Made by a program: the position numbers and the translations under genes. From an uncultured Erysipelotrichaceae bacterium (GTDB taxonomy: Bacteria; Bacillota_I; Bacilli_A; Erysipelotrichales; Erysipelotrichaceae): a DNA stretch of 64,000 nt. Below are positions 1 through 64,000 of this stretch, piece after piece (the stretch's first letter is position 1; every line of letters begins with the position of its first letter). Below the pieces are notes generated by a model. It was not told the origin of the DNA, searched no databases, and saw only the letters and a program-made list of their open reading frames with translations. The DNA is taken from the NCBI GenBank assembly GCA_947649125.1, contig CANSQL010000006.1, forward strand, positions 1-64,000, in the 5' to 3' direction.

Positions 1-321
1 TTTACAAAAGTACAATTTTATAGACGAAAGCACATTTAATGTATGCGCTTACTTACGCTAAAAGTATATCACATGTGCTGTTGCTTTTATTTGTACTTTT
101 TAACAAAATATTTATACTTTTTATCAGAGCTTTTTTTGTTTAGGCACAACAATTATCTATAATAAGCTTTTATTATGAGCAAAATAATATACAATTTTTC
201 TAATTCATTTTACATCAATATTCTTCTGCTTGTAAGTAATTAACACAGATAGCCGGAATTTGCTCTTGCATTCTACAGTCAACCGTGAGATAATACTGTC
301 GCATTGAAAAGGAGTGAGAGG

Positions 322-342
322 ATGAAGACTGTTTCTTACTGA
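322..342 (+). promoter_or_regulatory. Putative leader peptide MKTVSY-stop upstream of ABC-F gene
   Basis: ATG AAG ACT GTT TCT TAC TGA preceded by AAAAGGAGTGAGAGG (good RBS), ~200 nt upstream of the ABC-F start. Confidence 0.5.
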
Positions 343-429
343 TACAATTAAATTATAATACCTGACGGGTATTTCATCATGTAAGAAGGTAGCACGTCTT
401 TTCTCTATACTTAATATAGCAAACAAAAG

Positions 430-464
430 CTGCAAATTTCCTTTTTGTAGCTTTTTTATATGCA
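430..464 (+). terminator. Intrinsic terminator/attenuator hairpin in ABC-F leader
   Basis: AAAGCTGCAAA...TTTTTGTAGCTTTTTTAT: stem followed by U-tract between leader ORF and ABC-F start. Confidence 0.6.
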
Positions 465-547
465 GTCTATACAAACAACAACTTTTATTATCGCTTTCAA
501 AGCGTAAAGTGTGCTCCCTCTTACAAATACAGGAAGGAGGCATTACT

Positions 548-2014
548 ATGTCAATGATTAAAATCGAACACTTAAGCTTTGCGTATCCGTACAGCTTTGA
601 AAATGTATTTGATGATCTGAATTTGATTCTTGATACTGATTGGAAAATAGGACTGATCGGCAGAAACGGAAAAGGAAAAACAACACTGTTAAAGCTTCTG
701 TTAGAGGAATATTCTTACAGCGGCAAAATAAATAAAAATGTCAAATGTGCTTATTTCCCTTATCCGATCAATGATGAAGCAAGCAATACGCTTGTGCTTT
801 TACAATCGCTTTGTCCGCATTGTGAGGAATGGGAATTCAGGCGTGAGCTTGCTGCACTGAAGCTGTCAGAGGAAGTACTGGAGCGCAGCTTTGATACACT
901 GTCCGGCGGTGAAAAAACAAAAATTCAGCTTGCGGCATTATTTTTGAATGAGCATTACTTTTTATTGATTGATGAGCCGACAAATCATTTAGACAGTGAA
1001 GGCAGAGCGGTGCTTGCCGCTTATTTACGCAGTAAAAAGGGCTTTTTATTGGTCTCTCATGACCGTCATTTTTTAGATTTATGTATTGACCATGTGATAT
1101 CGTTAAATCGAAATGATATGACGATCCAAAGCGGTAATTTTTCCTCATGGTGGAATGATTTTCAAAGGCAGCAGGAGCATGAGGCTTCAAAAAGCGCGCA
1201 ATTAAAAAAGGAAATCAAGCAATTGAAGCAGTCGGCACAAAGAACTGCCGCATGGTCCGATCGAATCGAGGCGACAAAGTTTCAAAACGGACCGGTGGAT
1301 CGCGGCTTTATCGGACACAAGGCTGCTAAAATGATGAAGCGCTCAAAGGCTGCGGCTGCTCGTCAACAGCGCTCTGTCGAACAAAAAGAAGCACTGTTAC
1401 AGAACCAAGAGGAAACACAGGTATTGAAGCTGAAGCCGCTTGCATATCATGCGAAAACGATTGCCGCATTACAGGAAGTAGTTTTACAATATGACAACCG
1501 TTCCATAACCTCACCGTTAAGCTTTACGATTCATCAAGGTGAACATATTATCTTAAACGGTAAAAACGGAAGCGGTAAAAGCACGTTATTGAAGCTTTTG
1601 AATAAGGAAGCTGTCTCATATCACGGTGAACTGCTTATGAATCAATCATTGAAGATATCCTATGTACCGCAGGACTGTTCTTTCTTAAGCGGCAGTCTGT
1701 CGTCCTTTATTCACCTTCATCATATGGATGAAAGTCTGTTTAAGGCAATTCTGAGAAAGCTTGATTTTTCACGGCAGCAGTTTGAACAGGATATGAGCCG
1801 TTATTCCGACGGACAGAAAAAGAAGGTGCTGATCGCTAAAAGCTTATGTGAACAGGCACATTTATATTTATGGGATGAGCCGTTAAATTATATTGATATT
1901 TACACGAGAATGCAGCTGGAGGAGCTGCTGAAAAGCTTTGAGGGAACAATGGTGCTTGTTGAGCATGATCAATATTTTCAAAAAGCTGTCGGAACAAAGG
2001 TGATTCAGCTGTAA
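548..2014 (+). CDS. ABC-F type ribosomal protection protein, Lsa-like
   Basis: Two ABC ATPase domains, no TM, Lsa-like N-terminus (KIGLIGRNGKGKTTLLKLL) and linker; RBS GGAGG before ATG at 548 (ORF track starts at upstream GTG 509). Confidence 0.88.
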   Translation: MSMIKIEHLSFAYPYSFENVFDDLNLILDTDWKIGLIGRNGKGKTTLLKLLLEEYSYSGKINKNVKCAYFPYPINDEASNTLVLLQSLCPHCEEWEFRRELAALKLSEEVLERSFDTLSGGEKTKIQLAALFLNEHYFLLIDEPTNHLDSEGRAVLAAYLRSKKGFLLVSHDRHFLDLCIDHVISLNRNDMTIQSGNFSSWWNDFQRQQEHEASKSAQLKKEIKQLKQSAQRTAAWSDRIEATKFQNGPVDRGFIGHKAAKMMKRSKAAAARQQRSVEQKEALLQNQEETQVLKLKPLAYHAKTIAALQEVVLQYDNRSITSPLSFTIHQGEHIILNGKNGSGKSTLLKLLNKEAVSYHGELLMNQSLKISYVPQDCSFLSGSLSSFIHLHHMDESLFKAILRKLDFSRQQFEQDMSRYSDGQKKKVLIAKSLCEQAHLYLWDEPLNYIDIYTRMQLEELLKSFEGTMVLVEHDQYFQKAVGTKVIQL

Positions 2015-2029
2015 GCTGGACAGGCAGAT

Positions 2030-2058
2030 AAAAACGATGCTGAGCGCATCGTTTTTAT
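2030..2058. terminator. Bidirectional intrinsic terminator
   Basis: AAAACGATG CTGAG CGCATCGTTTTTAT hairpin between convergent genes. Confidence 0.7.
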
Positions 2059-2069
2059 ATACTCAATAT

Positions 2070-3929
2070 CTACGCATTTTCAAACTGTGAATTATAAAGC
2101 TGTGTATAGAAGCCGTTATCCTTCATTAAATCCTCATGATTTCCTGCCTCTACGATATCGCCGTCCTTCATAACCAAAATCAAATCGGCATCACGAATCG
2201 TTGATAAGCGATGAGCGATCACAAAGCTTGTGCGATTTTCCATCAGCTTCTGCATCCCCTTTTGAATCAAAATCTCGGTACGTGTATCTACCGATGAGGT
2301 TGCTTCATCAAGAATCAGTATTTTAGGATCGGCCAGGAAAGCACGTGCGATTGTCAAAAGCTGCTTTTGACCCTGTGAAATATTGGTGGAATCCTCATTG
2401 ATTTCAGTTTGATAGCCATGATCCAGTGTGCGGATAAAATGATCAACATAGGCTGCATCTGCGGCTTTGATGACCTCTTCATCCGTTGCGTTAAGCTTGC
2501 CGTAACGCAGATTGTCCATAATCGTACCGTTAAACAACCAAGCGTCCTGCAGTACCATGCCGAACAATGAGCGTAAATCACTGCGGCGCATATCGGTCGT
2601 TTTAATGCCGTCGATATAAATCGTACCGCTGTTTAATTCATAGAAGCGCATCAACAGCTTCACGATCGTTGTTTTACCGGCACCGGTCGGACCGACAATC
2701 GCAATTTTTTTGCCGGGCTTGATATACATGGAGAAATCATGAATAATGATCTTGTCCTCACGATATCCGAAATGCACATTTTCAAAGGTTACCTGACCTT
2801 GGAGCTTACAGTTTCCGTTTTCATCATAGATTTCCACCGGATTTTCACATTCTGCGATTTCCTCATTTTCAGCCAAGAATTCAAACACACGCTCTGCCGC
2901 CGCCGCAGTAGACTGCAACATATTCATGACCTGTGCCATTTGCGTTATCGGCTGATTGAAGTTACGAACGTATTGTATAAACGCTTGAATATCACCGATT
3001 TCAATACGTCCTGCCGCAGCTAAATAACCGCCGACGATACAGACACCGACATAACCGATATTGCCGACAAAGGCAATGACCGGCTGCATCAGGCCTGAGA
3101 AAAACTGTGATTTCCAACCGACTCCGTACAACTTCTTATTATAACCGTCAAATTCCTCAACACTGCGTTTTTCGCCGTTAAAGGCCTTCATAACGATATG
3201 ACCACCGTACATTTCCTCGATATGCCCGTTGACCTCACCGAGATAACGCTGTTGACGACTGAAGTATTTCTGTGAATGCTTCACGATCGTCAGCACCAAA
3301 ATAAGGGAAAGCGGAACACTGACAAACGCAACCAAAGTCATTTGCCAACTGATCGAAAGCATCATGACCGAAAAACCGATAATATTGACAACACTCGTAA
3401 TCACCGTATTCAGGCTTTGTGATAAAGACTGTGCCAGCGTGTCGACATCATTTGTGACACGAGACAAGACATCACCATGAGAATTGGCATCAAAATAACG
3501 AAACGGCAAATGATTGATTTTAGCCGCAAGCTTACGACGTAAATCATAGGCAGTACGCTGTGTTACGGTTGACATGATAAACTGCTGAACAAAGGAGAAG
3601 ATACTGCTGGCGGTATACAAAATCAGCATAAATACAATGATTTGCGAAATATAATCAAAATCAATACCGCCTGTACCGTTGATTTTATTCATAAAGCCTT
3701 CCGCCAATGCAGTAGTCGCCTTACCGGAAATTTTAGGTCCGACGATCATAAAGATCGTACCGGCTACCGCAAATACCATAGCTGTTATGATTTTCACATA
3801 ATAAGGACGCATATACTGCATCAGCTGTCGCATCGTGCCCTTAAAATTCTTGGCCTTAGCGCCTGCGCCCATCATCGGACCCATCGGTCCGTGTCCCATA
3901 CGTCTCGGAGGTGTGTTTTGTTTACTCAT
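2070..3929 (-). CDS. ABC transporter ATP-binding/permease protein (heterodimeric exporter subunit)
   Basis: TM region followed by Walker A GPTGAGKTT, signature NISQGQKQ, Walker B ILILDEATSSVD; ATG at 3929 with AGGAGG RBS. Confidence 0.92.
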   Translation of the reverse strand: MSKQNTPPRRMGHGPMGPMMGAGAKAKNFKGTMRQLMQYMRPYYVKIITAMVFAVAGTIFMIVGPKISGKATTALAEGFMNKINGTGGIDFDYISQIIVFMLILYTASSIFSFVQQFIMSTVTQRTAYDLRRKLAAKINHLPFRYFDANSHGDVLSRVTNDVDTLAQSLSQSLNTVITSVVNIIGFSVMMLSISWQMTLVAFVSVPLSLILVLTIVKHSQKYFSRQQRYLGEVNGHIEEMYGGHIVMKAFNGEKRSVEEFDGYNKKLYGVGWKSQFFSGLMQPVIAFVGNIGYVGVCIVGGYLAAAGRIEIGDIQAFIQYVRNFNQPITQMAQVMNMLQSTAAAAERVFEFLAENEEIAECENPVEIYDENGNCKLQGQVTFENVHFGYREDKIIIHDFSMYIKPGKKIAIVGPTGAGKTTIVKLLMRFYELNSGTIYIDGIKTTDMRRSDLRSLFGMVLQDAWLFNGTIMDNLRYGKLNATDEEVIKAADAAYVDHFIRTLDHGYQTEINEDSTNISQGQKQLLTIARAFLADPKILILDEATSSVDTRTEILIQKGMQKLMENRTSFVIAHRLSTIRDADLILVMKDGDIVEAGNHEDLMKDNGFYTQLYNSQFENA

Positions 3930-6183
3930 TGTCCAGTTCCTCCTTTGATAATTGTGAATAGGCAATTTCCTGATATACGGAGCAGTTTTTCAACAGCTCT
4001 CGGTGAGTACCGTTTCCGACGATACGACCCTTGTCTAATACGATAATAGTATCCGCATTCATAATTGAGGAAATACGCTGTGCGACAACCAATACAGTTG
4101 CCTTGGTCTTTTCCGTCAGCTCATTTAATGCCTTGCGCAGCTTTGCGTCGGTTTTAAAATCTAAGGCGCTGAAGCTGTCATCGAAGATATATATATCAGG
4201 CTGCTTCACGATAGCACGCGCAATCGATAAGCGCTGCTTCTGTCCACCGGATACATTGGTGCCACCCTGTGAGATTTCCTCATCATACGTATTCGGCTTT
4301 GCTTCAACAAACTCCTTGGCCTGAGCGACCTCACACGCAAGCTCCAATTCGCTTTGCGTTGCATCCTCTTTCGCATATCTTAAATTTGAGGCAATCGTAC
4401 CCGAGAATAATATGCCCTTCTGCGGTACATAGCCGATTTTATCGCGCAGTTCTTCTTGTGTAACCTCTTTGATATTTAAATCATTGATAGTTACGCTTCC
4501 CTCACTCACGTCATAGAAGCGCGGTACAAGATTGATCAAGGTTGATTTTCCGCTGCCGGTACTGCCGATAAACGCAGTCGTCTTTCCGGGCTGCGCGCTG
4601 AAGCTGATATCATGGAGCACATCCTCTTCTGCGCCGGGATAACGGAAGCTGACATGATCAAAGGTGATCGTACAGCCGTTCTTGCTGTCCAAATGCTTCG
4701 GCTGAGCAGGGTCTTGGATACTGACCTCACAATCCAACACCTCTTTGACACGTACTCCCGCAACGGCAGCACGCGGAACCATGATAGCGACCATGGAAAT
4801 CATCAGGAAGGCCATAATAATCTGCATCGTATACTGAATAAATGCCATAATATCGCCGATCTGCATTGAACCGGCATCAATTTGATGTCCTCCGACCCAG
4901 ATAATCAACAGCGCAACACCGTTCATCACAAGCATCATCATCGGCATCATTGCGGACATCGTTCGATTGACAAACAGATTGGTCTTCGTAATATCCGTAT
5001 TTACCTTATCAAACTTTTCCTCCTCATGCTTCTGCGTATTAAAGGCACGAATAACGCTCATACCGTCTAAGAATTCACGCATCACAAGGTTTAAACGGTC
5101 AATCAGCTTTTGAATGATTTGGAATTTAGGCATCGCAATCATAAAGATCGTAAAAATCATGCCCAGAATCACTGCCAACACAAGCGCAATGATCCATGTC
5201 ATAGATGCTCCTGAGGAGATCACCTTCAACAAGGCTCCGATACCGATAATCGGCGCATAGATAATAATGCGTAAAAACATGACAATTACCATTTGTACCT
5301 GTTGAATATCATTCGTATTTCGTGTGATTAAGGATGCAGTTGAAAAGCGGTTAAATTCTGCATTGGTGAAGCTTTCGACCTTTTGAAATACGTCCTTGCG
5401 CATATGCTTGCCGACACCTGCCGCTATCTTACTGGCAAAAAAGCCGACAAATACGGCACAAACTGCACTCAACAGCGACATTCCGAGCATCTTAGCTCCT
5501 GCATTTAAAATGTAGCCGTTTTGAAGCGCATCAGTGTCAATTCCGATTGCCTCATATTCACTCTTTATAAATGCCGCAACTGCGCCCTGCATCGTAGAGT
5601 CTCCCAGCGCAGAAAGCTTTGCGCTCATTTCCTCACGCATTTCCAAGCGCTGTTCCTCACTCATCATTGCCAAAGCATCAAAAATACTCATGCCCTCAGG
5701 CAGTGCTTCCAGCATTTCCGTTATTTTCTTTGCTTCCTCACTGTTTTTATCAAGAGTGCTGTTTTCTCCTTGCGCGAGCTGATCGAAGCTCATTACAAGT
5801 AACGAAGGCTCAGCTGCAATTTGTTCCGTCTTTTCAAGCTTTTCTTCACTTGTATCTAACAGATACAGCGGCTCTTTTGTAAGATTGGGATAGCTTTCCT
5901 TTTCCTCGGATGTTGCCGATTTATGATCCACAAGGCGATAGCTTTGTTTGAACACTGTTTTTTCTTCCTCATTCATAAACAGCAGCAGTTTATCAAACTC
6001 ACTTTGTCTGATTGCCTTCGGTGCTCCCTCACTGATTCCGCCTGTCTGAATTCCCGTATTTACGATATCAGACATAAAATCAGGTAATGCCAATTCCGTT
6101 TGTGCCTGTACAAATAATAACGCAATAATCGCTATTACCGACAGTGTAAACGGCTTTAAATATTTGATCATCAATGAAATCAT
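3922..6183 (-). CDS. ABC transporter ATP-binding/permease protein (partner subunit)
   Basis: GSTGSGKST, NVSGGQKQR, YIFDDSFSALD; overlaps downstream ABC gene. Confidence 0.92.
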   Translation of the reverse strand: MISLMIKYLKPFTLSVIAIIALLFVQAQTELALPDFMSDIVNTGIQTGGISEGAPKAIRQSEFDKLLLFMNEEEKTVFKQSYRLVDHKSATSEEKESYPNLTKEPLYLLDTSEEKLEKTEQIAAEPSLLVMSFDQLAQGENSTLDKNSEEAKKITEMLEALPEGMSIFDALAMMSEEQRLEMREEMSAKLSALGDSTMQGAVAAFIKSEYEAIGIDTDALQNGYILNAGAKMLGMSLLSAVCAVFVGFFASKIAAGVGKHMRKDVFQKVESFTNAEFNRFSTASLITRNTNDIQQVQMVIVMFLRIIIYAPIIGIGALLKVISSGASMTWIIALVLAVILGMIFTIFMIAMPKFQIIQKLIDRLNLVMREFLDGMSVIRAFNTQKHEEEKFDKVNTDITKTNLFVNRTMSAMMPMMMLVMNGVALLIIWVGGHQIDAGSMQIGDIMAFIQYTMQIIMAFLMISMVAIMVPRAAVAGVRVKEVLDCEVSIQDPAQPKHLDSKNGCTITFDHVSFRYPGAEEDVLHDISFSAQPGKTTAFIGSTGSGKSTLINLVPRFYDVSEGSVTINDLNIKEVTQEELRDKIGYVPQKGILFSGTIASNLRYAKEDATQSELELACEVAQAKEFVEAKPNTYDEEISQGGTNVSGGQKQRLSIARAIVKQPDIYIFDDSFSALDFKTDAKLRKALNELTEKTKATVLVVAQRISSIMNADTIIVLDKGRIVGNGTHRELLKNCSVYQEIAYSQLSKEELDNE

Positions 6184-6203
6184 ACGATACTCCTTTCACT
6201 GCC

Positions 6204-6656
6204 CTATTTCATTATCGGACCGTATGCCTTTGCCTTATCTAATATACGCAACAGAGCATCACTGTCCTCATCTCCCAGATAATGAATAAAATTCACGATT
6301 CCCGCTAAAAGCTCAGCTTCGTTTTGTTTCAGCAGCTTTGATGCCTGATCGGTAAGCTGTAAATACACACTGCGGCGATCGCTCGCTAAAACAACACGCT
6401 CCATCCAGCCCTTGCGCTCATATTCACGTACCATCTGTGTAACTGCGGCCGGTGTAATATGAAATATATGCGAAACATCACTCATTTTTATCATTCCGTT
6501 TTCACTTTTTTCCGTTTCTGCTTGAATTGCCCCTAAGGTCATCATATCACGCATTCGAAATAACCGTTGATTGGATCCTTCATGGGCAGAAAGATGCTGC
6601 TTGCGCATAATATAAAACAAATGGCTGAAACGCTTTGCCTTCTCTATATCATTCAT
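6204..6656 (-). CDS. MarR family transcriptional regulator
   Basis: winged-HTH sequence SDVSHIFHITPAAVTQMVREYERKGWMERVVLASDRRSVYLQLTDQA; upstream of ABC pair. Confidence 0.9.
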   Translation of the reverse strand: MNDIEKAKRFSHLFYIMRKQHLSAHEGSNQRLFRMRDMMTLGAIQAETEKSENGMIKMSDVSHIFHITPAAVTQMVREYERKGWMERVVLASDRRSVYLQLTDQASKLLKQNEAELLAGIVNFIHYLGDEDSDALLRILDKAKAYGPIMK

Positions 6657-6922
6657 ATGCTTCTCCTATTCCTTAATTCATTTAATTGTTAAGTTACTTA
6701 ACAATTAACGTGATAACTATTATAATGAATTGTTAAAAATAGTCAATATCGTTTCATTATTTCACATAGTTTTTGATAATTCCTATGTAAAGGATGTATG
6801 GATCAAGCGGATTTAATCATTCGAAGTAAGCGCTTTTTTCGCTTGAATTATCTAAAAAAGATAGGATTTTATGATCAAATCCTTTATAATACTTGCGTGT
6901 ATCATATTAGTATGAGAATAGG

Positions 6923-7813
6923 ATGATTATATTGAAAAAAGGTATTACAGCGACATGTGCTTCCGCAATATTATTCGGTATCACACCGTTGATTACGACC
7001 TGTATTTACAGCTTTGGGATTAATACGATGACAACTGTTTTCTATCGTTCCTTGTTTGCGCTTATGTTATCGGGGTTCGTTTGTTTATTTCGTCATACTT
7101 CCCTTCGTATTTCCATAAGTCAACTCAAGGATTGTGCGATTGCGGCCGTTTTAGGAAGCGGCTTAACGACGATATTGTTATTTCAATCATATGCGTATAT
7201 CGATACCGGAAGTGCGACAGGATTACATTTTATGTATCCTTTATTTGTCGTTGTTGCGTCTTGTATTCTCTTTCAGGAATCACTGAGTAAACGCAAGCTG
7301 GTTGCCCTATGTCTTGCCTGTATCGCAATGCTGATGTTTTTAGAAAGCGGAAATCACGGCTTGATCGGTTATGTGTTGGCAGTTGCTTCGGCAATCACAT
7401 ATGCCTTCTATATCGAGTATTGTGATAAACGAAGGCTGACTCATATGGATTCATTTCAATTATCCTTTTATCTTGCGCTCTTTACTGCTCTACAGACATT
7501 TATGATTCATCTGTTTCAGCCGCAGCTGCAGTTCTCATTGCCGCTGCCTGCTTATTTACTGATATTACTGTTGGCACTGTGTTCAGCGATTCTTGCCGTT
7601 ATCTTACTGCAGATCGGTATTCGCCTGCTTGGAGGAAGCAATGCCTCATTCTATTGCTTATTGGAGCCGATCACTTCGCTGATCATCGGTATCCTATTCT
7701 TACAGGAATCCTTTCGTATCAATAAGCTGATTGCCGCAGCGCTTATCATCTCTGCCCTTCTTCTTATCTACAAGCAGGATCAAATACAGAATAATGATAC
7801 AAAATCAGCATAA
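6923..7813 (+). CDS. EamA/DMT family transporter
   Basis: ~10 TM, EamA-type repeats (ILFGITPLI..., LLEPITSLIIGILFLQE). Confidence 0.85.
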   Translation: MIILKKGITATCASAILFGITPLITTCIYSFGINTMTTVFYRSLFALMLSGFVCLFRHTSLRISISQLKDCAIAAVLGSGLTTILLFQSYAYIDTGSATGLHFMYPLFVVVASCILFQESLSKRKLVALCLACIAMLMFLESGNHGLIGYVLAVASAITYAFYIEYCDKRRLTHMDSFQLSFYLALFTALQTFMIHLFQPQLQFSLPLPAYLLILLLALCSAILAVILLQIGIRLLGGSNASFYCLLEPITSLIIGILFLQESFRINKLIAAALIISALLLIYKQDQIQNNDTKSA

Positions 7814-7856
7814 AAAACAGAGACTTCTTAATTGAAATCTCTGTCTTTTTCGTTTT
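7814..7856. terminator. Bidirectional terminator
   Basis: CAGAGACTTCTTAATTGAAATCTCTGTCTTTTT between convergent genes. Confidence 0.55.
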
Positions 7857-7864
7857 GGTTTTAA

Positions 7865-8065
7865 TTATGCGGCAGTTACGTTTGCAGCCTGCTCGCCGCG
7901 CTCGCCTTCAACTACATCGTAGTTAACGCTCTGTCCTTCTTCTAAGGTACGGAAACCATCACACTGGATTGCGCTGTAATGAACAAAAATGTCCTTACCG
8001 TCTTCACCTGTGATAAATCCGTAGCCCTTATCGGCATTAAACCATTTTACTTTACCTGTACTCAT
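7865..8065 (-). CDS. Cold shock protein (CspA family)
   Basis: [30 protein letters not shown]. Confidence 0.97.
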
Positions 8066-8278
8066 TTTGAATACCTCCTATAAGTGTTTAATAAGAAGCC
8101 TTCAATGTATAAAAAAATCACTGCTTTCCGGACTTATAATACATTGAACATCTAAATATAATTCCAGAATAGTGAAATCATAGTTATTTGTTGCTTTTTA
8201 TTACGTGTATATACTAACACGTATCATTGTCTTAGTCAAGCAATTCCTGCTTTTTTGAATATCAGAGCATACCGAGCC

Positions 8279-9004
8279 TTATCGTAACGACGCTTTAGTT
8301 ATCATTGGTTGTACCAATAAATAGGCTGCATATCCAAGCGATATCAAAATAACCAATCCCTGTGCAAGATAAAAGCCGCTTGACAGCTGTTCTATCATAA
8401 ACGTATCACACACATTATAAATTCCGTGACACAGAATACACGGCATAATACAATTGGTTCGATAATAGAACGCAGCGCACATCAAACCGAAGCTTGCGGT
8501 ATTAAGCACCTGCAGCAAGGTAATATAAAACTCTGCCCCGCCTAACAGATTCAGCATATGAAGTCCGCCGAATAAAAGAGCGGAAATAAATACTGCAGCT
8601 TTCTTATACTTAGGACTGAGCGCATTGATTAAACAGGCACGGAAAATCATTTCTTCAATAAAACCGACACAAAGCATACTGATTGAAATCAAAGTGATGT
8701 GCGACAGTGAATTTTTTACCTGAAATCCGAACCATAAATTGGAACCGGCATAGATAAGCATCGGCAAATAATAAAGCAATTCACGATGATTGAGCTGCCT
8801 TACGGACTGAAAGCCCGATACCTTCAACAGATTATATTTCCTTAAACAGATAAGCATCGCTGTCACAAAAAGACAACCGAAAATTGCCGTAAAAAGATTT
8901 TCTGTACCGACAGCCTGTGATAATACAACAGCTGCATTGATACCGATCAAATACAGAATCAACCAATAAAAGGTAAAGCGTAAGCTGATTTCTTGCTTTT
9001 TCAT
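8279..9004 (-). CDS. CPBP family intramembrane metalloprotease
   Basis: multi-TM with EEMIFR motif and downstream FGGLHMLN and HGIYN. Confidence 0.85.
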   Translation of the reverse strand: MKKQEISLRFTFYWLILYLIGINAAVVLSQAVGTENLFTAIFGCLFVTAMLICLRKYNLLKVSGFQSVRQLNHRELLYYLPMLIYAGSNLWFGFQVKNSLSHITLISISMLCVGFIEEMIFRACLINALSPKYKKAAVFISALLFGGLHMLNLLGGAEFYITLLQVLNTASFGLMCAAFYYRTNCIMPCILCHGIYNVCDTFMIEQLSSGFYLAQGLVILISLGYAAYLLVQPMITKASLR

Positions 9005-9026
9005 AAAATACCCCTGTTCCTTTCAA

Positions 9027-10253
9027 TTATAATCCATCATTTTCAATCAATGTATCGACATATTCCCAAAGCCGATCCTCACTGTATCGATTTTCATATT
9101 GACGCGTTAAGTCGGATAAAAAAGCAGCTGACAACGGCAGACAGTGTTTAATCGTTTTCCGCAATGCGTGTGAAATCATAATCGCATTTTTTTGAAACAG
9201 CGCATAAAAAATCAAATAGAAGCAGTCCTTTTCAACAAATTGCAGCAGCTCTGATCTGTCACATACCTTGCTGTTGCTTAAAGAGCTTTGAATATAAGCC
9301 AACAGCTTTCGGATAAGGTGATCGGCATTTTGCGTCGGGTGATTGGATAACAGTGTCTGATGAGCATTTGTATGATCGCTGATTGCATCCTGAATATCAT
9401 CACCGAGCTGCAGCATAAAGCCGAAGCGCATACAAAAGCGCTGCTGCTCCTCATCAAGCAATCCGTCAATTAAGATACCGTCGGCAATCACAGAGGTGCC
9501 GCCCTTTTCATAGGAAATCTCAAGCAGCTTGTCATCGCTTAATAAAACTGCACCGTCCTGTTGTTGAAGTGAGCGTATCTGTGCCGATTGTATCAGCAGC
9601 AATGCCTCATAGACCTGCGGGTATTCCTTGCGATCGAATTGCGCCTCAATAAGCGCAATCAAGCTTGAAATTCTTTCCTCATGCGCATTTTTCGGTGCAA
9701 TCGCTCCCTTTAAGCGCTTTGTGAACCATTCATTGAACTGCATCTTATGAGCCTTTGAAACATCTGGATCATCTAAATAATTATCGGAATAAGGATAAAG
9801 CATACTGTAGGCAAACATTGCCTTGTGATAGCCGCTGTATTTATGAAACAAGCACTGCAGAATTGCCAAAATCCAAATATTGCGTAAGGCCTGCATCGTA
9901 TCCTGTAAAGACAATTCAGGATCAAAACTTCTGACATCTCGAAGAAACGATATCGTCATATCCTGAAATAAAGTCCGCTCTGTTTCATTTAAACCGCTGA
10001 AGAAATGACTGTCGCCGCTCTGCATCATTTTGGTGATTTCAGTCAACGCCTTCTGTTTCCACAGCCTTCTTAAAGCGCTTTGGTTGGGAAGCTGTTCCAT
10101 GAAACGATTCAGCTTGACAATAAAGGCAGACAGCTTGTTTTCATATTCATCGCGCTGTTGATTGGATACATACCACTTCGCAAAAGAATCATATTGCGCA
10201 CTGCCTTGCCATTCAGCCAACCCTTCCTCAATCAGCTGATTAATTAAAATCAT
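9027..10253 (-). CDS. Putative class I isoprenoid synthase-like protein
   Basis: two Asp-rich motifs, SDNYLDDPD and FMLQLGDDIQD, in an all-helical protein; start probably at internal Met near 10253. Confidence 0.55.
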   Translation of the reverse strand: MILINQLIEEGLAEWQGSAQYDSFAKWYVSNQQRDEYENKLSAFIVKLNRFMEQLPNQSALRRLWKQKALTEITKMMQSGDSHFFSGLNETERTLFQDMTISFLRDVRSFDPELSLQDTMQALRNIWILAILQCLFHKYSGYHKAMFAYSMLYPYSDNYLDDPDVSKAHKMQFNEWFTKRLKGAIAPKNAHEERISSLIALIEAQFDRKEYPQVYEALLLIQSAQIRSLQQQDGAVLLSDDKLLEISYEKGGTSVIADGILIDGLLDEEQQRFCMRFGFMLQLGDDIQDAISDHTNAHQTLLSNHPTQNADHLIRKLLAYIQSSLSNSKVCDRSELLQFVEKDCFYLIFYALFQKNAIMISHALRKTIKHCLPLSAAFLSDLTRQYENRYSEDRLWEYVDTLIENDGL

Positions 10254-11067
10254 CTTCAAACTCCAGCTCGATGTCCCCCATGCTGCAATCAATGTTCAGC
10301 CGATATTTAGCTAGCTTGGGATGATTGCGGATGCTTTTCGATATACCGTCCGCCTTTTCCTCGGCAGTCTTGATCGTACCCATTGAAGCATTCAGCTCAT
10401 AGCTGTAATATTGTTTTTGATCATAAAGCGTAACCGAAACATCGCCCATGGAATTATCAATCGTCATATTCCCCTGTCCCTTGCCTTCATAATCCACATC
10501 ACCCATGTTTTGTGTTACATCCAAGGTTTGATACAGCGTATTGTTTAAGCTGACATCACCCATGGATTGTTCCAATACGATATCCTGTGCATAGATATCA
10601 TCGACATCGATATCGCCCATGGCAGAATACACCGTAAGCGCAGACAGCCTATTTTCCTTAGGGATCGTAATCGTGAAATGATAATCGCGGGACAGAAAGC
10701 CGATGGAGAAAAAGTGAAATCCGTCATCACGTGATTTGATTTTCAATGTATCTCCTTCCTGAATAATTTCATAATCATCGGAAGCTAAGTCCTCAGTATA
10801 CAGCATCAGCTCATCGCCCTGCTGAATCGTAATATCACCTAAATCAATATCCATCTCTAAATTCTGGAACGATGACAGCTTGATTTTCTCCCGATAATCC
10901 TCATCATCACGATCGATAAAACCAATTCCGAAAGAACCGCCTTTTCCGTATTGAACACCGAAGGAATCATGCAGTTTTCCTCCTAAGGTAATGCCAAAGA
11001 TACACAAAACAACTCCCAACATCAGTGAAGCAGTCGCAAATACGGCCCATAGCTTATATGATTTCAT
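10240..11067 (-). CDS. DUF4097 family beta-strand repeat protein
   Basis: N-terminal TM and repeated MGDID/MGDVS beta-helix-like repeats. Confidence 0.85.
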   Translation of the reverse strand: MKSYKLWAVFATASLMLGVVLCIFGITLGGKLHDSFGVQYGKGGSFGIGFIDRDDEDYREKIKLSSFQNLEMDIDLGDITIQQGDELMLYTEDLASDDYEIIQEGDTLKIKSRDDGFHFFSIGFLSRDYHFTITIPKENRLSALTVYSAMGDIDVDDIYAQDIVLEQSMGDVSLNNTLYQTLDVTQNMGDVDYEGKGQGNMTIDNSMGDVSVTLYDQKQYYSYELNASMGTIKTAEEKADGISKSIRNHPKLAKYRLNIDCSMGDIELEFEDDFN

Positions 11068-11668
11068 TTTTTATTCCTCCCTTATGTCGATGATAAAACG
11101 ATGAAAGCATTTGAATGAAAAACGGCAATGCTTTCTTTATTAAAGTATATGACAGTAAGAAGCATAATCCGGCAACACCGATACAGATCAAAGAAAATCC
11201 GATATGGGTAATCAAATCAGCCGGTGCAGTGATATTCATAAATCCGGAAATAACGGAAACTATCGCAGTATAGATACATGTCGCAAACAGTACCACAGCA
11301 ACCATAATAAACACAAATAACAAAATAAAGAACACAAGCACCAAACTCGCCGCGGTAAGCGCAAGCGGTAAAGCAATCGGCAATGCACAGATTCCCATAA
11401 TGATCCAAAACAGCGATTTGATTGAGCTTGGCTGTTTATGCGTAACATCACCGTTTACTTCCTTGATTGCCGCCTCAGCCTTCAGCTGTGCCGCAAACTT
11501 AGCCGGTGCTCCAAGTTCCTTGATTGCGTCCTCCTCGCTCTCTGCTTCATTGAAATACTCCTCGCAATATGCAATCGCATCTGCTATATCATTTTCGTCT
11601 AACCCTTCCAGACGCTTTTTTAATTCCTCTGTGTATTCCTCACGATTCATGTTCATTCCCTCCTTCAA
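11054..11668 (-). CDS. HAAS/DUF1700 domain membrane protein
   Basis: N-terminal EEYTEELKKRLEGLDENDIADAIAYCEEYFNEA followed by TM helices. Confidence 0.85.
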   Translation of the reverse strand: MKEGMNMNREEYTEELKKRLEGLDENDIADAIAYCEEYFNEAESEEDAIKELGAPAKFAAQLKAEAAIKEVNGDVTHKQPSSIKSLFWIIMGICALPIALPLALTAASLVLVFFILLFVFIMVAVVLFATCIYTAIVSVISGFMNITAPADLITHIGFSLICIGVAGLCFLLSYTLIKKALPFFIQMLSSFYHRHKGGIKNEII

Positions 11669-11966
11669 TCAGCATTTGATCGATCTGCTTACGAAATCCC
11701 TGCCATTCCTCAACATAAAAACAATATTGACGTCTGCCTTTTTCCGTCAAGCGATAATAGCGACGATTTCTTCCCATATGCTCCTCGTCATAGGTTTCCA
11801 AGCAGCCTTCTCTGGTAAGCCTGCGCAGTACCGGATACAAGGTTGATTCCGATACCTGCAGCACCGATTTCACCTCTTGTGTTAATTTATAGCCGTAGGC
11901 AGCTTCCTTATGCAGAACTGCGAGCACAAGTGCATCTAACAGGGCTGCACCGAGTTGAAATACCAT
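11640..11966 (-). CDS. PadR family transcriptional regulator
   Basis: ALLDALVLAVLHKEAAYGYKLTQEV...STLYPVLRRLTREGCLE. Confidence 0.93.
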   Translation of the reverse strand: MVFQLGAALLDALVLAVLHKEAAYGYKLTQEVKSVLQVSESTLYPVLRRLTREGCLETYDEEHMGRNRRYYRLTEKGRRQYCFYVEEWQGFRKQIDQMLIEGGNEHES

Positions 11967-12168
11967 GCCATCACTTCCTCTCTATAATATTATACGTTGT
12001 ATAATATTATATGTCAATAAGTGGGATAGAAATAAAATGAGACAAAATAAAAGCATTGATATTACTAATAGTAAGCTTTCGTTTTGATTGAGGACAGATG
12101 AAACAATAAAAAAGAACTGCATCTGCGCTGAATAATACGCCGATACAATTCTTTTGATTACTATGTTT

Positions 12169-12999
12169 TTAGCCCGCTAAAAATCCGAAATAGAGTATTA
12201 CGATAATACCTAAGATGATTCGATAAACGCCGAATACCTTGAAATCATGCTTTCTGATATAAGACAGCAGCATTCTGATCGCAAATACCGAAACAATGAA
12301 TGAAATAAAGGTACCGATCAATAAAAGTAGCCATTCTCCGCCGGTAAACATTCCGACCTTTAAAAAGTATTTCAAGAGCTTTAATGAACTGGCACCTGCC
12401 ATGACCGGCACTGCCAGAAAGAATGAGAACTCACTGGCAACATAACGTGAACAGCCCAATAATACCGCGCCGAGAATCGTCGCACCGCTTCGTGAGGTTC
12501 CCGGAATCGCTGCCAAGACCTGAAAGCATCCGATCAAAAATGCAGTACGATAGGTCAATGCTTCAAGACTTCGCATAGTCGGCTTATGCACGATATTTTC
12601 AATCACGATAAAGGCGATACCGTATATGATCAAGGTTGCCGCAATGACAAACTCACCTGATAAATAATCCTCTAAAATCATATCCAACGGCAATCCGACA
12701 ATTACGATCGGAATACAGCCGATAATTACCTTTTTCCAAAGCTCAAGCGCATCCTTTTTTTCACTGATGCTCTTTTGGGACGAAAACGGATTCAGCTTAT
12801 GAAAATATAATACGATAACGGCTAAAATAGAGCCGAACTGAATCACTACTTTAAAAACCTCAAAAAACTCCGGTGATGAGGTCATAGGCCAAATACGATC
12901 AAATAAAATCAAATGACCGGTACTGCTGATGGGAAGCCATTCGGTAATCCCTTGAATGATACCTAGTATAACTGCCTTACATATCTCAATAAAATCCAT
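12169..12999 (-). CDS. uppP: Undecaprenyl-diphosphatase
   Basis: GIIQGITEWLPISSTGHLIL and PGTSRSGATI motifs. Confidence 0.97.
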   Translation of the reverse strand: MDFIEICKAVILGIIQGITEWLPISSTGHLILFDRIWPMTSSPEFFEVFKVVIQFGSILAVIVLYFHKLNPFSSQKSISEKKDALELWKKVIIGCIPIVIVGLPLDMILEDYLSGEFVIAATLIIYGIAFIVIENIVHKPTMRSLEALTYRTAFLIGCFQVLAAIPGTSRSGATILGAVLLGCSRYVASEFSFFLAVPVMAGASSLKLLKYFLKVGMFTGGEWLLLLIGTFISFIVSVFAIRMLLSYIRKHDFKVFGVYRIILGIIVILYFGFLAG

Positions 13000-13051
13000 A
13001 GAATTCTCCTTTATTATCGCATCGCAATATCAATCAAAAACTGCCGCATGC

Positions 13052-14014
13052 TTAAATGAAAGCACAGATCAAGCCGATAACGGCACAAATCAAACCGACA
13101 CACCAAAATAGGATGACGACCTGTGTTTCCTTATAGCCGCACATCTCAAAATGATGATGAAGCGGTGCCATTTTAAAAATACGCTTCTTGGTTCGTTTAT
13201 AATGCGTTACCTGAATGACTACTGACAGCATTTCCGCTAAGAATACCCCACCGATCACAACCAGCAGCAGCTCCTGCTTCAAAATCATCGCACTTGCGGC
13301 CAGTAAGCCGCCTAACGCAAGACTGCCTGTATCCCCCATAAAAATACGAGCCGGATGCAGATTAAAGCGCAGATACCCCAACAGCGAACCGCTGATTGCC
13401 AACAGAAATAATGCGAGCTCTGTTTTTTCCTGTACCAGTGCGAATATAATATAAGGGAAAATCGCAATCAAAGCAGTACCTGCACATAAGCCGTCTAAGC
13501 CGTCGGTAAAATTGACCGCATTGGATTCAGCCGTAAACATAATAAAGATCAAGCCGAAATATAAGATGCCTAAGTCCCATGTCAAATTCAATACGGGAAT
13601 ATGCAGAGTCGTTGCCGCAATGCTTTGATAAATGAAATAAAAAATAACTGCCAACAACGACTGTAATGCGAATTTATAGGCCGGACGAAGTCCTTCATTG
13701 TTTTTTCTTACCACAATGATAAAATCATCGATAAAGCCGATCAGCGCATAGCCCAGATACGCCAGTATCACGATCATCATTTCGGTATTGAAAAAGGATT
13801 GCGGCCGCAGTACTAAAGTAATCAACACCGGTATCAGCACAAAAACGATTCCGCCCATCGTAGGGGTACCGCCCTTTGCCTTATGTGATGCCAAGCCCTC
13901 CTCACGCTCTACCTGTCCGAATTTGATTTTATGTAGAAACGGAATCAGAATCGGCATAACCGCTAAGGTTGCGGCCAAGCTCGCTGTAAAAGCGATCAAA
14001 TAACTAATATTCAT
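13052..14014 (-). CDS. mraY: Phospho-N-acetylmuramoyl-pentapeptide-transferase
   Basis: KAKGGTPTMGG, NFTDGLDGL, FMGDTGSLALGG, APLHHHFE; start taken as MNISYL at 14014. Confidence 0.97.
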   Translation of the reverse strand: MNISYLIAFTASLAATLAVMPILIPFLHKIKFGQVEREEGLASHKAKGGTPTMGGIVFVLIPVLITLVLRPQSFFNTEMMIVILAYLGYALIGFIDDFIIVVRKNNEGLRPAYKFALQSLLAVIFYFIYQSIAATTLHIPVLNLTWDLGILYFGLIFIMFTAESNAVNFTDGLDGLCAGTALIAIFPYIIFALVQEKTELALFLLAISGSLLGYLRFNLHPARIFMGDTGSLALGGLLAASAMILKQELLLVVIGGVFLAEMLSVVIQVTHYKRTKKRIFKMAPLHHHFEMCGYKETQVVILFWCVGLICAVIGLICAFI

Positions 14015-15455
14015 CTTGATTATCCTCCAAAGCCCTGTATAAGACTTCCGGGTCAGAAAAGGGATATTTTTTATCATTGAACACCTGATAGGCTTCATTT
14101 CCTTTTCCCGCAATTACTATTATATCACGCTCATGCGCAATTTTCACGGCATATTTTATTGCGCACGCACGATTTTCAAATATTTCATAGGTGTGCTCCA
14201 GGCCTTTTATCATATCATAAAGAATTTGATAAGGGGGTTCATGACGTGGGTTATCCGTTGTAAAAATTGCCGTATCGGCGTAATAAGCGGCAATTTGTGC
14301 CATTTCACTTCGCTTACTGCGATCACGATTACCACCGCAGCCGCAGATTACGATCATTTTCCGCTCTTTTAACTGATTTACCGTCTGTAACAGCGTTGAC
14401 AATGAGCTTGCGGTATGGGCATAGTCGATAATCACATAGCGATGATTAATTTCATGAGTTTCCATGCGGCCGCTGACAGGATGAAGCTTTTTTACTGTCT
14501 CTTGTCTTGTTTTACGCTTTACATTCATTTCATGCAGGACCACAAGACACTGTGCGGTATTATATACATTATGAAGACCCAAAAGACTCATTTCATACGA
14601 AATATTCTGCAGGCTGAAGGAAGAACCGCTTGCCTTAAGATCGACTGCACTGATTTGAAAATGCGCCTGTCCCTGCCCGACGGTCACTACCTTATGGTCA
14701 TGAAAGGAATATAAGGGATGAAGTGATTTATCATCATGATTCACAATTAAAATACCGTTGCGTTTGAGATAACTGCGCAGCTTCAGCTTTGTGTACTGAT
14801 AATGGGTTCTTGTGATATGATAATCCAAATGATCGCTGGCAATATTTGTATAGATAACGGCATCAAAGCGAATAAAGCCGATTCGTTCTTGATCGATGGC
14901 ATGTGAGGAAACCTCCATAATGACAGTTGGTATATGCTGCTTCAGCGCCTGGTGAAAATAATAGCCTAAGACACAGGCAGAGGGGGTCGTATTATCAATC
15001 GCAATTTCACGCCCCAAAAAGCGTACTGCACCGGTTCCGATAACCATAACACGCTGTTTCATCGTTTTTAAAAGCTGTGCCAAAATATCACTGACACTCG
15101 TTTTCGCATTTGTCCCGGTAACACCGATTACACGCAGATGACGACTCGGATCACCATAGTAAAAACGTAAGATGACTGTCTGCGCTCTGATGATATTATC
15201 ACAGTGATAACAATCCCTTTTATTTTCGCCTTCCCATAAAACGACTGCGCCCTTTGTGAGTGCCTCTGTGATATAATCGGCACCGCTTTGAACACTGCCC
15301 TTACGCGCGATAAAGAGCCAATCCTTTTGAAGCACTCTGCTGTCATCACTGATACCGAGAATCACTCGTTCATCTGTTGTCTTAATCTGTATCTGTCGCA
15401 ACAGTTTCGCCAACGTGATCGCTGCCAAGTGTAATCCACACCTTTCCACCCTCAT
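14004..15455 (-). CDS. murE: UDP-N-acetylmuramoyl-tripeptide synthetase (MurE)
   Basis: GVTGTNAKTS, IIDYAHTASSL, DNPRHE (DNPR is typical of meso-DAP enzymes); start may lie further downstream near 15413. Confidence 0.92.
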   Translation of the reverse strand: MRVERCGLHLAAITLAKLLRQIQIKTTDERVILGISDDSRVLQKDWLFIARKGSVQSGADYITEALTKGAVVLWEGENKRDCYHCDNIIRAQTVILRFYYGDPSRHLRVIGVTGTNAKTSVSDILAQLLKTMKQRVMVIGTGAVRFLGREIAIDNTTPSACVLGYYFHQALKQHIPTVIMEVSSHAIDQERIGFIRFDAVIYTNIASDHLDYHITRTHYQYTKLKLRSYLKRNGILIVNHDDKSLHPLYSFHDHKVVTVGQGQAHFQISAVDLKASGSSFSLQNISYEMSLLGLHNVYNTAQCLVVLHEMNVKRKTRQETVKKLHPVSGRMETHEINHRYVIIDYAHTASSLSTLLQTVNQLKERKMIVICGCGGNRDRSKRSEMAQIAAYYADTAIFTTDNPRHEPPYQILYDMIKGLEHTYEIFENRACAIKYAVKIAHERDIIVIAGKGNEAYQVFNDKKYPFSDPEVLYRALEDNQDEY

Positions 15456-17322
15456 CCAACACAGTACCGGCCTGCGGAAGCTGATCGATTACGGTATCTC
15501 CTTCTCCGATAAACTCAAACTGCAGTCCCTCTTGTGTTACCTTCTTTTTCTCCTTGCCGATAAAGTCCTCTACCTTGATGCGATTCACATCGCCCCAAAT
15601 TTTCTTTTTCGGCAGCTGTTCATCTGTCTTTTTGACCTCTAAATACGGTAATATATCCTGCAGACAATTCTTGATGATCGGTCCGACTACCGTACCGCCG
15701 TATAGAATATCATTATGCGGTGCGTCCGCTGCGATATATAATACGATCTGCGAATCATCCATCGGTGCGGCACTGATCATGGATAATATATATTCATTCG
15801 CCATATACACACCGTTTTGTGCCTTCTGTGCAGTACCTGTTTTGCCGCCGATGCGATAGCCCTCGATATATGCGGGCTTACCGCCGCCGTTTGCGACCAC
15901 ACTCTCCAGTGCATAACGCATCTGATCACTTGTTTCCTTTGAGATTACCTGCCGCTTCACTGTCGGCTGAAATTCCAAAATCGTATCATGCGTCAACGGG
16001 TCCTCGATTGACTTCGTGATATACGGTTCATACAAGGTACCGCCGTTTACGATTGCGCTGAAGGCCGTCACAAGCTGAATCGGCGTTACGGATAAGCCTT
16101 GTCCAAAGGCAACGGTTGCCTGTTCCACCTCTCCCATCGCCTCTTTCTTGAACATGATACCGGTCGATTCACCCGGCAAGTCGATTCCTGTTTTAGAGCC
16201 GAAGCCAAACTTTGTCACATAGGAATATAGATTATCTAAGCCTAATCGCCGCCCGATTTCCACAAAGCCGGGGTTTGAGGAATTTTCCAACACCTGTAAA
16301 AAGGTCTGGAGACCATGACCGCCTGCCCGCCATGATTTGATGCGAGCACCGCCGACCATCTCATATCCCTTATCCATATACGTATCTTTAAACATATCAA
16401 ATAGGTTTAAATCAAGCGCAGAGGAAAAGGTAACCGATTTAAAGGTAGAGCCCGGTTCATAGCTTTTCCAAATCGGCAGGTTGCGATTATAAATATCGCT
16501 GTCATATTTCTCATAATGATTCGGATCAAAATCCGGCTTTGAAACCATCGCTAAAATAGCTCCTGTTTTCGGATCCATAGCGACTGCCAGTGCATTATCG
16601 GGATGATATCGCTCCATTAGATTATTCAATTCTCTTTCTACGATATCCTGAATATTGGAATCAATCGTAAGCTTTACATCCATGCCGTGTCCCGGTGCTT
16701 CATAGGATTCATTATACAGCTCTACATTATGTCCCTTCGCATCAAAGGGAATATTTAAGGCTCCGCTTTCAGCGCTTAAAATTTCATCATATTGCAGCTC
16801 TAATCCTGCCAGTCCCTGATTATCAATCCCGGTAAAGCCAAGCACCTGTGCCAAGTAGCTGTTGTTGGGATAATTGCGCAGGGAATCCTGTACCAAATAA
16901 ACGCCGGGAAGGTCCATTGACTCTAATTGTATTGCCTTTTCATCAGCGATCAAACGTCCCTCCGGCTGGATTTTTTGCGTGCTGACATGCTTAGTTATCG
17001 TTTCATAGATTTTATTTTCATCTGCCTCAAGCACCTCGGCAAGCTTTTGTGCCGTTGTTTTCGGGTCCTTTATTTGAGCCGGAACAACCATGATCGAGGT
17101 TGATGGAATATCATGTGCCAATATATTACCGTTTTTATCCAAAATACTACCTCTCAGGCCCGCAACCGTAAAATCACGTTCCCAAAGATTTAATGCTCGA
17201 GCCATAATATCGGTATGATGAAAAATTTGTTCATAGCCGAGCTTACCGAGTATCAAGGTAAAAATACATGCGCAACAAATAAAAATGATTTGAATTCTCT
17301 TTTTGACCTTACCGCGAATCAT
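15382..17322 (-). CDS. Penicillin-binding protein (transpeptidase) with PASTA domain, SpoVD/PBP2x type
   Basis: YEPGSTFKS active site, SSNPGF, GGKTGTAQK, C-terminal PASTA-like domain. Confidence 0.93.
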   Translation of the reverse strand: MIRGKVKKRIQIIFICCACIFTLILGKLGYEQIFHHTDIMARALNLWERDFTVAGLRGSILDKNGNILAHDIPSTSIMVVPAQIKDPKTTAQKLAEVLEADENKIYETITKHVSTQKIQPEGRLIADEKAIQLESMDLPGVYLVQDSLRNYPNNSYLAQVLGFTGIDNQGLAGLELQYDEILSAESGALNIPFDAKGHNVELYNESYEAPGHGMDVKLTIDSNIQDIVERELNNLMERYHPDNALAVAMDPKTGAILAMVSKPDFDPNHYEKYDSDIYNRNLPIWKSYEPGSTFKSVTFSSALDLNLFDMFKDTYMDKGYEMVGGARIKSWRAGGHGLQTFLQVLENSSNPGFVEIGRRLGLDNLYSYVTKFGFGSKTGIDLPGESTGIMFKKEAMGEVEQATVAFGQGLSVTPIQLVTAFSAIVNGGTLYEPYITKSIEDPLTHDTILEFQPTVKRQVISKETSDQMRYALESVVANGGGKPAYIEGYRIGGKTGTAQKAQNGVYMANEYILSMISAAPMDDSQIVLYIAADAPHNDILYGGTVVGPIIKNCLQDILPYLEVKKTDEQLPKKKIWGDVNRIKVEDFIGKEKKKVTQEGLQFEFIGEGDTVIDQLPQAGTVLDEGGKVWITLGSDHVGETVATDTD

Positions 17323-17463
17323 ACAGCGACCACCTCAATCTATTTTATGAAGTGAATGATTGTTTCATGTCTTTTGTGTTGCCAATGCAATTTGTTACAG
17401 AGTTGAAAATATAAGGACTAAAAAAAGAACCGAGCCGTAATAGGTTCGATTCTTAATTTAGCT

Positions 17464-20400
17464 TTAGTCTTGTTCCTTAGCTAATGCTACTAAGCGTTTG
17501 TGACGTTTGATTGCATCCTTCTTTGTCTTTTCAAACATTTCGTATGCAGTTTCACCTTTCAGCTTCGGCAGCTGTGCATAACGTGTTTCACACATCATGA
17601 AGTCTAACATCTTATCGAAATCAGGCTCTTTAGAGTCGATTGTCAACGGCTGTTCTTTGCGTGGATCAAAGCGATACAGATCTAAATAACCGCATTCAAC
17701 AGCTTTTGCCTGTGTTCTTTGATGGTTCGCAAGTCCACCCTTGATACCGTGTTCTGCACATGGAGAGTAAGCGATAATCAAAGATGGTCCGTCATAGCTT
17801 TCTGCTTCCTTCAATGCTTTTAAAGTTTGCGCCTTATTAGCACCCATGGAAATCTGCGCTACATATACATGACCGTATGCCATCGCAATCTGTCCCAAAT
17901 CCTTCTTCGCCGTTGTTTTACCGCCGGCTGCGAATTTCGCAATAGAAGCTGCCTGAGAAGATTTTGAAGACTGACCTCCGGTATTAGAGTAAACCTCAGT
18001 ATCTAATACTAATACGTTTACATTTAAGTTATTGGCAAGTACATGATCCAATCCGCCGTAACCGATATCATATGCCCATCCGTCACCGCCGACGATCCAG
18101 ATTGATTTAGAAATCAGATCCTCATCAGCTAAGGATTTCACATCTGCATTAGCTTCTTTTGCGGCTAATTCTTTGATGGTCGGTGCAACCTCGCGCTCTG
18201 CGTCACGATCTCCGTGAACCTCTAAGTATTTCTCAAACGCTGCTTTCAATTCAGGCGCAACGCTGTCCTTATTGTCTTCCATGATTTTCAGAATACGTGC
18301 TTCTTTATAGTTGTTGGCAAGTGCCATACCGTAACCGAATTCCGCATTATCCTCAAACAAGGAGTTTGCCCATGCGACACCTTCACCGTTCTTATCATTT
18401 ACGAACGGAGTTGACGGAGTAGAAGAGCAGTAAATCATCGAGCAGCCGGTTGCATTCGCTACTAACATATCGCGACCGAACAGCTGAGAAACTAATTTAT
18501 AGTACGGAGTTTCACCGCATCCCGGACAAGCACCGGAAATTTCAAAGTACGGCATTAAGAACTGGGAACCCTTAACCGTATCTTTAGGGAAGAACTCATC
18601 TTTATATTCAGTGTTTTTGAACAGGTAATCTGCCAACGGTTCCTGATCTAATTTTTCATTGATATCAACCATTTCAAGTGCTTTATTGCCTGCTTTACCC
18701 GGACACTCAACCACGCACAGACCGCAGCCGACGCAGTTTGCCGGAGTAACCTGAATACGATATTTCATATTTTCTACGCCTTTGCCCATTGCCGGAATTG
18801 TTTTGAATTCCATCGGTGCGGCAGCGATTTCTTCATCAGTCAATAAGAACGGACGAATTGTCGCATGCGGACATACAAAGGAACAGATACCGCACTGGAT
18901 ACAGTTTTCCGGATGCCAAGTAGGTACTTGAACCGCAATGGTACGTTTTTCGTTGAAAGATACGTTATTGCGGATGCTTCCGTCTAACAAGAAATCGTTA
19001 GTGAATGCGCTGACCGGCATATCATAGCCTTCTAAGCCGTTGATTACCGCAACATGATTATCGAAATATTCATCTCCGGTCAATTTACGTCCGGCATTAT
19101 AAGTCAACTCAGCCCAGCTCGGATCTACAGCTACCTGTTCGATACCGTCTTTACCTGCATCAATTGCTTTGTAGTTTAACTGAACAACCGCATCACCCTT
19201 CTTAGAGTAGGATTTCTTAGCTGCTGCCTTCATTAAATCTACGGCAGTATCATAAGGCATAATTTGTTCATTCAATGCGAAGAATGCTGATTGCAGAATT
19301 GTGTTGGTACGTCTTCCCATACCGATTTCCTGTGCAATCTTAGTCGCATTGATAATATAGAATTTTGCTTCCTTTTTCGCTAACTGAACCTTCATACGAT
19401 TCGGCATATGCTCAACAATTTCTTCTTTAGAGAAAGTTGTATTCAATAAGAAAGTACCACCTTTTTTCAGGTTTCTTACCATATCGTATTTGAACATATA
19501 CGCATCAAGTGAGCAGGAAATAAAGTCCGCATTGTTAATATAGTAAGTAGAATGAATCGGTGTGCTTCCGAAGCGTAAGTGAGAACGTGTTACACCGCCG
19601 GCTTTTTTAGAGTCATATGCGAAATATGCCTGTGCATACTGATCCGTGTTATCACCGATAATCTTGATTGTTGATTTATTCGCAGAAACGGTACCGTCAG
19701 AACCAAGTCCCCAGAATAAGCAGCTTGTGCAGTCTGATTCAACCGCAAAGTCTTCATCCGGTGTCAAGCTTAAGTTTGTAACATCATCCTCAATACCGAT
19801 TGTGAAACCCTGAATCAGCTTATCGCCCTTTAAGTGATCGAATACTGCTTTTACATGGTTCGGCTGAGTATCCTTAGAACCTAAACCGTAACGTCCGCCG
19901 ATAATTTCAATATCCTTGTCTTTTAATGCGGCAAGAATATCTAAGTAAAGCGGTTCGCCGATAGAGCCTGTTTCTTTTGTACGATCCAATACAGCAATTT
20001 TCTTAACTGTAGCAGGTAATACGTCTAACAGGTATTTTACTGAGAACGGACGATACAAGTGAACCTTGATCATACCGACTTTTTCACCCTTAGCAACTAA
20101 GGCATCGATTGTTTCCTTAGCACATTCGGTTACAGAACCCATCGCTACGATGATTCTTTCTGCATCCTCAGCACCGTAATATGTAAATGGTGCATATTCA
20201 CGTCCGGTTACTTTAGAGATTTCCTTCATGTAGCGTGCTACGATTTCAGGAACCTTATCATAATGCTGGTTGCGTGCTTCCATACCTTGGAAGAAAATAT
20301 CATCATTTTCAGCACCGCCGCGAGTTACCGGATTGGTATGCGGATTTAAAGACTGTTTGCGATAAGATGCAAGTGCTTCCTGATTCACAAGTCCTTTTAA

Positions 20401-20970
20401 TACTTCATAATCCATCATTTCAACTTTTTGGATTTCATGAGAAGTACGGAATCCGTCAAAGAAGTGCATGAACGGTACATGACCTTCGATAGCAGCCAAG
20501 TGTGCAACACCGGCTAAGTCCATTGCTTCCTGTACGGAATGAGAAGACAGCATACATACACCTGTTTGGCGGCATGCGTAAATATCTTCATGATCGCCGA
20601 AAATGTTCAATGCACGAGCCGCAAGCGCACGAGCCGCAACGTGAATAACTCCCGGCAGACATTCACCGACCATCTTATAGATATTCGGAATCATCAATAA
20701 TAAGCCTTGTGAAGCTGTAAAGGTTGTTGCCAAAGTACCTGCCTGCAAAGCACCGTGTACTGCACCGGCAGCACCGCCCTCTGACTGCAGCTCAGCTACT
20801 TTTACAACCGTATCAAATACATTTTTTCTGCCCTGCGTTGCCCACTGGTCTACAACCTCTGCCATCGGAGAGGATGGAGTAATCGGATAAATCGCTGACA
20901 GTTCGGTAAGCGCATACGCACAATGTGCTGCAGCGGTATTACCGTCCATTGACATAAAATTTTTTGCCAT
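17464..20970 (-). CDS. nifJ: Pyruvate:ferredoxin (flavodoxin) oxidoreductase
   Basis: 1168 aa PFOR with two 4Fe-4S motifs (CIQCGICSFVCPHA, CVGCGLCVVECPG), CPGCGETPY and TPP-binding GGDGWAYDIGYGG. Confidence 0.97.
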   Translation of the reverse strand: MAKNFMSMDGNTAAAHCAYALTELSAIYPITPSSPMAEVVDQWATQGRKNVFDTVVKVAELQSEGGAAGAVHGALQAGTLATTFTASQGLLLMIPNIYKMVGECLPGVIHVAARALAARALNIFGDHEDIYACRQTGVCMLSSHSVQEAMDLAGVAHLAAIEGHVPFMHFFDGFRTSHEIQKVEMMDYEVLKGLVNQEALASYRKQSLNPHTNPVTRGGAENDDIFFQGMEARNQHYDKVPEIVARYMKEISKVTGREYAPFTYYGAEDAERIIVAMGSVTECAKETIDALVAKGEKVGMIKVHLYRPFSVKYLLDVLPATVKKIAVLDRTKETGSIGEPLYLDILAALKDKDIEIIGGRYGLGSKDTQPNHVKAVFDHLKGDKLIQGFTIGIEDDVTNLSLTPDEDFAVESDCTSCLFWGLGSDGTVSANKSTIKIIGDNTDQYAQAYFAYDSKKAGGVTRSHLRFGSTPIHSTYYINNADFISCSLDAYMFKYDMVRNLKKGGTFLLNTTFSKEEIVEHMPNRMKVQLAKKEAKFYIINATKIAQEIGMGRRTNTILQSAFFALNEQIMPYDTAVDLMKAAAKKSYSKKGDAVVQLNYKAIDAGKDGIEQVAVDPSWAELTYNAGRKLTGDEYFDNHVAVINGLEGYDMPVSAFTNDFLLDGSIRNNVSFNEKRTIAVQVPTWHPENCIQCGICSFVCPHATIRPFLLTDEEIAAAPMEFKTIPAMGKGVENMKYRIQVTPANCVGCGLCVVECPGKAGNKALEMVDINEKLDQEPLADYLFKNTEYKDEFFPKDTVKGSQFLMPYFEISGACPGCGETPYYKLVSQLFGRDMLVANATGCSMIYCSSTPSTPFVNDKNGEGVAWANSLFEDNAEFGYGMALANNYKEARILKIMEDNKDSVAPELKAAFEKYLEVHGDRDAEREVAPTIKELAAKEANADVKSLADEDLISKSIWIVGGDGWAYDIGYGGLDHVLANNLNVNVLVLDTEVYSNTGGQSSKSSQAASIAKFAAGGKTTAKKDLGQIAMAYGHVYVAQISMGANKAQTLKALKEAESYDGPSLIIAYSPCAEHGIKGGLANHQRTQAKAVECGYLDLYRFDPRKEQPLTIDSKEPDFDKMLDFMMCETRYAQLPKLKGETAYEMFEKTKKDAIKRHKRLVALAKEQD

Positions 20971-21306
20971 AAGTTTTGTTTTCCTCCTTGCGTAAAAACA
21001 TTACTTTAATATTATAATCCACAATCGCATTTTTTTAAAGTGATTTACGGGTATTTTCGAACATTTCTTTAGGTAATTCCTTTTACAAGGGTGGAAACAG
21101 CGTTTGAATCGATGGTTGAAGCGCGTATGATATAGGAATCGCTTAACTTTTTTAAAATTATTTTGCTTAAGCATGCACGTATTCAGTGTTGAAATTATTA
21201 TTAAAATCATTTAGGTTAGGACTCATTTGAAATTCATTTATAAAATTTCATAAAAGGGCTTGTATTTTATTGAATATTTGGTATAATAATCAAGCAATAA
21301 AAAAAT

Positions 21307-21382
21307 GACTCCTTAGCTCAGCTGGCAGAGCAACTGACTCTTAATCAGTGGGTCCAGGGTTCGATTCCCTGAGGGGTCACCA
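21307..21382 (+). tRNA. tRNA-Lys (CTT), CCA encoded
   Basis: GACTCCT/AGGGGTC acceptor stem, D-arm TAGCTCAGCTGGCAGAGCA, anticodon loop CTCTTAA, T-arm GGTTCGATTCC. Confidence 0.96.
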
Positions 21383-21393
21383 TTTTGATTTAT

Positions 21394-21428
21394 AAAGGCT
21401 TTCTGAAATGGACAGAAAGCCTTTATTT
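21394..21428 (+). terminator. Terminator downstream of tRNA-Lys
   Basis: AAAGGCTTTCTGAAATGGACAGAAAGCCTTTATTTAT. Confidence 0.65.
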
Positions 21429-21562
21429 ATGGGATTTTAGTTAAGTCGTTTATTGTCTGATTCTAAATTTAACACATTTTTAACACACGATGAATTGAAC
21501 ACGCCATATAAAGCGGTTCTTTTTTTCTCGTCATTTATATGAGTATATATGAGTATATAAGG

Positions 21563-21745
21563 TCATTGTCGCATTAACTCCTGCGCCACTTTAATATCAA
21601 CCTTGTTAGTAACTAACGTAGTAGCAAAAGTATGCCTTAATATATGATAATGGAAGTATATACCTAGTTTCGTTATTATTCTGACAGCGGCACCGAACAC
21701 AATCGGATTTTGGACATAAATTCTAAATTTATACTCGACAGCCAT
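21563..21745 (-). pseudogene. Tyrosine recombinase/integrase C-terminal remnant
   Basis: NFHYH-like FHYHILRHTFATTLVTNKVDIKVAQELM catalytic region only, 60 aa, next to tRNA. Confidence 0.8.
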
Positions 21746-21769
21746 CTTTCTATCCTCGACTATACAATA

Positions 21770-22180
21770 CTAAGCAATATTTTTGATGTTGACTTTTAGT
21801 TTTTCATCTTTATCAAGAATTTCAATAATCTCATAGATTGTATCCATAATCGCATCAGTTGCATATCCCATGACTGTATATGTAATTTTGCTTTTTTTAA
21901 AGTAGTATAATTGATCGGCTTTTATGAATGCTTCTCTCCCGTTTTCAGGACTACATGATCGATCATTTTGTGTGATAAGGATATTCTCAATATATTTTAG
22001 CTTCTTTTGTTTATGCCTTTCATTTTTAATACTTGACATGACACTTGCTACAAGATCATAAGATAAACCACTAATCGTTCCACCCTCATCTTCTATGACA
22101 ATAAAAGAATGTCGGCTCATTTCTATTCCATCCTCTGATATGTAACTGTTAATTCTGATTATATCTCCCCGTCTGCACAT
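21770..22180 (-). CDS. PemK/MazF-like protein (putative toxin)
   Basis: N-terminal RRGDIIRINSYISEDGIEMSRHSFIVIEDEGG resembles MazF/PemK fold opening; small gene directly upstream. Confidence 0.5.
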   Translation of the reverse strand: MCRRGDIIRINSYISEDGIEMSRHSFIVIEDEGGTISGLSYDLVASVMSSIKNERHKQKKLKYIENILITQNDRSCSPENGREAFIKADQLYYFKKSKITYTVMGYATDAIMDTIYEIIEILDKDEKLKVNIKNIA

Positions 22181-22191
22181 ATTAAAGCCTC

Positions 22192-22347
22192 CTATTTACA
22201 CGTTTTAGGAGGCAAAGTAAATAAAACCTTAAATTTTCCTTTTTCAACATCAGCGGAATAAATAACAGGACGAATATCCTGCTTTGACTCGTTTTTTATT
22301 CGCGGTCGTTCTTTTTCGAAAAAGGATTTTGGCAGTTTTCTTTTCAT
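22192..22347 (-). CDS. Small 51 aa protein, possible partner/antitoxin of the PemK-like protein
   Basis: Manual translation MKRKLPKSFFEKERPRIKNESKQDIRPVIYSADVEKGKFKVLFTLPPKTCK-stop; RBS-like AAGGAGGTTCCC upstream; ends ~11 nt before next start; below ORF-track size cut-off. Confidence 0.55.
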   Translation of the reverse strand: MKRKLPKSFFEKERPRIKNESKQDIRPVIYSADVEKGKFKVLFTLPPKTCK

Positions 22348-22878
22348 AAGGGAACCTCCTTATTCTTCATAAATATGATACTCAAAAAAAGCTATGCCGT
22401 CAATCATTTTTTTGCATGTAACAGCACGCAGTGACATGAGGTAAAACGTAACAGCATAAAACAAGCATAAACCTTATTGATATATTTGGCTGTCATCGAA
22501 AAGAGAAAAGCCTTAATCAATATCAGACATATGCAACGATATTTTTAAAATGTTATTATTGTTCATCTTTTTAGAGACTTTGAATTTGTGCAATCTCAGA
22601 GTAAAACGGAGAATGTTTCAGCCTAAAACAAAGGTTGAGACGCATTTTTTATATATTCTTTATTTGTATTCTCTTTCCTGCTTCAAGATACTATTTCACA
22701 CTTTTTATAGTCAAATTATAGTCTGTTATTGTCAAAATTATTGTCAGAAATAAACTTGCTAAATAACTGTAAGGCTCAATGTTAAAAGATTATTATGCAA
22801 TATCGAGACCGACATAAAAAACTAAAGAGGCATCAACAAGCAAAAAAACATCTCACCCCCCAATCAAGGGCATCATTA

Positions 22879-23331
22879 TCACTGCTTTCGCTTTTTCCAT
22901 ACAACAGCCAATATATCCTTTAATACAAGCATGCTGTTAAGCTCACTGTATCCGTACTGCTTCTCCATGCTCTTTAACAAACCACTCAGCTCATTCGCAT
23001 AATAATTGATATCCACCTCGTCTTGATAGGATGCCAAAATCGGGTATTTCTTAGACCAAACCTTATTCCAATCCACCTTATCACTCACTGCATCACTTGT
23101 TTTATCAATTACCTCCTGCAGCTCCTTTACATCCAAATCAAACTCTAACAGCTCATCCAAAGATACTCCGTAAAGCACTGACATCCTTTTCGCTTGATGA
23201 ATATCAGGCAATGTTTCATCTGTTTCCCACTTGGATACAGTTTGTCTGCTTACACCCAATTTATCCGCTACATCCTCTTGAGTAAAGCCACGCTTTTTCC
23301 GTGCATGAAATAAATGATTTCCTAAGCTCAT
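22879..23331 (-). CDS. XRE family HTH regulator
   Basis: RKKRGFTQEDVADKLGVSRQTVSKWETDETLPD. Confidence 0.92.
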   Translation of the reverse strand: MSLGNHLFHARKKRGFTQEDVADKLGVSRQTVSKWETDETLPDIHQAKRMSVLYGVSLDELLEFDLDVKELQEVIDKTSDAVSDKVDWNKVWSKKYPILASYQDEVDINYYANELSGLLKSMEKQYGYSELNSMLVLKDILAVVWKKRKQ

Positions 23332-23456
23332 CCGATACGTCCTCCTTTATTTGACGCACTCATTATAATATCAGACAAGTGAAATCACCACCGCCGAATC
23401 ATTACAAATATGCTCAATATATTAACATTTTCCCTAGCTCTAATAATAAGAAATTA

Positions 23457-24188
23457 CTACATAATATGAGCCATGACCTCATTCATGACCTTACCGATTG
23501 CATCATGAATCACTAAATCAGCTTTAGAATCCATATCGGTTACCGATTTATTGATCAATATAAGCCGTGATCCGTGAAAATATTGAATCAGACCGGCTGC
23601 CGGATAAACCTGTAAAGAAGTGCCGCCGACAATTAATGTATCGGCGGATTGAATATATGATACAGCTGATTGAATCACGCTTTGATCCAAAGCCTCTTGA
23701 TACAATACCACCTCAGGCTTTATGATATGTCCGCATTTAGAACACTTCGGGACTCTGTCTTTTTGATTGAGCATTGCCGCTAAATCATAATGCGTATGAC
23801 AGCTCAAGCAACGATTACGATGAACGCTTCCGTGAAGCTCCAACACATTTTTGCTTCCTGCAGCCTGATGAAGTCCGTCGATATTCTGAGTAATCACTGC
23901 TTTACAGATTCCCCTTTTCTCCAGTTCAGCCAAGGCAATATGCGCTGCATTGGGCTTTGCCTGCGGATAAATCATTTCATGAAAATAAAAATCGTAAAAC
24001 TGATTTGGATGAGTAAAAAAGAAATCAGAGGAAATCATATGCTCCGCAGGATAAGGATACGTCTTTTTACTGTAGATTCCGGCCGATGAACGAAAATCAG
24101 GAATTCCCGATTCGGTGCTTACACCGGCTCCGCCGAAAAACACAAGTTTGATGCTGTTTTTAATGATATTACTTAACGACTCATACAT
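23457..24188 (-). CDS. Sir2 family NAD-dependent deacylase (sirtuin)
   Basis: GAGVSTESGIPDFRS, TQNIDGLHQAAG, CLSCH...CSKC zinc site. Confidence 0.96.
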   Translation of the reverse strand: MYESLSNIIKNSIKLVFFGGAGVSTESGIPDFRSSAGIYSKKTYPYPAEHMISSDFFFTHPNQFYDFYFHEMIYPQAKPNAAHIALAELEKRGICKAVITQNIDGLHQAAGSKNVLELHGSVHRNRCLSCHTHYDLAAMLNQKDRVPKCSKCGHIIKPEVVLYQEALDQSVIQSAVSYIQSADTLIVGGTSLQVYPAAGLIQYFHGSRLILINKSVTDMDSKADLVIHDAIGKVMNEVMAHIM

Positions 24189-24284
24189 AATATTATCTCC
24201 TTTTCATAGAAAGCAATTTTTCTATACAGTTGATAGAGTATTCCTTCTATTTTATTTGTTTACTGATGTTTATCAATCCGTAGA

Positions 24285-27200
24285 CTACAGCAACATTCTG
24301 CAGGTACTTTCCTGTTTTCCCTTTGTTACCTCGATCCCGTAAGGAATATTCTCCTTTAATAATTCCACATGAGAAATGATGCCGATCATAGTTTTAGAAT
24401 TTGTCATACTGCTTAACACCTTTAATGCGTCGGCAATACTTGCTTCATCTAATGTTCCGAAGCCCTCGTCAATAAACATGGATTCCATCGATACAGTGCT
24501 GTTGCGAGCTTGAACAACAGCAGACAAAGCCAATGAAAGTGCCAGTGAAACAAGGAATTTTTCACCGCCGGATAATGAGGAAGCACTTCTCATGGAAGCT
24601 GTAGCATTATCATAAATGCTTAATTCCAAACCGTATTTACGCACCTTACCGCTTGTATCATCACTGCGGTACAGCTGATATCTGCCGTCGTGGACATTTT
24701 TCAACAGAGCATTGGCACTGCGTGTGATATGCGACAGCATGATTCCAAGCACATAGCGTTCGATTCCGATGCTTGTATCACCGCGCATTGCCTTTACAAA
24801 TTCCGCTTGTCGGGCATTAATAAGCAATGCTTCCTCATATTCTCGTTGTAATTGTGTAATGTGCTTTTCGATTTTTTCTATCTGTTCCAAGCGATATTCC
24901 TTTTTCGCTGTTTCATTCACAGTCTGCCGATACAAAGTCTTTGCCGCTTCAAGCTCATGATTTAGACTGTCTGAAGGCTCAATGGTTCGATTCTTTATTT
25001 GATCGTTCAGTTCATGGATCGCTGCCTGTAGTTCTGTAAGCTGTGTTTGATATTCTTGAAGGACTGCTTTTTGTTTAACAAGCTGCGCCGGGTCCGTCAA
25101 CGGCTGTTCAATATCGAGCTGTTTATGATTTTTCGTTTGAAGCTCTTGATGAGCTCTTGTATATTCATTTTCAGCCCTTGTGAAAGCTTCCTTTAAATGA
25201 GTAACGCTGACATGTTGGGCATTGAGCTTGAGCTGAAGCTTTTGATAGGACTCGTTCCATGCGCTGATTGCGACTTCAAAGTCATCGATTTCCTGTTTTG
25301 CCTTATTCAACTGTTTTTGCAGGGTAAGTGCATCGGTATTTTCAATTGTACTGTAGCGCTCCTTGTTTTGTGCTTCCGCTAATAAAAGCTGCTGCGCCAA
25401 TGCTTGCGTTTGATGCAGTACCTCCTCGTATGCCTTCTCTCCTTTGGGGATTCGCTCCTCACACTGCCGAAGTATATGCTTTTGTACGTCCAACTCTTTG
25501 AACGCCTGCGTTGATGCCTTCAGTTGTTTCATAAGCTGAGCCTCATAATCGGAATCAAGCGCCCCGTATTGTGTATGCAACGCTTCTTTTTTCGCTGTAA
25601 TCAGCTTATTTCTCTGTTCCGTATGAACCGCTGCCTGCTTCAGCCAGTTATCCGTTTCCTGTATTTGTTGAAGCTGTTGATCCCATAACGCTTTACAATC
25701 CTTCAGCTTTGCCAGTTCTGTGAGCTGTTCACTTGCCTTTGCGGGATTCGGATGATGCGTTGAACCGCAGATCGGACACGCACTGCCTTCCTGTAACATA
25801 CTCGCCAACAGTCCGGCGCTGTCATGCAGATACGCCTGATATAAAAGCTCGTGCTGAATCTTGGTTTCCTGTTCCTGCTTTCTTAAAATCGTCAGCTGCT
25901 GCATTCGTTGAAGCGATTCTGTTTCCCATTGCTTTTGCTGCTTCAACAATGCTTCGATTTCCTGCTCAGCCTGCTTTTTTGCTTCAAGGCGCTGCGCCTC
26001 AATCAACAGCTGAGGATGATTTTGAGTTGCTTCCTCAAGCGCTCTGATTCGCTTTTTGGCAAGCTCGTGCTGCTGCTTGATATCGTCCAAGGCCTTTTGA
26101 TAGCGCTCCAGTTTCACTTGTGCTTCCTGCTTTTGTTTTTCTAACAGCTTCATTTCCTCAGCCTTACCGCTTCGCTCTTCACAAAGAATAAGCTGCTGCT
26201 CCCACACAAGACATTGCCGGCTCAAAACAACGCATTGCTGTTCTTTTTGCTTGACCACTTCCTTTTGCAGCTCCAGCTCTTGAAACTGCTGCTGGGATGC
26301 CTTTAATTCCTTTTCCCCTTTTGTAAGCTGAAGTGCTGCCTGCTCTTTATTTTTTCTGCATTCGCGATAGCTTTTCATATACGGATAAATTTTTTCATAT
26401 TCACCGGCTGTTTCTATTTGCTGCGCAATAGCGGACATCTGCACCGCTTGTTTTAAAAGCTCCTCTTTCTTTTTCTCGTATGCTGCTTTTTTATTGCTGA
26501 GTGACCTTAATTGCTGTTGCTCATCGTAATGCGCTTGCTTGGCTTCCATATCCTTTTTTGCCTGCTCACATTCTGACTTCAAAGCCTTCAGCTGCTGCTT
26601 CAGCACCATATGTAACTCTGTGCATTCAGACAGTGACTTCACCTCTGCCTGCGCTAAGCTGCTTTCAATGTCAGCCCCCATTCGCTCCGTTTTTTCTTTT
26701 GCACTTTTCAAATGATCGCTCAACGCCTCGCATAGGATTGCCCAACGCTCACTTTGAAACAGTGATTTTAAAATTTCCTGTTTTTCTTCACTGTTAGATA
26801 TCAATAAGCGTTCAAATTTTCCCTGCGGCAGTATCATAGTGCGAATAAACTGCGCATGATTTAAACCGATCAGCTTTTCTGCCTGCTTTTCTAACAACGT
26901 CATTTTACAGTTCTCAAAAAAAGGATAAAATTGATCCTCAATTAATTCGCCGCCGTTGACATTCACTTTATATCGAGCCTCGCCGCTGCGTTTTTTACCG
27001 ACGACAATTTCACGATAAAAGCGATAGCGATGCTCATGTACTTGAAATATCAACTCGACGAAGGTTTTTTGTTTATCATCAGCCATACGAGAGCGCATTG
27101 TTTCAAAATCGCCGCGCTCACCGCTGCTGCTTTTTCCGTATAAGGCAAAGGTAATCGCATCTAATATGACGGTTTTACCGGCACCGGTCGCTCCCTTGAT

Positions 27201-27296
27201 CAAAAACAGACGATGCTTCGATAATTCGTCCATCGCAAGCTCGACCTGATTCACATAGGGTCCGAAGGCTTGAAATACAATTCGTTCTATCCGCAT
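24285..27296 (-). CDS. sbcC: Exonuclease SbcC subunit
   Basis: IKGATGAGKT Walker A, coiled coil with CPICGSTHHP zinc hook, SSLSGGEKFLVSLAL, SMFIDEGFGTLD. Confidence 0.96.
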   Translation of the reverse strand: MRIERIVFQAFGPYVNQVELAMDELSKHRLFLIKGATGAGKTVILDAITFALYGKSSSGERGDFETMRSRMADDKQKTFVELIFQVHEHRYRFYREIVVGKKRSGEARYKVNVNGGELIEDQFYPFFENCKMTLLEKQAEKLIGLNHAQFIRTMILPQGKFERLLISNSEEKQEILKSLFQSERWAILCEALSDHLKSAKEKTERMGADIESSLAQAEVKSLSECTELHMVLKQQLKALKSECEQAKKDMEAKQAHYDEQQQLRSLSNKKAAYEKKKEELLKQAVQMSAIAQQIETAGEYEKIYPYMKSYRECRKNKEQAALQLTKGEKELKASQQQFQELELQKEVVKQKEQQCVVLSRQCLVWEQQLILCEERSGKAEEMKLLEKQKQEAQVKLERYQKALDDIKQQHELAKKRIRALEEATQNHPQLLIEAQRLEAKKQAEQEIEALLKQQKQWETESLQRMQQLTILRKQEQETKIQHELLYQAYLHDSAGLLASMLQEGSACPICGSTHHPNPAKASEQLTELAKLKDCKALWDQQLQQIQETDNWLKQAAVHTEQRNKLITAKKEALHTQYGALDSDYEAQLMKQLKASTQAFKELDVQKHILRQCEERIPKGEKAYEEVLHQTQALAQQLLLAEAQNKERYSTIENTDALTLQKQLNKAKQEIDDFEVAISAWNESYQKLQLKLNAQHVSVTHLKEAFTRAENEYTRAHQELQTKNHKQLDIEQPLTDPAQLVKQKAVLQEYQTQLTELQAAIHELNDQIKNRTIEPSDSLNHELEAAKTLYRQTVNETAKKEYRLEQIEKIEKHITQLQREYEEALLINARQAEFVKAMRGDTSIGIERYVLGIMLSHITRSANALLKNVHDGRYQLYRSDDTSGKVRKYGLELSIYDNATASMRSASSLSGGEKFLVSLALSLALSAVVQARNSTVSMESMFIDEGFGTLDEASIADALKVLSSMTNSKTMIGIISHVELLKENIPYGIEVTKGKQESTCRMLL

Positions 27297-28378
27297 ATGA
27301 ATTCACTTCCTTTTGCCTGCTTCAGCCAGTCGTTTTCCTCTTTCGTTATTTCACGGTTGAAATAATCCATAAAAAATTGCTTGACAATGGCTTCATCACT
27401 TAAGGTATCCAAATCATTTGCCTGCAGTGAAACTGCTTCCCGTTGCTCCTGTTGATTGCCGGTCAGGGTCAAAAGATAAGGACAACGCTCTTTAAGCAGT
27501 TCCAGCAATTCAAAGCTGATGCCTTGATCCTCCAAAATAATTTTCACATAGTCCTCTTGATGCTTATGCAGCTGTTCACAAACGGCTTCATAACTACCCG
27601 TTATCGTTGTCATCGGATGCAGCGGTGTTACGGCAACGCTTTTGATATCCATTGTTTCACTGTCAATTAAAACGACCTCTTTAGCTGCTGTCTCGCTAAA
27701 GGTATAAGGACATAAGGAACCGCTGTAGCGAATATGCTCCGCAATTTTTTGCGGACGATGCAGGTGCCCTAAAGCAACATAATCAATATCATCAAAGATA
27801 TCCTTTGAAATCAAATCCGTACCGCCGATATGCGCAAATCGATCGCTTTCACAAACCTTGGCTCCGTTCACAAACGCATGTGCCAGTATTATTTGTCTGT
27901 TTTCACGCTTTTGGCTGCGAATATGATCTGTCAGCTGTAAAAAGGCTTGTTCATAATTAGAAAAGCTCTTTTGAAAAACAGCACTGATCGTATCCTTATG
28001 AACAAAGGGAATCGGATAAAAATCCACATTACCGATTGTCAACGGCTGTGGCTTTGAGGTTAATGTACCGAATATATAAAGCCCCTGCGCTTCCAATAAA
28101 TCGCGCATGATTGATAAGCGAGTCGCTGAATCATGATTCCCTGCGATGACGATTACCTTTACTTTAAGCACTTGAATCATATGCTTGATTGCTTCATCAA
28201 ATAATGCGATTGCTTCCTTACTCGCTAAGGTCGTATCGTAAATATCACCGCATATTAAAACCACGTCAACTGCTTCTCGTTGAATGATTTCGTAATATTG
28301 ACGCAGCGCATAATGCTGATCCTCTGTAAATGAATGACGATGATAATCGATGCCCAGATGCCAGTCTGATGTATGCAG
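27287..28378 (-). CDS. sbcD: Exonuclease SbcD subunit
   Basis: MKILHTSDWHLG, CGDIYD, AGNHDS metallophosphoesterase motifs; overlaps sbcC; ORF-track start is upstream of this Met. Confidence 0.95.
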   Translation of the reverse strand: MHTSDWHLGIDYHRHSFTEDQHYALRQYYEIIQREAVDVVLICGDIYDTTLASKEAIALFDEAIKHMIQVLKVKVIVIAGNHDSATRLSIMRDLLEAQGLYIFGTLTSKPQPLTIGNVDFYPIPFVHKDTISAVFQKSFSNYEQAFLQLTDHIRSQKRENRQIILAHAFVNGAKVCESDRFAHIGGTDLISKDIFDDIDYVALGHLHRPQKIAEHIRYSGSLCPYTFSETAAKEVVLIDSETMDIKSVAVTPLHPMTTITGSYEAVCEQLHKHQEDYVKIILEDQGISFELLELLKERCPYLLTLTGNQQEQREAVSLQANDLDTLSDEAIVKQFFMDYFNREITKEENDWLKQAKGSEFICG

Positions 28379-28811
28379 AATTTTCATATGTACCTCGTTG
28401 TTTTCTATTGTTTCTTTTTTGTTGTTGATCGCATGCTGTATTCTGTTACTTCCCGTCACATGCCTGCCGTTTCAGCTTTGATCGAATTCCATATATCACT
28501 GCGAACTGCATGTTTAGATAGCTTAACTTTCTTTTGCTTTGAAATACAGCTCTATTGTATCACGAATGCTTATGAAAGCCTATGGTAAATATTACTATAT
28601 GTCACCTTAAAACCGATAAAGAAATGTGTCATTTTTAGTTGATGCTGCTTGCTTTCGGCTCGGAAAGGGCCTGTTCTATCGATAGCGGTCGCAACCAAGG
28701 AACGATATGGAAAAAGTACCGAAAAAATGCAATTATTTTTTGTAGTTAAGCGGTTGAGCGCGTATGAGATAAATGACAGGCTTTTTAAAGATAAAAAAGA
28801 GGAGGTATTAT

Positions 28812-29279
28812 ATGATTCTAACCGTAGAGTTGAACCTGACAGTAAACGATGAAACAGAAACGCTTTTACAGGAGTATGGTAAGCTTATGAGACATGAAAT
28901 TTATAAAGTTGTCGGTGTATTTCAAAAACAAGGTCAAATATTCAATCTTCCCTATCGTGCAATCAGCAGACAGTTAGCCCCGAACGCTCGTCATTTAGTG
29001 ATGAAACAGGCTAAGCTTCTTTATGAGAAGCGCTGCACAAATCCGGATATAAAACCGGATTTTTCCAGTATATGGTCTTCCCGGTCCTGCCGCATTGAGA
29101 ATCATTCCTTATTATTCAAGCTTGATTCTAAGAAACCCGGTCATCATCAATGGCATATCCCCTTTTCAACCACTGATGATAGTGAGGCAGTTTTATCAAC
29201 GGGTAATGTGATTGATGTTACCCTGAAGCAGCAGGAGAGTGCTTGGTTTGCCTATGTGCGCATAAACACTGATCGATAA
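28812..29279 (+). CDS. TnpB-like N-terminal half protein lacking RuvC domain
   Basis: 155 aa from ATG 28812 with GGAGG RBS; helical N-terminus then WED-like beta region (CRIENHSLLFKL...VTLKQQESAWFAYVRI); terminates where RuvC I would start. Confidence 0.5.
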   Translation: MILTVELNLTVNDETETLLQEYGKLMRHEIYKVVGVFQKQGQIFNLPYRAISRQLAPNARHLVMKQAKLLYEKRCTNPDIKPDFSSIWSSRSCRIENHSLLFKLDSKKPGHHQWHIPFSTTDDSEAVLSTGNVIDVTLKQQESAWFAYVRINTDR

Positions 29280-29459
29280 CTAAACAGTAAATAAACAGAT
29301 ATTAAATAAGCACATTAAATAAGCGGCATTAAACTAGCACCATTTAATAAGTAAGTGTCAGATAATAAAGCATTCAACAGGGCCATCACTTCCCTGTAAG
29401 CATACACTGTCTCAACCGATGAATAAGCTGTCATAAGTGAAGCACAATAATCACTAAGG

Positions 29460-30710
29460 GTGATCGTTATGGAACGAACAATCTTACATTGTGATTTAAA
29501 TAATTTTTATGCCTCCGTTGAATGTGCGAAGGACCCGAGTCTGCGTAATATTCCCCTCGCAATCGCAGGCAATCAAGAGCTGCGCCACGGTATCATACTC
29601 GCTAAAAATCAGCTCGCGAAACAATTGGGCATTAAAACCGGACAAGCAATCTGGGAAGCCAAGCAGCTATGTGAGGATTTAGTATTATTACCGCCCGATT
29701 TTAAAGAATATCAACGCTGTTCTAAAATGGTTAAGGAAATCTTCACTGATTATACAGATTTAATTGAGGATTTCGGAATCGATGAAGCTTGGCTTGATGT
29801 AACTCAAAGCAGAAATTTATTCGGAGACGGACTTACGATTGCCGAAACGATTCAACAGCGGATATATAATGAAATCGGTTTAACCTCAAGCATCGGTGTC
29901 AGCTTTAACAAAATCTTTGCGAAGCTTGGTTCTGATTATAAAAAGCCGATGGGTATTACCGTAATCACAAAGAATAATTATCGCAGCATCGTATGGCCGC
30001 TTCCGGTGGAAGACCTGTTATATGTCGGAAGGAGCACGACAGGTAAGCTGCATGAGCTGGGTATACATACGATCGGTGATTTAGCACAGTTTAATTACGG
30101 TAAACTGAGTCATATGCTCGGAAAGTGGGGAGAATATTTATGGCGCTTTGCGAACGGTGAGGATCAAAGTGAGGTTGCTAAACAAACCTATATTTTTCCG
30201 ATCAAATCCATCGGTAACGGTATTACTGCACCTCGTGATATTTATGATATTGAGGATTTTCGCCTCATTGCCTATGTGCTTTGTGAAAGCATCGTGGCGC
30301 GTATGCGTGAACAGCATTTGGCCGCTCGCTGTGTCAGTGTTCAGTTTCGCAATACCGGTCTTGTTTCCTTCACCAGACAAATGACCTTTTCCGTTCCTAT
30401 TTATACGGTAAAGCGACTTGTTGATATTGCAGTTTCTTTATGTCATGAAAATTATCATTTTCAGCTTCCGCTGCGCTCCATGTCAATCAGTGTATCACGC
30501 TTATTATCGCGAAGCTCTTACCATCAACTGTCATTATTTGAGGAAATCGATGATTCAAAGGACGAGGTCGTCGATGTTGTTTTAGAACAGATTCGAAAGC
30601 GCTTTGGTACCTTTTCGATTCGTCGCTGTTCGATGAAAAGTGATATGGAGCTGACAGGATTTGATCCGTTTTCCGATCATACCATTCACCCTGTCAATTT
30701 CTTTCGATGA
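29460..30710 (+). CDS. DNA polymerase Y-family (DinB/UmuC type)
   Basis: ILHCDLNNFYASVE, DFGIDEAWLDVT, SSIGVSFNKIFAKLGSDYKKP. Confidence 0.95.
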   Translation: MIVMERTILHCDLNNFYASVECAKDPSLRNIPLAIAGNQELRHGIILAKNQLAKQLGIKTGQAIWEAKQLCEDLVLLPPDFKEYQRCSKMVKEIFTDYTDLIEDFGIDEAWLDVTQSRNLFGDGLTIAETIQQRIYNEIGLTSSIGVSFNKIFAKLGSDYKKPMGITVITKNNYRSIVWPLPVEDLLYVGRSTTGKLHELGIHTIGDLAQFNYGKLSHMLGKWGEYLWRFANGEDQSEVAKQTYIFPIKSIGNGITAPRDIYDIEDFRLIAYVLCESIVARMREQHLAARCVSVQFRNTGLVSFTRQMTFSVPIYTVKRLVDIAVSLCHENYHFQLPLRSMSISVSRLLSRSSYHQLSLFEEIDDSKDEVVDVVLEQIRKRFGTFSIRRCSMKSDMELTGFDPFSDHTIHPVNFFR

Positions 30711-30949
30711 AGCAAAAGGTTGCGGTTGTGGTTCTGCATACCAAAGAAGGAGAATTGATTCCGTTATTTATCGTCTGGGACAATATGGTGAAGTATCCGA
30801 TTGATAAGGTCATCTCTAAACAAAAGGCTGCTTCCCTGAAAAGCGGTGGGTTTGGAATTCGTTATACGATCAGAGTTCAAAATCAATATCGATATTTATT
30901 TTATGAATATTCCGGATGGTTTATTGAAAAAATCTCAGCCGGAGAATAA
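30707..30949 (+). CDS. Small protein translationally coupled to Y-family polymerase
   Basis: 80 aa, ATGA overlap with polymerase stop. Confidence 0.65.
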   Translation: MKQKVAVVVLHTKEGELIPLFIVWDNMVKYPIDKVISKQKAASLKSGGFGIRYTIRVQNQYRYLFYEYSGWFIEKISAGE

Positions 30950-31017
30950 GGAAATGCAAAAAAGACCATACTGTTATTGATTGTATTTTCGAGGTATACC
31001 CTAAAGGAGGATTTATT

Positions 31018-31479
31018 ATGGATGCGAGAATGGATTTAAGAGCGGATTTGATTCAGGAATTGAATCAGTTGTTAAAGGGGACACATATGGGAGCGTTTGT
31101 GTTTGAGGATTTAAGAGAAAAAGTCGTTGATGAGAAGCTTAGGCTGGAATTTCATCATTATTTAGAGCTGTTGAAAAATCATGAGGACATGCTGACGAAG
31201 CATATTACGATGATCGGCGGTGAGCCTGTGGATACGTCGGGTTTTATGGGTACGATTACCGATATGATGTCGATGATCAAAAATATGGTCGTTGTCGGTG
31301 ATATTCAAGTCGTAGAGGAAGCCGTAAAGGCGATTGAAATGGGTTTAAAGGCTATTCGGGATTTCGATGATCGTCACTTTACGTTATCGGAAACGATGCG
31401 CAAAGAAATCGATATAATGAAGGATGATTATCAAATGATTTATCATTCACTTCATAAGTATATGATAGCCAATCGTTGA
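31018..31479 (+). CDS. Ferritin-like / DUF2383-type helical protein
   Basis: four-helix pattern with acidic/His residues; strong RBS AAAGGAGG. Confidence 0.6.
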   Translation: MDARMDLRADLIQELNQLLKGTHMGAFVFEDLREKVVDEKLRLEFHHYLELLKNHEDMLTKHITMIGGEPVDTSGFMGTITDMMSMIKNMVVVGDIQVVEEAVKAIEMGLKAIRDFDDRHFTLSETMRKEIDIMKDDYQMIYHSLHKYMIANR

Positions 31480-31598
31480 TGAGACGAGGGGAAAAGACAT
31501 ATGGATGTACGGAAGGAAGGGCTTTTGGGGCAGCAGGCATTTTCTTTCAGTATGTTTTGTGTTAAACTATATGCGTTGTAAATAACGAGGTATAGGAT

Positions 31599-32384
31599 AT
31601 GACTAATGAGATAAAAGCAGTATTTTTTGATGTAGATGCGACGATGTATTATCATAATATTCATGATATTCTGCCTTCGACAAGGGCAGCCTTGAAGGCT
31701 TTGCATGAGCGCGGTATCAAGGTAGGTGTGGCAACAAGTCGCTGTCGTTATGAGCTGAATAATACACCGTCTTTTTTTCGCAATTTTCCTTTTGCGGGAA
31801 TCGTAAGTGACGGCGGTGCACTTGCCATGGAGGGAAATAAGATTATTTCGGCTCATTATATTGATAAAAAAATCGTTGAGCGTGTGATTGCTTTTGCGAA
31901 AAAGCATCAAAGAACGCTGCGCTACAGCACGATCGACGGCGATTATTTTTTTGAAAAACCGCGTCAGATGGATAAGGATATCTTTTTTCAGCTGTATTTG
32001 AATACCCCGGTTGTCAAACCGTATGCGAATGATGATATTTTGAATATACTATTGTATGCACCCGGTGCTCAGGATACGGCAGAGCTAACGGAAATATTAG
32101 ATGGTATTTCTTGGGTAGATCACGGCCCGGTACTGGAAATCAATGCCGGTCAAATCGATAAAAGTGACGGGATTGCGGCTTTAGCTGCGCATTGGGGACT
32201 TCGAATGGATGAAATCATGAGTTTCGGTGACGGGGCTAATGATGTGCAGCTGGTTAAAAACTGCGGTATCGGGGTAGCGATGGGAAACGGCTGCGATGAA
32301 GTGAAGGAAGCGGCAGATTTTGTGACGAAGCGCATCGAGGACGATGGAGTTGAGTTTGCGCTGCGGCATTTTGGGTTGATTTAA
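31599..32384 (+). CDS. Cof-type HAD family hydrolase
   Basis: AVFFDVDATMY, GDGANDVQLVKNCGIGVAMGN. Confidence 0.93.
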   Translation: MTNEIKAVFFDVDATMYYHNIHDILPSTRAALKALHERGIKVGVATSRCRYELNNTPSFFRNFPFAGIVSDGGALAMEGNKIISAHYIDKKIVERVIAFAKKHQRTLRYSTIDGDYFFEKPRQMDKDIFFQLYLNTPVVKPYANDDILNILLYAPGAQDTAELTEILDGISWVDHGPVLEINAGQIDKSDGIAALAAHWGLRMDEIMSFGDGANDVQLVKNCGIGVAMGNGCDEVKEAADFVTKRIEDDGVEFALRHFGLI

Positions 32385-32439
32385 CTTTTACTTATAGCAA
32401 TGCGGTCATCTTATATACATCTTTAATCTTATATTTAAA

Positions 32440-33656
32440 GGTAGTGTGCAAAAAATTGTGTAAACCTTCAAAAGTAGTATGATAAAATATATGAAATTGG
32501 AGGTTTTTCTAATGAACAAAAGAAAAGAATTAATAAAGAAATTGATTAAAGAATTTGATCTAAAGGATACAAATGATATTTCAAGCATGTTTCGTGAACT
32601 AATGGGTGACACCATTCAAGAAATGGCTTTTCTGAAAAAAGTATGAGGAGTGAACATGGTGATGTAACAATCAAGATTCCAAGAGATCGTAAGGGTGAAT
32701 TTGAGCCACAGGTCGTTAAAAAATATCAGAAGGATCTAGGTTCAATCGAACATCAAATCATCACATTATATGCCAAAGGTATGAGTAACAGAGAAATTGA
32801 GGATTTCATAAAAAACATGTATGGCGCAGAGGTATCACCTTCCTTGATATCACATATTACCGATCGTATACTGCCGGAAATCAGAGAATGGCAAAACAGA
32901 CCGTTAAAGCGCTTGTATGCGATGGTATTCATGGATGCGATACATTATCATGTACGCAAGGAAGGAAGTGTAGTAAACAAAGCAGTATATATCGCTATCG
33001 GCATTGACATGAGTGGATGTAAAGATGTATTGGGGTTGTATATCGGCGAAGCGGAAACCAGTAAATTCTGGTTAAGTGTAATGAATGAAATCAAAAACAG
33101 AGGGACAGAAGATATTCTGATCTGTTCTGTAGACGGCTTGAACGGCTTTTCACAAGCGATTACAGCGGTATATCCACAGACGATCGTACAACGTTGTATC
33201 GTCCATCAAATACGCAACAGCACACGTTATGTGAGCTATAAAGACATCAGAGAATTCAAGAAGGATTTGAAAAGCATATATCAAGCAGCGACCTTGGAGC
33301 TGGCAGAACATAATTTAGATAAAGTAGAAGAAAAGTGGAAGGATAAGTATCCAAGCTGTATCAAATCATGGCGAGAGAATTGGGCAGAATTAAGTGCATA
33401 TTTTGTTTATCCACAAGCGATACGAAAAGTGATATATACCACGAATTCGATTGAGAATTTCAACCGGCAATTACGAAAAGTGACGAAAACCAAATCCAGT
33501 TATCCAAGCGATGATGCCTTATTAAAATCATTGTACTTGGCAATCTTGGATATCACTAAAAAGTGGACGGGAACACCGCATAACTGGATGAGTATCGCAA
33601 ATCAGCTAATGATTTATTTCGAGGGGAGGATTGTCAATGATGACCTAATCGTTTAA
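32440..33656 (+). mobile_element. IS256-family insertion sequence, damaged
   Basis: Left terminal-repeat-like GGTAGTGTGCAAAAAATTGTGTAAACC at 32440; short N-terminal ORF from 32512 (MNKRKELIKKLIKEFDLKDTNDISSMFRELMGDTIQEMAFLKKV) then out-of-frame mutator-type transposase; no matching right repeat seen. Confidence 0.8.
32643..33656 (+). pseudogene. IS256/mutator family transposase, N-terminally disrupted
   Basis: IPRDRKGEFEPQVVKKYQKD, VFMDAIHYHVR, SVDGLNGFSQAI...VQRCIVHQIRN, IYTTNSIENFNRQLRKVTK; expected LEAELDEHLGY...RNGYS region missing between the two ORFs. Confidence 0.85.
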
Positions 33657-33773
33657 AATAATGGAAAAGCGGCTACTACTTCCGCTTCTTCCTGATATGT
33701 TAAGGCTATCATAAAATTTAAGACACTCTCTACTTATTGAATGTACATGATACTACATAAACGGTAACACATC

Positions 33774-34091
33774 TTATATAAATAATCGTATTGTTTCCTT
33801 TAATTCATCGCTGAACTCCTCTAAATCTTCATATTTAATTGCACCCTCGTGAAGCAAGAAAGTAATATTCTCAATCAATTTGGAGCGTCGCATTTCTGCT
33901 ACAACTCCTACTTTATGTTTATCATGCTGTATTCGCTCATGAAGTTTCCAAAACTTTTGTGCTGACGAATTTTTTCCTTTAAGCAACGCTATATATTCTT
34001 CATTTAGCTTATTCATATAAGCTTCTTGCCATTCTACAATCTTGATTCTAAATAATTTCCAACCCGCTTCCGTATATTGCTTGTTTTGCAT
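33774..34091 (-). CDS. ~105 aa helical protein, partner of AEP-helicase-PLD
   Basis: Start MQNKQYTEAG at 34091 with AGGGGGAA RBS; follows helicase stop; homologous degenerate copy at 47861-48060. Confidence 0.65.
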   Translation of the reverse strand: MQNKQYTEAGWKLFRIKIVEWQEAYMNKLNEEYIALLKGKNSSAQKFWKLHERIQHDKHKVGVVAEMRRSKLIENITFLLHEGAIKYEDLEEFSDELKETIRLFI

Positions 34092-34131
34092 AAGTATTCC
34101 CCCTAGTTCGCAAATAAAAATATTACATGTT

Positions 34132-37071
34132 TTAACCAAATGTCAATTCCAGTAATTCGTCTACAATCTCTTTACTGCATACACGCATTAAATTATCTTC
34201 TACATCTTCTTTACCTAGTAAATTCATACTGCCGTACCATACAATCTCACGATCAATTACACAATAATGCTGACAATTTGATTCTGCAAGATTCAGTTCA
34301 AAGCCATTCCTTAGCATCTTATCATGGAGTGCCATTCGTTTCACACTATTCCCATAATTATACATTTCCGGATGCCAAGTAACGATTCTTACACGAATCC
34401 CACAAGCTTGTTTTTCTTTCAGCATTTCTATAAATTCATTTACTTTATCATCGCTAATAACAGGACTGGATATAATAATCTCACGTTTAGCTTCTAACAG
34501 ATCTTTTTTAAATATTTCTGAATAATTATCGATGTCATATATAGAATTTGCAGCCTGCTTGTCAATATTTATTCCACTATAGATGTCATAACCAATTTGT
34601 TTATATGCTTTTAGTCGTTTATAATACATTTTCTCAAACATTCCGATATGAGCATCCACATAATCATATATAATCACATCTTGTTTTCCTTCGTAATCAC
34701 GATTCAAGCGTCCTGCATATTGCTCCACAACACTTTTCCACGATACGGGTGTAGCCATAAAAAGTGTATCAAGTCTTGGAAAATCAAAGCCTTCACCAAT
34801 CAGCTTTCCGGTAGCGATTAAAATCATACTTTCATTTTGGTTTATCTGTTTCATACGGTCTAATATATGATGATGTTCTTTTTTAGAGCTCTTTCCTGAT
34901 AACAGAAATACTTTATCCGCATGATTATATAAGTGTTCATACAGTTTTTTTGAATGATCGACATATTTAGAAAGTACAACCGGTGTTCTTCCCGACTTCA
35001 CACACCGAATGACATCGCTGATTATCATCTGATCTCTTTTTTCATTTTCTCTAAGAGCTGTATATGCTTCATTGGGATGAACTTTATCTTGTTGAAATTT
35101 TGGCAAAACTGCTTTAGTAAATCTAAAATATACAAAATGCCCAATCCCCTGTTCATTGGCCCTGTCCTTAGAAGTGTACCTATAGCGGATGTCGCCAAGC
35201 AGCATATAATTTATCTTTTCTAAACCGTCACTTCGCAGTGGTGTAGCGGTAACACCATAAACACATTTGGCATTTGCTTCTTGCAAAATCTTAACAATAG
35301 TATCTGAAGCAGCATGATGACATTCATCAACAATGATAAGTCCGTATTCTTTCAATCGTTTATGAAACACCCCTTTTTTGCATACAGAACCAACCATCGC
35401 AATATCAATAATCCCTGTTGTAGAGTCATGGGCTCCTTGAAGCTTACCAATCACACTTTTTCTTTGTTTTACTCTTTTTGTTGGCGTTTCGTATTCCGGC
35501 GGTTCTTCCTCTATAATTAAAAATTTCTCAAGTGCATTTTTCCACTGTTCCATTATCGCAGAAGACTGCAACAGAATTAATGCATTTACTTTTTTGGCAG
35601 CAATAATATTGCAGCAGACTACCGTTTTGCCAAAAGCTGTTGCAGCGTTCAGTATCCCTGTATCGTGTTGCAATAATGCTTTGACAGCCTGCATCTGTAT
35701 CGTTTTTAATTGACCGTTAAACGTAACTTTGATCTTCGCACCGGCGCAGCGGTTATCTTGTATTTCATAATTAATCTCTGCCTTTTGACACTCCCTGATA
35801 ACGTTTTCCAGCAGGCCTCTGGGAATTTTAATATATTCGTTTTCATCTTTTCCAAGATAAATATATCTAGCATTGTTGAAATTTGATAGTTTCATCACTT
35901 GATTTCTATAAAAGATAGGATTTTTAAAAGCTGCCAGTTCTCTGATGCGATTTTGAATTCTCGGTTTTAAGTTTGATGTATTGATATAGATTCCATTTGC
36001 TAAAATAATGTGCATGGTTCCGTTAACATCCGCATTACTAAAACCGTTTGTTTTATCCCAAGGCTTCTCATCATCGAATGATAGTTTAAGAGAATTTTCA
36101 TTAGTCATAGAATTACTTTCAGGAAACCACTCCTTAATTTTATTTTCAATAGATGCTTTAGAGAGCTTGGTTGTATGAAATAAAGCATTCCATTGATCAG
36201 GATAAGCATTCCAATTTTCATCAACAAAAGCACTGTTTCCTTCTTTTAAAGCACGACCTTGTAAAGGTAAAGCAATCAGATTGCCAAGACCGTCATTAAT
36301 AATATGATCCTGCATTGGCAGCATCCTGTCATAATAGTGAAATGATTTTAAATTTACAGACTCAGCTCCCTTTTTCAATAAAGCATTTCCAAGCTTTCTA
36401 GCCAAAGCTGCATCAATCTTCTCTTTGAAAAATATCCATAAATGTGCACCGCGACCGGATCTTGAACGTTCTGTAAGTGAAGCAACTCCATTAAGCTTGC
36501 ATATTGCTCTTAACGTATCTACTTCCGTTTTCCATTTGTTATCTTGATTGGCGTAATCTTGTTTACTCGCGCCTTTTTCATGATTATCAAAATCAAAAAC
36601 AATAAATCTACATGTATCATCTTTTAAGAGAGGATATATGCCGATCACATCAGAACCATCGTCAGAAAGACCTTTTAAATGAGCGATGATTTGCTTTATT
36701 TCAAGTTTTTTATAGATACGCTTTGTGCAGTCACGACATTTAATATTACTACCATATATTCTCGGACATCCGTTTTTCCAAAAATTACTGCATTGTGTAA
36801 AATAACCAACCTCTTTTGTGGTACGATTGACTTTTCGCACACTATAAACATCGGTTCTACCCCAAAACATACTAAAAAATAAGTTTGCATCCTTGTCGGT
36901 TATTTCTCTATGCAGAATTCTTATACCTTGATTTGAATCCTGTAGAATTACATTCTCTGCTCTTTCAGCTATATTATAAGGTATTTGAGCATTATCTAGC
37001 AGTGATTTCAAATAGGTATTCTCTTTTTCCAGGCTGATAATCTTGTCTTGCAGTTCTTTAATATAATCCAT
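34132..37071 (-). CDS. TOTE-type archaeo-eukaryotic primase + SF2 helicase + PLD nuclease fusion
   Basis: FIVFDFDNH and RSRSGRGAHLWIFF primase motifs with CPRIYGSNIKCRDC Zn cluster; GILNAATAFGKT, VDECHHA, GVTATPLRSDG, QYAGRLNRD helicase; HYCVIDREIVWYGSMNLLG PLD-like C-terminus. Confidence 0.88.
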   Translation of the reverse strand: MDYIKELQDKIISLEKENTYLKSLLDNAQIPYNIAERAENVILQDSNQGIRILHREITDKDANLFFSMFWGRTDVYSVRKVNRTTKEVGYFTQCSNFWKNGCPRIYGSNIKCRDCTKRIYKKLEIKQIIAHLKGLSDDGSDVIGIYPLLKDDTCRFIVFDFDNHEKGASKQDYANQDNKWKTEVDTLRAICKLNGVASLTERSRSGRGAHLWIFFKEKIDAALARKLGNALLKKGAESVNLKSFHYYDRMLPMQDHIINDGLGNLIALPLQGRALKEGNSAFVDENWNAYPDQWNALFHTTKLSKASIENKIKEWFPESNSMTNENSLKLSFDDEKPWDKTNGFSNADVNGTMHIILANGIYINTSNLKPRIQNRIRELAAFKNPIFYRNQVMKLSNFNNARYIYLGKDENEYIKIPRGLLENVIRECQKAEINYEIQDNRCAGAKIKVTFNGQLKTIQMQAVKALLQHDTGILNAATAFGKTVVCCNIIAAKKVNALILLQSSAIMEQWKNALEKFLIIEEEPPEYETPTKRVKQRKSVIGKLQGAHDSTTGIIDIAMVGSVCKKGVFHKRLKEYGLIIVDECHHAASDTIVKILQEANAKCVYGVTATPLRSDGLEKINYMLLGDIRYRYTSKDRANEQGIGHFVYFRFTKAVLPKFQQDKVHPNEAYTALRENEKRDQMIISDVIRCVKSGRTPVVLSKYVDHSKKLYEHLYNHADKVFLLSGKSSKKEHHHILDRMKQINQNESMILIATGKLIGEGFDFPRLDTLFMATPVSWKSVVEQYAGRLNRDYEGKQDVIIYDYVDAHIGMFEKMYYKRLKAYKQIGYDIYSGINIDKQAANSIYDIDNYSEIFKKDLLEAKREIIISSPVISDDKVNEFIEMLKEKQACGIRVRIVTWHPEMYNYGNSVKRMALHDKMLRNGFELNLAESNCQHYCVIDREIVWYGSMNLLGKEDVEDNLMRVCSKEIVDELLELTFG

Positions 37072-37166
37072 TTCAAGGCCTTTCTGATATTCATGTGCTT
37101 TTTAAGAATATATTTAGTGTATTCTCTTTTTCTGTTTAATCGCAATGTGAAACCATATACAATTAA

Positions 37167-38408
37167 TTATTCAATATAATATGATTCTTGTTCAAGAACT
37201 TTTTTATTCTTTAAACACATTTTTATCACATTATGAAACACTTCATACCCGTCTTTATCTATTAATCTTTCTAGCGATGTAAAATAATTATCATTCATTT
37301 TTCTGGCAAACTCTAAATGATTCATATAAGTTTCCTCATCCATTCGCATAGGAGTTATATTTTCAAATATCATCCTCAACTTGTAAAACATCTGAAAACC
37401 TCCTAAATCAATATCATCCCATAGACGTACTTTATGATGTTCTGTCATGCTGCTTTTTATTGTGCTATAAAATTTCTTTCGTTGTGCACTGTAATATCCG
37501 CCGGAAAAAATAACTAATTCATCCGTCAGTTTTTCCTTCTTGCAGTATTGTTTATAATTCATTTTATTTTCAATCAATGTTATAGTTCGTATACCATCTA
37601 AATTAAAATTTGATAATTGAGCAGCGACATTACTTCCCAAATACATCCCTTGATCATAGACTGAAAAATCTAAAAGCTTGTTATTAAAATAAGCAGTACA
37701 ATCACCTATAAATTCGAATACTTCTTCATACGTAAATGCACCAATGTGCCTTAGTAATTCATTGTCACTCATTTTATCTTTTTCCTTCAAAAAATTAATA
37801 TCAGGATGGTAATCTTTCAGAATTTTAATCACATACTTCAGTAATACCCTCTCTATATATTTTGAGTTTGAAAATAGCTTTGTACTTAAAGCTCTTATAT
37901 AAAATTCTTCTCCATCAAATATAACCTGCAATACTTTTAATATTCCCTCAATTAACACATTATCTTTAGGCAAATACAATAAACGATTTTTGGCCATAAT
38001 GGAATCCATTACATCTTTCAGAAATTTTTGTCCCCATTCACTTTTCACAGCTTCTTTTTTATCTGATAATAAATGGTAGACAACTAATAAATCTTGTTTG
38101 TTATCTTTTATTCCGGTTAGAGAAGCAATTTTATCGACTTCACTCAAACACATATATATTTTTGTTATATGAAAATCGTTAAACTCATCTACATCATAAG
38201 TTATAAGTTTTCTATCGTGCAAAGAATAAACAGCTTCATTCATTTTACAAACAGAATCATAATCCATGCGATCATATATTTCCCTGCTGAAAGCCTTGTC
38301 TAAATTTAAAATTACTCTTTTGGAACTATTTTTACCTATTTTACTATGATGACTATTATTATAAGAAACCATTAATTTCTTTAATATTTGTAGTTCTAAT
38401 TCGTTCAT
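37167..38408 (-). CDS. jetD: Wadjet-type JetD (Toprim-like, DUF2220-like)
   Basis: TLIENKMNYKQYC, FSGGYYSAQRKKFY, LWDDIDLGGFQMFYKL; ATGA overlap with jetC. Confidence 0.85.
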   Translation of the reverse strand: MNELELQILKKLMVSYNNSHHSKIGKNSSKRVILNLDKAFSREIYDRMDYDSVCKMNEAVYSLHDRKLITYDVDEFNDFHITKIYMCLSEVDKIASLTGIKDNKQDLLVVYHLLSDKKEAVKSEWGQKFLKDVMDSIMAKNRLLYLPKDNVLIEGILKVLQVIFDGEEFYIRALSTKLFSNSKYIERVLLKYVIKILKDYHPDINFLKEKDKMSDNELLRHIGAFTYEEVFEFIGDCTAYFNNKLLDFSVYDQGMYLGSNVAAQLSNFNLDGIRTITLIENKMNYKQYCKKEKLTDELVIFSGGYYSAQRKKFYSTIKSSMTEHHKVRLWDDIDLGGFQMFYKLRMIFENITPMRMDEETYMNHLEFARKMNDNYFTSLERLIDKDGYEVFHNVIKMCLKNKKVLEQESYYIE

Positions 38409-41400
38409 TCACTAAACTCCGTTTCTTTTTTCCAACGATTTAATGAGGAAGATTTAAAACCGTTGATTATCTCTGTTGTTGCTATATAAGTATCATTTGC
38501 TAAAGGGGCTATATATGGTATTTTATCAGTTGGTGTAGCAATTATTGTTTGAAAGCCGGATTCCTTTAACAGCATAACACTCTTTTCTATTCGTTCACTA
38601 TCCATTTTATCAAATGCCTCATCGAAAATTACTAAACGTAAACTATCTCTGCCGCTATCATATAAATTAAGTAATGAGGCTAGTATTGCGATATAGAAAG
38701 GAGTTTGTGTTTCTCCGCCTGATTTTGAGGAGATTGTTTTTGTTAAAGAATTGTCATTCTCAAGAATGTCAAAATCTAGATATGATGTAAAATGAGTATA
38801 TTTTTCTATCCTTTTACCGTTAGCTTCATATTCTTTCTGAGTCATATTATTAAGCTGCGCCACTTCATTAAATAAATTATCAATAATTTCTTTGTTTTCG
38901 TCATATATGCTTGAATTCATTAAATTTCTGCCGTTTAAATCTTCTGACATAATTATTTCATAATAATTTCTATATTCTATATCAGAAGTTGGAGTTGCTA
39001 CAAACTTATATTTAGAATCACCAAAGCGTTGAAGTTTAATTGTTCGATTAATTTGACTTAATTCTCTTGTCACCTTGTCTATTTTTCTTTTTAAAGTCGC
39101 AAAGAATTGGTTTTCAAAACATTCTTTTGCATCTCCATATGCTCTATTTACCTTATTAATATATGTTTTGATTTTATCGTCACTGTAATTGGATATTTCC
39201 CTTATATAGTCTTCATTCTCAATAGCTGTGTTTATAGACATACGGAACTCATTATTGTACTGCGTTTTTAAAAATTCAACATTGCTTTTATTTTCTCTCA
39301 TTTTTATTTCACATTCTGTTTTAATTTTGTTTGAATTCTCAATCTCGATTCTATAATCTTTTTGATAGTCATAAAAATAGTCATCTTTATTAATATTTTT
39401 GTTTATTAACACTTTTTCTTGTATTTCCTTGTTTTGAGAATACTCATTAATGTTGTTTGACAGCCTGTCACGTTCTTCATCAATTTTCGCTCTCTTTTTT
39501 CGTAATTCCCTCAATTCTTCATCAAAATTTTTTATCTCAGCATCTATCTTTTTTAGTTCTTTTTCTTGCTGCATCATAATCTCAAAATCACTTTCAGTAA
39601 GACTTCTTTGTTTTTCTTCCAATAGTCTTTTATTGTCGGAAATAACTTGTATCTTTTTAAAGTACTCATTAATAGCCAATCTTGAATTCAACAGTTTATT
39701 TAAATACGGGATTTGTATTTGGCTAATTGTTCTCTCTGCCTCGTAAATGCGGCTTTCGAGCATTCTTTTATCAGATTCAGCTTGAGCTAACTGCACCGGA
39801 ATAGAATCGACGCCAATAAACGGTTTTTTCCAAAGGTCAGCGGATACCTGTGATACCGCATACGCTGTATACAAGGTTCCGTCTTTTGTCATTGAAGTAA
39901 AATTATCACGAATATTATTATCATTTTCACAACAAACAACGCGATCCAAAAGATATTGAGCATACTTTAACGCTCGTTTATCTTGCGTGTCAACTTTATT
40001 AAATAAGGTTGTTTTTTGTGATTTTTCTTTTAACTTAATTTTTTCTGCGTCGACTAATGAATAACCGGAAATATTGTTATTTTTACAAACCGTTTTAAAA
40101 ACCTTAAATGCATCCATAAAATGCTCCGGATCTACAATTAAGTTCATTTTTTGTTTATGCAAATAAGCTTCAATAGCATTTTTCCATTCCGTGTCTTTTA
40201 CATCAAAGCAATCTGCAAATATATCTACCTTAATATCCTTATGAAAAAGCCGTTTCATTTCTGCAATCATGGATTCTTTTAATGTGATTAATCTATGCGG
40301 GTAATTCTTTTTTCCCTGTTTAAGCTGGAGAATATTTTTTTCAATCTCTGCCAATTCTTCTTGTAACTTGTTTTTCTGATTATAAATCACTGCGTTATAT
40401 ATATTTAAAGATTCTTGTAAATGCTCTAACTCATTAAATATATTTTCATCAAAACTCTCAAATTCACCATCAATACAATTTTTCATTTTTTGAAGTTCAT
40501 GTGAAAGTTTCATTAAATTTATTGACTGAAATTCATTTGTTATTTCATCTTCGCTTAAGTTATCAATAAGATTATCAACTCTCTCTTTTACTGTACTTGT
40601 ACATTTACAAAATTCTATTTTATTTTTTGCAATATATTGTTTGCTCTCTTCAATCGTCTTTTTTATCTGCTCGATTTGCTTGTTTAATGCTTCAAGCGGT
40701 GAGGATGCGTTTTTTAAACTATAATATTCATTCCGTTTATTGTTTTGCTCCTCATTTTTTGAGACGATAATTTGTTCAATTTCACTAAATTCTTTATTTT
40801 TAACCTTATATGAGTTATTGCTTACCTGCAATTCATTTATTAAACTAAAATATTCGAAAACTTCTATATTTTTCGTTTCGTTAATTAATGTCTTTTGTTT
40901 TTGCTTATATTCCTCGGTAAGATCATATATTTGATCCATAAGCTTTCGTTTTTTCTGCGCTATTTCCAGTTCTTGTACAAGATTTTTATAAATTTCCATA
41001 CTTTCGCTTAATTTTTCAAGATCAATCTCTTTTGTTTCGCTGCAGATATATTTTACGATAAATTCCGGTATGTTTTCTAATGGTTTATATGATACAGCTT
41101 TTTTAAATATGTCATAGAAATTAATATGGCGGATTCCTACCCTTGTCATAAAATTCTTTTTATACTCTCCGTTGGTTGTAAAAAATTTTGATTTATTTGA
41201 ATGATCATTGATTCGTAATTTTTTGATGTAAAGTGTCGTTTCTTCTATTGACATCACCTTATTATTCTGAATAAACTGATTCTCAGGAATTGCATCTTGC
41301 AAAAAATAATAACGATATTCCTTCTCACTAATTCCATCACAGTCAAAAACAATCCCGTAACAAAATTTTTCATTTCTTTCATCTTTAAATTCTAAACAAA

Positions 41401-41671
41401 TGTGTGATGAAAAACTTCCCTTTCGTTTAAATTTCCCTTCATCATTTCGTCCTTTAAGATAATCAATCAATTTCCGATCTTTTTTTGTATTACCGGAAGA
41501 TTTATTAAAATTATTATCTCTGGTTTCCCCTAAGATAACGACTTGCAAAGCATCTATAAAAGCTGATTTTCCATGACCGGTTTTACCGCTCAAAAGATTT
41601 ATTTGATCAAATTCCAATAACTCTTTAGAATAATACAGCCAGTTGATAAGCAGCACTCTATTCAGTATCAT
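38405..41671 (-). CDS. jetC: Wadjet-type JetC (SMC/MukB-like ATPase)
   Basis: LLSGKTGHGKSAFIDALQ Walker A, long coiled coil, SKSGGETQTPFYIAIL signature, RLVIFDEAFDKMD Walker B. Confidence 0.92.
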   Translation of the reverse strand: MILNRVLLINWLYYSKELLEFDQINLLSGKTGHGKSAFIDALQVVILGETRDNNFNKSSGNTKKDRKLIDYLKGRNDEGKFKRKGSFSSHICLEFKDERNEKFCYGIVFDCDGISEKEYRYYFLQDAIPENQFIQNNKVMSIEETTLYIKKLRINDHSNKSKFFTTNGEYKKNFMTRVGIRHINFYDIFKKAVSYKPLENIPEFIVKYICSETKEIDLEKLSESMEIYKNLVQELEIAQKKRKLMDQIYDLTEEYKQKQKTLINETKNIEVFEYFSLINELQVSNNSYKVKNKEFSEIEQIIVSKNEEQNNKRNEYYSLKNASSPLEALNKQIEQIKKTIEESKQYIAKNKIEFCKCTSTVKERVDNLIDNLSEDEITNEFQSINLMKLSHELQKMKNCIDGEFESFDENIFNELEHLQESLNIYNAVIYNQKNKLQEELAEIEKNILQLKQGKKNYPHRLITLKESMIAEMKRLFHKDIKVDIFADCFDVKDTEWKNAIEAYLHKQKMNLIVDPEHFMDAFKVFKTVCKNNNISGYSLVDAEKIKLKEKSQKTTLFNKVDTQDKRALKYAQYLLDRVVCCENDNNIRDNFTSMTKDGTLYTAYAVSQVSADLWKKPFIGVDSIPVQLAQAESDKRMLESRIYEAERTISQIQIPYLNKLLNSRLAINEYFKKIQVISDNKRLLEEKQRSLTESDFEIMMQQEKELKKIDAEIKNFDEELRELRKKRAKIDEERDRLSNNINEYSQNKEIQEKVLINKNINKDDYFYDYQKDYRIEIENSNKIKTECEIKMRENKSNVEFLKTQYNNEFRMSINTAIENEDYIREISNYSDDKIKTYINKVNRAYGDAKECFENQFFATLKRKIDKVTRELSQINRTIKLQRFGDSKYKFVATPTSDIEYRNYYEIIMSEDLNGRNLMNSSIYDENKEIIDNLFNEVAQLNNMTQKEYEANGKRIEKYTHFTSYLDFDILENDNSLTKTISSKSGGETQTPFYIAILASLLNLYDSGRDSLRLVIFDEAFDKMDSERIEKSVMLLKESGFQTIIATPTDKIPYIAPLANDTYIATTEIINGFKSSSLNRWKKETEFSE

Positions 41672-42272
41672 TGTTATCCCCACCTTCTCTTAAAGCCTCT
41701 ACGATTGACTTGATTTTTTCATTAGTTAATACATAACAGATATATGGATAAATTTCTATCGCATAATCATCATCTTGTGTTTTTATTACTTTTATTACAT
41801 TCATTCTTTCTAATACAGATAGTGCTTTTAACATGTCATTACTCACCGGATCTGTGCTATAGATATTAAATACTCCTACTAAATTCGTATATAAATCTTC
41901 CATAGTAACTATAGTTTTATTGTCAGAGTTCAAGCTCATCTTTTCTTCTTCATAAAGATAACGAAGCACAAACAGACAGGCAGATTCAAGCTTATTTAAT
42001 TTACATTTAGATACCTCTATATCACTCTCTAAATAAATGATGCTTTTTTCATACTGATCATCTACTATATATAGCTGAAAACCTGCATACTTAAGATATT
42101 CATAAAATATATCAAAATTATTCTTTACAAATTGATAATCTTCATTTAATTCCTTATTTCCTTTCCTATTTATTGAATATTTATTCAGATGATTATAGCG
42201 TAATAATTTTTGAATTGTTTCTTCAAAATGAATTTTGTCATTCTCTTCAAGCATTTCAATTTTCATATTCAT
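41658..42272 (-). CDS. jetB: Wadjet-type JetB (MukE-like)
   Basis: ~200 aa protein overlapping JetA and JetC genes at both ends; position and size. Confidence 0.75.
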   Translation of the reverse strand: MNMKIEMLEENDKIHFEETIQKLLRYNHLNKYSINRKGNKELNEDYQFVKNNFDIFYEYLKYAGFQLYIVDDQYEKSIIYLESDIEVSKCKLNKLESACLFVLRYLYEEEKMSLNSDNKTIVTMEDLYTNLVGVFNIYSTDPVSNDMLKALSVLERMNVIKVIKTQDDDYAIEIYPYICYVLTNEKIKSIVEALREGGDNNDTE

Positions 42273-43683
42273 TCTCCCTCTTCTTAATCGTAAAACCCGG
42301 TAATTCGTATTCATTTTTTGTAATCCGATTCTTATACATATTTATTTCAAAGAACGGTTTACTGACTTTATTATTAATAAATAATAGAATGGTTCGTATA
42401 TAATCATCATCGCCCTGTATTTCTACTGATCGTATATCCATAGCTGAGTCAGACATTTTGGATAAAAAGAATTCATTAATTTTCTTTTCTGTGAATTTTG
42501 AATGCTTCTCATAATTTATAAATTTATTCATTTTCTTATTATCTAATAAAACATGTTCATCACTAAAATCTATTGGTTCTGCTTTTTGTTTCTTTTGTTT
42601 TTTATTAAGATCAGCGATTTGATTTTGAAATATCATTTGCACCGGATTATAGTTTAAAAATTGTTGTACTTTTAATAGTATAGTGTCTTCATGAATGGAA
42701 AATTGCTGTAATATTTCTGTTATAAGTCCCTTAACACTTTGATCTTGGTTAAAGTAACTTATGATTTTTTTATGAGCTACTTGCTGATAATTTGAGTTCT
42801 TATCTACCAACATATCAGTTAAATTCTCAATAATCGAAAGCTGCGAATACATCGTCATTAGTTTTTGTAAAACTGCATTTTTTTCATCCTTAATTCGAAA
42901 GTATGTTTTAGCACTTTCTTGAATTGCATTTTTAAGATCATCTTCTAATATTATGTAATCTAAAATATCTTCGATAGGGCCTTTAAATCTTCTGATGCTA
43001 TCATCTATCAATGTAGGATAAATAAACTTTTGAATGATACCGACATAGTACTCGTCCATATATTCTTCCAGTACATTATCCATTTTTGTTTTTAGTTGTT
43101 TCTCATAATATTCTTTAATCTTAGCATTCATATGTTCCAAGGTTTTTATTAATTCCTGAAAATCAGCATAGGCATTCACTAAATGCTGATAACTGTCTTT
43201 CATATCTTGTTTATTTTTATACGGTTCAACAATGGATTGTAATGAGGCATGTATTCTAATAATATACCCTACCTGTTCTCTTTCTTGTGTTAAATCAAGA
43301 ATGAAATCTATAAAAACGCGTGTACTATATGGGATAATAATAATTTTAGATAAATCGTCACTACTTTGTTCGATTGATATCCATTGATATCTATTTAAAT
43401 AATTTAATATATAGGATACGTTGCCAACATCAAACCCTATAACTTCGGATTTTATTTCCTTAGAAATTATTTCAAACTCTTCGTCATCATGAAAATCTAA
43501 GTCCCATTGTTTATTATGTAAATATATTTCTAAAGCATCTCGAATATCATTTCGATTCATCGACATTTGGCCGCTTTTATTTATTGTTTCATTCAAAAAC
43601 ATTAGAATATCAACAAACTGATACTTATACTTAGAATTTAATGGTTTAAAGAAATTTTCATTTATGTTATCAAACAGCGCCAT
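42256..43683 (-). CDS. jetA: Wadjet-type JetA (MukF-like)
   Basis: 475 aa helical kleisin-like protein as first gene of jetABCD operon. Confidence 0.78.
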   Translation of the reverse strand: MALFDNINENFFKPLNSKYKYQFVDILMFLNETINKSGQMSMNRNDIRDALEIYLHNKQWDLDFHDDEEFEIISKEIKSEVIGFDVGNVSYILNYLNRYQWISIEQSSDDLSKIIIIPYSTRVFIDFILDLTQEREQVGYIIRIHASLQSIVEPYKNKQDMKDSYQHLVNAYADFQELIKTLEHMNAKIKEYYEKQLKTKMDNVLEEYMDEYYVGIIQKFIYPTLIDDSIRRFKGPIEDILDYIILEDDLKNAIQESAKTYFRIKDEKNAVLQKLMTMYSQLSIIENLTDMLVDKNSNYQQVAHKKIISYFNQDQSVKGLITEILQQFSIHEDTILLKVQQFLNYNPVQMIFQNQIADLNKKQKKQKAEPIDFSDEHVLLDNKKMNKFINYEKHSKFTEKKINEFFLSKMSDSAMDIRSVEIQGDDDYIRTILLFINNKVSKPFFEINMYKNRITKNEYELPGFTIKKRENEYEN

Positions 43684-43974
43684 AATTTTCCCCTCTTTTA
43701 TTTATACGTAAATGAGCAAATACATAAGTCGTATATTTCATTTAAATTTTACCATATTTTACAAATTATAAAAAGAGTAAAGTTATTGAAATCATTTCAG
43801 ATGTCTCTTTTATAAAAATAAAAAAGGACTAATTATGGAATAAACACCCTAATTATCGTCCTAATATTCCTATAATTAAACTTTTTTACCATGTTAATAT
43901 ACAAAAAAACAATTCCACCCTTTTATCATTTTAAATTTAGTATGCTTGCATAATTCGCTTGTCCTTATTCAAAA

Positions 43975-44353
43975 TGTGCCTTTACCGATGCCAAAATGAT
44001 AGCATTTATTATTCGTTCCAAGTAATATCCGTGAGCAAACTCAGAAGCAATATCTGTATGAGCATAAGTACCGCCGTATCGTCTTGATTTTGATATGATA
44101 CCGATTGCCTCTATTGCTTTTATCCATTGTTGCGGAGTCAATGTAAATGCATTACCTCCCGACTCTGCCTTAACTTATCGAATTCGATAGGTTTAAAATT
44201 CGGATTATGAATTTGCTCCCATAAACCTAAGAATGAAATCATAGAGTGATTACACATCCGGTTTGCGACTACTGCAAACGCATTATTAGGATTTTTATAT
44301 TTTGCAATATCAGGCAATAAAATATAGGTAACCTCATCAACAATCCCCCCCAT
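43975..44353 (-). pseudogene. KilA-N domain protein, frameshifted and truncated
   Basis: DIAKYKNPNNAFAVVANRMCNHSMISFLGLWEQIHNPNFKPIEFDKLRQ in one frame, ESGGNAFTLTPQQWIKAIEAIGIISKSRRYGGTYAHTDIASEFA in the next frame. Confidence 0.85.
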
Positions 44354-44381
44354 TATTCTGATTGAACAAATTTACCGCTGC

Positions 44382-47300
44382 TTATTCATATGAAAATAAT
44401 TCCATAATCTCTTCCTTTGATAATGACGTAATATTGCCTTGATTATTTTCCACGAACATATCAGCCAACTCCTTCTTTTTCTCCTGAAGCGCTAAAATTT
44501 TCTCCTCGATACTATCCTTCATAATCAGCTTGTGTACTTGTACATTTTTATATTGACCGATTCTGTAAGCACGATCGGTTGCTTGGTTTTGTGCCGATAC
44601 ATTCCACCAAGGATCAAAATGAATTACCGCCTCGGCTCTGGTTAAATTCAACCCTGTTCCGCCCGCTTTCAATGATATTAAGAATACATCCGCTTCTCCT
44701 TCTTGGAATCGCTTTACATATTCTTTTCGATCTTCTTTAGTGGTACTTCCTGTGATTTTAAAATAGGAAATTCCGCTCAAACGCAATTCATCCTCCAGTA
44801 AATCAAATACTTTTGTAAAAGATGAAAATAACAATACCTTTTGATTATTTTGTTTATAATTATTAATTAATTCTAAACTTGCTTTCAATTTAGACGATAC
44901 AATTTCAATATTCTCATAAAGCATACGCGGCTCACAACAAATCTGCCTCAATTTTGTAAGCATAGCCAGAATCTGAATTTTATCAACGACCTTTTCTTTA
45001 AACAATCCCTGCAGTTCACTGTTCACCTGTGCCAGATTGGCAAAGTAAAGCTCGCTTTCTTGTCGAGTAAAAGGAATCAGCTGCGTAACTTCTATTTTAT
45101 CCGGCAATTCTGATAAAACATCTTTTTTGTTTCTTCTTAATATAAACGGTGTCACCAGTTTTTTCAGTTTTTCAGCAACTTCCTCATTGTTGTTTTTAAT
45201 AATTTCAGTTTCATAATGCTTTTGAAAATAGTGATAATTAAATAAATACTGAGGCATTAAAAAATCAAAAACAGACCACAGTTCAGCTAATGAATTTTCT
45301 ATCGGAGTTCCTGATAATGCCAATCGATGTTTTCCGTTTAACAGCTTAACAGATTGCGCATTCTTGGTTTTTTGATTCTTGATATACTGTGATTCATCTA
45401 AAATAATATACTCGAAATCTATTCCTTCATAACATTCGACATCACGACGCATATAATCATAAGATGTAATCAATAACCGATATTGATTATAAGTTAAAAT
45501 CTCTTGTTTTCTTTTATCTGCATTTCCCACAATGCATTTTGCTTTTAAGTGCGGCGCAAATTTGTTTACTTCATCTTCCCAGTTATAAATCAATGATGAC
45601 GGACAAATAACGATACTGGTCTTATCAGACGCTATCTCATCGATCAACGCAATAATCTGCAGTGTCTTGCCTAAGCCCATATCATCGGCCAAAATACCGT
45701 TGAAACCATAATGATACAGTGTTTTCAGCCATTGTAAGCCGTCTTTTTGATAATCTCTTAAAATATTTTGATAATACGGTGTAACGGAATCCGTATGATG
45801 CAGATTTTTATCAAACTGTTCAATCAGCTTATTAAAAGACTGCTTCCGATTCATTTGAATATGCTCATATTGGTTCGCATCATTTTCAATACTAAAAGCA
45901 CGATTCTTATGCAGCTTAATCGTTCCGTTTTTAATATCTTTCGGTTGTAAATGGTAATTATCAACCAAGTCGGACAATTCTTCTAATTCAGGTGATTCCA
46001 AATATAATACTTCGCCGTTTTTCAGCCGATAGAATTTCTTTTTTTGTTTATATTGTTCTAATACTTTTGCGATTTCTATTTTAGGTATATCAGTGCTTTC
46101 AATATCTAACTCTAACAAATCGTTTTCAATTCTCACCCCTACACTGATAGAATAATTGACTGATCTGCCAATTTTTCTTAAGGCATCTGTTACATAAATC
46201 TCCGCATATTGCTTTAAAAAATCCAATCCATCATGCATAAATTCATATGTTTTTCCACTGTTTATATCCAAGTAAACAAGATGCGTTTCTCGGTCCACAG
46301 TTCCGATACTTTGAAAATATTTTTCAACTAAATCTTGACTGTAATTTGTGGTAAATCCGTTTTGGAATGCCGGTATTTTATCTTGATTTTCATTTATATA
46401 ATAAATTTTAAAAACGATTGCGGTATCATCCTCAATATCGCCGTATATTTTAATATTCTCATATTCATTTTCATTTTCTTTATATTCATTCAAATGTTTT
46501 ATATGGAAATAATCTTTTACCGGATATAAAACATACTTATAAAATTCTTCAAATTTATCTTTAGGAATAACCAATTCTTCCTTATTAAAGCTTTTAACCA
46601 GTTTGCAGCATTTATAATCCTGATCTAATAAGAGACGTTCGACTATTACCGTTGTAGTTTCACCGCTTATATTATAAAGATAATTTTGTCCGTGAAAATA
46701 GCATTCATCTAATTTAACAATAAAATATTCATCTTCTTCAATGATTTCTGCTTCAATCGATTCATTCGTTTCACAGAGGTAAGCATGTTCAAGATCATAA
46801 TCTTTATATAAATCATAAAAATCATCGATATTTAAAGCTGATATAAGAAGTTCCCTTCTTATATCAAAACCAAACCCGACATAGAAGCATTCCTCCATCT
46901 TCGGTTTATTATAACCATAATATGATTTGTTTATAAATTCAAGCTGTTGACGGGCAAAATCAGTAAATGCCTGTTCATCATGAGTAAACGCCAAGAATTT
47001 ACCATATTTGATATATTCTTTTTGTTTAATACTGTCCAAAAAATTACCGATATTTTTTATTACATAAGTATGATCGTTGCCGACCTTATATTCAAGAGTG
47101 ATCTCTCTGCCTTCGAAATGCAGCTTCGGATGCAGATCATACTGCTCTTGTGAAATCATAAAGGACAATTCATTTTCATAGCTGCGTTTTTCACTTTCGA
47201 TCATCTGTTCACTTTGTATGGAAAGCTGATGCAGTCGTTCTCTGTATCTTCTTTTTTCCGCTTGTTGCCGCCTTAATTCTTTATCCATGTTGATTGTTTC

Positions 47301-47642
47301 TTCAAATTGGAAACCTGATTTTATATAATGAAACGGATATTCATCAATCTCAAGCTCATTCAGTTTTAACAATACAGCTCCGATATGAGCACAGGGACTG
47401 TTATGATCACACCAATGGCAGTCGCATCCATAGCTGATAATGTGATATTTATAATCATAAAGAAAGGACACTTCATACTCTTTTCCTAACACATTCACAA
47501 TCGCGCTTACATTATAATACACAATATGATTATTAATATGAATCTCTTGTACATTGTCATAATTATCGTAGCTGAAAGAAAGCCGATAGCTGGTTGTATC
47601 AGAAATGATCTCTTCTACATTAAATTTATCGAATAATTGCAT
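44382..47642 (-). CDS. Snf2 family helicase with SWIM zinc finger
   Basis: CDCHWCDHNSPCAHIGAVLL SWIM-type; GILADDMGLGKTLQII, LDESQYIK, ALSGTPIENSL, LISLKAGGTGLNLT, QATDRAYRIGQ. Confidence 0.95.
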   Translation of the reverse strand: MQLFDKFNVEEIISDTTSYRLSFSYDNYDNVQEIHINNHIVYYNVSAIVNVLGKEYEVSFLYDYKYHIISYGCDCHWCDHNSPCAHIGAVLLKLNELEIDEYPFHYIKSGFQFEETINMDKELRRQQAEKRRYRERLHQLSIQSEQMIESEKRSYENELSFMISQEQYDLHPKLHFEGREITLEYKVGNDHTYVIKNIGNFLDSIKQKEYIKYGKFLAFTHDEQAFTDFARQQLEFINKSYYGYNKPKMEECFYVGFGFDIRRELLISALNIDDFYDLYKDYDLEHAYLCETNESIEAEIIEEDEYFIVKLDECYFHGQNYLYNISGETTTVIVERLLLDQDYKCCKLVKSFNKEELVIPKDKFEEFYKYVLYPVKDYFHIKHLNEYKENENEYENIKIYGDIEDDTAIVFKIYYINENQDKIPAFQNGFTTNYSQDLVEKYFQSIGTVDRETHLVYLDINSGKTYEFMHDGLDFLKQYAEIYVTDALRKIGRSVNYSISVGVRIENDLLELDIESTDIPKIEIAKVLEQYKQKKKFYRLKNGEVLYLESPELEELSDLVDNYHLQPKDIKNGTIKLHKNRAFSIENDANQYEHIQMNRKQSFNKLIEQFDKNLHHTDSVTPYYQNILRDYQKDGLQWLKTLYHYGFNGILADDMGLGKTLQIIALIDEIASDKTSIVICPSSLIYNWEDEVNKFAPHLKAKCIVGNADKRKQEILTYNQYRLLITSYDYMRRDVECYEGIDFEYIILDESQYIKNQKTKNAQSVKLLNGKHRLALSGTPIENSLAELWSVFDFLMPQYLFNYHYFQKHYETEIIKNNNEEVAEKLKKLVTPFILRRNKKDVLSELPDKIEVTQLIPFTRQESELYFANLAQVNSELQGLFKEKVVDKIQILAMLTKLRQICCEPRMLYENIEIVSSKLKASLELINNYKQNNQKVLLFSSFTKVFDLLEDELRLSGISYFKITGSTTKEDRKEYVKRFQEGEADVFLISLKAGGTGLNLTRAEAVIHFDPWWNVSAQNQATDRAYRIGQYKNVQVHKLIMKDSIEEKILALQEKKKELADMFVENNQGNITSLSKEEIMELFSYE

Positions 47643-47860
47643 ACTTTTCTCCGTTCTTCCTTTCGCATGATCGACTTAAAATCATCATTGTTTTTAATTT
47701 CAAGTTTACTTACTTTTACAAAGCGTATCAAGCGCAGGATTTATCATTGTCATAGATTATGATTATTGTATCATATTATGACATAAATGATAATAGTAGC
47801 AGAATGGTTTATATATTGACAGCAGTTGGTAAGGCTGCATATCTGTAATCTTTCTTATCC

Positions 47861-48089
47861 AAATAATCGTATTGTTACCTTTAATTCAGGCAATTTGGAG
47901 CATTGCATTTCTGCTTCAGTGTTGACTTTATGTTTATCGTTACGTGTGTGCTTATGAAGCTTCCAAAACTTATTCTGCAATCTCGATCCTAAATAATTTT
48001 CTATCTGCTTACGTGTGATTGTTTTGCATAAGTATTCCTACCGGTTCACATATTATATTGTTAAACCAAAGGTCAGTTCCGGTAATTCT
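47861..48089 (-). pseudogene. Degenerate copy of the 105 aa gene plus helicase 3' end
   Basis: AAATAATCGTATTGTT(A/T)CCTTTAATTCA, TTGTTTTGCATAAGTATTCC and AACCAAA(T/G)GTCA(A/G)TTCC(A/G)GTAATTC shared with 33780-34160, with internal deletions. Confidence 0.85.
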
Positions 48090-48183
48090 ATCATACCAAT
48101 AAAATTATGCCATTTTTTAATTGCACTCAATAGAATTTTATCTTGAGTCTTGGTAAATCACATAATTATTTTATTTTTAAAAT

Positions 48184-48290
48184 TTTAGTACACCGGCATA
48201 ATTCGCTTACCCCTTTTTCAATATGTGCCTTTGTTTTCTACCTCTTGTTTATTTATCAAAATATTTATTGCATAATCTGCTACAAAAGCA
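48184..48290 (-). pseudogene. Degenerate copy of KilA-N gene 3' region
   Basis: TTTAGTA...GCATAATTCGCTT...ATGTGCCTTT shared with 43936-43983. Confidence 0.6.
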
Positions 48291-48314
48291 TCCGCAGAAT
48301 AATCCGTTTGGCTC

Positions 48315-49079
48315 TCACCTCAAACCAAGACTGACCGCCAATTTATCAAGATAATCAATATGTCCATGATTTGCTCCGTATAGGGTTACATATCCATCTT
48401 TTTCAGCGGTTATATCCTGTTCCATAAAAATAACTCGCTCGCCCTTTTTGAGGTACTGCTTGCGTCCGTTTTTCACCTTGTCATTATACTCTTCTACTTC
48501 AGATTGATAATATTCCTCAAACAGTAGCTTTGCTTTTCCGATGTTATCGAGATGTCCATATATCATACATTCTTCCAAAGCTACATTAAGGCTCATCTTG
48601 TCTAACAAAGGATATTCTTTTCTGTGTTCAAGAATAGCTTCTCGGCTACTTAAGATCTCAAAGGCAGGCAAAACATAGCGTTCAATTTCATCAATGATGC
48701 TTTTTGCGATTTTGTCTGTTTTCTTGCGAAGGTCATACCAAGTTTCATTTTTTCCGCTAACACTTCCCAATCGTGAGCGAATTGTACACTCATACTCGTG
48801 GTAATATTTTTTCTTTTCCATCTTGGGATAAAATACTTTTTCTGAGCATTCCGGAATACGAATTCCTAAATTCACACAAAAAAGTCCCCCCATTCTGTGT
48901 GAAGGCATACCGATTTGAAAATGAATTACTTGTGAAATATCTTCCGAAACGAAACGATGAAGCGTTCTGCCGTGCTTTCTGAATCCATACGGCTTGATGT
49001 GCGCATATACCTCCGCCTCAATTTTATCGACCATTTGAGTCGTATTGATTTCTGTTTTCTTTTTCAAAAAATCAACCAC
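48315..49079 (-). CDS. DUF4304-like protein
   Basis: IKPYGFRKHGRTLHRFVSEDISQVIHFQ..., MGGLFCVNLGIRIPE. Confidence 0.7.
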   Translation of the reverse strand: MVDFLKKKTEINTTQMVDKIEAEVYAHIKPYGFRKHGRTLHRFVSEDISQVIHFQIGMPSHRMGGLFCVNLGIRIPECSEKVFYPKMEKKKYYHEYECTIRSRLGSVSGKNETWYDLRKKTDKIAKSIIDEIERYVLPAFEILSSREAILEHRKEYPLLDKMSLNVALEECMIYGHLDNIGKAKLLFEEYYQSEVEEYNDKVKNGRKQYLKKGERVIFMEQDITAEKDGYVTLYGANHGHIDYLDKLAVSLGLR

Positions 49080-49181
49080 TATGCCTCGCTCCTTTCTTTA
49101 CTTCATAACCATTTGCCACTATCTTTTTACATCTTTTTTGCATTGTATATCGTGTTGCAGACGGTGTTTCATCAAAGCATA

Positions 49182-49224
49182 AAGTGCCAGAAAGCCCTTT
49201 GTTCACAAGGGTTTCCCGGCACTT
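49182..49224. repeat. Long imperfect inverted repeat
   Basis: AAGTGCCAGAAAGCCCTTTGTTCACAAGGGTTTCCCGGCACTT. Confidence 0.8.
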
Positions 49225-49240
49225 GTAAGCCATTAGGCGC

Positions 49241-49254
49241 TATTCGAACTCGAT
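49241..49254. repeat. att-like direct repeat (guaA 3' end copy)
   Basis: TATTCGAACTCGAT; minus strand reads ATC GAG TTC GAA TAG = IEFE-stop. Confidence 0.75.
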
Positions 49255-49539
49255 ATTTTGATGCTTAACTATTCTGTTTTCCATCACTATTATAGCATTA
49301 ACATCGTAAATTTGCATTCATTATTTAATGGTTTTCTTAATATCTTGAAAATATATTGTCAGAGTATTGTCAAAGAATCTCGTTACGTTATCGTATTCAT
49401 ATAATTTAAAGTATTCCCATAGTATAGCTTAAATAATTAATACTCAAATTCTTCTGTATGATCTAAATCAATATTCGTTTCTATAATTGAATTTTCATAT
49501 TTAATTATGGATGTACTCGAAACATTATCTTTTAAACTA

Positions 49540-49722
49540 TCATCTACATCCTCCATAAATTTTTTCATAAAAGAATTTACGATTGATTTTACCTTGAACT
49601 GTAATAAAACCACTACTTTTCATTTCTTCGCCCAATATTATAATAAGTTTGTAGGCATATGCTTTGTATGCTCCTAATTCATTTGCCACTTCTTGTTCAT
49701 CTACAAACATGTTTCTACTCAT
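49540..49722 (-). CDS. Small Xis/HTH-like protein of mobile-element type
   Basis: VDEQEVANELGAYKAYAYKLIIILGEEMKSSGFITVQGKINRKFFYEKIYG. Confidence 0.6.
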   Translation of the reverse strand: MSRNMFVDEQEVANELGAYKAYAYKLIIILGEEMKSSGFITVQGKINRKFFYEKIYGGCR

Positions 49723-49830
49723 CGATTCTATCTCCTTCGCTATGAATAGTGAACTTTTTTGTTTGATTATTATTTCATCTTTAATTTAGATATGCTATAC
49801 TAGTTATAGCGAATGGTGATGACATAAAAA

Positions 49831-50265
49831 ATGGATATAGGAGAAAGAATTAAATATGTTCGTATGCTAAGAGGAATGCGACAAGAAAAACTTGCCAGCA
49901 AAGTAGGTCTTGGTTATAACGAAAATGGTCGTACTCGTATCTCTCAATATGAGAATGGGAAACGAACGCCTAAAGAAGATATGCTTGAGAAAATCAGTGA
50001 AGCATTAAATGTTGAATCATGTTATCTAAGCACTAAAGAGCATAATGCTATTTTAGATTTTGTATTTATGTTATTCGATTTTGATCAAGATGACTTATTC
50101 AATATTACAAAAGAAAATAAACGTTACTTAATAGACTTAGACTATAACATCTTCCTCGATGACTTAATGGAAGAATGGATGCAAAAAAAGGCTGATTTTA
50201 GAAGTGGTAAAATCAGCAAAGAAGAATACATAGACTGGAAAATCAATTATACAGGTAAAAAATAG
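49831..50265 (+). CDS. XRE family HTH regulator
   Basis: RIKYVRMLRGMRQEKLASKVGLGYNENGRTRISQYENGKRTPKEDMLEKISEALNV. Confidence 0.9.
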   Translation: MDIGERIKYVRMLRGMRQEKLASKVGLGYNENGRTRISQYENGKRTPKEDMLEKISEALNVESCYLSTKEHNAILDFVFMLFDFDQDDLFNITKENKRYLIDLDYNIFLDDLMEEWMQKKADFRSGKISKEEYIDWKINYTGKK

Positions 50266-50276
50266 GAGCGATTAAA

Positions 50277-51572
50277 ATGGATTTATTAATACCTTTATTA
50301 ATTATTCTGGTAGCATTAATTACTTTATACATATTTCAAAACAAAAAGAAAAAAGATGCATCCACTTCTAATATTGTTAAAGTCGAAGAGGAAAACAACT
50401 ACTTATTTCCAGTCCAACTTGATACAGATTTATTTATGACTGTAAATGAACTTTCAGCAGTTGAACAACCTACTGAAAATAAATTAGTTGAAATAAAAGA
50501 TTCTAAGTTAATTGCAAGAATCAATGAGGCATTTCCTCATATTGTTCAACTTGCCTTAAATTCTCATAATTTAAAAAACAATGTTCAAATGGCTCAACAA
50601 ATAAACGATTTTAACAATCAACATGGTGGTAAATTATATGAAGCCATTATTCCAGCAAATACTAAGTTGTTTAAATCTAAATCAATGCAAGGTGCTGTAC
50701 GTGGTGGTTATTTAGACATTAATAAACAAACTAAACAGGCAAACTTTATGCCAGTCGATACATTGAACGCTTCGGATGTAAATGTAGTTGCTAATTTAAC
50801 TGCTAGTGCGATGAATATAGTTTCTATGGTAGTTGGTCAATATTATATGGCTCAAATTGATGATAAATTAGGAAATATCCAAGATGATATCTCTGATATT
50901 AAAAGTTTTCTAGATGATGAGCGTATATCTAAAATCCAACAATTAGTTATTAACGTTTCAGTAATTATCAAACACCAAGATGAAATATCTACAAATGAAT
51001 ATATTAACGATAAAGAACTACAAAAACTTTATGATTATGAAGAAGTAGCGGGTAGCATTCTTACACATGTCAACAAAGATATTTCAAATATCATTGCTAA
51101 AGAATCAGCAAATGACTTTGCCGAATATAAGAAAAATACAGAAAACCTAGATAAACTACTTAAAGAGCAAGAAGTTTTAATTAAAGTTATGAATCAAATT
51201 AGTTCTCTAAAATATATATTATTTCATGGTTCAGCAAGTACAGAATATTGTTACGAAAGATTTAACATTGCACTAAATCAATCCTCAGTAGTAAAAGAAC
51301 AAATCAAAACATATCAAAACAAAGAAACAAAAGCAATTGAAGTTGATTTAGAAAAAGCTCGTTACAGGAAAAGTTATTTTCTAGACAATGTTGTTCAACC
51401 TGTTCTCGGAGTAATTGATGAAAATATGAATTACATTAATCTAGAAGAAACACTTCTAAACAAAATAAAAAAACAAATTAATAATGAAGAATTACAAACT
51501 ATTGAATTTAATGTTTATGAGGAAGATACTAGACTATTAATTAAGGATGGAAAAATGTATTATGAACATTAA
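50277..51572 (+). CDS. Membrane-anchored protein of unknown function with coiled-coil
   Basis: N-terminal TM LLIPLLIILVALITLYIF then long cytosolic helical domain; 11 nt after XRE gene. Confidence 0.75.
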   Translation: MDLLIPLLIILVALITLYIFQNKKKKDASTSNIVKVEEENNYLFPVQLDTDLFMTVNELSAVEQPTENKLVEIKDSKLIARINEAFPHIVQLALNSHNLKNNVQMAQQINDFNNQHGGKLYEAIIPANTKLFKSKSMQGAVRGGYLDINKQTKQANFMPVDTLNASDVNVVANLTASAMNIVSMVVGQYYMAQIDDKLGNIQDDISDIKSFLDDERISKIQQLVINVSVIIKHQDEISTNEYINDKELQKLYDYEEVAGSILTHVNKDISNIIAKESANDFAEYKKNTENLDKLLKEQEVLIKVMNQISSLKYILFHGSASTEYCYERFNIALNQSSVVKEQIKTYQNKETKAIEVDLEKARYRKSYFLDNVVQPVLGVIDENMNYINLEETLLNKIKKQINNEELQTIEFNVYEEDTRLLIKDGKMYYEH

Positions 51573-52218
51573 TTTCGAATTTTATAAAGATGAACAAATA
51601 ATCAAAGAAAAAATCAACTACTTAGAAACTCTAGCTAGAGAACAAGTTTGTAAAATTAAATCGTTACATATTGAAGATTTATATTTCATGTCTGCAATTG
51701 ACAAATCAATTAAACTAATTGACTCATTTCTATTTGCATTTGATCAACGTAATATCACTATATTAGCTGCTCTTACTAGAATTCAAACGGATTGTGTACT
51801 TAGAACTTATGCAACCACATTAGTTGAAGACAGTACAGATTTTTGTAATAAAGTTTTATATGATAATATTATCATCAGCAGATATTCTGACTCCAAAGGT
51901 AAATCATTAACAGACAAATATCTTTGTGAAAATCTAGGAAAGCTTTTAAAAATGGATGTTTATAAAATTTATTCAAAAACTTCTGGTTTTATCCATTTTT
52001 CATCTGATAGCTTTCACAATATAGCCAGAGCTCATGATGACGGAAAAATAGAATTATTTATTAGTAAAACTATTCGAAAAGAAGACGAACAAACATATAA
52101 ACGTCTTTCAATAGAATTAGCAAATGATTTTTACTTTTTTGGTAAGATTCTTATAGAATTAGTTTTAAAATCATGGCTTTTACAAATCCAAAGAGAAGAA
52201 AAAGAACTAAATGAATAA
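51562..52218 (+). CDS. All-helical protein of unknown function (HEPN/DUF5677-like?)
   Basis: Start MNINFEFYKDE at 51562 overlapping upstream gene; ALTRIQTDCVLRTYA and YSKTSGFIHFSSDSFHN motifs. Confidence 0.65.
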   Translation: MNINFEFYKDEQIIKEKINYLETLAREQVCKIKSLHIEDLYFMSAIDKSIKLIDSFLFAFDQRNITILAALTRIQTDCVLRTYATTLVEDSTDFCNKVLYDNIIISRYSDSKGKSLTDKYLCENLGKLLKMDVYKIYSKTSGFIHFSSDSFHNIARAHDDGKIELFISKTIRKEDEQTYKRLSIELANDFYFFGKILIELVLKSWLLQIQREEKELNE

Positions 52219-52260
52219 TGATATTTTCTCTAATGGTATCAGAGTAACCCCTAAGTATGC

Positions 52261-52290
52261 TAAAAGCACCCATTTCTAGGCGCTTTTTTT
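52261..52290 (+). terminator. Terminator of the XRE/TM/helical operon
   Basis: AAAAGCACCCATTTCTAGGCGCTTTTTTT. Confidence 0.55.
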
Positions 52291-52302
52291 GATTTCGATT
52301 TC

Positions 52303-53844
52303 TTATTCGAACTCAATCGTTCCCGGAGGCTTACTCGTAATATCCAACAGCACGCGATTCACATGCGCCACCTCGTTCACGATCCGATTCGATATGACTG
52401 CCAACACATCAAACGGAATTCTCGCCCAATCCGCAGTCATACCGTCAATAGAAGTGACAGCACGAATCGCCACCGCATAATCATAAGTACGCTGATCGCC
52501 CATAACACCGACCGAACGCATATTCGTTAACGCCGTAAAGTACTGCCAAATATCCCGCTGCAGCCCTGCCTTGCGAATTTCCTCACGCAAAATCGCATCG
52601 GACTCTCTGACGATCTCCAGCTTTTCTTCGGTAATATCGCCGAGAATTCGAATACCCAATCCCGGACCCGGGAAAGGCTGTCGCCAAACCATCTCATCAG
52701 GCAATCCCAGCTCACTTCCCAACGCTCTGACTTCATCCTTAAACAGCGTGTTTAACGGCTCAATCAGCTTGAACTGCATATCCTTCGGCAATCCGCCAAC
52801 ATTATGATGCGACTTAATCGTCTGCGCTGTCTTAGTCCCTGACTCGATCACATCAGTATACAAAGTCCCCTGCGCCAGCCATTTAATATCCTCACCCTCA
52901 ACAAGCTTCTTCACTTCCTCATCAAAGGTATAAACAAACTCATTACCGATAATCTTGCGCTTCTGTTCCGGATCAACAACACCGGCAAGCTTGCTCATAA
53001 AACGTTCCTTCGCATCGATCTTCACTAAATTAATATTCATCTCACGCCCGAAGGTTTCCATTACACTTTCGCCTTCCCCTTTGCGCAGTAAGCCATGATC
53101 AATGAACATACAAATCAACTGATCCCCGATAGCCTGATGCAATAACGCCGCCACTACCGAAGAATCGACACCGCCGGATAAGCCTAACAAAACCTTATCC
53201 TTTCCGACCGTTTCACGAATCTTCGCAATCTCCATATCAATAAAATTATGCATCGACCAATCCGCCTTCGCACGGCAAATCTCAAACACAAAATTTTTCA
53301 ACATATCATTACCGAATTCGGAATGTCTTACCTCAGGATGAAACTGCAATGTATAAATCTGCTGCTCCTCATTAGCAGTAGCCGCGAATTCACAAGTTTC
53401 ACTGGAAGCAACCCCATGGAAGCCCTGAGCCAAGCCGTTAACCTGATCCCCGTGACTCATCCACACAACCTGCTGCTTCGGCAAGCCATGAAACAGCGGA
53501 CAATCCGTATCTACCGTAATTTCCTTACGTCCGTATTCCTTCGCCTCACACGCCTTCACACTGCCCCCGTTCATAAAATGCGTCATCTGCATGCCGTAAC
53601 AAATACCTAAAATCGGAATACCTGAAGTAAAAATATTCGGATCACACTTAAAGGCATCCTCATCATATACACTGTTAGGACCGCCTGAAAAAATAATACC
53701 TTTCACATCACCCATCGCCTGAATCTCCGCAAGCGACAGCGTATGCGGATGCAACTCTGAATACACATGAAATTCACGAATTCGACGCGCAATTAATTGA
53801 TTATATTGACTCCCGAAATCCAAGACTACAATTTTATCAGCCAT
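52303..53844 (-). CDS. guaA: GMP synthase (glutamine-hydrolysing)
   Basis: [43 protein letters not shown]-terminal [15 protein letters not shown]. Confidence 0.97.
52304..52317. repeat. att-like direct repeat (true guaA 3' end)
   Basis: TATTCGAACTCAAT; minus strand ATT GAG TTC GAA TAA; matches 49241-49254 at 13/14. Confidence 0.75.
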
Positions 53845-53980
53845 GAAATTACCTCCTCATATTTCATGAGGTTATTATACCTTATTTTCACTAAATAGAA
53901 AACAAAAAAAAGCAGAAAGCCACGATTTCTCCATGACCCTCTGCCATATAAAACCTCTATAGACTTACGCGCTTCGTGAA

Positions 53981-55303
53981 TTAAATCAAAAAGGCGAAAT
54001 ACAGCACAAACACAACGACCAATGCCCAAATGATCGGACTGACCTTTTTAGCCTTACCGCTTGCTGCCATTGTCAGTGCATAAGTGATAAAGCCCAATGC
54101 GATACCGTTAGAAATTGAATAACCTAAAATCATAACGATGATCGTCACAAAACCACTTGCCGCAGATACGAAATCATCCCAATCAACGCCACCCAGCTGC
54201 TGAGCCATCAAGATACCGACAACCACAAGCGCCGGAGCAGTAACTGCATTTGTGACTGCCGCCAACACAACCGGTGAAAATAATACAGATACAAAGAATA
54301 AGATACCGGTAGTGACTGCAGTTAAGCCTGAGCGACCGCCGACCTCAACACCTGATGTAGATTCAACAAAAGACGTAACAGTAGACGTACCCATAGCCGC
54401 GCCGACAACCGTACCGACAGAGTCAGCCAATAATGCGCGTTCGACATTCTCTAATTCGCCTTCTTCATTCACAAGACCGGTACGATTACCAACCGCAACC
54501 AAGGTTCCCGCTGTATCAAAGAAGTCAACAAATAAGAATGAGAAGATCGCCACAAAAGCCGCACCCGGATTCGCAAACAAATCAGAGAAGCCGTCCACAA
54601 ACGCACCGACTGTCTCCGTTTTCATATCAAAAGTAATCCACTGTTCAGGTAACGCAGGCATACCCTCGATACCCGCAAAGCCGCAAACAATACCGACCAC
54701 TGCCGTTACCAACATACCGATAAACACTGCCGCAGGAACCTTTTTACATAAAAGTGCCAGTGTCAACAAAATACCGAATAAAGACAACAGCACTGTAGGC
54801 TCAGCGAAATCACCCAACGCAACAAACGTAGATTCGTTTGCCACAATAATACCGGCATTTTTCAAACCGACAAATGCGATAAAGAAACCGATACCTGCAC
54901 CGATCGCAAGCTTCAACTGCTTTGGAATCGCATTGATGATCATCTTACGAATTCCCGTAACCGAGATCAATAAGAAAAACAAGCCGGAAACAAATACTGC
55001 CGCTAAAGCTGCCTGCCAGCTAAACTTCATCGTTAAGCAGACTGTATATGTAAACAGCGCATTCACACCCATACCCGGAGCCAACGCAACCGGATAATTC
55101 GCAACCAGACCCATGATAATAGATGCAACACCGGCAGATACCGCAGTAGCGATAAATACAGAATGAGCGTCCATACCGGAATCACCTAAAATCATCGGGT
55201 TCACACCAAGAATGTAAGCCATTGCCAAGAACGTCGTAATACCGGCAATAATTTCAGTCTTTACATTCGTATTCTTCTCTTTCAATTTAAAGAACTTTTC
55301 CAA
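53981..55303 (-). CDS. NCS2 family guanine/hypoxanthine permease
   Basis: ITTFLAMAYILGVNP, APGMGVNALFTYTV, TSTVTSFVESTSGVEVGGRSGLTA. Confidence 0.94.
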   Translation of the reverse strand: MEKFFKLKEKNTNVKTEIIAGITTFLAMAYILGVNPMILGDSGMDAHSVFIATAVSAGVASIIMGLVANYPVALAPGMGVNALFTYTVCLTMKFSWQAALAAVFVSGLFFLLISVTGIRKMIINAIPKQLKLAIGAGIGFFIAFVGLKNAGIIVANESTFVALGDFAEPTVLLSLFGILLTLALLCKKVPAAVFIGMLVTAVVGIVCGFAGIEGMPALPEQWITFDMKTETVGAFVDGFSDLFANPGAAFVAIFSFLFVDFFDTAGTLVAVGNRTGLVNEEGELENVERALLADSVGTVVGAAMGTSTVTSFVESTSGVEVGGRSGLTAVTTGILFFVSVLFSPVVLAAVTNAVTAPALVVVGILMAQQLGGVDWDDFVSAASGFVTIIVMILGYSISNGIALGFITYALTMAASGKAKKVSPIIWALVVVFVLYFAFLI

Positions 55304-55876
55304 AATAGATACCTCTTTCCTCTCTCACCCTTTTTATAAAACGCCTCTTATCGAACCATGATCGATCCTCATTCAGGATATCATCCTTCCTATCATGAGC
55401 TGTCATACGAATCATTAATCATTATTTCTTTCCTTACATTCGGAATCCGCATACAATTACACAATAACCATATGCAACAATAAATAATTCACAACGAAAA
55501 AATACGTTTTATAAAAAACGGTCCGTTTTATTATAACTGATTCAAAGTGCTCAGACAAGGGAATATAAGGAATTTTCCTAATGTAAGCGGATACGATTAC
55601 TAAAAATATTACCCCTGATTCCTGTTTATCAAGAAGTAACTGACAAACATCGATTTTCTTTTAATTCTCCTATCCCCGTGTCTCCCCCTACAATACCCCT
55701 TTATCCCTTTCGATCTGCGTTTGAATACACCCATCACCCAAACAAGACGACATCTCAAACAAAAGGCACCGCTGAAATCACGGTACATCAAACAACCGAT
55801 ATTCACATTTTCTTTCCTTATAACATTATAATCGCTCCCGCATAAAAGCTTACGAGCGCACAAGCATCATTTGAGC

Positions 55877-57100
55877 CTACAAATAGCCTTCCTTCTTTTT
55901 CAGCCGCAAGGAGCCGATGACCGGCTTAACCTCATCCCAACTGTTATCCTGTGCCGCAATCACCCAGTTCACAGTTCGATGGCGCAACCGTACCACATCA
56001 TACAAAAGACCCGCCGGCATTTGAAAACCGAGCTTGACCGCATCCTGACATGCCCACGCATAACGCTGAATCAAATCCAAAGCATCCAACAGCTCTGATT
56101 TTGTACGCATCAGTGCCTGTGCCGTCATATTCTCAACCGATCCAAAATCCAAAATCGTTTTCATCACCATATGATTGCTGCAAAGCGCACTCGGAAAATA
56201 CAAGGATTCCGCTAATCCCAATATCCACAGTAAGGTAAAGGCACATTCAAAATAGCCGTGATATACATGAACATCCTCTTTTTTCGGTTTACGCTCATTC
56301 AAATATTCAATTTCACGAATTGTAAAATACGGAGAAGCATGAAAAGAACGCACTGTTTTTTCAATATGCTCATACGCAAGCATCGCATTCCCTTGATGAT
56401 TCAATAAAAATTCACTGTAAGCCCCCAGCAGCATACATGCCACTGCCCTTTTACAAATTTCCTCAGGCCCTTGAAAAATATACATCTTATCATCAAAGGG
56501 CGGCGCAATATTCGTCGGTGCATAAATCCCCTTATAGCGAAGCACGCTCAATGAATGATGAATACGCTTCATTACTGTTTCATCCAAGCCCAATGCCTTA
56601 TTGGTAATATCAAAGCCATCCACGGGATTAAACACCGAAACCTCACTCTTGCCCTTTTTATTCAAAATCACATCACCGTAGCTGTCCGATATATCGCCTG
56701 TTTCCCAAAAAATCAACGCATCCATTAAATCAGCGATTTCCATCAGCGGCAATATTTTTTCATCACGATGATTTTCCTCATAATTAAAAGTAAATACATA
56801 AGCTGCACGAAACAGCGCAACCTGATATAAAAGATTTTGTTTGATATACGGATTATGACACGGAAGCTTTGCACTGGAAGCATACAGCTTTTGAATTTGA
56901 CGCTGAAAAGTATCGGGATCATTCGCTGCACTTACAAACGGAATTTGTAAATACTCCTGATGGTGAAGCTGCAGATAAAAGCTCTGTGAATTACGATTCA
57001 TCACAGTGATTTCCTCTTGTAAGACAGTGGATAATGCTTCCTCCATTCTGTCAATATCTGCATACGGTGTATAAAACGACAATACCTCCGTTACCATCAT
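55877..57100 (-). CDS. Hypothetical protein
   Basis: 407 aa ORF, no family recognised. Confidence 0.6.
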   Translation of the reverse strand: MMVTEVLSFYTPYADIDRMEEALSTVLQEEITVMNRNSQSFYLQLHHQEYLQIPFVSAANDPDTFQRQIQKLYASSAKLPCHNPYIKQNLLYQVALFRAAYVFTFNYEENHRDEKILPLMEIADLMDALIFWETGDISDSYGDVILNKKGKSEVSVFNPVDGFDITNKALGLDETVMKRIHHSLSVLRYKGIYAPTNIAPPFDDKMYIFQGPEEICKRAVACMLLGAYSEFLLNHQGNAMLAYEHIEKTVRSFHASPYFTIREIEYLNERKPKKEDVHVYHGYFECAFTLLWILGLAESLYFPSALCSNHMVMKTILDFGSVENMTAQALMRTKSELLDALDLIQRYAWACQDAVKLGFQMPAGLLYDVVRLRHRTVNWVIAAQDNSWDEVKPVIGSLRLKKKEGYL

Positions 57101-57310
57101 ATGCTGCTCACGTCCTTTTCCGCCTTTGTTTTATTATATCATGTTTTTATCATAAATTGATTGTAAATATATGCAAAATACTTGAAATATCGCATTTTCT
57201 TTGATAATGCTGTATAAGCAGTGTTCATTATAAGCAATTCAATAAGAAAAAGTCTTTCTTTTTCCCTAACCTTTACATTTTCTTATCGTTCAACTAATAG
57301 ATCAACGAAT

Positions 57311-58666
57311 CTAGCGCCTTACGCGCAGCCCCTTTGGATATTTGTTCTTGATGACAGTGCCGTCTCCCTTACCGAAGCCGACAATCAAGTTGTTCCACGC
57401 TAAGGCAACATAACCGCAATATCCCGATATCATCAGTTCCTCTCCCCCTTGATAGACCGTCCACTGTTCGTCATTTAACTCACAAATCTGTTTAAATTGT
57501 GATTTCAAAAGAGCACTCATAAACAAGTGATGATGCGGCTCAAAACGATTTTTTATCCATGTGCCCAACAGAATACCTTGACGTAAAACACGAAGCTCTC
57601 CCATATCGATAAACATTGTCTTACGATAATAAAGCTGATCGTTACTGCAGTCATAATAACCGCTCGGCATATCAACGATATGATTCAATGCCTGCAGCTG
57701 CCGCTTGCTTAACGGTGTCGTTTTCTTCTGCTTCACTCTTTTTACATCAGTACTGCCGAGCTTTTGAAAGCGCGCAATAAAATGCCCCTCACCTTGATCC
57801 ATCGGAAAAATGCGTCTGACCTTTTGATGATCCATTCCCGGACAAGGAAGTCCGCATCTGCCGAAATCTGCTTCACAATCAATTTGTACGATATCATTAC
57901 GATAAGCCAATATGCGGCTCACAACCTGCTCATTTTCCTCTATTGCGTAGGTACAAGTGGAATACACAAGTGTTCCGTTTTCCTTTAATGCGTCAAACGC
58001 CGTATTTAATATATGAAATTGGCGCTCTGCGCATGCCTGAATATTCGCAATACTCCATTCAACTGCGGCTTCATCATGCTTTTTCATCATGCCCTCACCG
58101 CTGCACGGTGCATCCACAAGAATTTTATCAAACCAACCGGCACAATGCTGACACAGCTGTTCCGCACTGTTATTGGTAATGATTACTTCACCGAAACCCA
58201 AGCGCTCTAAATTAGACATAAGAATTTGAGAACGCTTAAAATCAATTTCATTTGCCACCAACAAGCCGCTGTGTGCCAGCCTTGCGGCAATTTGTGTGCT
58301 TTTACCGCCCGGTGCCGCACATAAATCCAGTACCCAATCATCCTTTTGTACATCAAGAATGCTGACTGCCGCCGAAGCACTCGGTTCCTGTAAATAAATA
58401 CCGCCTCCCGCATGCAGCGGATGATTCCCGAGTCCCTTTACCTCTGCCTCGACATAAAAGGATTCCGCACAAAACGGAGTCGGCTTCAGCTCATAAGGAA
58501 ACAGCCTTATAAACTGCTCCCTTGTAAGCTTTAAAGGATGAAAACGTACCCCTCGATACATTTCATTTTCCAATGTTTCCAGAAATGCCGGATATTCATC
58601 CTTTAAATATTCCTTCATACGTGCTAAAAATGCTTCCTTCATATCTATCCATCCTATATCTGTCAT
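57311..58666 (-). CDS. RsmF/NOL1-NOP2-Sun family RNA m5C methyltransferase
   Basis: DLCAAPGGKSTQIAA, DAPCSGEGMMKK, YSTCTYAIEENEQVV. Confidence 0.94.
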   Translation of the reverse strand: MTDIGWIDMKEAFLARMKEYLKDEYPAFLETLENEMYRGVRFHPLKLTREQFIRLFPYELKPTPFCAESFYVEAEVKGLGNHPLHAGGGIYLQEPSASAAVSILDVQKDDWVLDLCAAPGGKSTQIAARLAHSGLLVANEIDFKRSQILMSNLERLGFGEVIITNNSAEQLCQHCAGWFDKILVDAPCSGEGMMKKHDEAAVEWSIANIQACAERQFHILNTAFDALKENGTLVYSTCTYAIEENEQVVSRILAYRNDIVQIDCEADFGRCGLPCPGMDHQKVRRIFPMDQGEGHFIARFQKLGSTDVKRVKQKKTTPLSKRQLQALNHIVDMPSGYYDCSNDQLYYRKTMFIDMGELRVLRQGILLGTWIKNRFEPHHHLFMSALLKSQFKQICELNDEQWTVYQGGEELMISGYCGYVALAWNNLIVGFGKGDGTVIKNKYPKGLRVRR

Positions 58667-58999
58667 ATATTTCAGTCTTGATTATCGACTGTTTTTCGTT
58701 TCCTGCAGCCTTTTGATTACCGCATTATTTTACCACAAGAACGAGCGCTTCGTACAGTAGTATCCTTACAGCTCTTTCAGAATGTTCATACTGCAGGGCC
58801 ATACCGCCGAAATCCTTGCACATAATTTTCATATCTCCGCAAAACAATACAAGCACCTTTTCAAGCAAACGCAATCCCCCCTATTTTGCCTTTTCTATAA
58901 AAATCATATACATATGACAGGAAAAGCGCTATACTTTAAGCAGAGATACATATAATAAATAATTGAAAGACATATAATGAAAAGAAAGAAGGAAGCACA

Positions 59000-59758
59000 A
59001 TGATCTACTGGAAAAGAAATCATGAATACCTTGCGGGAACCACACTGCGAAATCCGCAAAAGGCAGAATGCAATAATACGGCGCTTCACTGCGCAAAGGA
59101 TATACATGCAGTTATCACCAATCGTGAACGCTTGGCACAAAAAACAGGGATTCCTATGAGTCAATTTGTATTTGCGAATCAGACCCATTCAGACCATATC
59201 GTTAAGGTAACAAAAGCGGATTGCGGCAAAGGGGCATATGAAGCAGCTACTGCCGTCGCAGATTGTGATGCACTGTATACAAGAGAAGCAAATCTTTTGA
59301 TCGGTGTATTTACAGCGGATTGCGTACCGATTTTATTATATGATCCGCTTGAAAAGTTGATTTGTGCCATTCATTCCGGTTGGATGGGAACAACGAAACA
59401 GATCACTAGTAAGGCACTTGATATCTTAATTAATCAAGAAGGCTGTAAGCCACAAAACATCCATGCCTTTATCGGTGCTTCGATTGCTTATCACAGCTTT
59501 GAGGTAGGCATGGAGGTAGTTGAAAAAATCAAGGCTTTGCCCTTTGATACTTCCCCATATATAACCTACAAGGACAACAACAAGGCTTATGTAGATAACA
59601 AAGGCTTAAATTATCAAATGCTGATAAATGCCGGTATTCAAAAGGAACATATCACAATCGATAAAAATGATACGTTTGCCGAAAATGAATCATTTTTCTC
59701 TTATCGCAGAGATAAGACCTGCGGCAGACATCTAAGCTTTATCGTTCGTAAGGAATAA
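59000..59758 (+). CDS. pgeF: Polyphenol oxidase family / peptidoglycan editing factor (YfiH/PgeF)
   Basis: NQTHSDHI, DCDALYT, FTADCVPILLYD, IHSGWMGT. Confidence 0.92.
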   Translation: MIYWKRNHEYLAGTTLRNPQKAECNNTALHCAKDIHAVITNRERLAQKTGIPMSQFVFANQTHSDHIVKVTKADCGKGAYEAATAVADCDALYTREANLLIGVFTADCVPILLYDPLEKLICAIHSGWMGTTKQITSKALDILINQEGCKPQNIHAFIGASIAYHSFEVGMEVVEKIKALPFDTSPYITYKDNNKAYVDNKGLNYQMLINAGIQKEHITIDKNDTFAENESFFSYRRDKTCGRHLSFIVRKE

Positions 59759-59807
59759 AATTTCAAGCAGTATAAATAAAATACAGAGTGCTTCTGCATC
59801 AAAGAAT

Positions 59808-59856
59808 GAAAGGAACCTCCTTTATTTGGTTATCCAAATTAGGGGGTTCCTTTAAC
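59808..59856. terminator. Strong hairpin terminator between convergent genes
   Basis: AAAGGAACCTCCTTTATTTGGTTATCCAAATTAGGGGGTTCCTTT. Confidence 0.7.
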
Positions 59857-59917
59857 GAAATACGCTGTATTTTTATAGTCATTACGTTTTTGTCATTATA
59901 GACAACAATTCATCTTA

Positions 59918-61912
59918 CTACTCATTTCGAAGCTCCAACAAGATATCACGTAGCTCAGCGGCACGTTCAAAATCAAGCACCTTAGCTGCTTCGCGCATCT
60001 CTTTTTCAATATTCGCAAGCAGTTTTTCTTTATCCTTCTTACCGATTTTTGTTTTGCGATTCATATATTTCGCAGTCATTTCCTGAGTTTCCTTACTGCG
60101 GACTACCTCATGAATCGGCTTGATGATCGTTTTCGGTACTATGCCGTGTTCCTCATTGTACGCAATCTGAATACTGCGACGACGATTGGTTTCATCCAAT
60201 GCTTTCTTCATACTGTCGGTAATATGATCGCCGTACATAATGACCTTACCGTGTGCGTTTCTGGCAGCACGACCGATAATCTGAATCAATGAGCGCTCGG
60301 AGCGTAAAAAGCCTTCCTTGTCCGCATCTAAAATTGCGATCAGGGAAACCTCAGGGATATCCAAGCCCTCTCTTAACAAGTTGATACCGATCAAAACATC
60401 ATACTTACCCTTGCGTAAGTCACGAATGATTTCGGTACGCTCAATCGTCTTGACCTCATGATGCAGCCAAGCGACCTTAAAATCCATCCCCTTCAGATAA
60501 GCAGTCAAATCCTCAGCCATTCTTACCGTCAGCGTTGTGATCAAGACACGTTCATTATTCTCAATGCGCGTTCTGATTTCATCGGTCAGATCATCAATTT
60601 GTCCGTGAGTCGGACGTACTTCTACCTCAGGGTCCAACAAGCCGGTCGGACGAATAATCTGTTCCACGACCTCACCGTTTACCTTATCCAGTTCATAATC
60701 ACCGGGAGTTGCGGAAATAAACACTGCCTGATGAATCATTGATTCAAATTCCTCGAAGCGCATCGGTCGATTATCTAAAGCACTCGGCAAACGAAAGCCG
60801 AAGTTCACCAAGACCTCTTTGCGCGCTCGATCTCCGTTATACATACCTCTTACCTGCGGCAGGGATACATGAGATTCATCAACGACCAAAAGATAATCCT
60901 CGGGGAAATAATCAAACAGCGTATAAGGGCGCTCTCCCGCCGATCTGCCGTCGATATGTCGAGAGTAATTCTCAATTCCTGGGCATACACCGAATTCTCG
61001 CAATGCTTCCATATCATAACGCGTTCGCTGTTCCAAGCGCTGTTTTTCCAACAGCTTGCCTTCCTGTTCCAATACCTGCAGTCGATCCTCCAGCTCCACC
61101 TGAATCGTATCGGCTGCACGATTGATGATATCCTGACTTGTCGCATAGCCGCTTGCCGGATAAACGACATACACCGTATATGCGTTCAGCACCTTGCCGG
61201 TCAACGGATCACATTCGGTAATTCGCTCAATTTCATCATCAAAGCTTTCAATACGTAAAATATATGCATCACTGTGCCCTAAGCCAACCTCAATCACATC
61301 ACCGCGCACACGAAAGGTTCCGCGCTGTAAATCCATATCATTTCTTGTATACTGCTGAGCCACAAGACGCCCTAACAGCTCCTTGCGCTCGATACGATCA
61401 CCGACATGCAGCGTAAAAAACATATCGCGGTATTGATCCGGATTAGAAGCACCGTAAATACACGCAACCGACGCAATAATAATCGTATCTCTGCGCTCTA
61501 AAATCGAGTTTACGGCTGCCATTCGAAGCATATCCAGCTCCATATTCGTAGTCGCATTCTTATCGATATAAGTATCTGAGCTTGGGATATAAGCCTCCGG
61601 CTGATAGTAATCAAAATTTGAAACAAAATATTCTACCCGATTATGCGGAAAAAACTCTTTGAATTCGCTGTAAAGCTGTCCCGCTAAGGTCTTATTGTGG
61701 ACAAATACAAGTGTCGGCTTATTGACCTGTGCGATTACATTTGAAATTGTGAAGGTTTTTCCCGTTCCGGTCGCACCTAACAGTACCTGTTCTTTTTTTC
61801 CTTCTTGAATTCCCTTTACCAGCTCCGCAATCGCTTTGGGCTGATCCCCCTGCGGCTGATATTGAGAAACAAGCTCGAAAAGCTTTTGTTCCATGCACAT
61901 CCATCCTTTCAA
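59918..61912 (-). CDS. uvrB: Excinuclease ABC subunit B
   Basis: [47 protein letters not shown]-terminal UVR motif. Confidence 0.98.
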
Positions 61913-62129
61913 TATATTTAGTGTAGCTTATCTTTTTATAAAATACAATGAAATGTGTTACTTTTCTTGTGAAATATAACAATCATCTACTAAATTCACA
62001 GAAGTCTTTATTTCATCATTTACGCTTCATCTATCAAGGCATCCTATTTCAACATAGGCGATTCACTTCTCAACATTAAGCTTGGATTATATAAATACAC
62101 ACCAAATAAAAGACCGCATACACGGTCGA

Positions 62130-63626
62130 TTATTTCCCTAACAAGGACAATGCCTTATTCATTTGTACATCTAACGCTTCACGGTTTTGATGCCATTTTT
62201 TGGCGCAGCTGCTTAATAAGCTCTTGATCGTTTCTTCATTGATTTCACCGTTTACCGTTAGATTATGATCTCGCTGATAGCTTTTTAATGCCTGTGCAGA
62301 TTGATGGGAGAAATACTCATCACTGCGATCGGCATTGTATCCTAGGAATTTTAAATAAATCTGAATCGGCTTGGCGAACGGAGAAACGCTGTCTGCCTTA
62401 TAAACCGTTTTTTCAGGAATATTCAAGATACCGGTAGTAATTGCCGGATCAAGCTCTGCCTTATGATCGGGCTTGATACCGACACCGTTAATATGCTTCC
62501 CGTTCGGTGTCAGCCATTCCGCAATCGTATACTTAAACGAAGAACCGTCCTCAAAGGTAATCGGTATTTGAACCGTTCCCTTTCCGTAAGAGGTAACTCC
62601 GACCGTCGATGCATGCTTCAAATGTGCCTTTAAGCAGCTTGTTAAGACCTCGGAAGCACTTGCCGTATCCTCATTGATTAAAATCACAAGCTGATCAAAC
62701 GCATAACGCTCATAATCATCATAGGCCTTATGCGCCTGAATCGTTCCGTCCTTTGACTGCTCCTGATAAACAACGGCATCCTGAGGCACCAAATAGCTGG
62801 CAATCTGCATCGCCGCCGTTACATAACCGCCGCCGTTATCTCTTAAATCAATAATCAGCTGATTGACACCCTGCTTTTTAAAATCAGCTAAATATTTTCC
62901 CACTTCATCACCGCTTGTTTCCGCAAATGTATTGATTTCCAGAATTCCGACCTTTTGATCCACATAGCCGTATACCGAATCATTCACAACACTGCGCTGA
63001 ATCGTTAAATCAATATCCTTATTTTCTCTGACAACCGTAATATTGACACTGCTGTTAAGCTCACCCTTGATCATTGCGGCAATTTCATCAATATCCTTAC
63101 CCTTTACCGAAACACCGTTGACTGCTTTGATCATATCACCCTTAATCATGCCGCCCTTTTCGGCACCGCTGCCCTTAAATACACGCTCTACCATAAACGT
63201 ATCCTCATCAAGCGCATAATACTGAATACCGATACCGACAAAATTTCCCTGAAGCGAGCTCGCAAAGCTCTCATACTCCTGCGGACTCATATAAGAGGTA
63301 TGCGGATCCCATTGATTATCCAGCATTCCGTTGATCGCATTTGTCATCAGCGTATTCGCCAGATCCTTGTCCTCTTTACCGAAATACCACTGATTTTCCA
63401 TCAATGAATAAATCTGTTCCAGCTTCGCAAACTGTGAATTGCCCGAGACCGATGATTTATTGATGATTCCGTGCACAAGAAAGCCTGATAAAAAACAAGC
63501 AATACATGTCGCTATAATCGTAATGATCTTACGCTTTTGTTCCTTTTCCGCTTGAATTTCATCGGGCCATTTATGTCTTTCCAAATGGTATCGAACCACT
63601 TTTTTCTCCTCATTATGCTCTTCCAT
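62130..63626 (-). CDS. S41 family C-terminal processing peptidase with PDZ and peptidoglycan-binding domain
   Basis: PDZ GSGAEKGGMIKGDMI, DLRDNGGGYVTAAMQIASYL, NEDTASASEVLT. Confidence 0.94.
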   Translation of the reverse strand: MEEHNEEKKVVRYHLERHKWPDEIQAEKEQKRKIITIIATCIACFLSGFLVHGIINKSSVSGNSQFAKLEQIYSLMENQWYFGKEDKDLANTLMTNAINGMLDNQWDPHTSYMSPQEYESFASSLQGNFVGIGIQYYALDEDTFMVERVFKGSGAEKGGMIKGDMIKAVNGVSVKGKDIDEIAAMIKGELNSSVNITVVRENKDIDLTIQRSVVNDSVYGYVDQKVGILEINTFAETSGDEVGKYLADFKKQGVNQLIIDLRDNGGGYVTAAMQIASYLVPQDAVVYQEQSKDGTIQAHKAYDDYERYAFDQLVILINEDTASASEVLTSCLKAHLKHASTVGVTSYGKGTVQIPITFEDGSSFKYTIAEWLTPNGKHINGVGIKPDHKAELDPAITTGILNIPEKTVYKADSVSPFAKPIQIYLKFLGYNADRSDEYFSHQSAQALKSYQRDHNLTVNGEINEETIKSLLSSCAKKWHQNREALDVQMNKALSLLGK

Positions 63627-63826
63627 TTTAACACCTCATTTTCATTCACACCTGTATAATAATACCACAATTTCAGATATTTTTTAAGTATTGTTTTCAA
63701 TTACCGCTATAATCAAGGATAAATTCTTTATATTCCGTTCTTATTTTATATTGTACGGTATAAATAAAGTGATCTTCTGATCAATTATAGCTGAATCAAC
63801 ATCAATATCGACAGGCTTTGAATACA

Positions 63827-63855
63827 CAAAAGGGCATAACTTTAGCTATGCCCCT
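63827..63855 (-). terminator. Terminator of PHP-domain gene
   Basis: minus strand AGGGGCATAGCTAAAGTTATGCCCTTTTGTG. Confidence 0.55.
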
Positions 63856-63900
63856 GCATCCTATATTAAATACCTCTATCAACAACCTCAATGCGTTGCC

Positions 63901-64000
63901 TTATGATTCACTGATTTCATGAATCAACATACCGACATGTTCCGGTACATGCGCATCACTGGCAGTCATGATTTTTACACCATGTTCCTTTAATATACTT
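63901..64000 (-). CDS. PHP domain protein (histidinol-phosphatase type), 3' end only
   Basis: manual translation SILKEHGVKIMTASDAHVPEHVGMLIHEISES-stop, continues off window edge. Confidence 0.7.
   Translation of the reverse strand, partial: SILKEHGVKIMTASDAHVPEHVGMLIHEISES

What the first reader, a model, noticed from the sequence alone, without database searches (positions are those of the whole stretch)
33774..43683. Wadjet operon fused co-directionally to an AEP primase-helicase-PLD gene and a small helical partner
jetABCD-type genes overlap each other (jetC/jetD by ATGA). 95 nt later, same strand, comes a TOTE-type primase + SF2 helicase + PLD-like protein, then a ~105 aa helical protein. 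Wadjet is a known plasmid-DNA-cleaving SMC system. The appended primase/helicase/PLD pair could be a second defence module or a functional extension of Wadjet. I do not know this six-gene combination as a described system.
Basis: partly seen in the sequence, partly recalled or inferred. Interest (0 to 1): 0.75.

Follow-up and report, generated by a model that had tools for sequence, protein, structure and literature searches.

The report
Wadjet operon beside independent primase-helicase gene
A gut bacterium carries an ordinary plasmid-destroying Wadjet operon with an unrelated primase-helicase gene and a small orphan gene behind it; comparison with relatives shows that these are neighbours that come and go separately, not a new six-gene defence machine.

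Summary
The genes are real and in the stated order: a type I Wadjet operon (jetA 42256-43683, jetB, jetC, jetD 37167-38408), then 95 nt, then an AEP primase + SF2 helicase + PLD-like protein (34132-37071), then a ~105-aa helical protein, all on the minus strand. The proposed six-gene unit is not supported. Among 64 genomes found to carry this AEP family, none but the window's own has jetD next to it. The genomes with the nearest AEP relatives (62-67% identity) have no jetD at all. A close relative (L005) keeps the same jetC-jetD-95 nt-AEP layout, but its AEP is a pseudogene with three stop codons while jetC and jetD stay open. A second close relative (L004, sampled again as G001) carries the same dead AEP and an intact small gene but no Wadjet. 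In a third (G002, jetD 80% identical), jetD is followed by a Bax1-I family gene. The 'PLD' part lacks the catalytic His of the HKD motif, so it is probably not a nuclease. The small protein is an orphan family found beside many unrelated genes. The AEP protein resembles known non-CRISPR primase-polymerase/helicase proteins. Best reading: a variable region near guaA holding several independent genes.

The parts
42256..43683 (-). jetA (kleisin), 475 aa
   Evidence: Pfam JetA 1.4e-50; PADLOC JetA1 1.3e-51
41658..42314 (-). jetB (KITE), up to 218 aa; long start overlaps jetA
   Evidence: DUF4194 4.7e-15; PADLOC JetB1 3.6e-36
38405..41683 (-). jetC (SMC ATPase), 1092 aa; Walker A GKTGHGKS, signature SGGE, Walker B LVIFDE present
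   Evidence: PADLOC JetC1 1e-225; motifs; distant match to solved JetC 8dk1/8dk2
37167..38408 (-). jetD (Toprim nuclease), 413 aa; IEN and DIDLGG motif present
   Evidence: JetD_C 1e-21; PADLOC JetD1 4e-75
34132..37071 (-). AEP primase-polymerase + SF2 helicase + degenerate PLD-like domain, 979 aa, intact here
   Evidence: AEP-TOTE 63-310, ResIII 454-612, Helicase_C 688-791, PLDc_2 857-973; AEP DxD/His and helicase motifs intact, PLD His missing
33774..34091 (-). small all-helical orphan protein, 105 aa (ORF extends to TTG 34139)
   Evidence: family in 42 of 316 genomes; alignment sets the start; no Pfam, NCBIfam, PADLOC or PHROG match above cut-off
37072..37166 (-). 95-nt jetD-AEP intergenic region, no terminator detected, own ribosome-binding site for AEP
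   Evidence: kept without indels in L005
47853..48088 (-). decayed second copy of [AEP 3' tip + small gene], directly upstream of the SNF2 gene
   Evidence: 74-92% DNA identity in three blocks to 33772-34158
44382..47642 (-). SNF2-family helicase, 1086 aa, neighbour upstream of jetA
   Evidence: SNF2-rel_dom 8e-72, SNF2_assoc 2e-41; 90% identical gene follows the small gene in L004/G001
43921..44390 (-). broken KilA-N-like gene between SNF2 and jetA; its 3' end recurs at 48169-48232
   Evidence: reading frames, family recognised by eye, not by profile; self-match 80% over 66 nt, no other copy in the genome

Best explanation
A standard type I Wadjet operon and an independent, mobile-element-type primase-polymerase/helicase gene, followed by an orphan small gene, sit side by side in a variable region next to guaA. 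Wadjet presumably works alone: JetABC extrudes circular DNA and JetD cuts it (inferred from the family). The AEP protein is probably a self-contained primase-polymerase coupled to an SF2 helicase with a non-catalytic PLD-like, possibly DNA-binding, tail, acting in replication/repair or as its own defence protein (inferred). Co-transcription by read-through is possible, but relatives show that no part needs the others.
For: Wadjet without AEP: G002 jetC/jetD (about 80% aa identity) with synteny ending at 37163, at the jetD stop, followed by a Bax1-I family gene. Wadjet with a dead AEP: L005 has jetC (to the contig edge) and jetD open with dN/dS about 0.2, while AEP has stops at codons 79, 127 and 183. 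AEP remnant + small without Wadjet: L004/G001; a JetD search of that genome is empty. AEP without Wadjet: whole genomes of L002 and L003 (66-67%, full-length AEP) and L006 (partial AEP) have no JetD. Adjacent in only 1 of 64 AEP-bearing genomes over the order, class and phylum scans (one of the 64, with a sub-cut-off AEP match, was not searched for JetD). AEP-helicase relatives occur on 218 plasmids; of the listed plasmid hits only one record bears both AEP and JetC, far apart. The small family lies beside integrase, RhuM, AbiEii, N6-methylase, NUDIX, HD and MgsA genes. CAPP paper: Prim-Pol + helicase is the commonest non-CRISPR architecture, typically on mobile elements (PMC8211822).
Against: AEP and JetD co-occur in genomes more than expected (18 vs 6.8, Fisher p 8e-6, not corrected for phylogeny or genome size). 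The jetD-AEP layout, with its 95-nt spacer, is shared by the window and L005, so it is older than their split (dS about 0.16-0.22). There is no terminator between jetD and AEP. The window's AEP is intact.
Confidence: 0.8

Rival explanations
1. The AEP protein is a functional extension of this Wadjet: after JetD linearises a plasmid, the helicase/primase unwinds or processes the ends.
For: Same strand, 95-nt spacer without terminator, layout shared with L005; genome-level co-occurrence above expectation.
Against: L005 keeps jetC/jetD open with AEP dead; G002 has jetD without AEP; the nearest AEP relatives live in genomes without JetD; the PLD lacks its catalytic His; no other adjacency in 64 AEP-bearing genomes.
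Confidence: 0.06
2. AEP + small form their own two-gene defence module that has landed next to Wadjet.
For: Adjacent in the window, in G001 and in G208, a different genus, and as a relic at 47853-48088; AEP and small co-occur in 14 genomes vs 6.2 expected.
Against: All other small genes examined are not next to AEP, and all other AEP loci examined lack small; in G001 and G208 small survives although AEP is broken; the small-gene contexts are diverse.
Confidence: 0.14
3. The whole stretch (KilA-N, jetABCD, AEP, small, SNF2) was once one cargo cassette that duplicated around SNF2 and is decaying.
For: A KilA-N-like relic precedes both the intact jet-AEP-small unit and the decayed AEP tip-small unit; G001 has AEP-small-SNF2; L005 and G001 share the same three AEP stops, so their common ancestor probably carried jet-AEP.
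Against: No element ends, integrase or complete second copy were found; only fragments support the duplication. This concerns history, not joint function, and is compatible with the best explanation.
Confidence: 0.35

Closest known systems
Type I Wadjet (JetABCD / MksBEFG / EptABCD)
   Same: All four subunits, gene order, PADLOC JetA1-D1 matches, ATPase and Toprim motifs
   Different: Only distant in sequence to solved JetC (28 bits, E 5e-6); extra genes downstream are not part of the family
CRISPR-associated primase-polymerases, CAPP_A with helicase (non-CRISPR members on mobile elements; PMC8211822)
   Same: AEP catalytic domain followed by helicase; sequence match to solved catalytic cores 7nqd/7nqf (that these are CAPP enzymes is from memory) and to PADLOC PrimPol
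   Different: No Cas1 in the genome; carries a C-terminal degenerate PLD-like domain
TOTE conflict systems (TPR, OB, TBP, Effector)
   Same: Pfam AEP-TOTE name for the primase domain
   Different: No TPR, OB or TBP protein among the neighbours scanned; definition from PMC12458937
PLD-family nucleases (HKD)
   Same: PLDc_2 match, D(x)6G..N half of the motif
   Different: No intact HxK in the window or in any relative; catalytic His present in only 1 of 14, without the Lys

Membership tests
Type I Wadjet | jetA, jetB, jetC, jetD in one operon | tested here: met
Type I Wadjet | SMC ATPase motifs in JetC and Toprim motif in JetD | tested here: met
Type I Wadjet | Restriction of circular plasmids | not testable with these tools
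   needs experiment
CAPP_A-type primase-polymerase with helicase | AEP domain with DxD and His, fused to SF2 helicase | tested here: met
CAPP_A-type primase-polymerase with helicase | Operonic with Cas1/Cas2 (CRISPR-associated subset) | tested here: not met
   no Cas1 in the genome; no 24-mer repeated three or more times in the window
TOTE conflict system | TPR, OB and TBP components beside an effector | tested here: not met
   neighbours scanned, none found
PLD nuclease | HxK(x)4D(x)6GSxN active site | tested here: not met
   C-x-H in place of H-x-K in the window; no intact HxK among the 14 proteins that show the motif region
Six-gene Wadjet-AEP system | Recurrent adjacency of jetABCD and AEP with both intact | tested here: not met
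   1 of 64 AEP-bearing genomes; the only other adjacent case (L005) has a dead AEP
Six-gene Wadjet-AEP system | Single transcript across 37071-37167 | not testable with these tools
   no terminator predicted, RNA data needed

The most novel reading that the evidence does not exclude
In this one lineage the primase-helicase has been recruited to Wadjet, unwinding or converting JetD-linearised plasmid DNA, with the degenerate PLD domain as a DNA-end reader and the small protein as regulator.
Probability: 0.05. Interest if true: 0.6.

Novelty: new member of a known kind. Interest (0 to 1): 0.2.

Why it matters
It shows that tight, co-directional spacing in a variable region is weak evidence for a defence system: here relatives carry natural 'knock-outs' of each part. 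It also flags two side points worth knowing: a PLD call from a profile match that lacks the catalytic residue, and an uncharacterised ~105-aa family scattered through gut bacterial genomes, often next to defence or mobile-element genes.

Tried and rejected
AlphaFold models of the small protein (mean pLDDT 60) and of the AEP protein (37, three-sequence alignment) were too poor for fold searches, so none was run. PHROGs, NCBIfam, Pfam and PADLOC gave no name for the small protein. No AEP relatives in IMG/VR. TOTE membership, a CRISPR link and an active PLD nuclease were considered and rejected. The genome-contig scan gave only 7 loci because a single protein finds close relatives only. The empty small-gene search in the L005 genome (1.4 Mb, looks partial) is uninformative.

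Full report
Observation. The window's minus strand carries jetA-jetB-jetC-jetD (43683 down to 37167), a 979-aa protein (34132-37071) and a small ORF (33774-34139). Profile searches identify type I Wadjet subunits and an AEP-TOTE + SF2 helicase + PLDc_2 protein. ATPase motifs in JetC and the Toprim motif in JetD are present. The jetD-AEP spacer is 95 nt and has no predicted terminator; AEP has its own ribosome-binding site. The small gene most likely starts at 34091, giving 105 aa.

Domain check. In the AEP protein the AEP DxD and His, Walker A, DEAH-box and motif VI residues are intact and conserved in relatives. The PLD half-site D(x)6GSxN is kept, but the residue seven before the Asp, which should be His, is Cys, and the Lys position is His. 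Of 16 near-full-length proteins (window included) 14 show the motif region and none has an intact HxK. The domain is therefore probably a DNA-binding or structural remnant. Closest solved relatives are the catalytic cores 7nqd/7nqf, which I take from memory to be CAPP enzymes (deposited as 'TPR_REGION domain-containing protein'), and XPB/UvsW helicases. The CAPP paper reports that Prim-Pol + helicase is the commonest non-CRISPR architecture and is typically found on mobile elements (PMC8211822). The host genome has no Cas1. 'TOTE' stands for TPR, OB, TBP, Effector (PMC12458937); none of these is found among the neighbours scanned, so only the Pfam name applies.

Co-occurrence. In 316 genomes of the same order AEP-TOTE is found in 47 and JetD_C in 46; 18 have both (6.8 expected, Fisher p 8e-6, not corrected for phylogeny or genome size). 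Adjacency occurs only in the window's genome; the next closest cases are 12-17 kb apart (G008, G044, G279). Class and phylum samples add 17 AEP-bearing genomes. Sixteen of these were searched for JetD and three have it, none adjacent; the nearest is 26 kb away on the same contig, in G367. On plasmids AEP-helicase relatives occur on 218 records and JetC relatives on 16. Of the 15 JetC records listed, only Microvirga sp. VF16 is also among the 40 AEP records listed, and there the two are far apart.

Natural dissections in close relatives. (a) L005: jetC-jetD-95 nt-AEP as in the window, jetC (to the contig edge) and jetD open with dN/dS about 0.2, but AEP has in-frame stops at codons 79, 127 and 183. 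(c) G002: jetC/jetD about 80% identical, with DNA similarity ending at 37163, at the jetD stop, followed by Bax1-I and aspartyl-protease genes. (d) L002, L003 and L006: AEP 62-67% identical (only 268 aa in L006), no JetD in their genomes. Each part persists without the others.

History. The window holds a decayed [AEP tip + small] copy at 47853-48088 directly upstream of SNF2, the place where G001 has its AEP remnant-small pair. A broken KilA-N-like gene sits before jetA, and its 3' end recurs before the decayed copy; there is no third copy in the genome. Because L005 and G001 share the same stops, their common ancestor probably carried jet-AEP, and G001 then lost Wadjet. A tandem duplication in the window's lineage is plausible but rests on fragments.

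The small protein. Its family occurs in 42 of 316 genomes. Neighbours examined include an integrase in what looks like a type I restriction locus, RhuM, AbiEii, N6-methylase, NUDIX, HD-domain, DnaJ and MgsA genes. AEP-small adjacency is seen in the window, in G001 and, with a broken AEP, in G208. It is an orphan family, not a Wadjet subunit.

Verdict. A correct reading of the genes, but the proposed six-gene system is not supported. The plain account is a known type I Wadjet next to a known type of primase-helicase and an orphan gene in a variable region. What cannot be excluded is a lineage-specific interaction in the window's own species, where all six genes are intact; transcription and function were not testable.

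Noticed in passing
33774-34091 and family loci L083-L103, L123-L126: An uncharacterised ~105-aa helical family with invariant W, R, WQ, FW, D, GV, R, L, F positions, in 42 of 316 genomes, often directly behind restriction, AbiE, RhuM or other genes, sometimes housekeeping genes.
   Followed up: partly
47853-48088: Decayed second copy of the AEP 3' tip and small gene upstream of SNF2.
   Followed up: yes
43921-44390 and 48169-48232: Broken KilA-N-like gene and a repeat of its 3' end.
   Followed up: partly
L104:16994-20000 and L110: In G008 and G011 (one genus, same order) a homologue of the window's SNF2 helicase follows jetD, by 27 nt in G008; in the window SNF2 lies upstream of jetA. A recurrent Wadjet-SNF2 neighbourhood may deserve a count.
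   Followed up: no
49831-52218 and L103:5880-7173: Beside guaA the window has HTH + two unknown genes, while G001 has a DUF3990/HTH pair matching PADLOC candidates PDC-M42A/B: the site looks like an exchange hotspot.
   Followed up: no
L091:5263-6505 (G208), L103 (G001), L114, L116, L120, L121: AEP-helicase genes are often broken (stops, frameshifts, internal deletions); some breaks may be assembly errors. In G001 and G208 both ends of AEP and the small gene remain.
   Followed up: partly
L084, L094: A small-family gene sits beside an integrase in a cluster of what look like restriction genes (sizes suggest HsdM, HsdS, HsdR; not profiled), possibly a phase-variable hsdS locus.
   Followed up: no
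32643-33656: Mutator-family transposase ORF that matches the Pfam model only from position 72, so probably truncated at the N-terminus, just downstream of the small gene.
   Followed up: no
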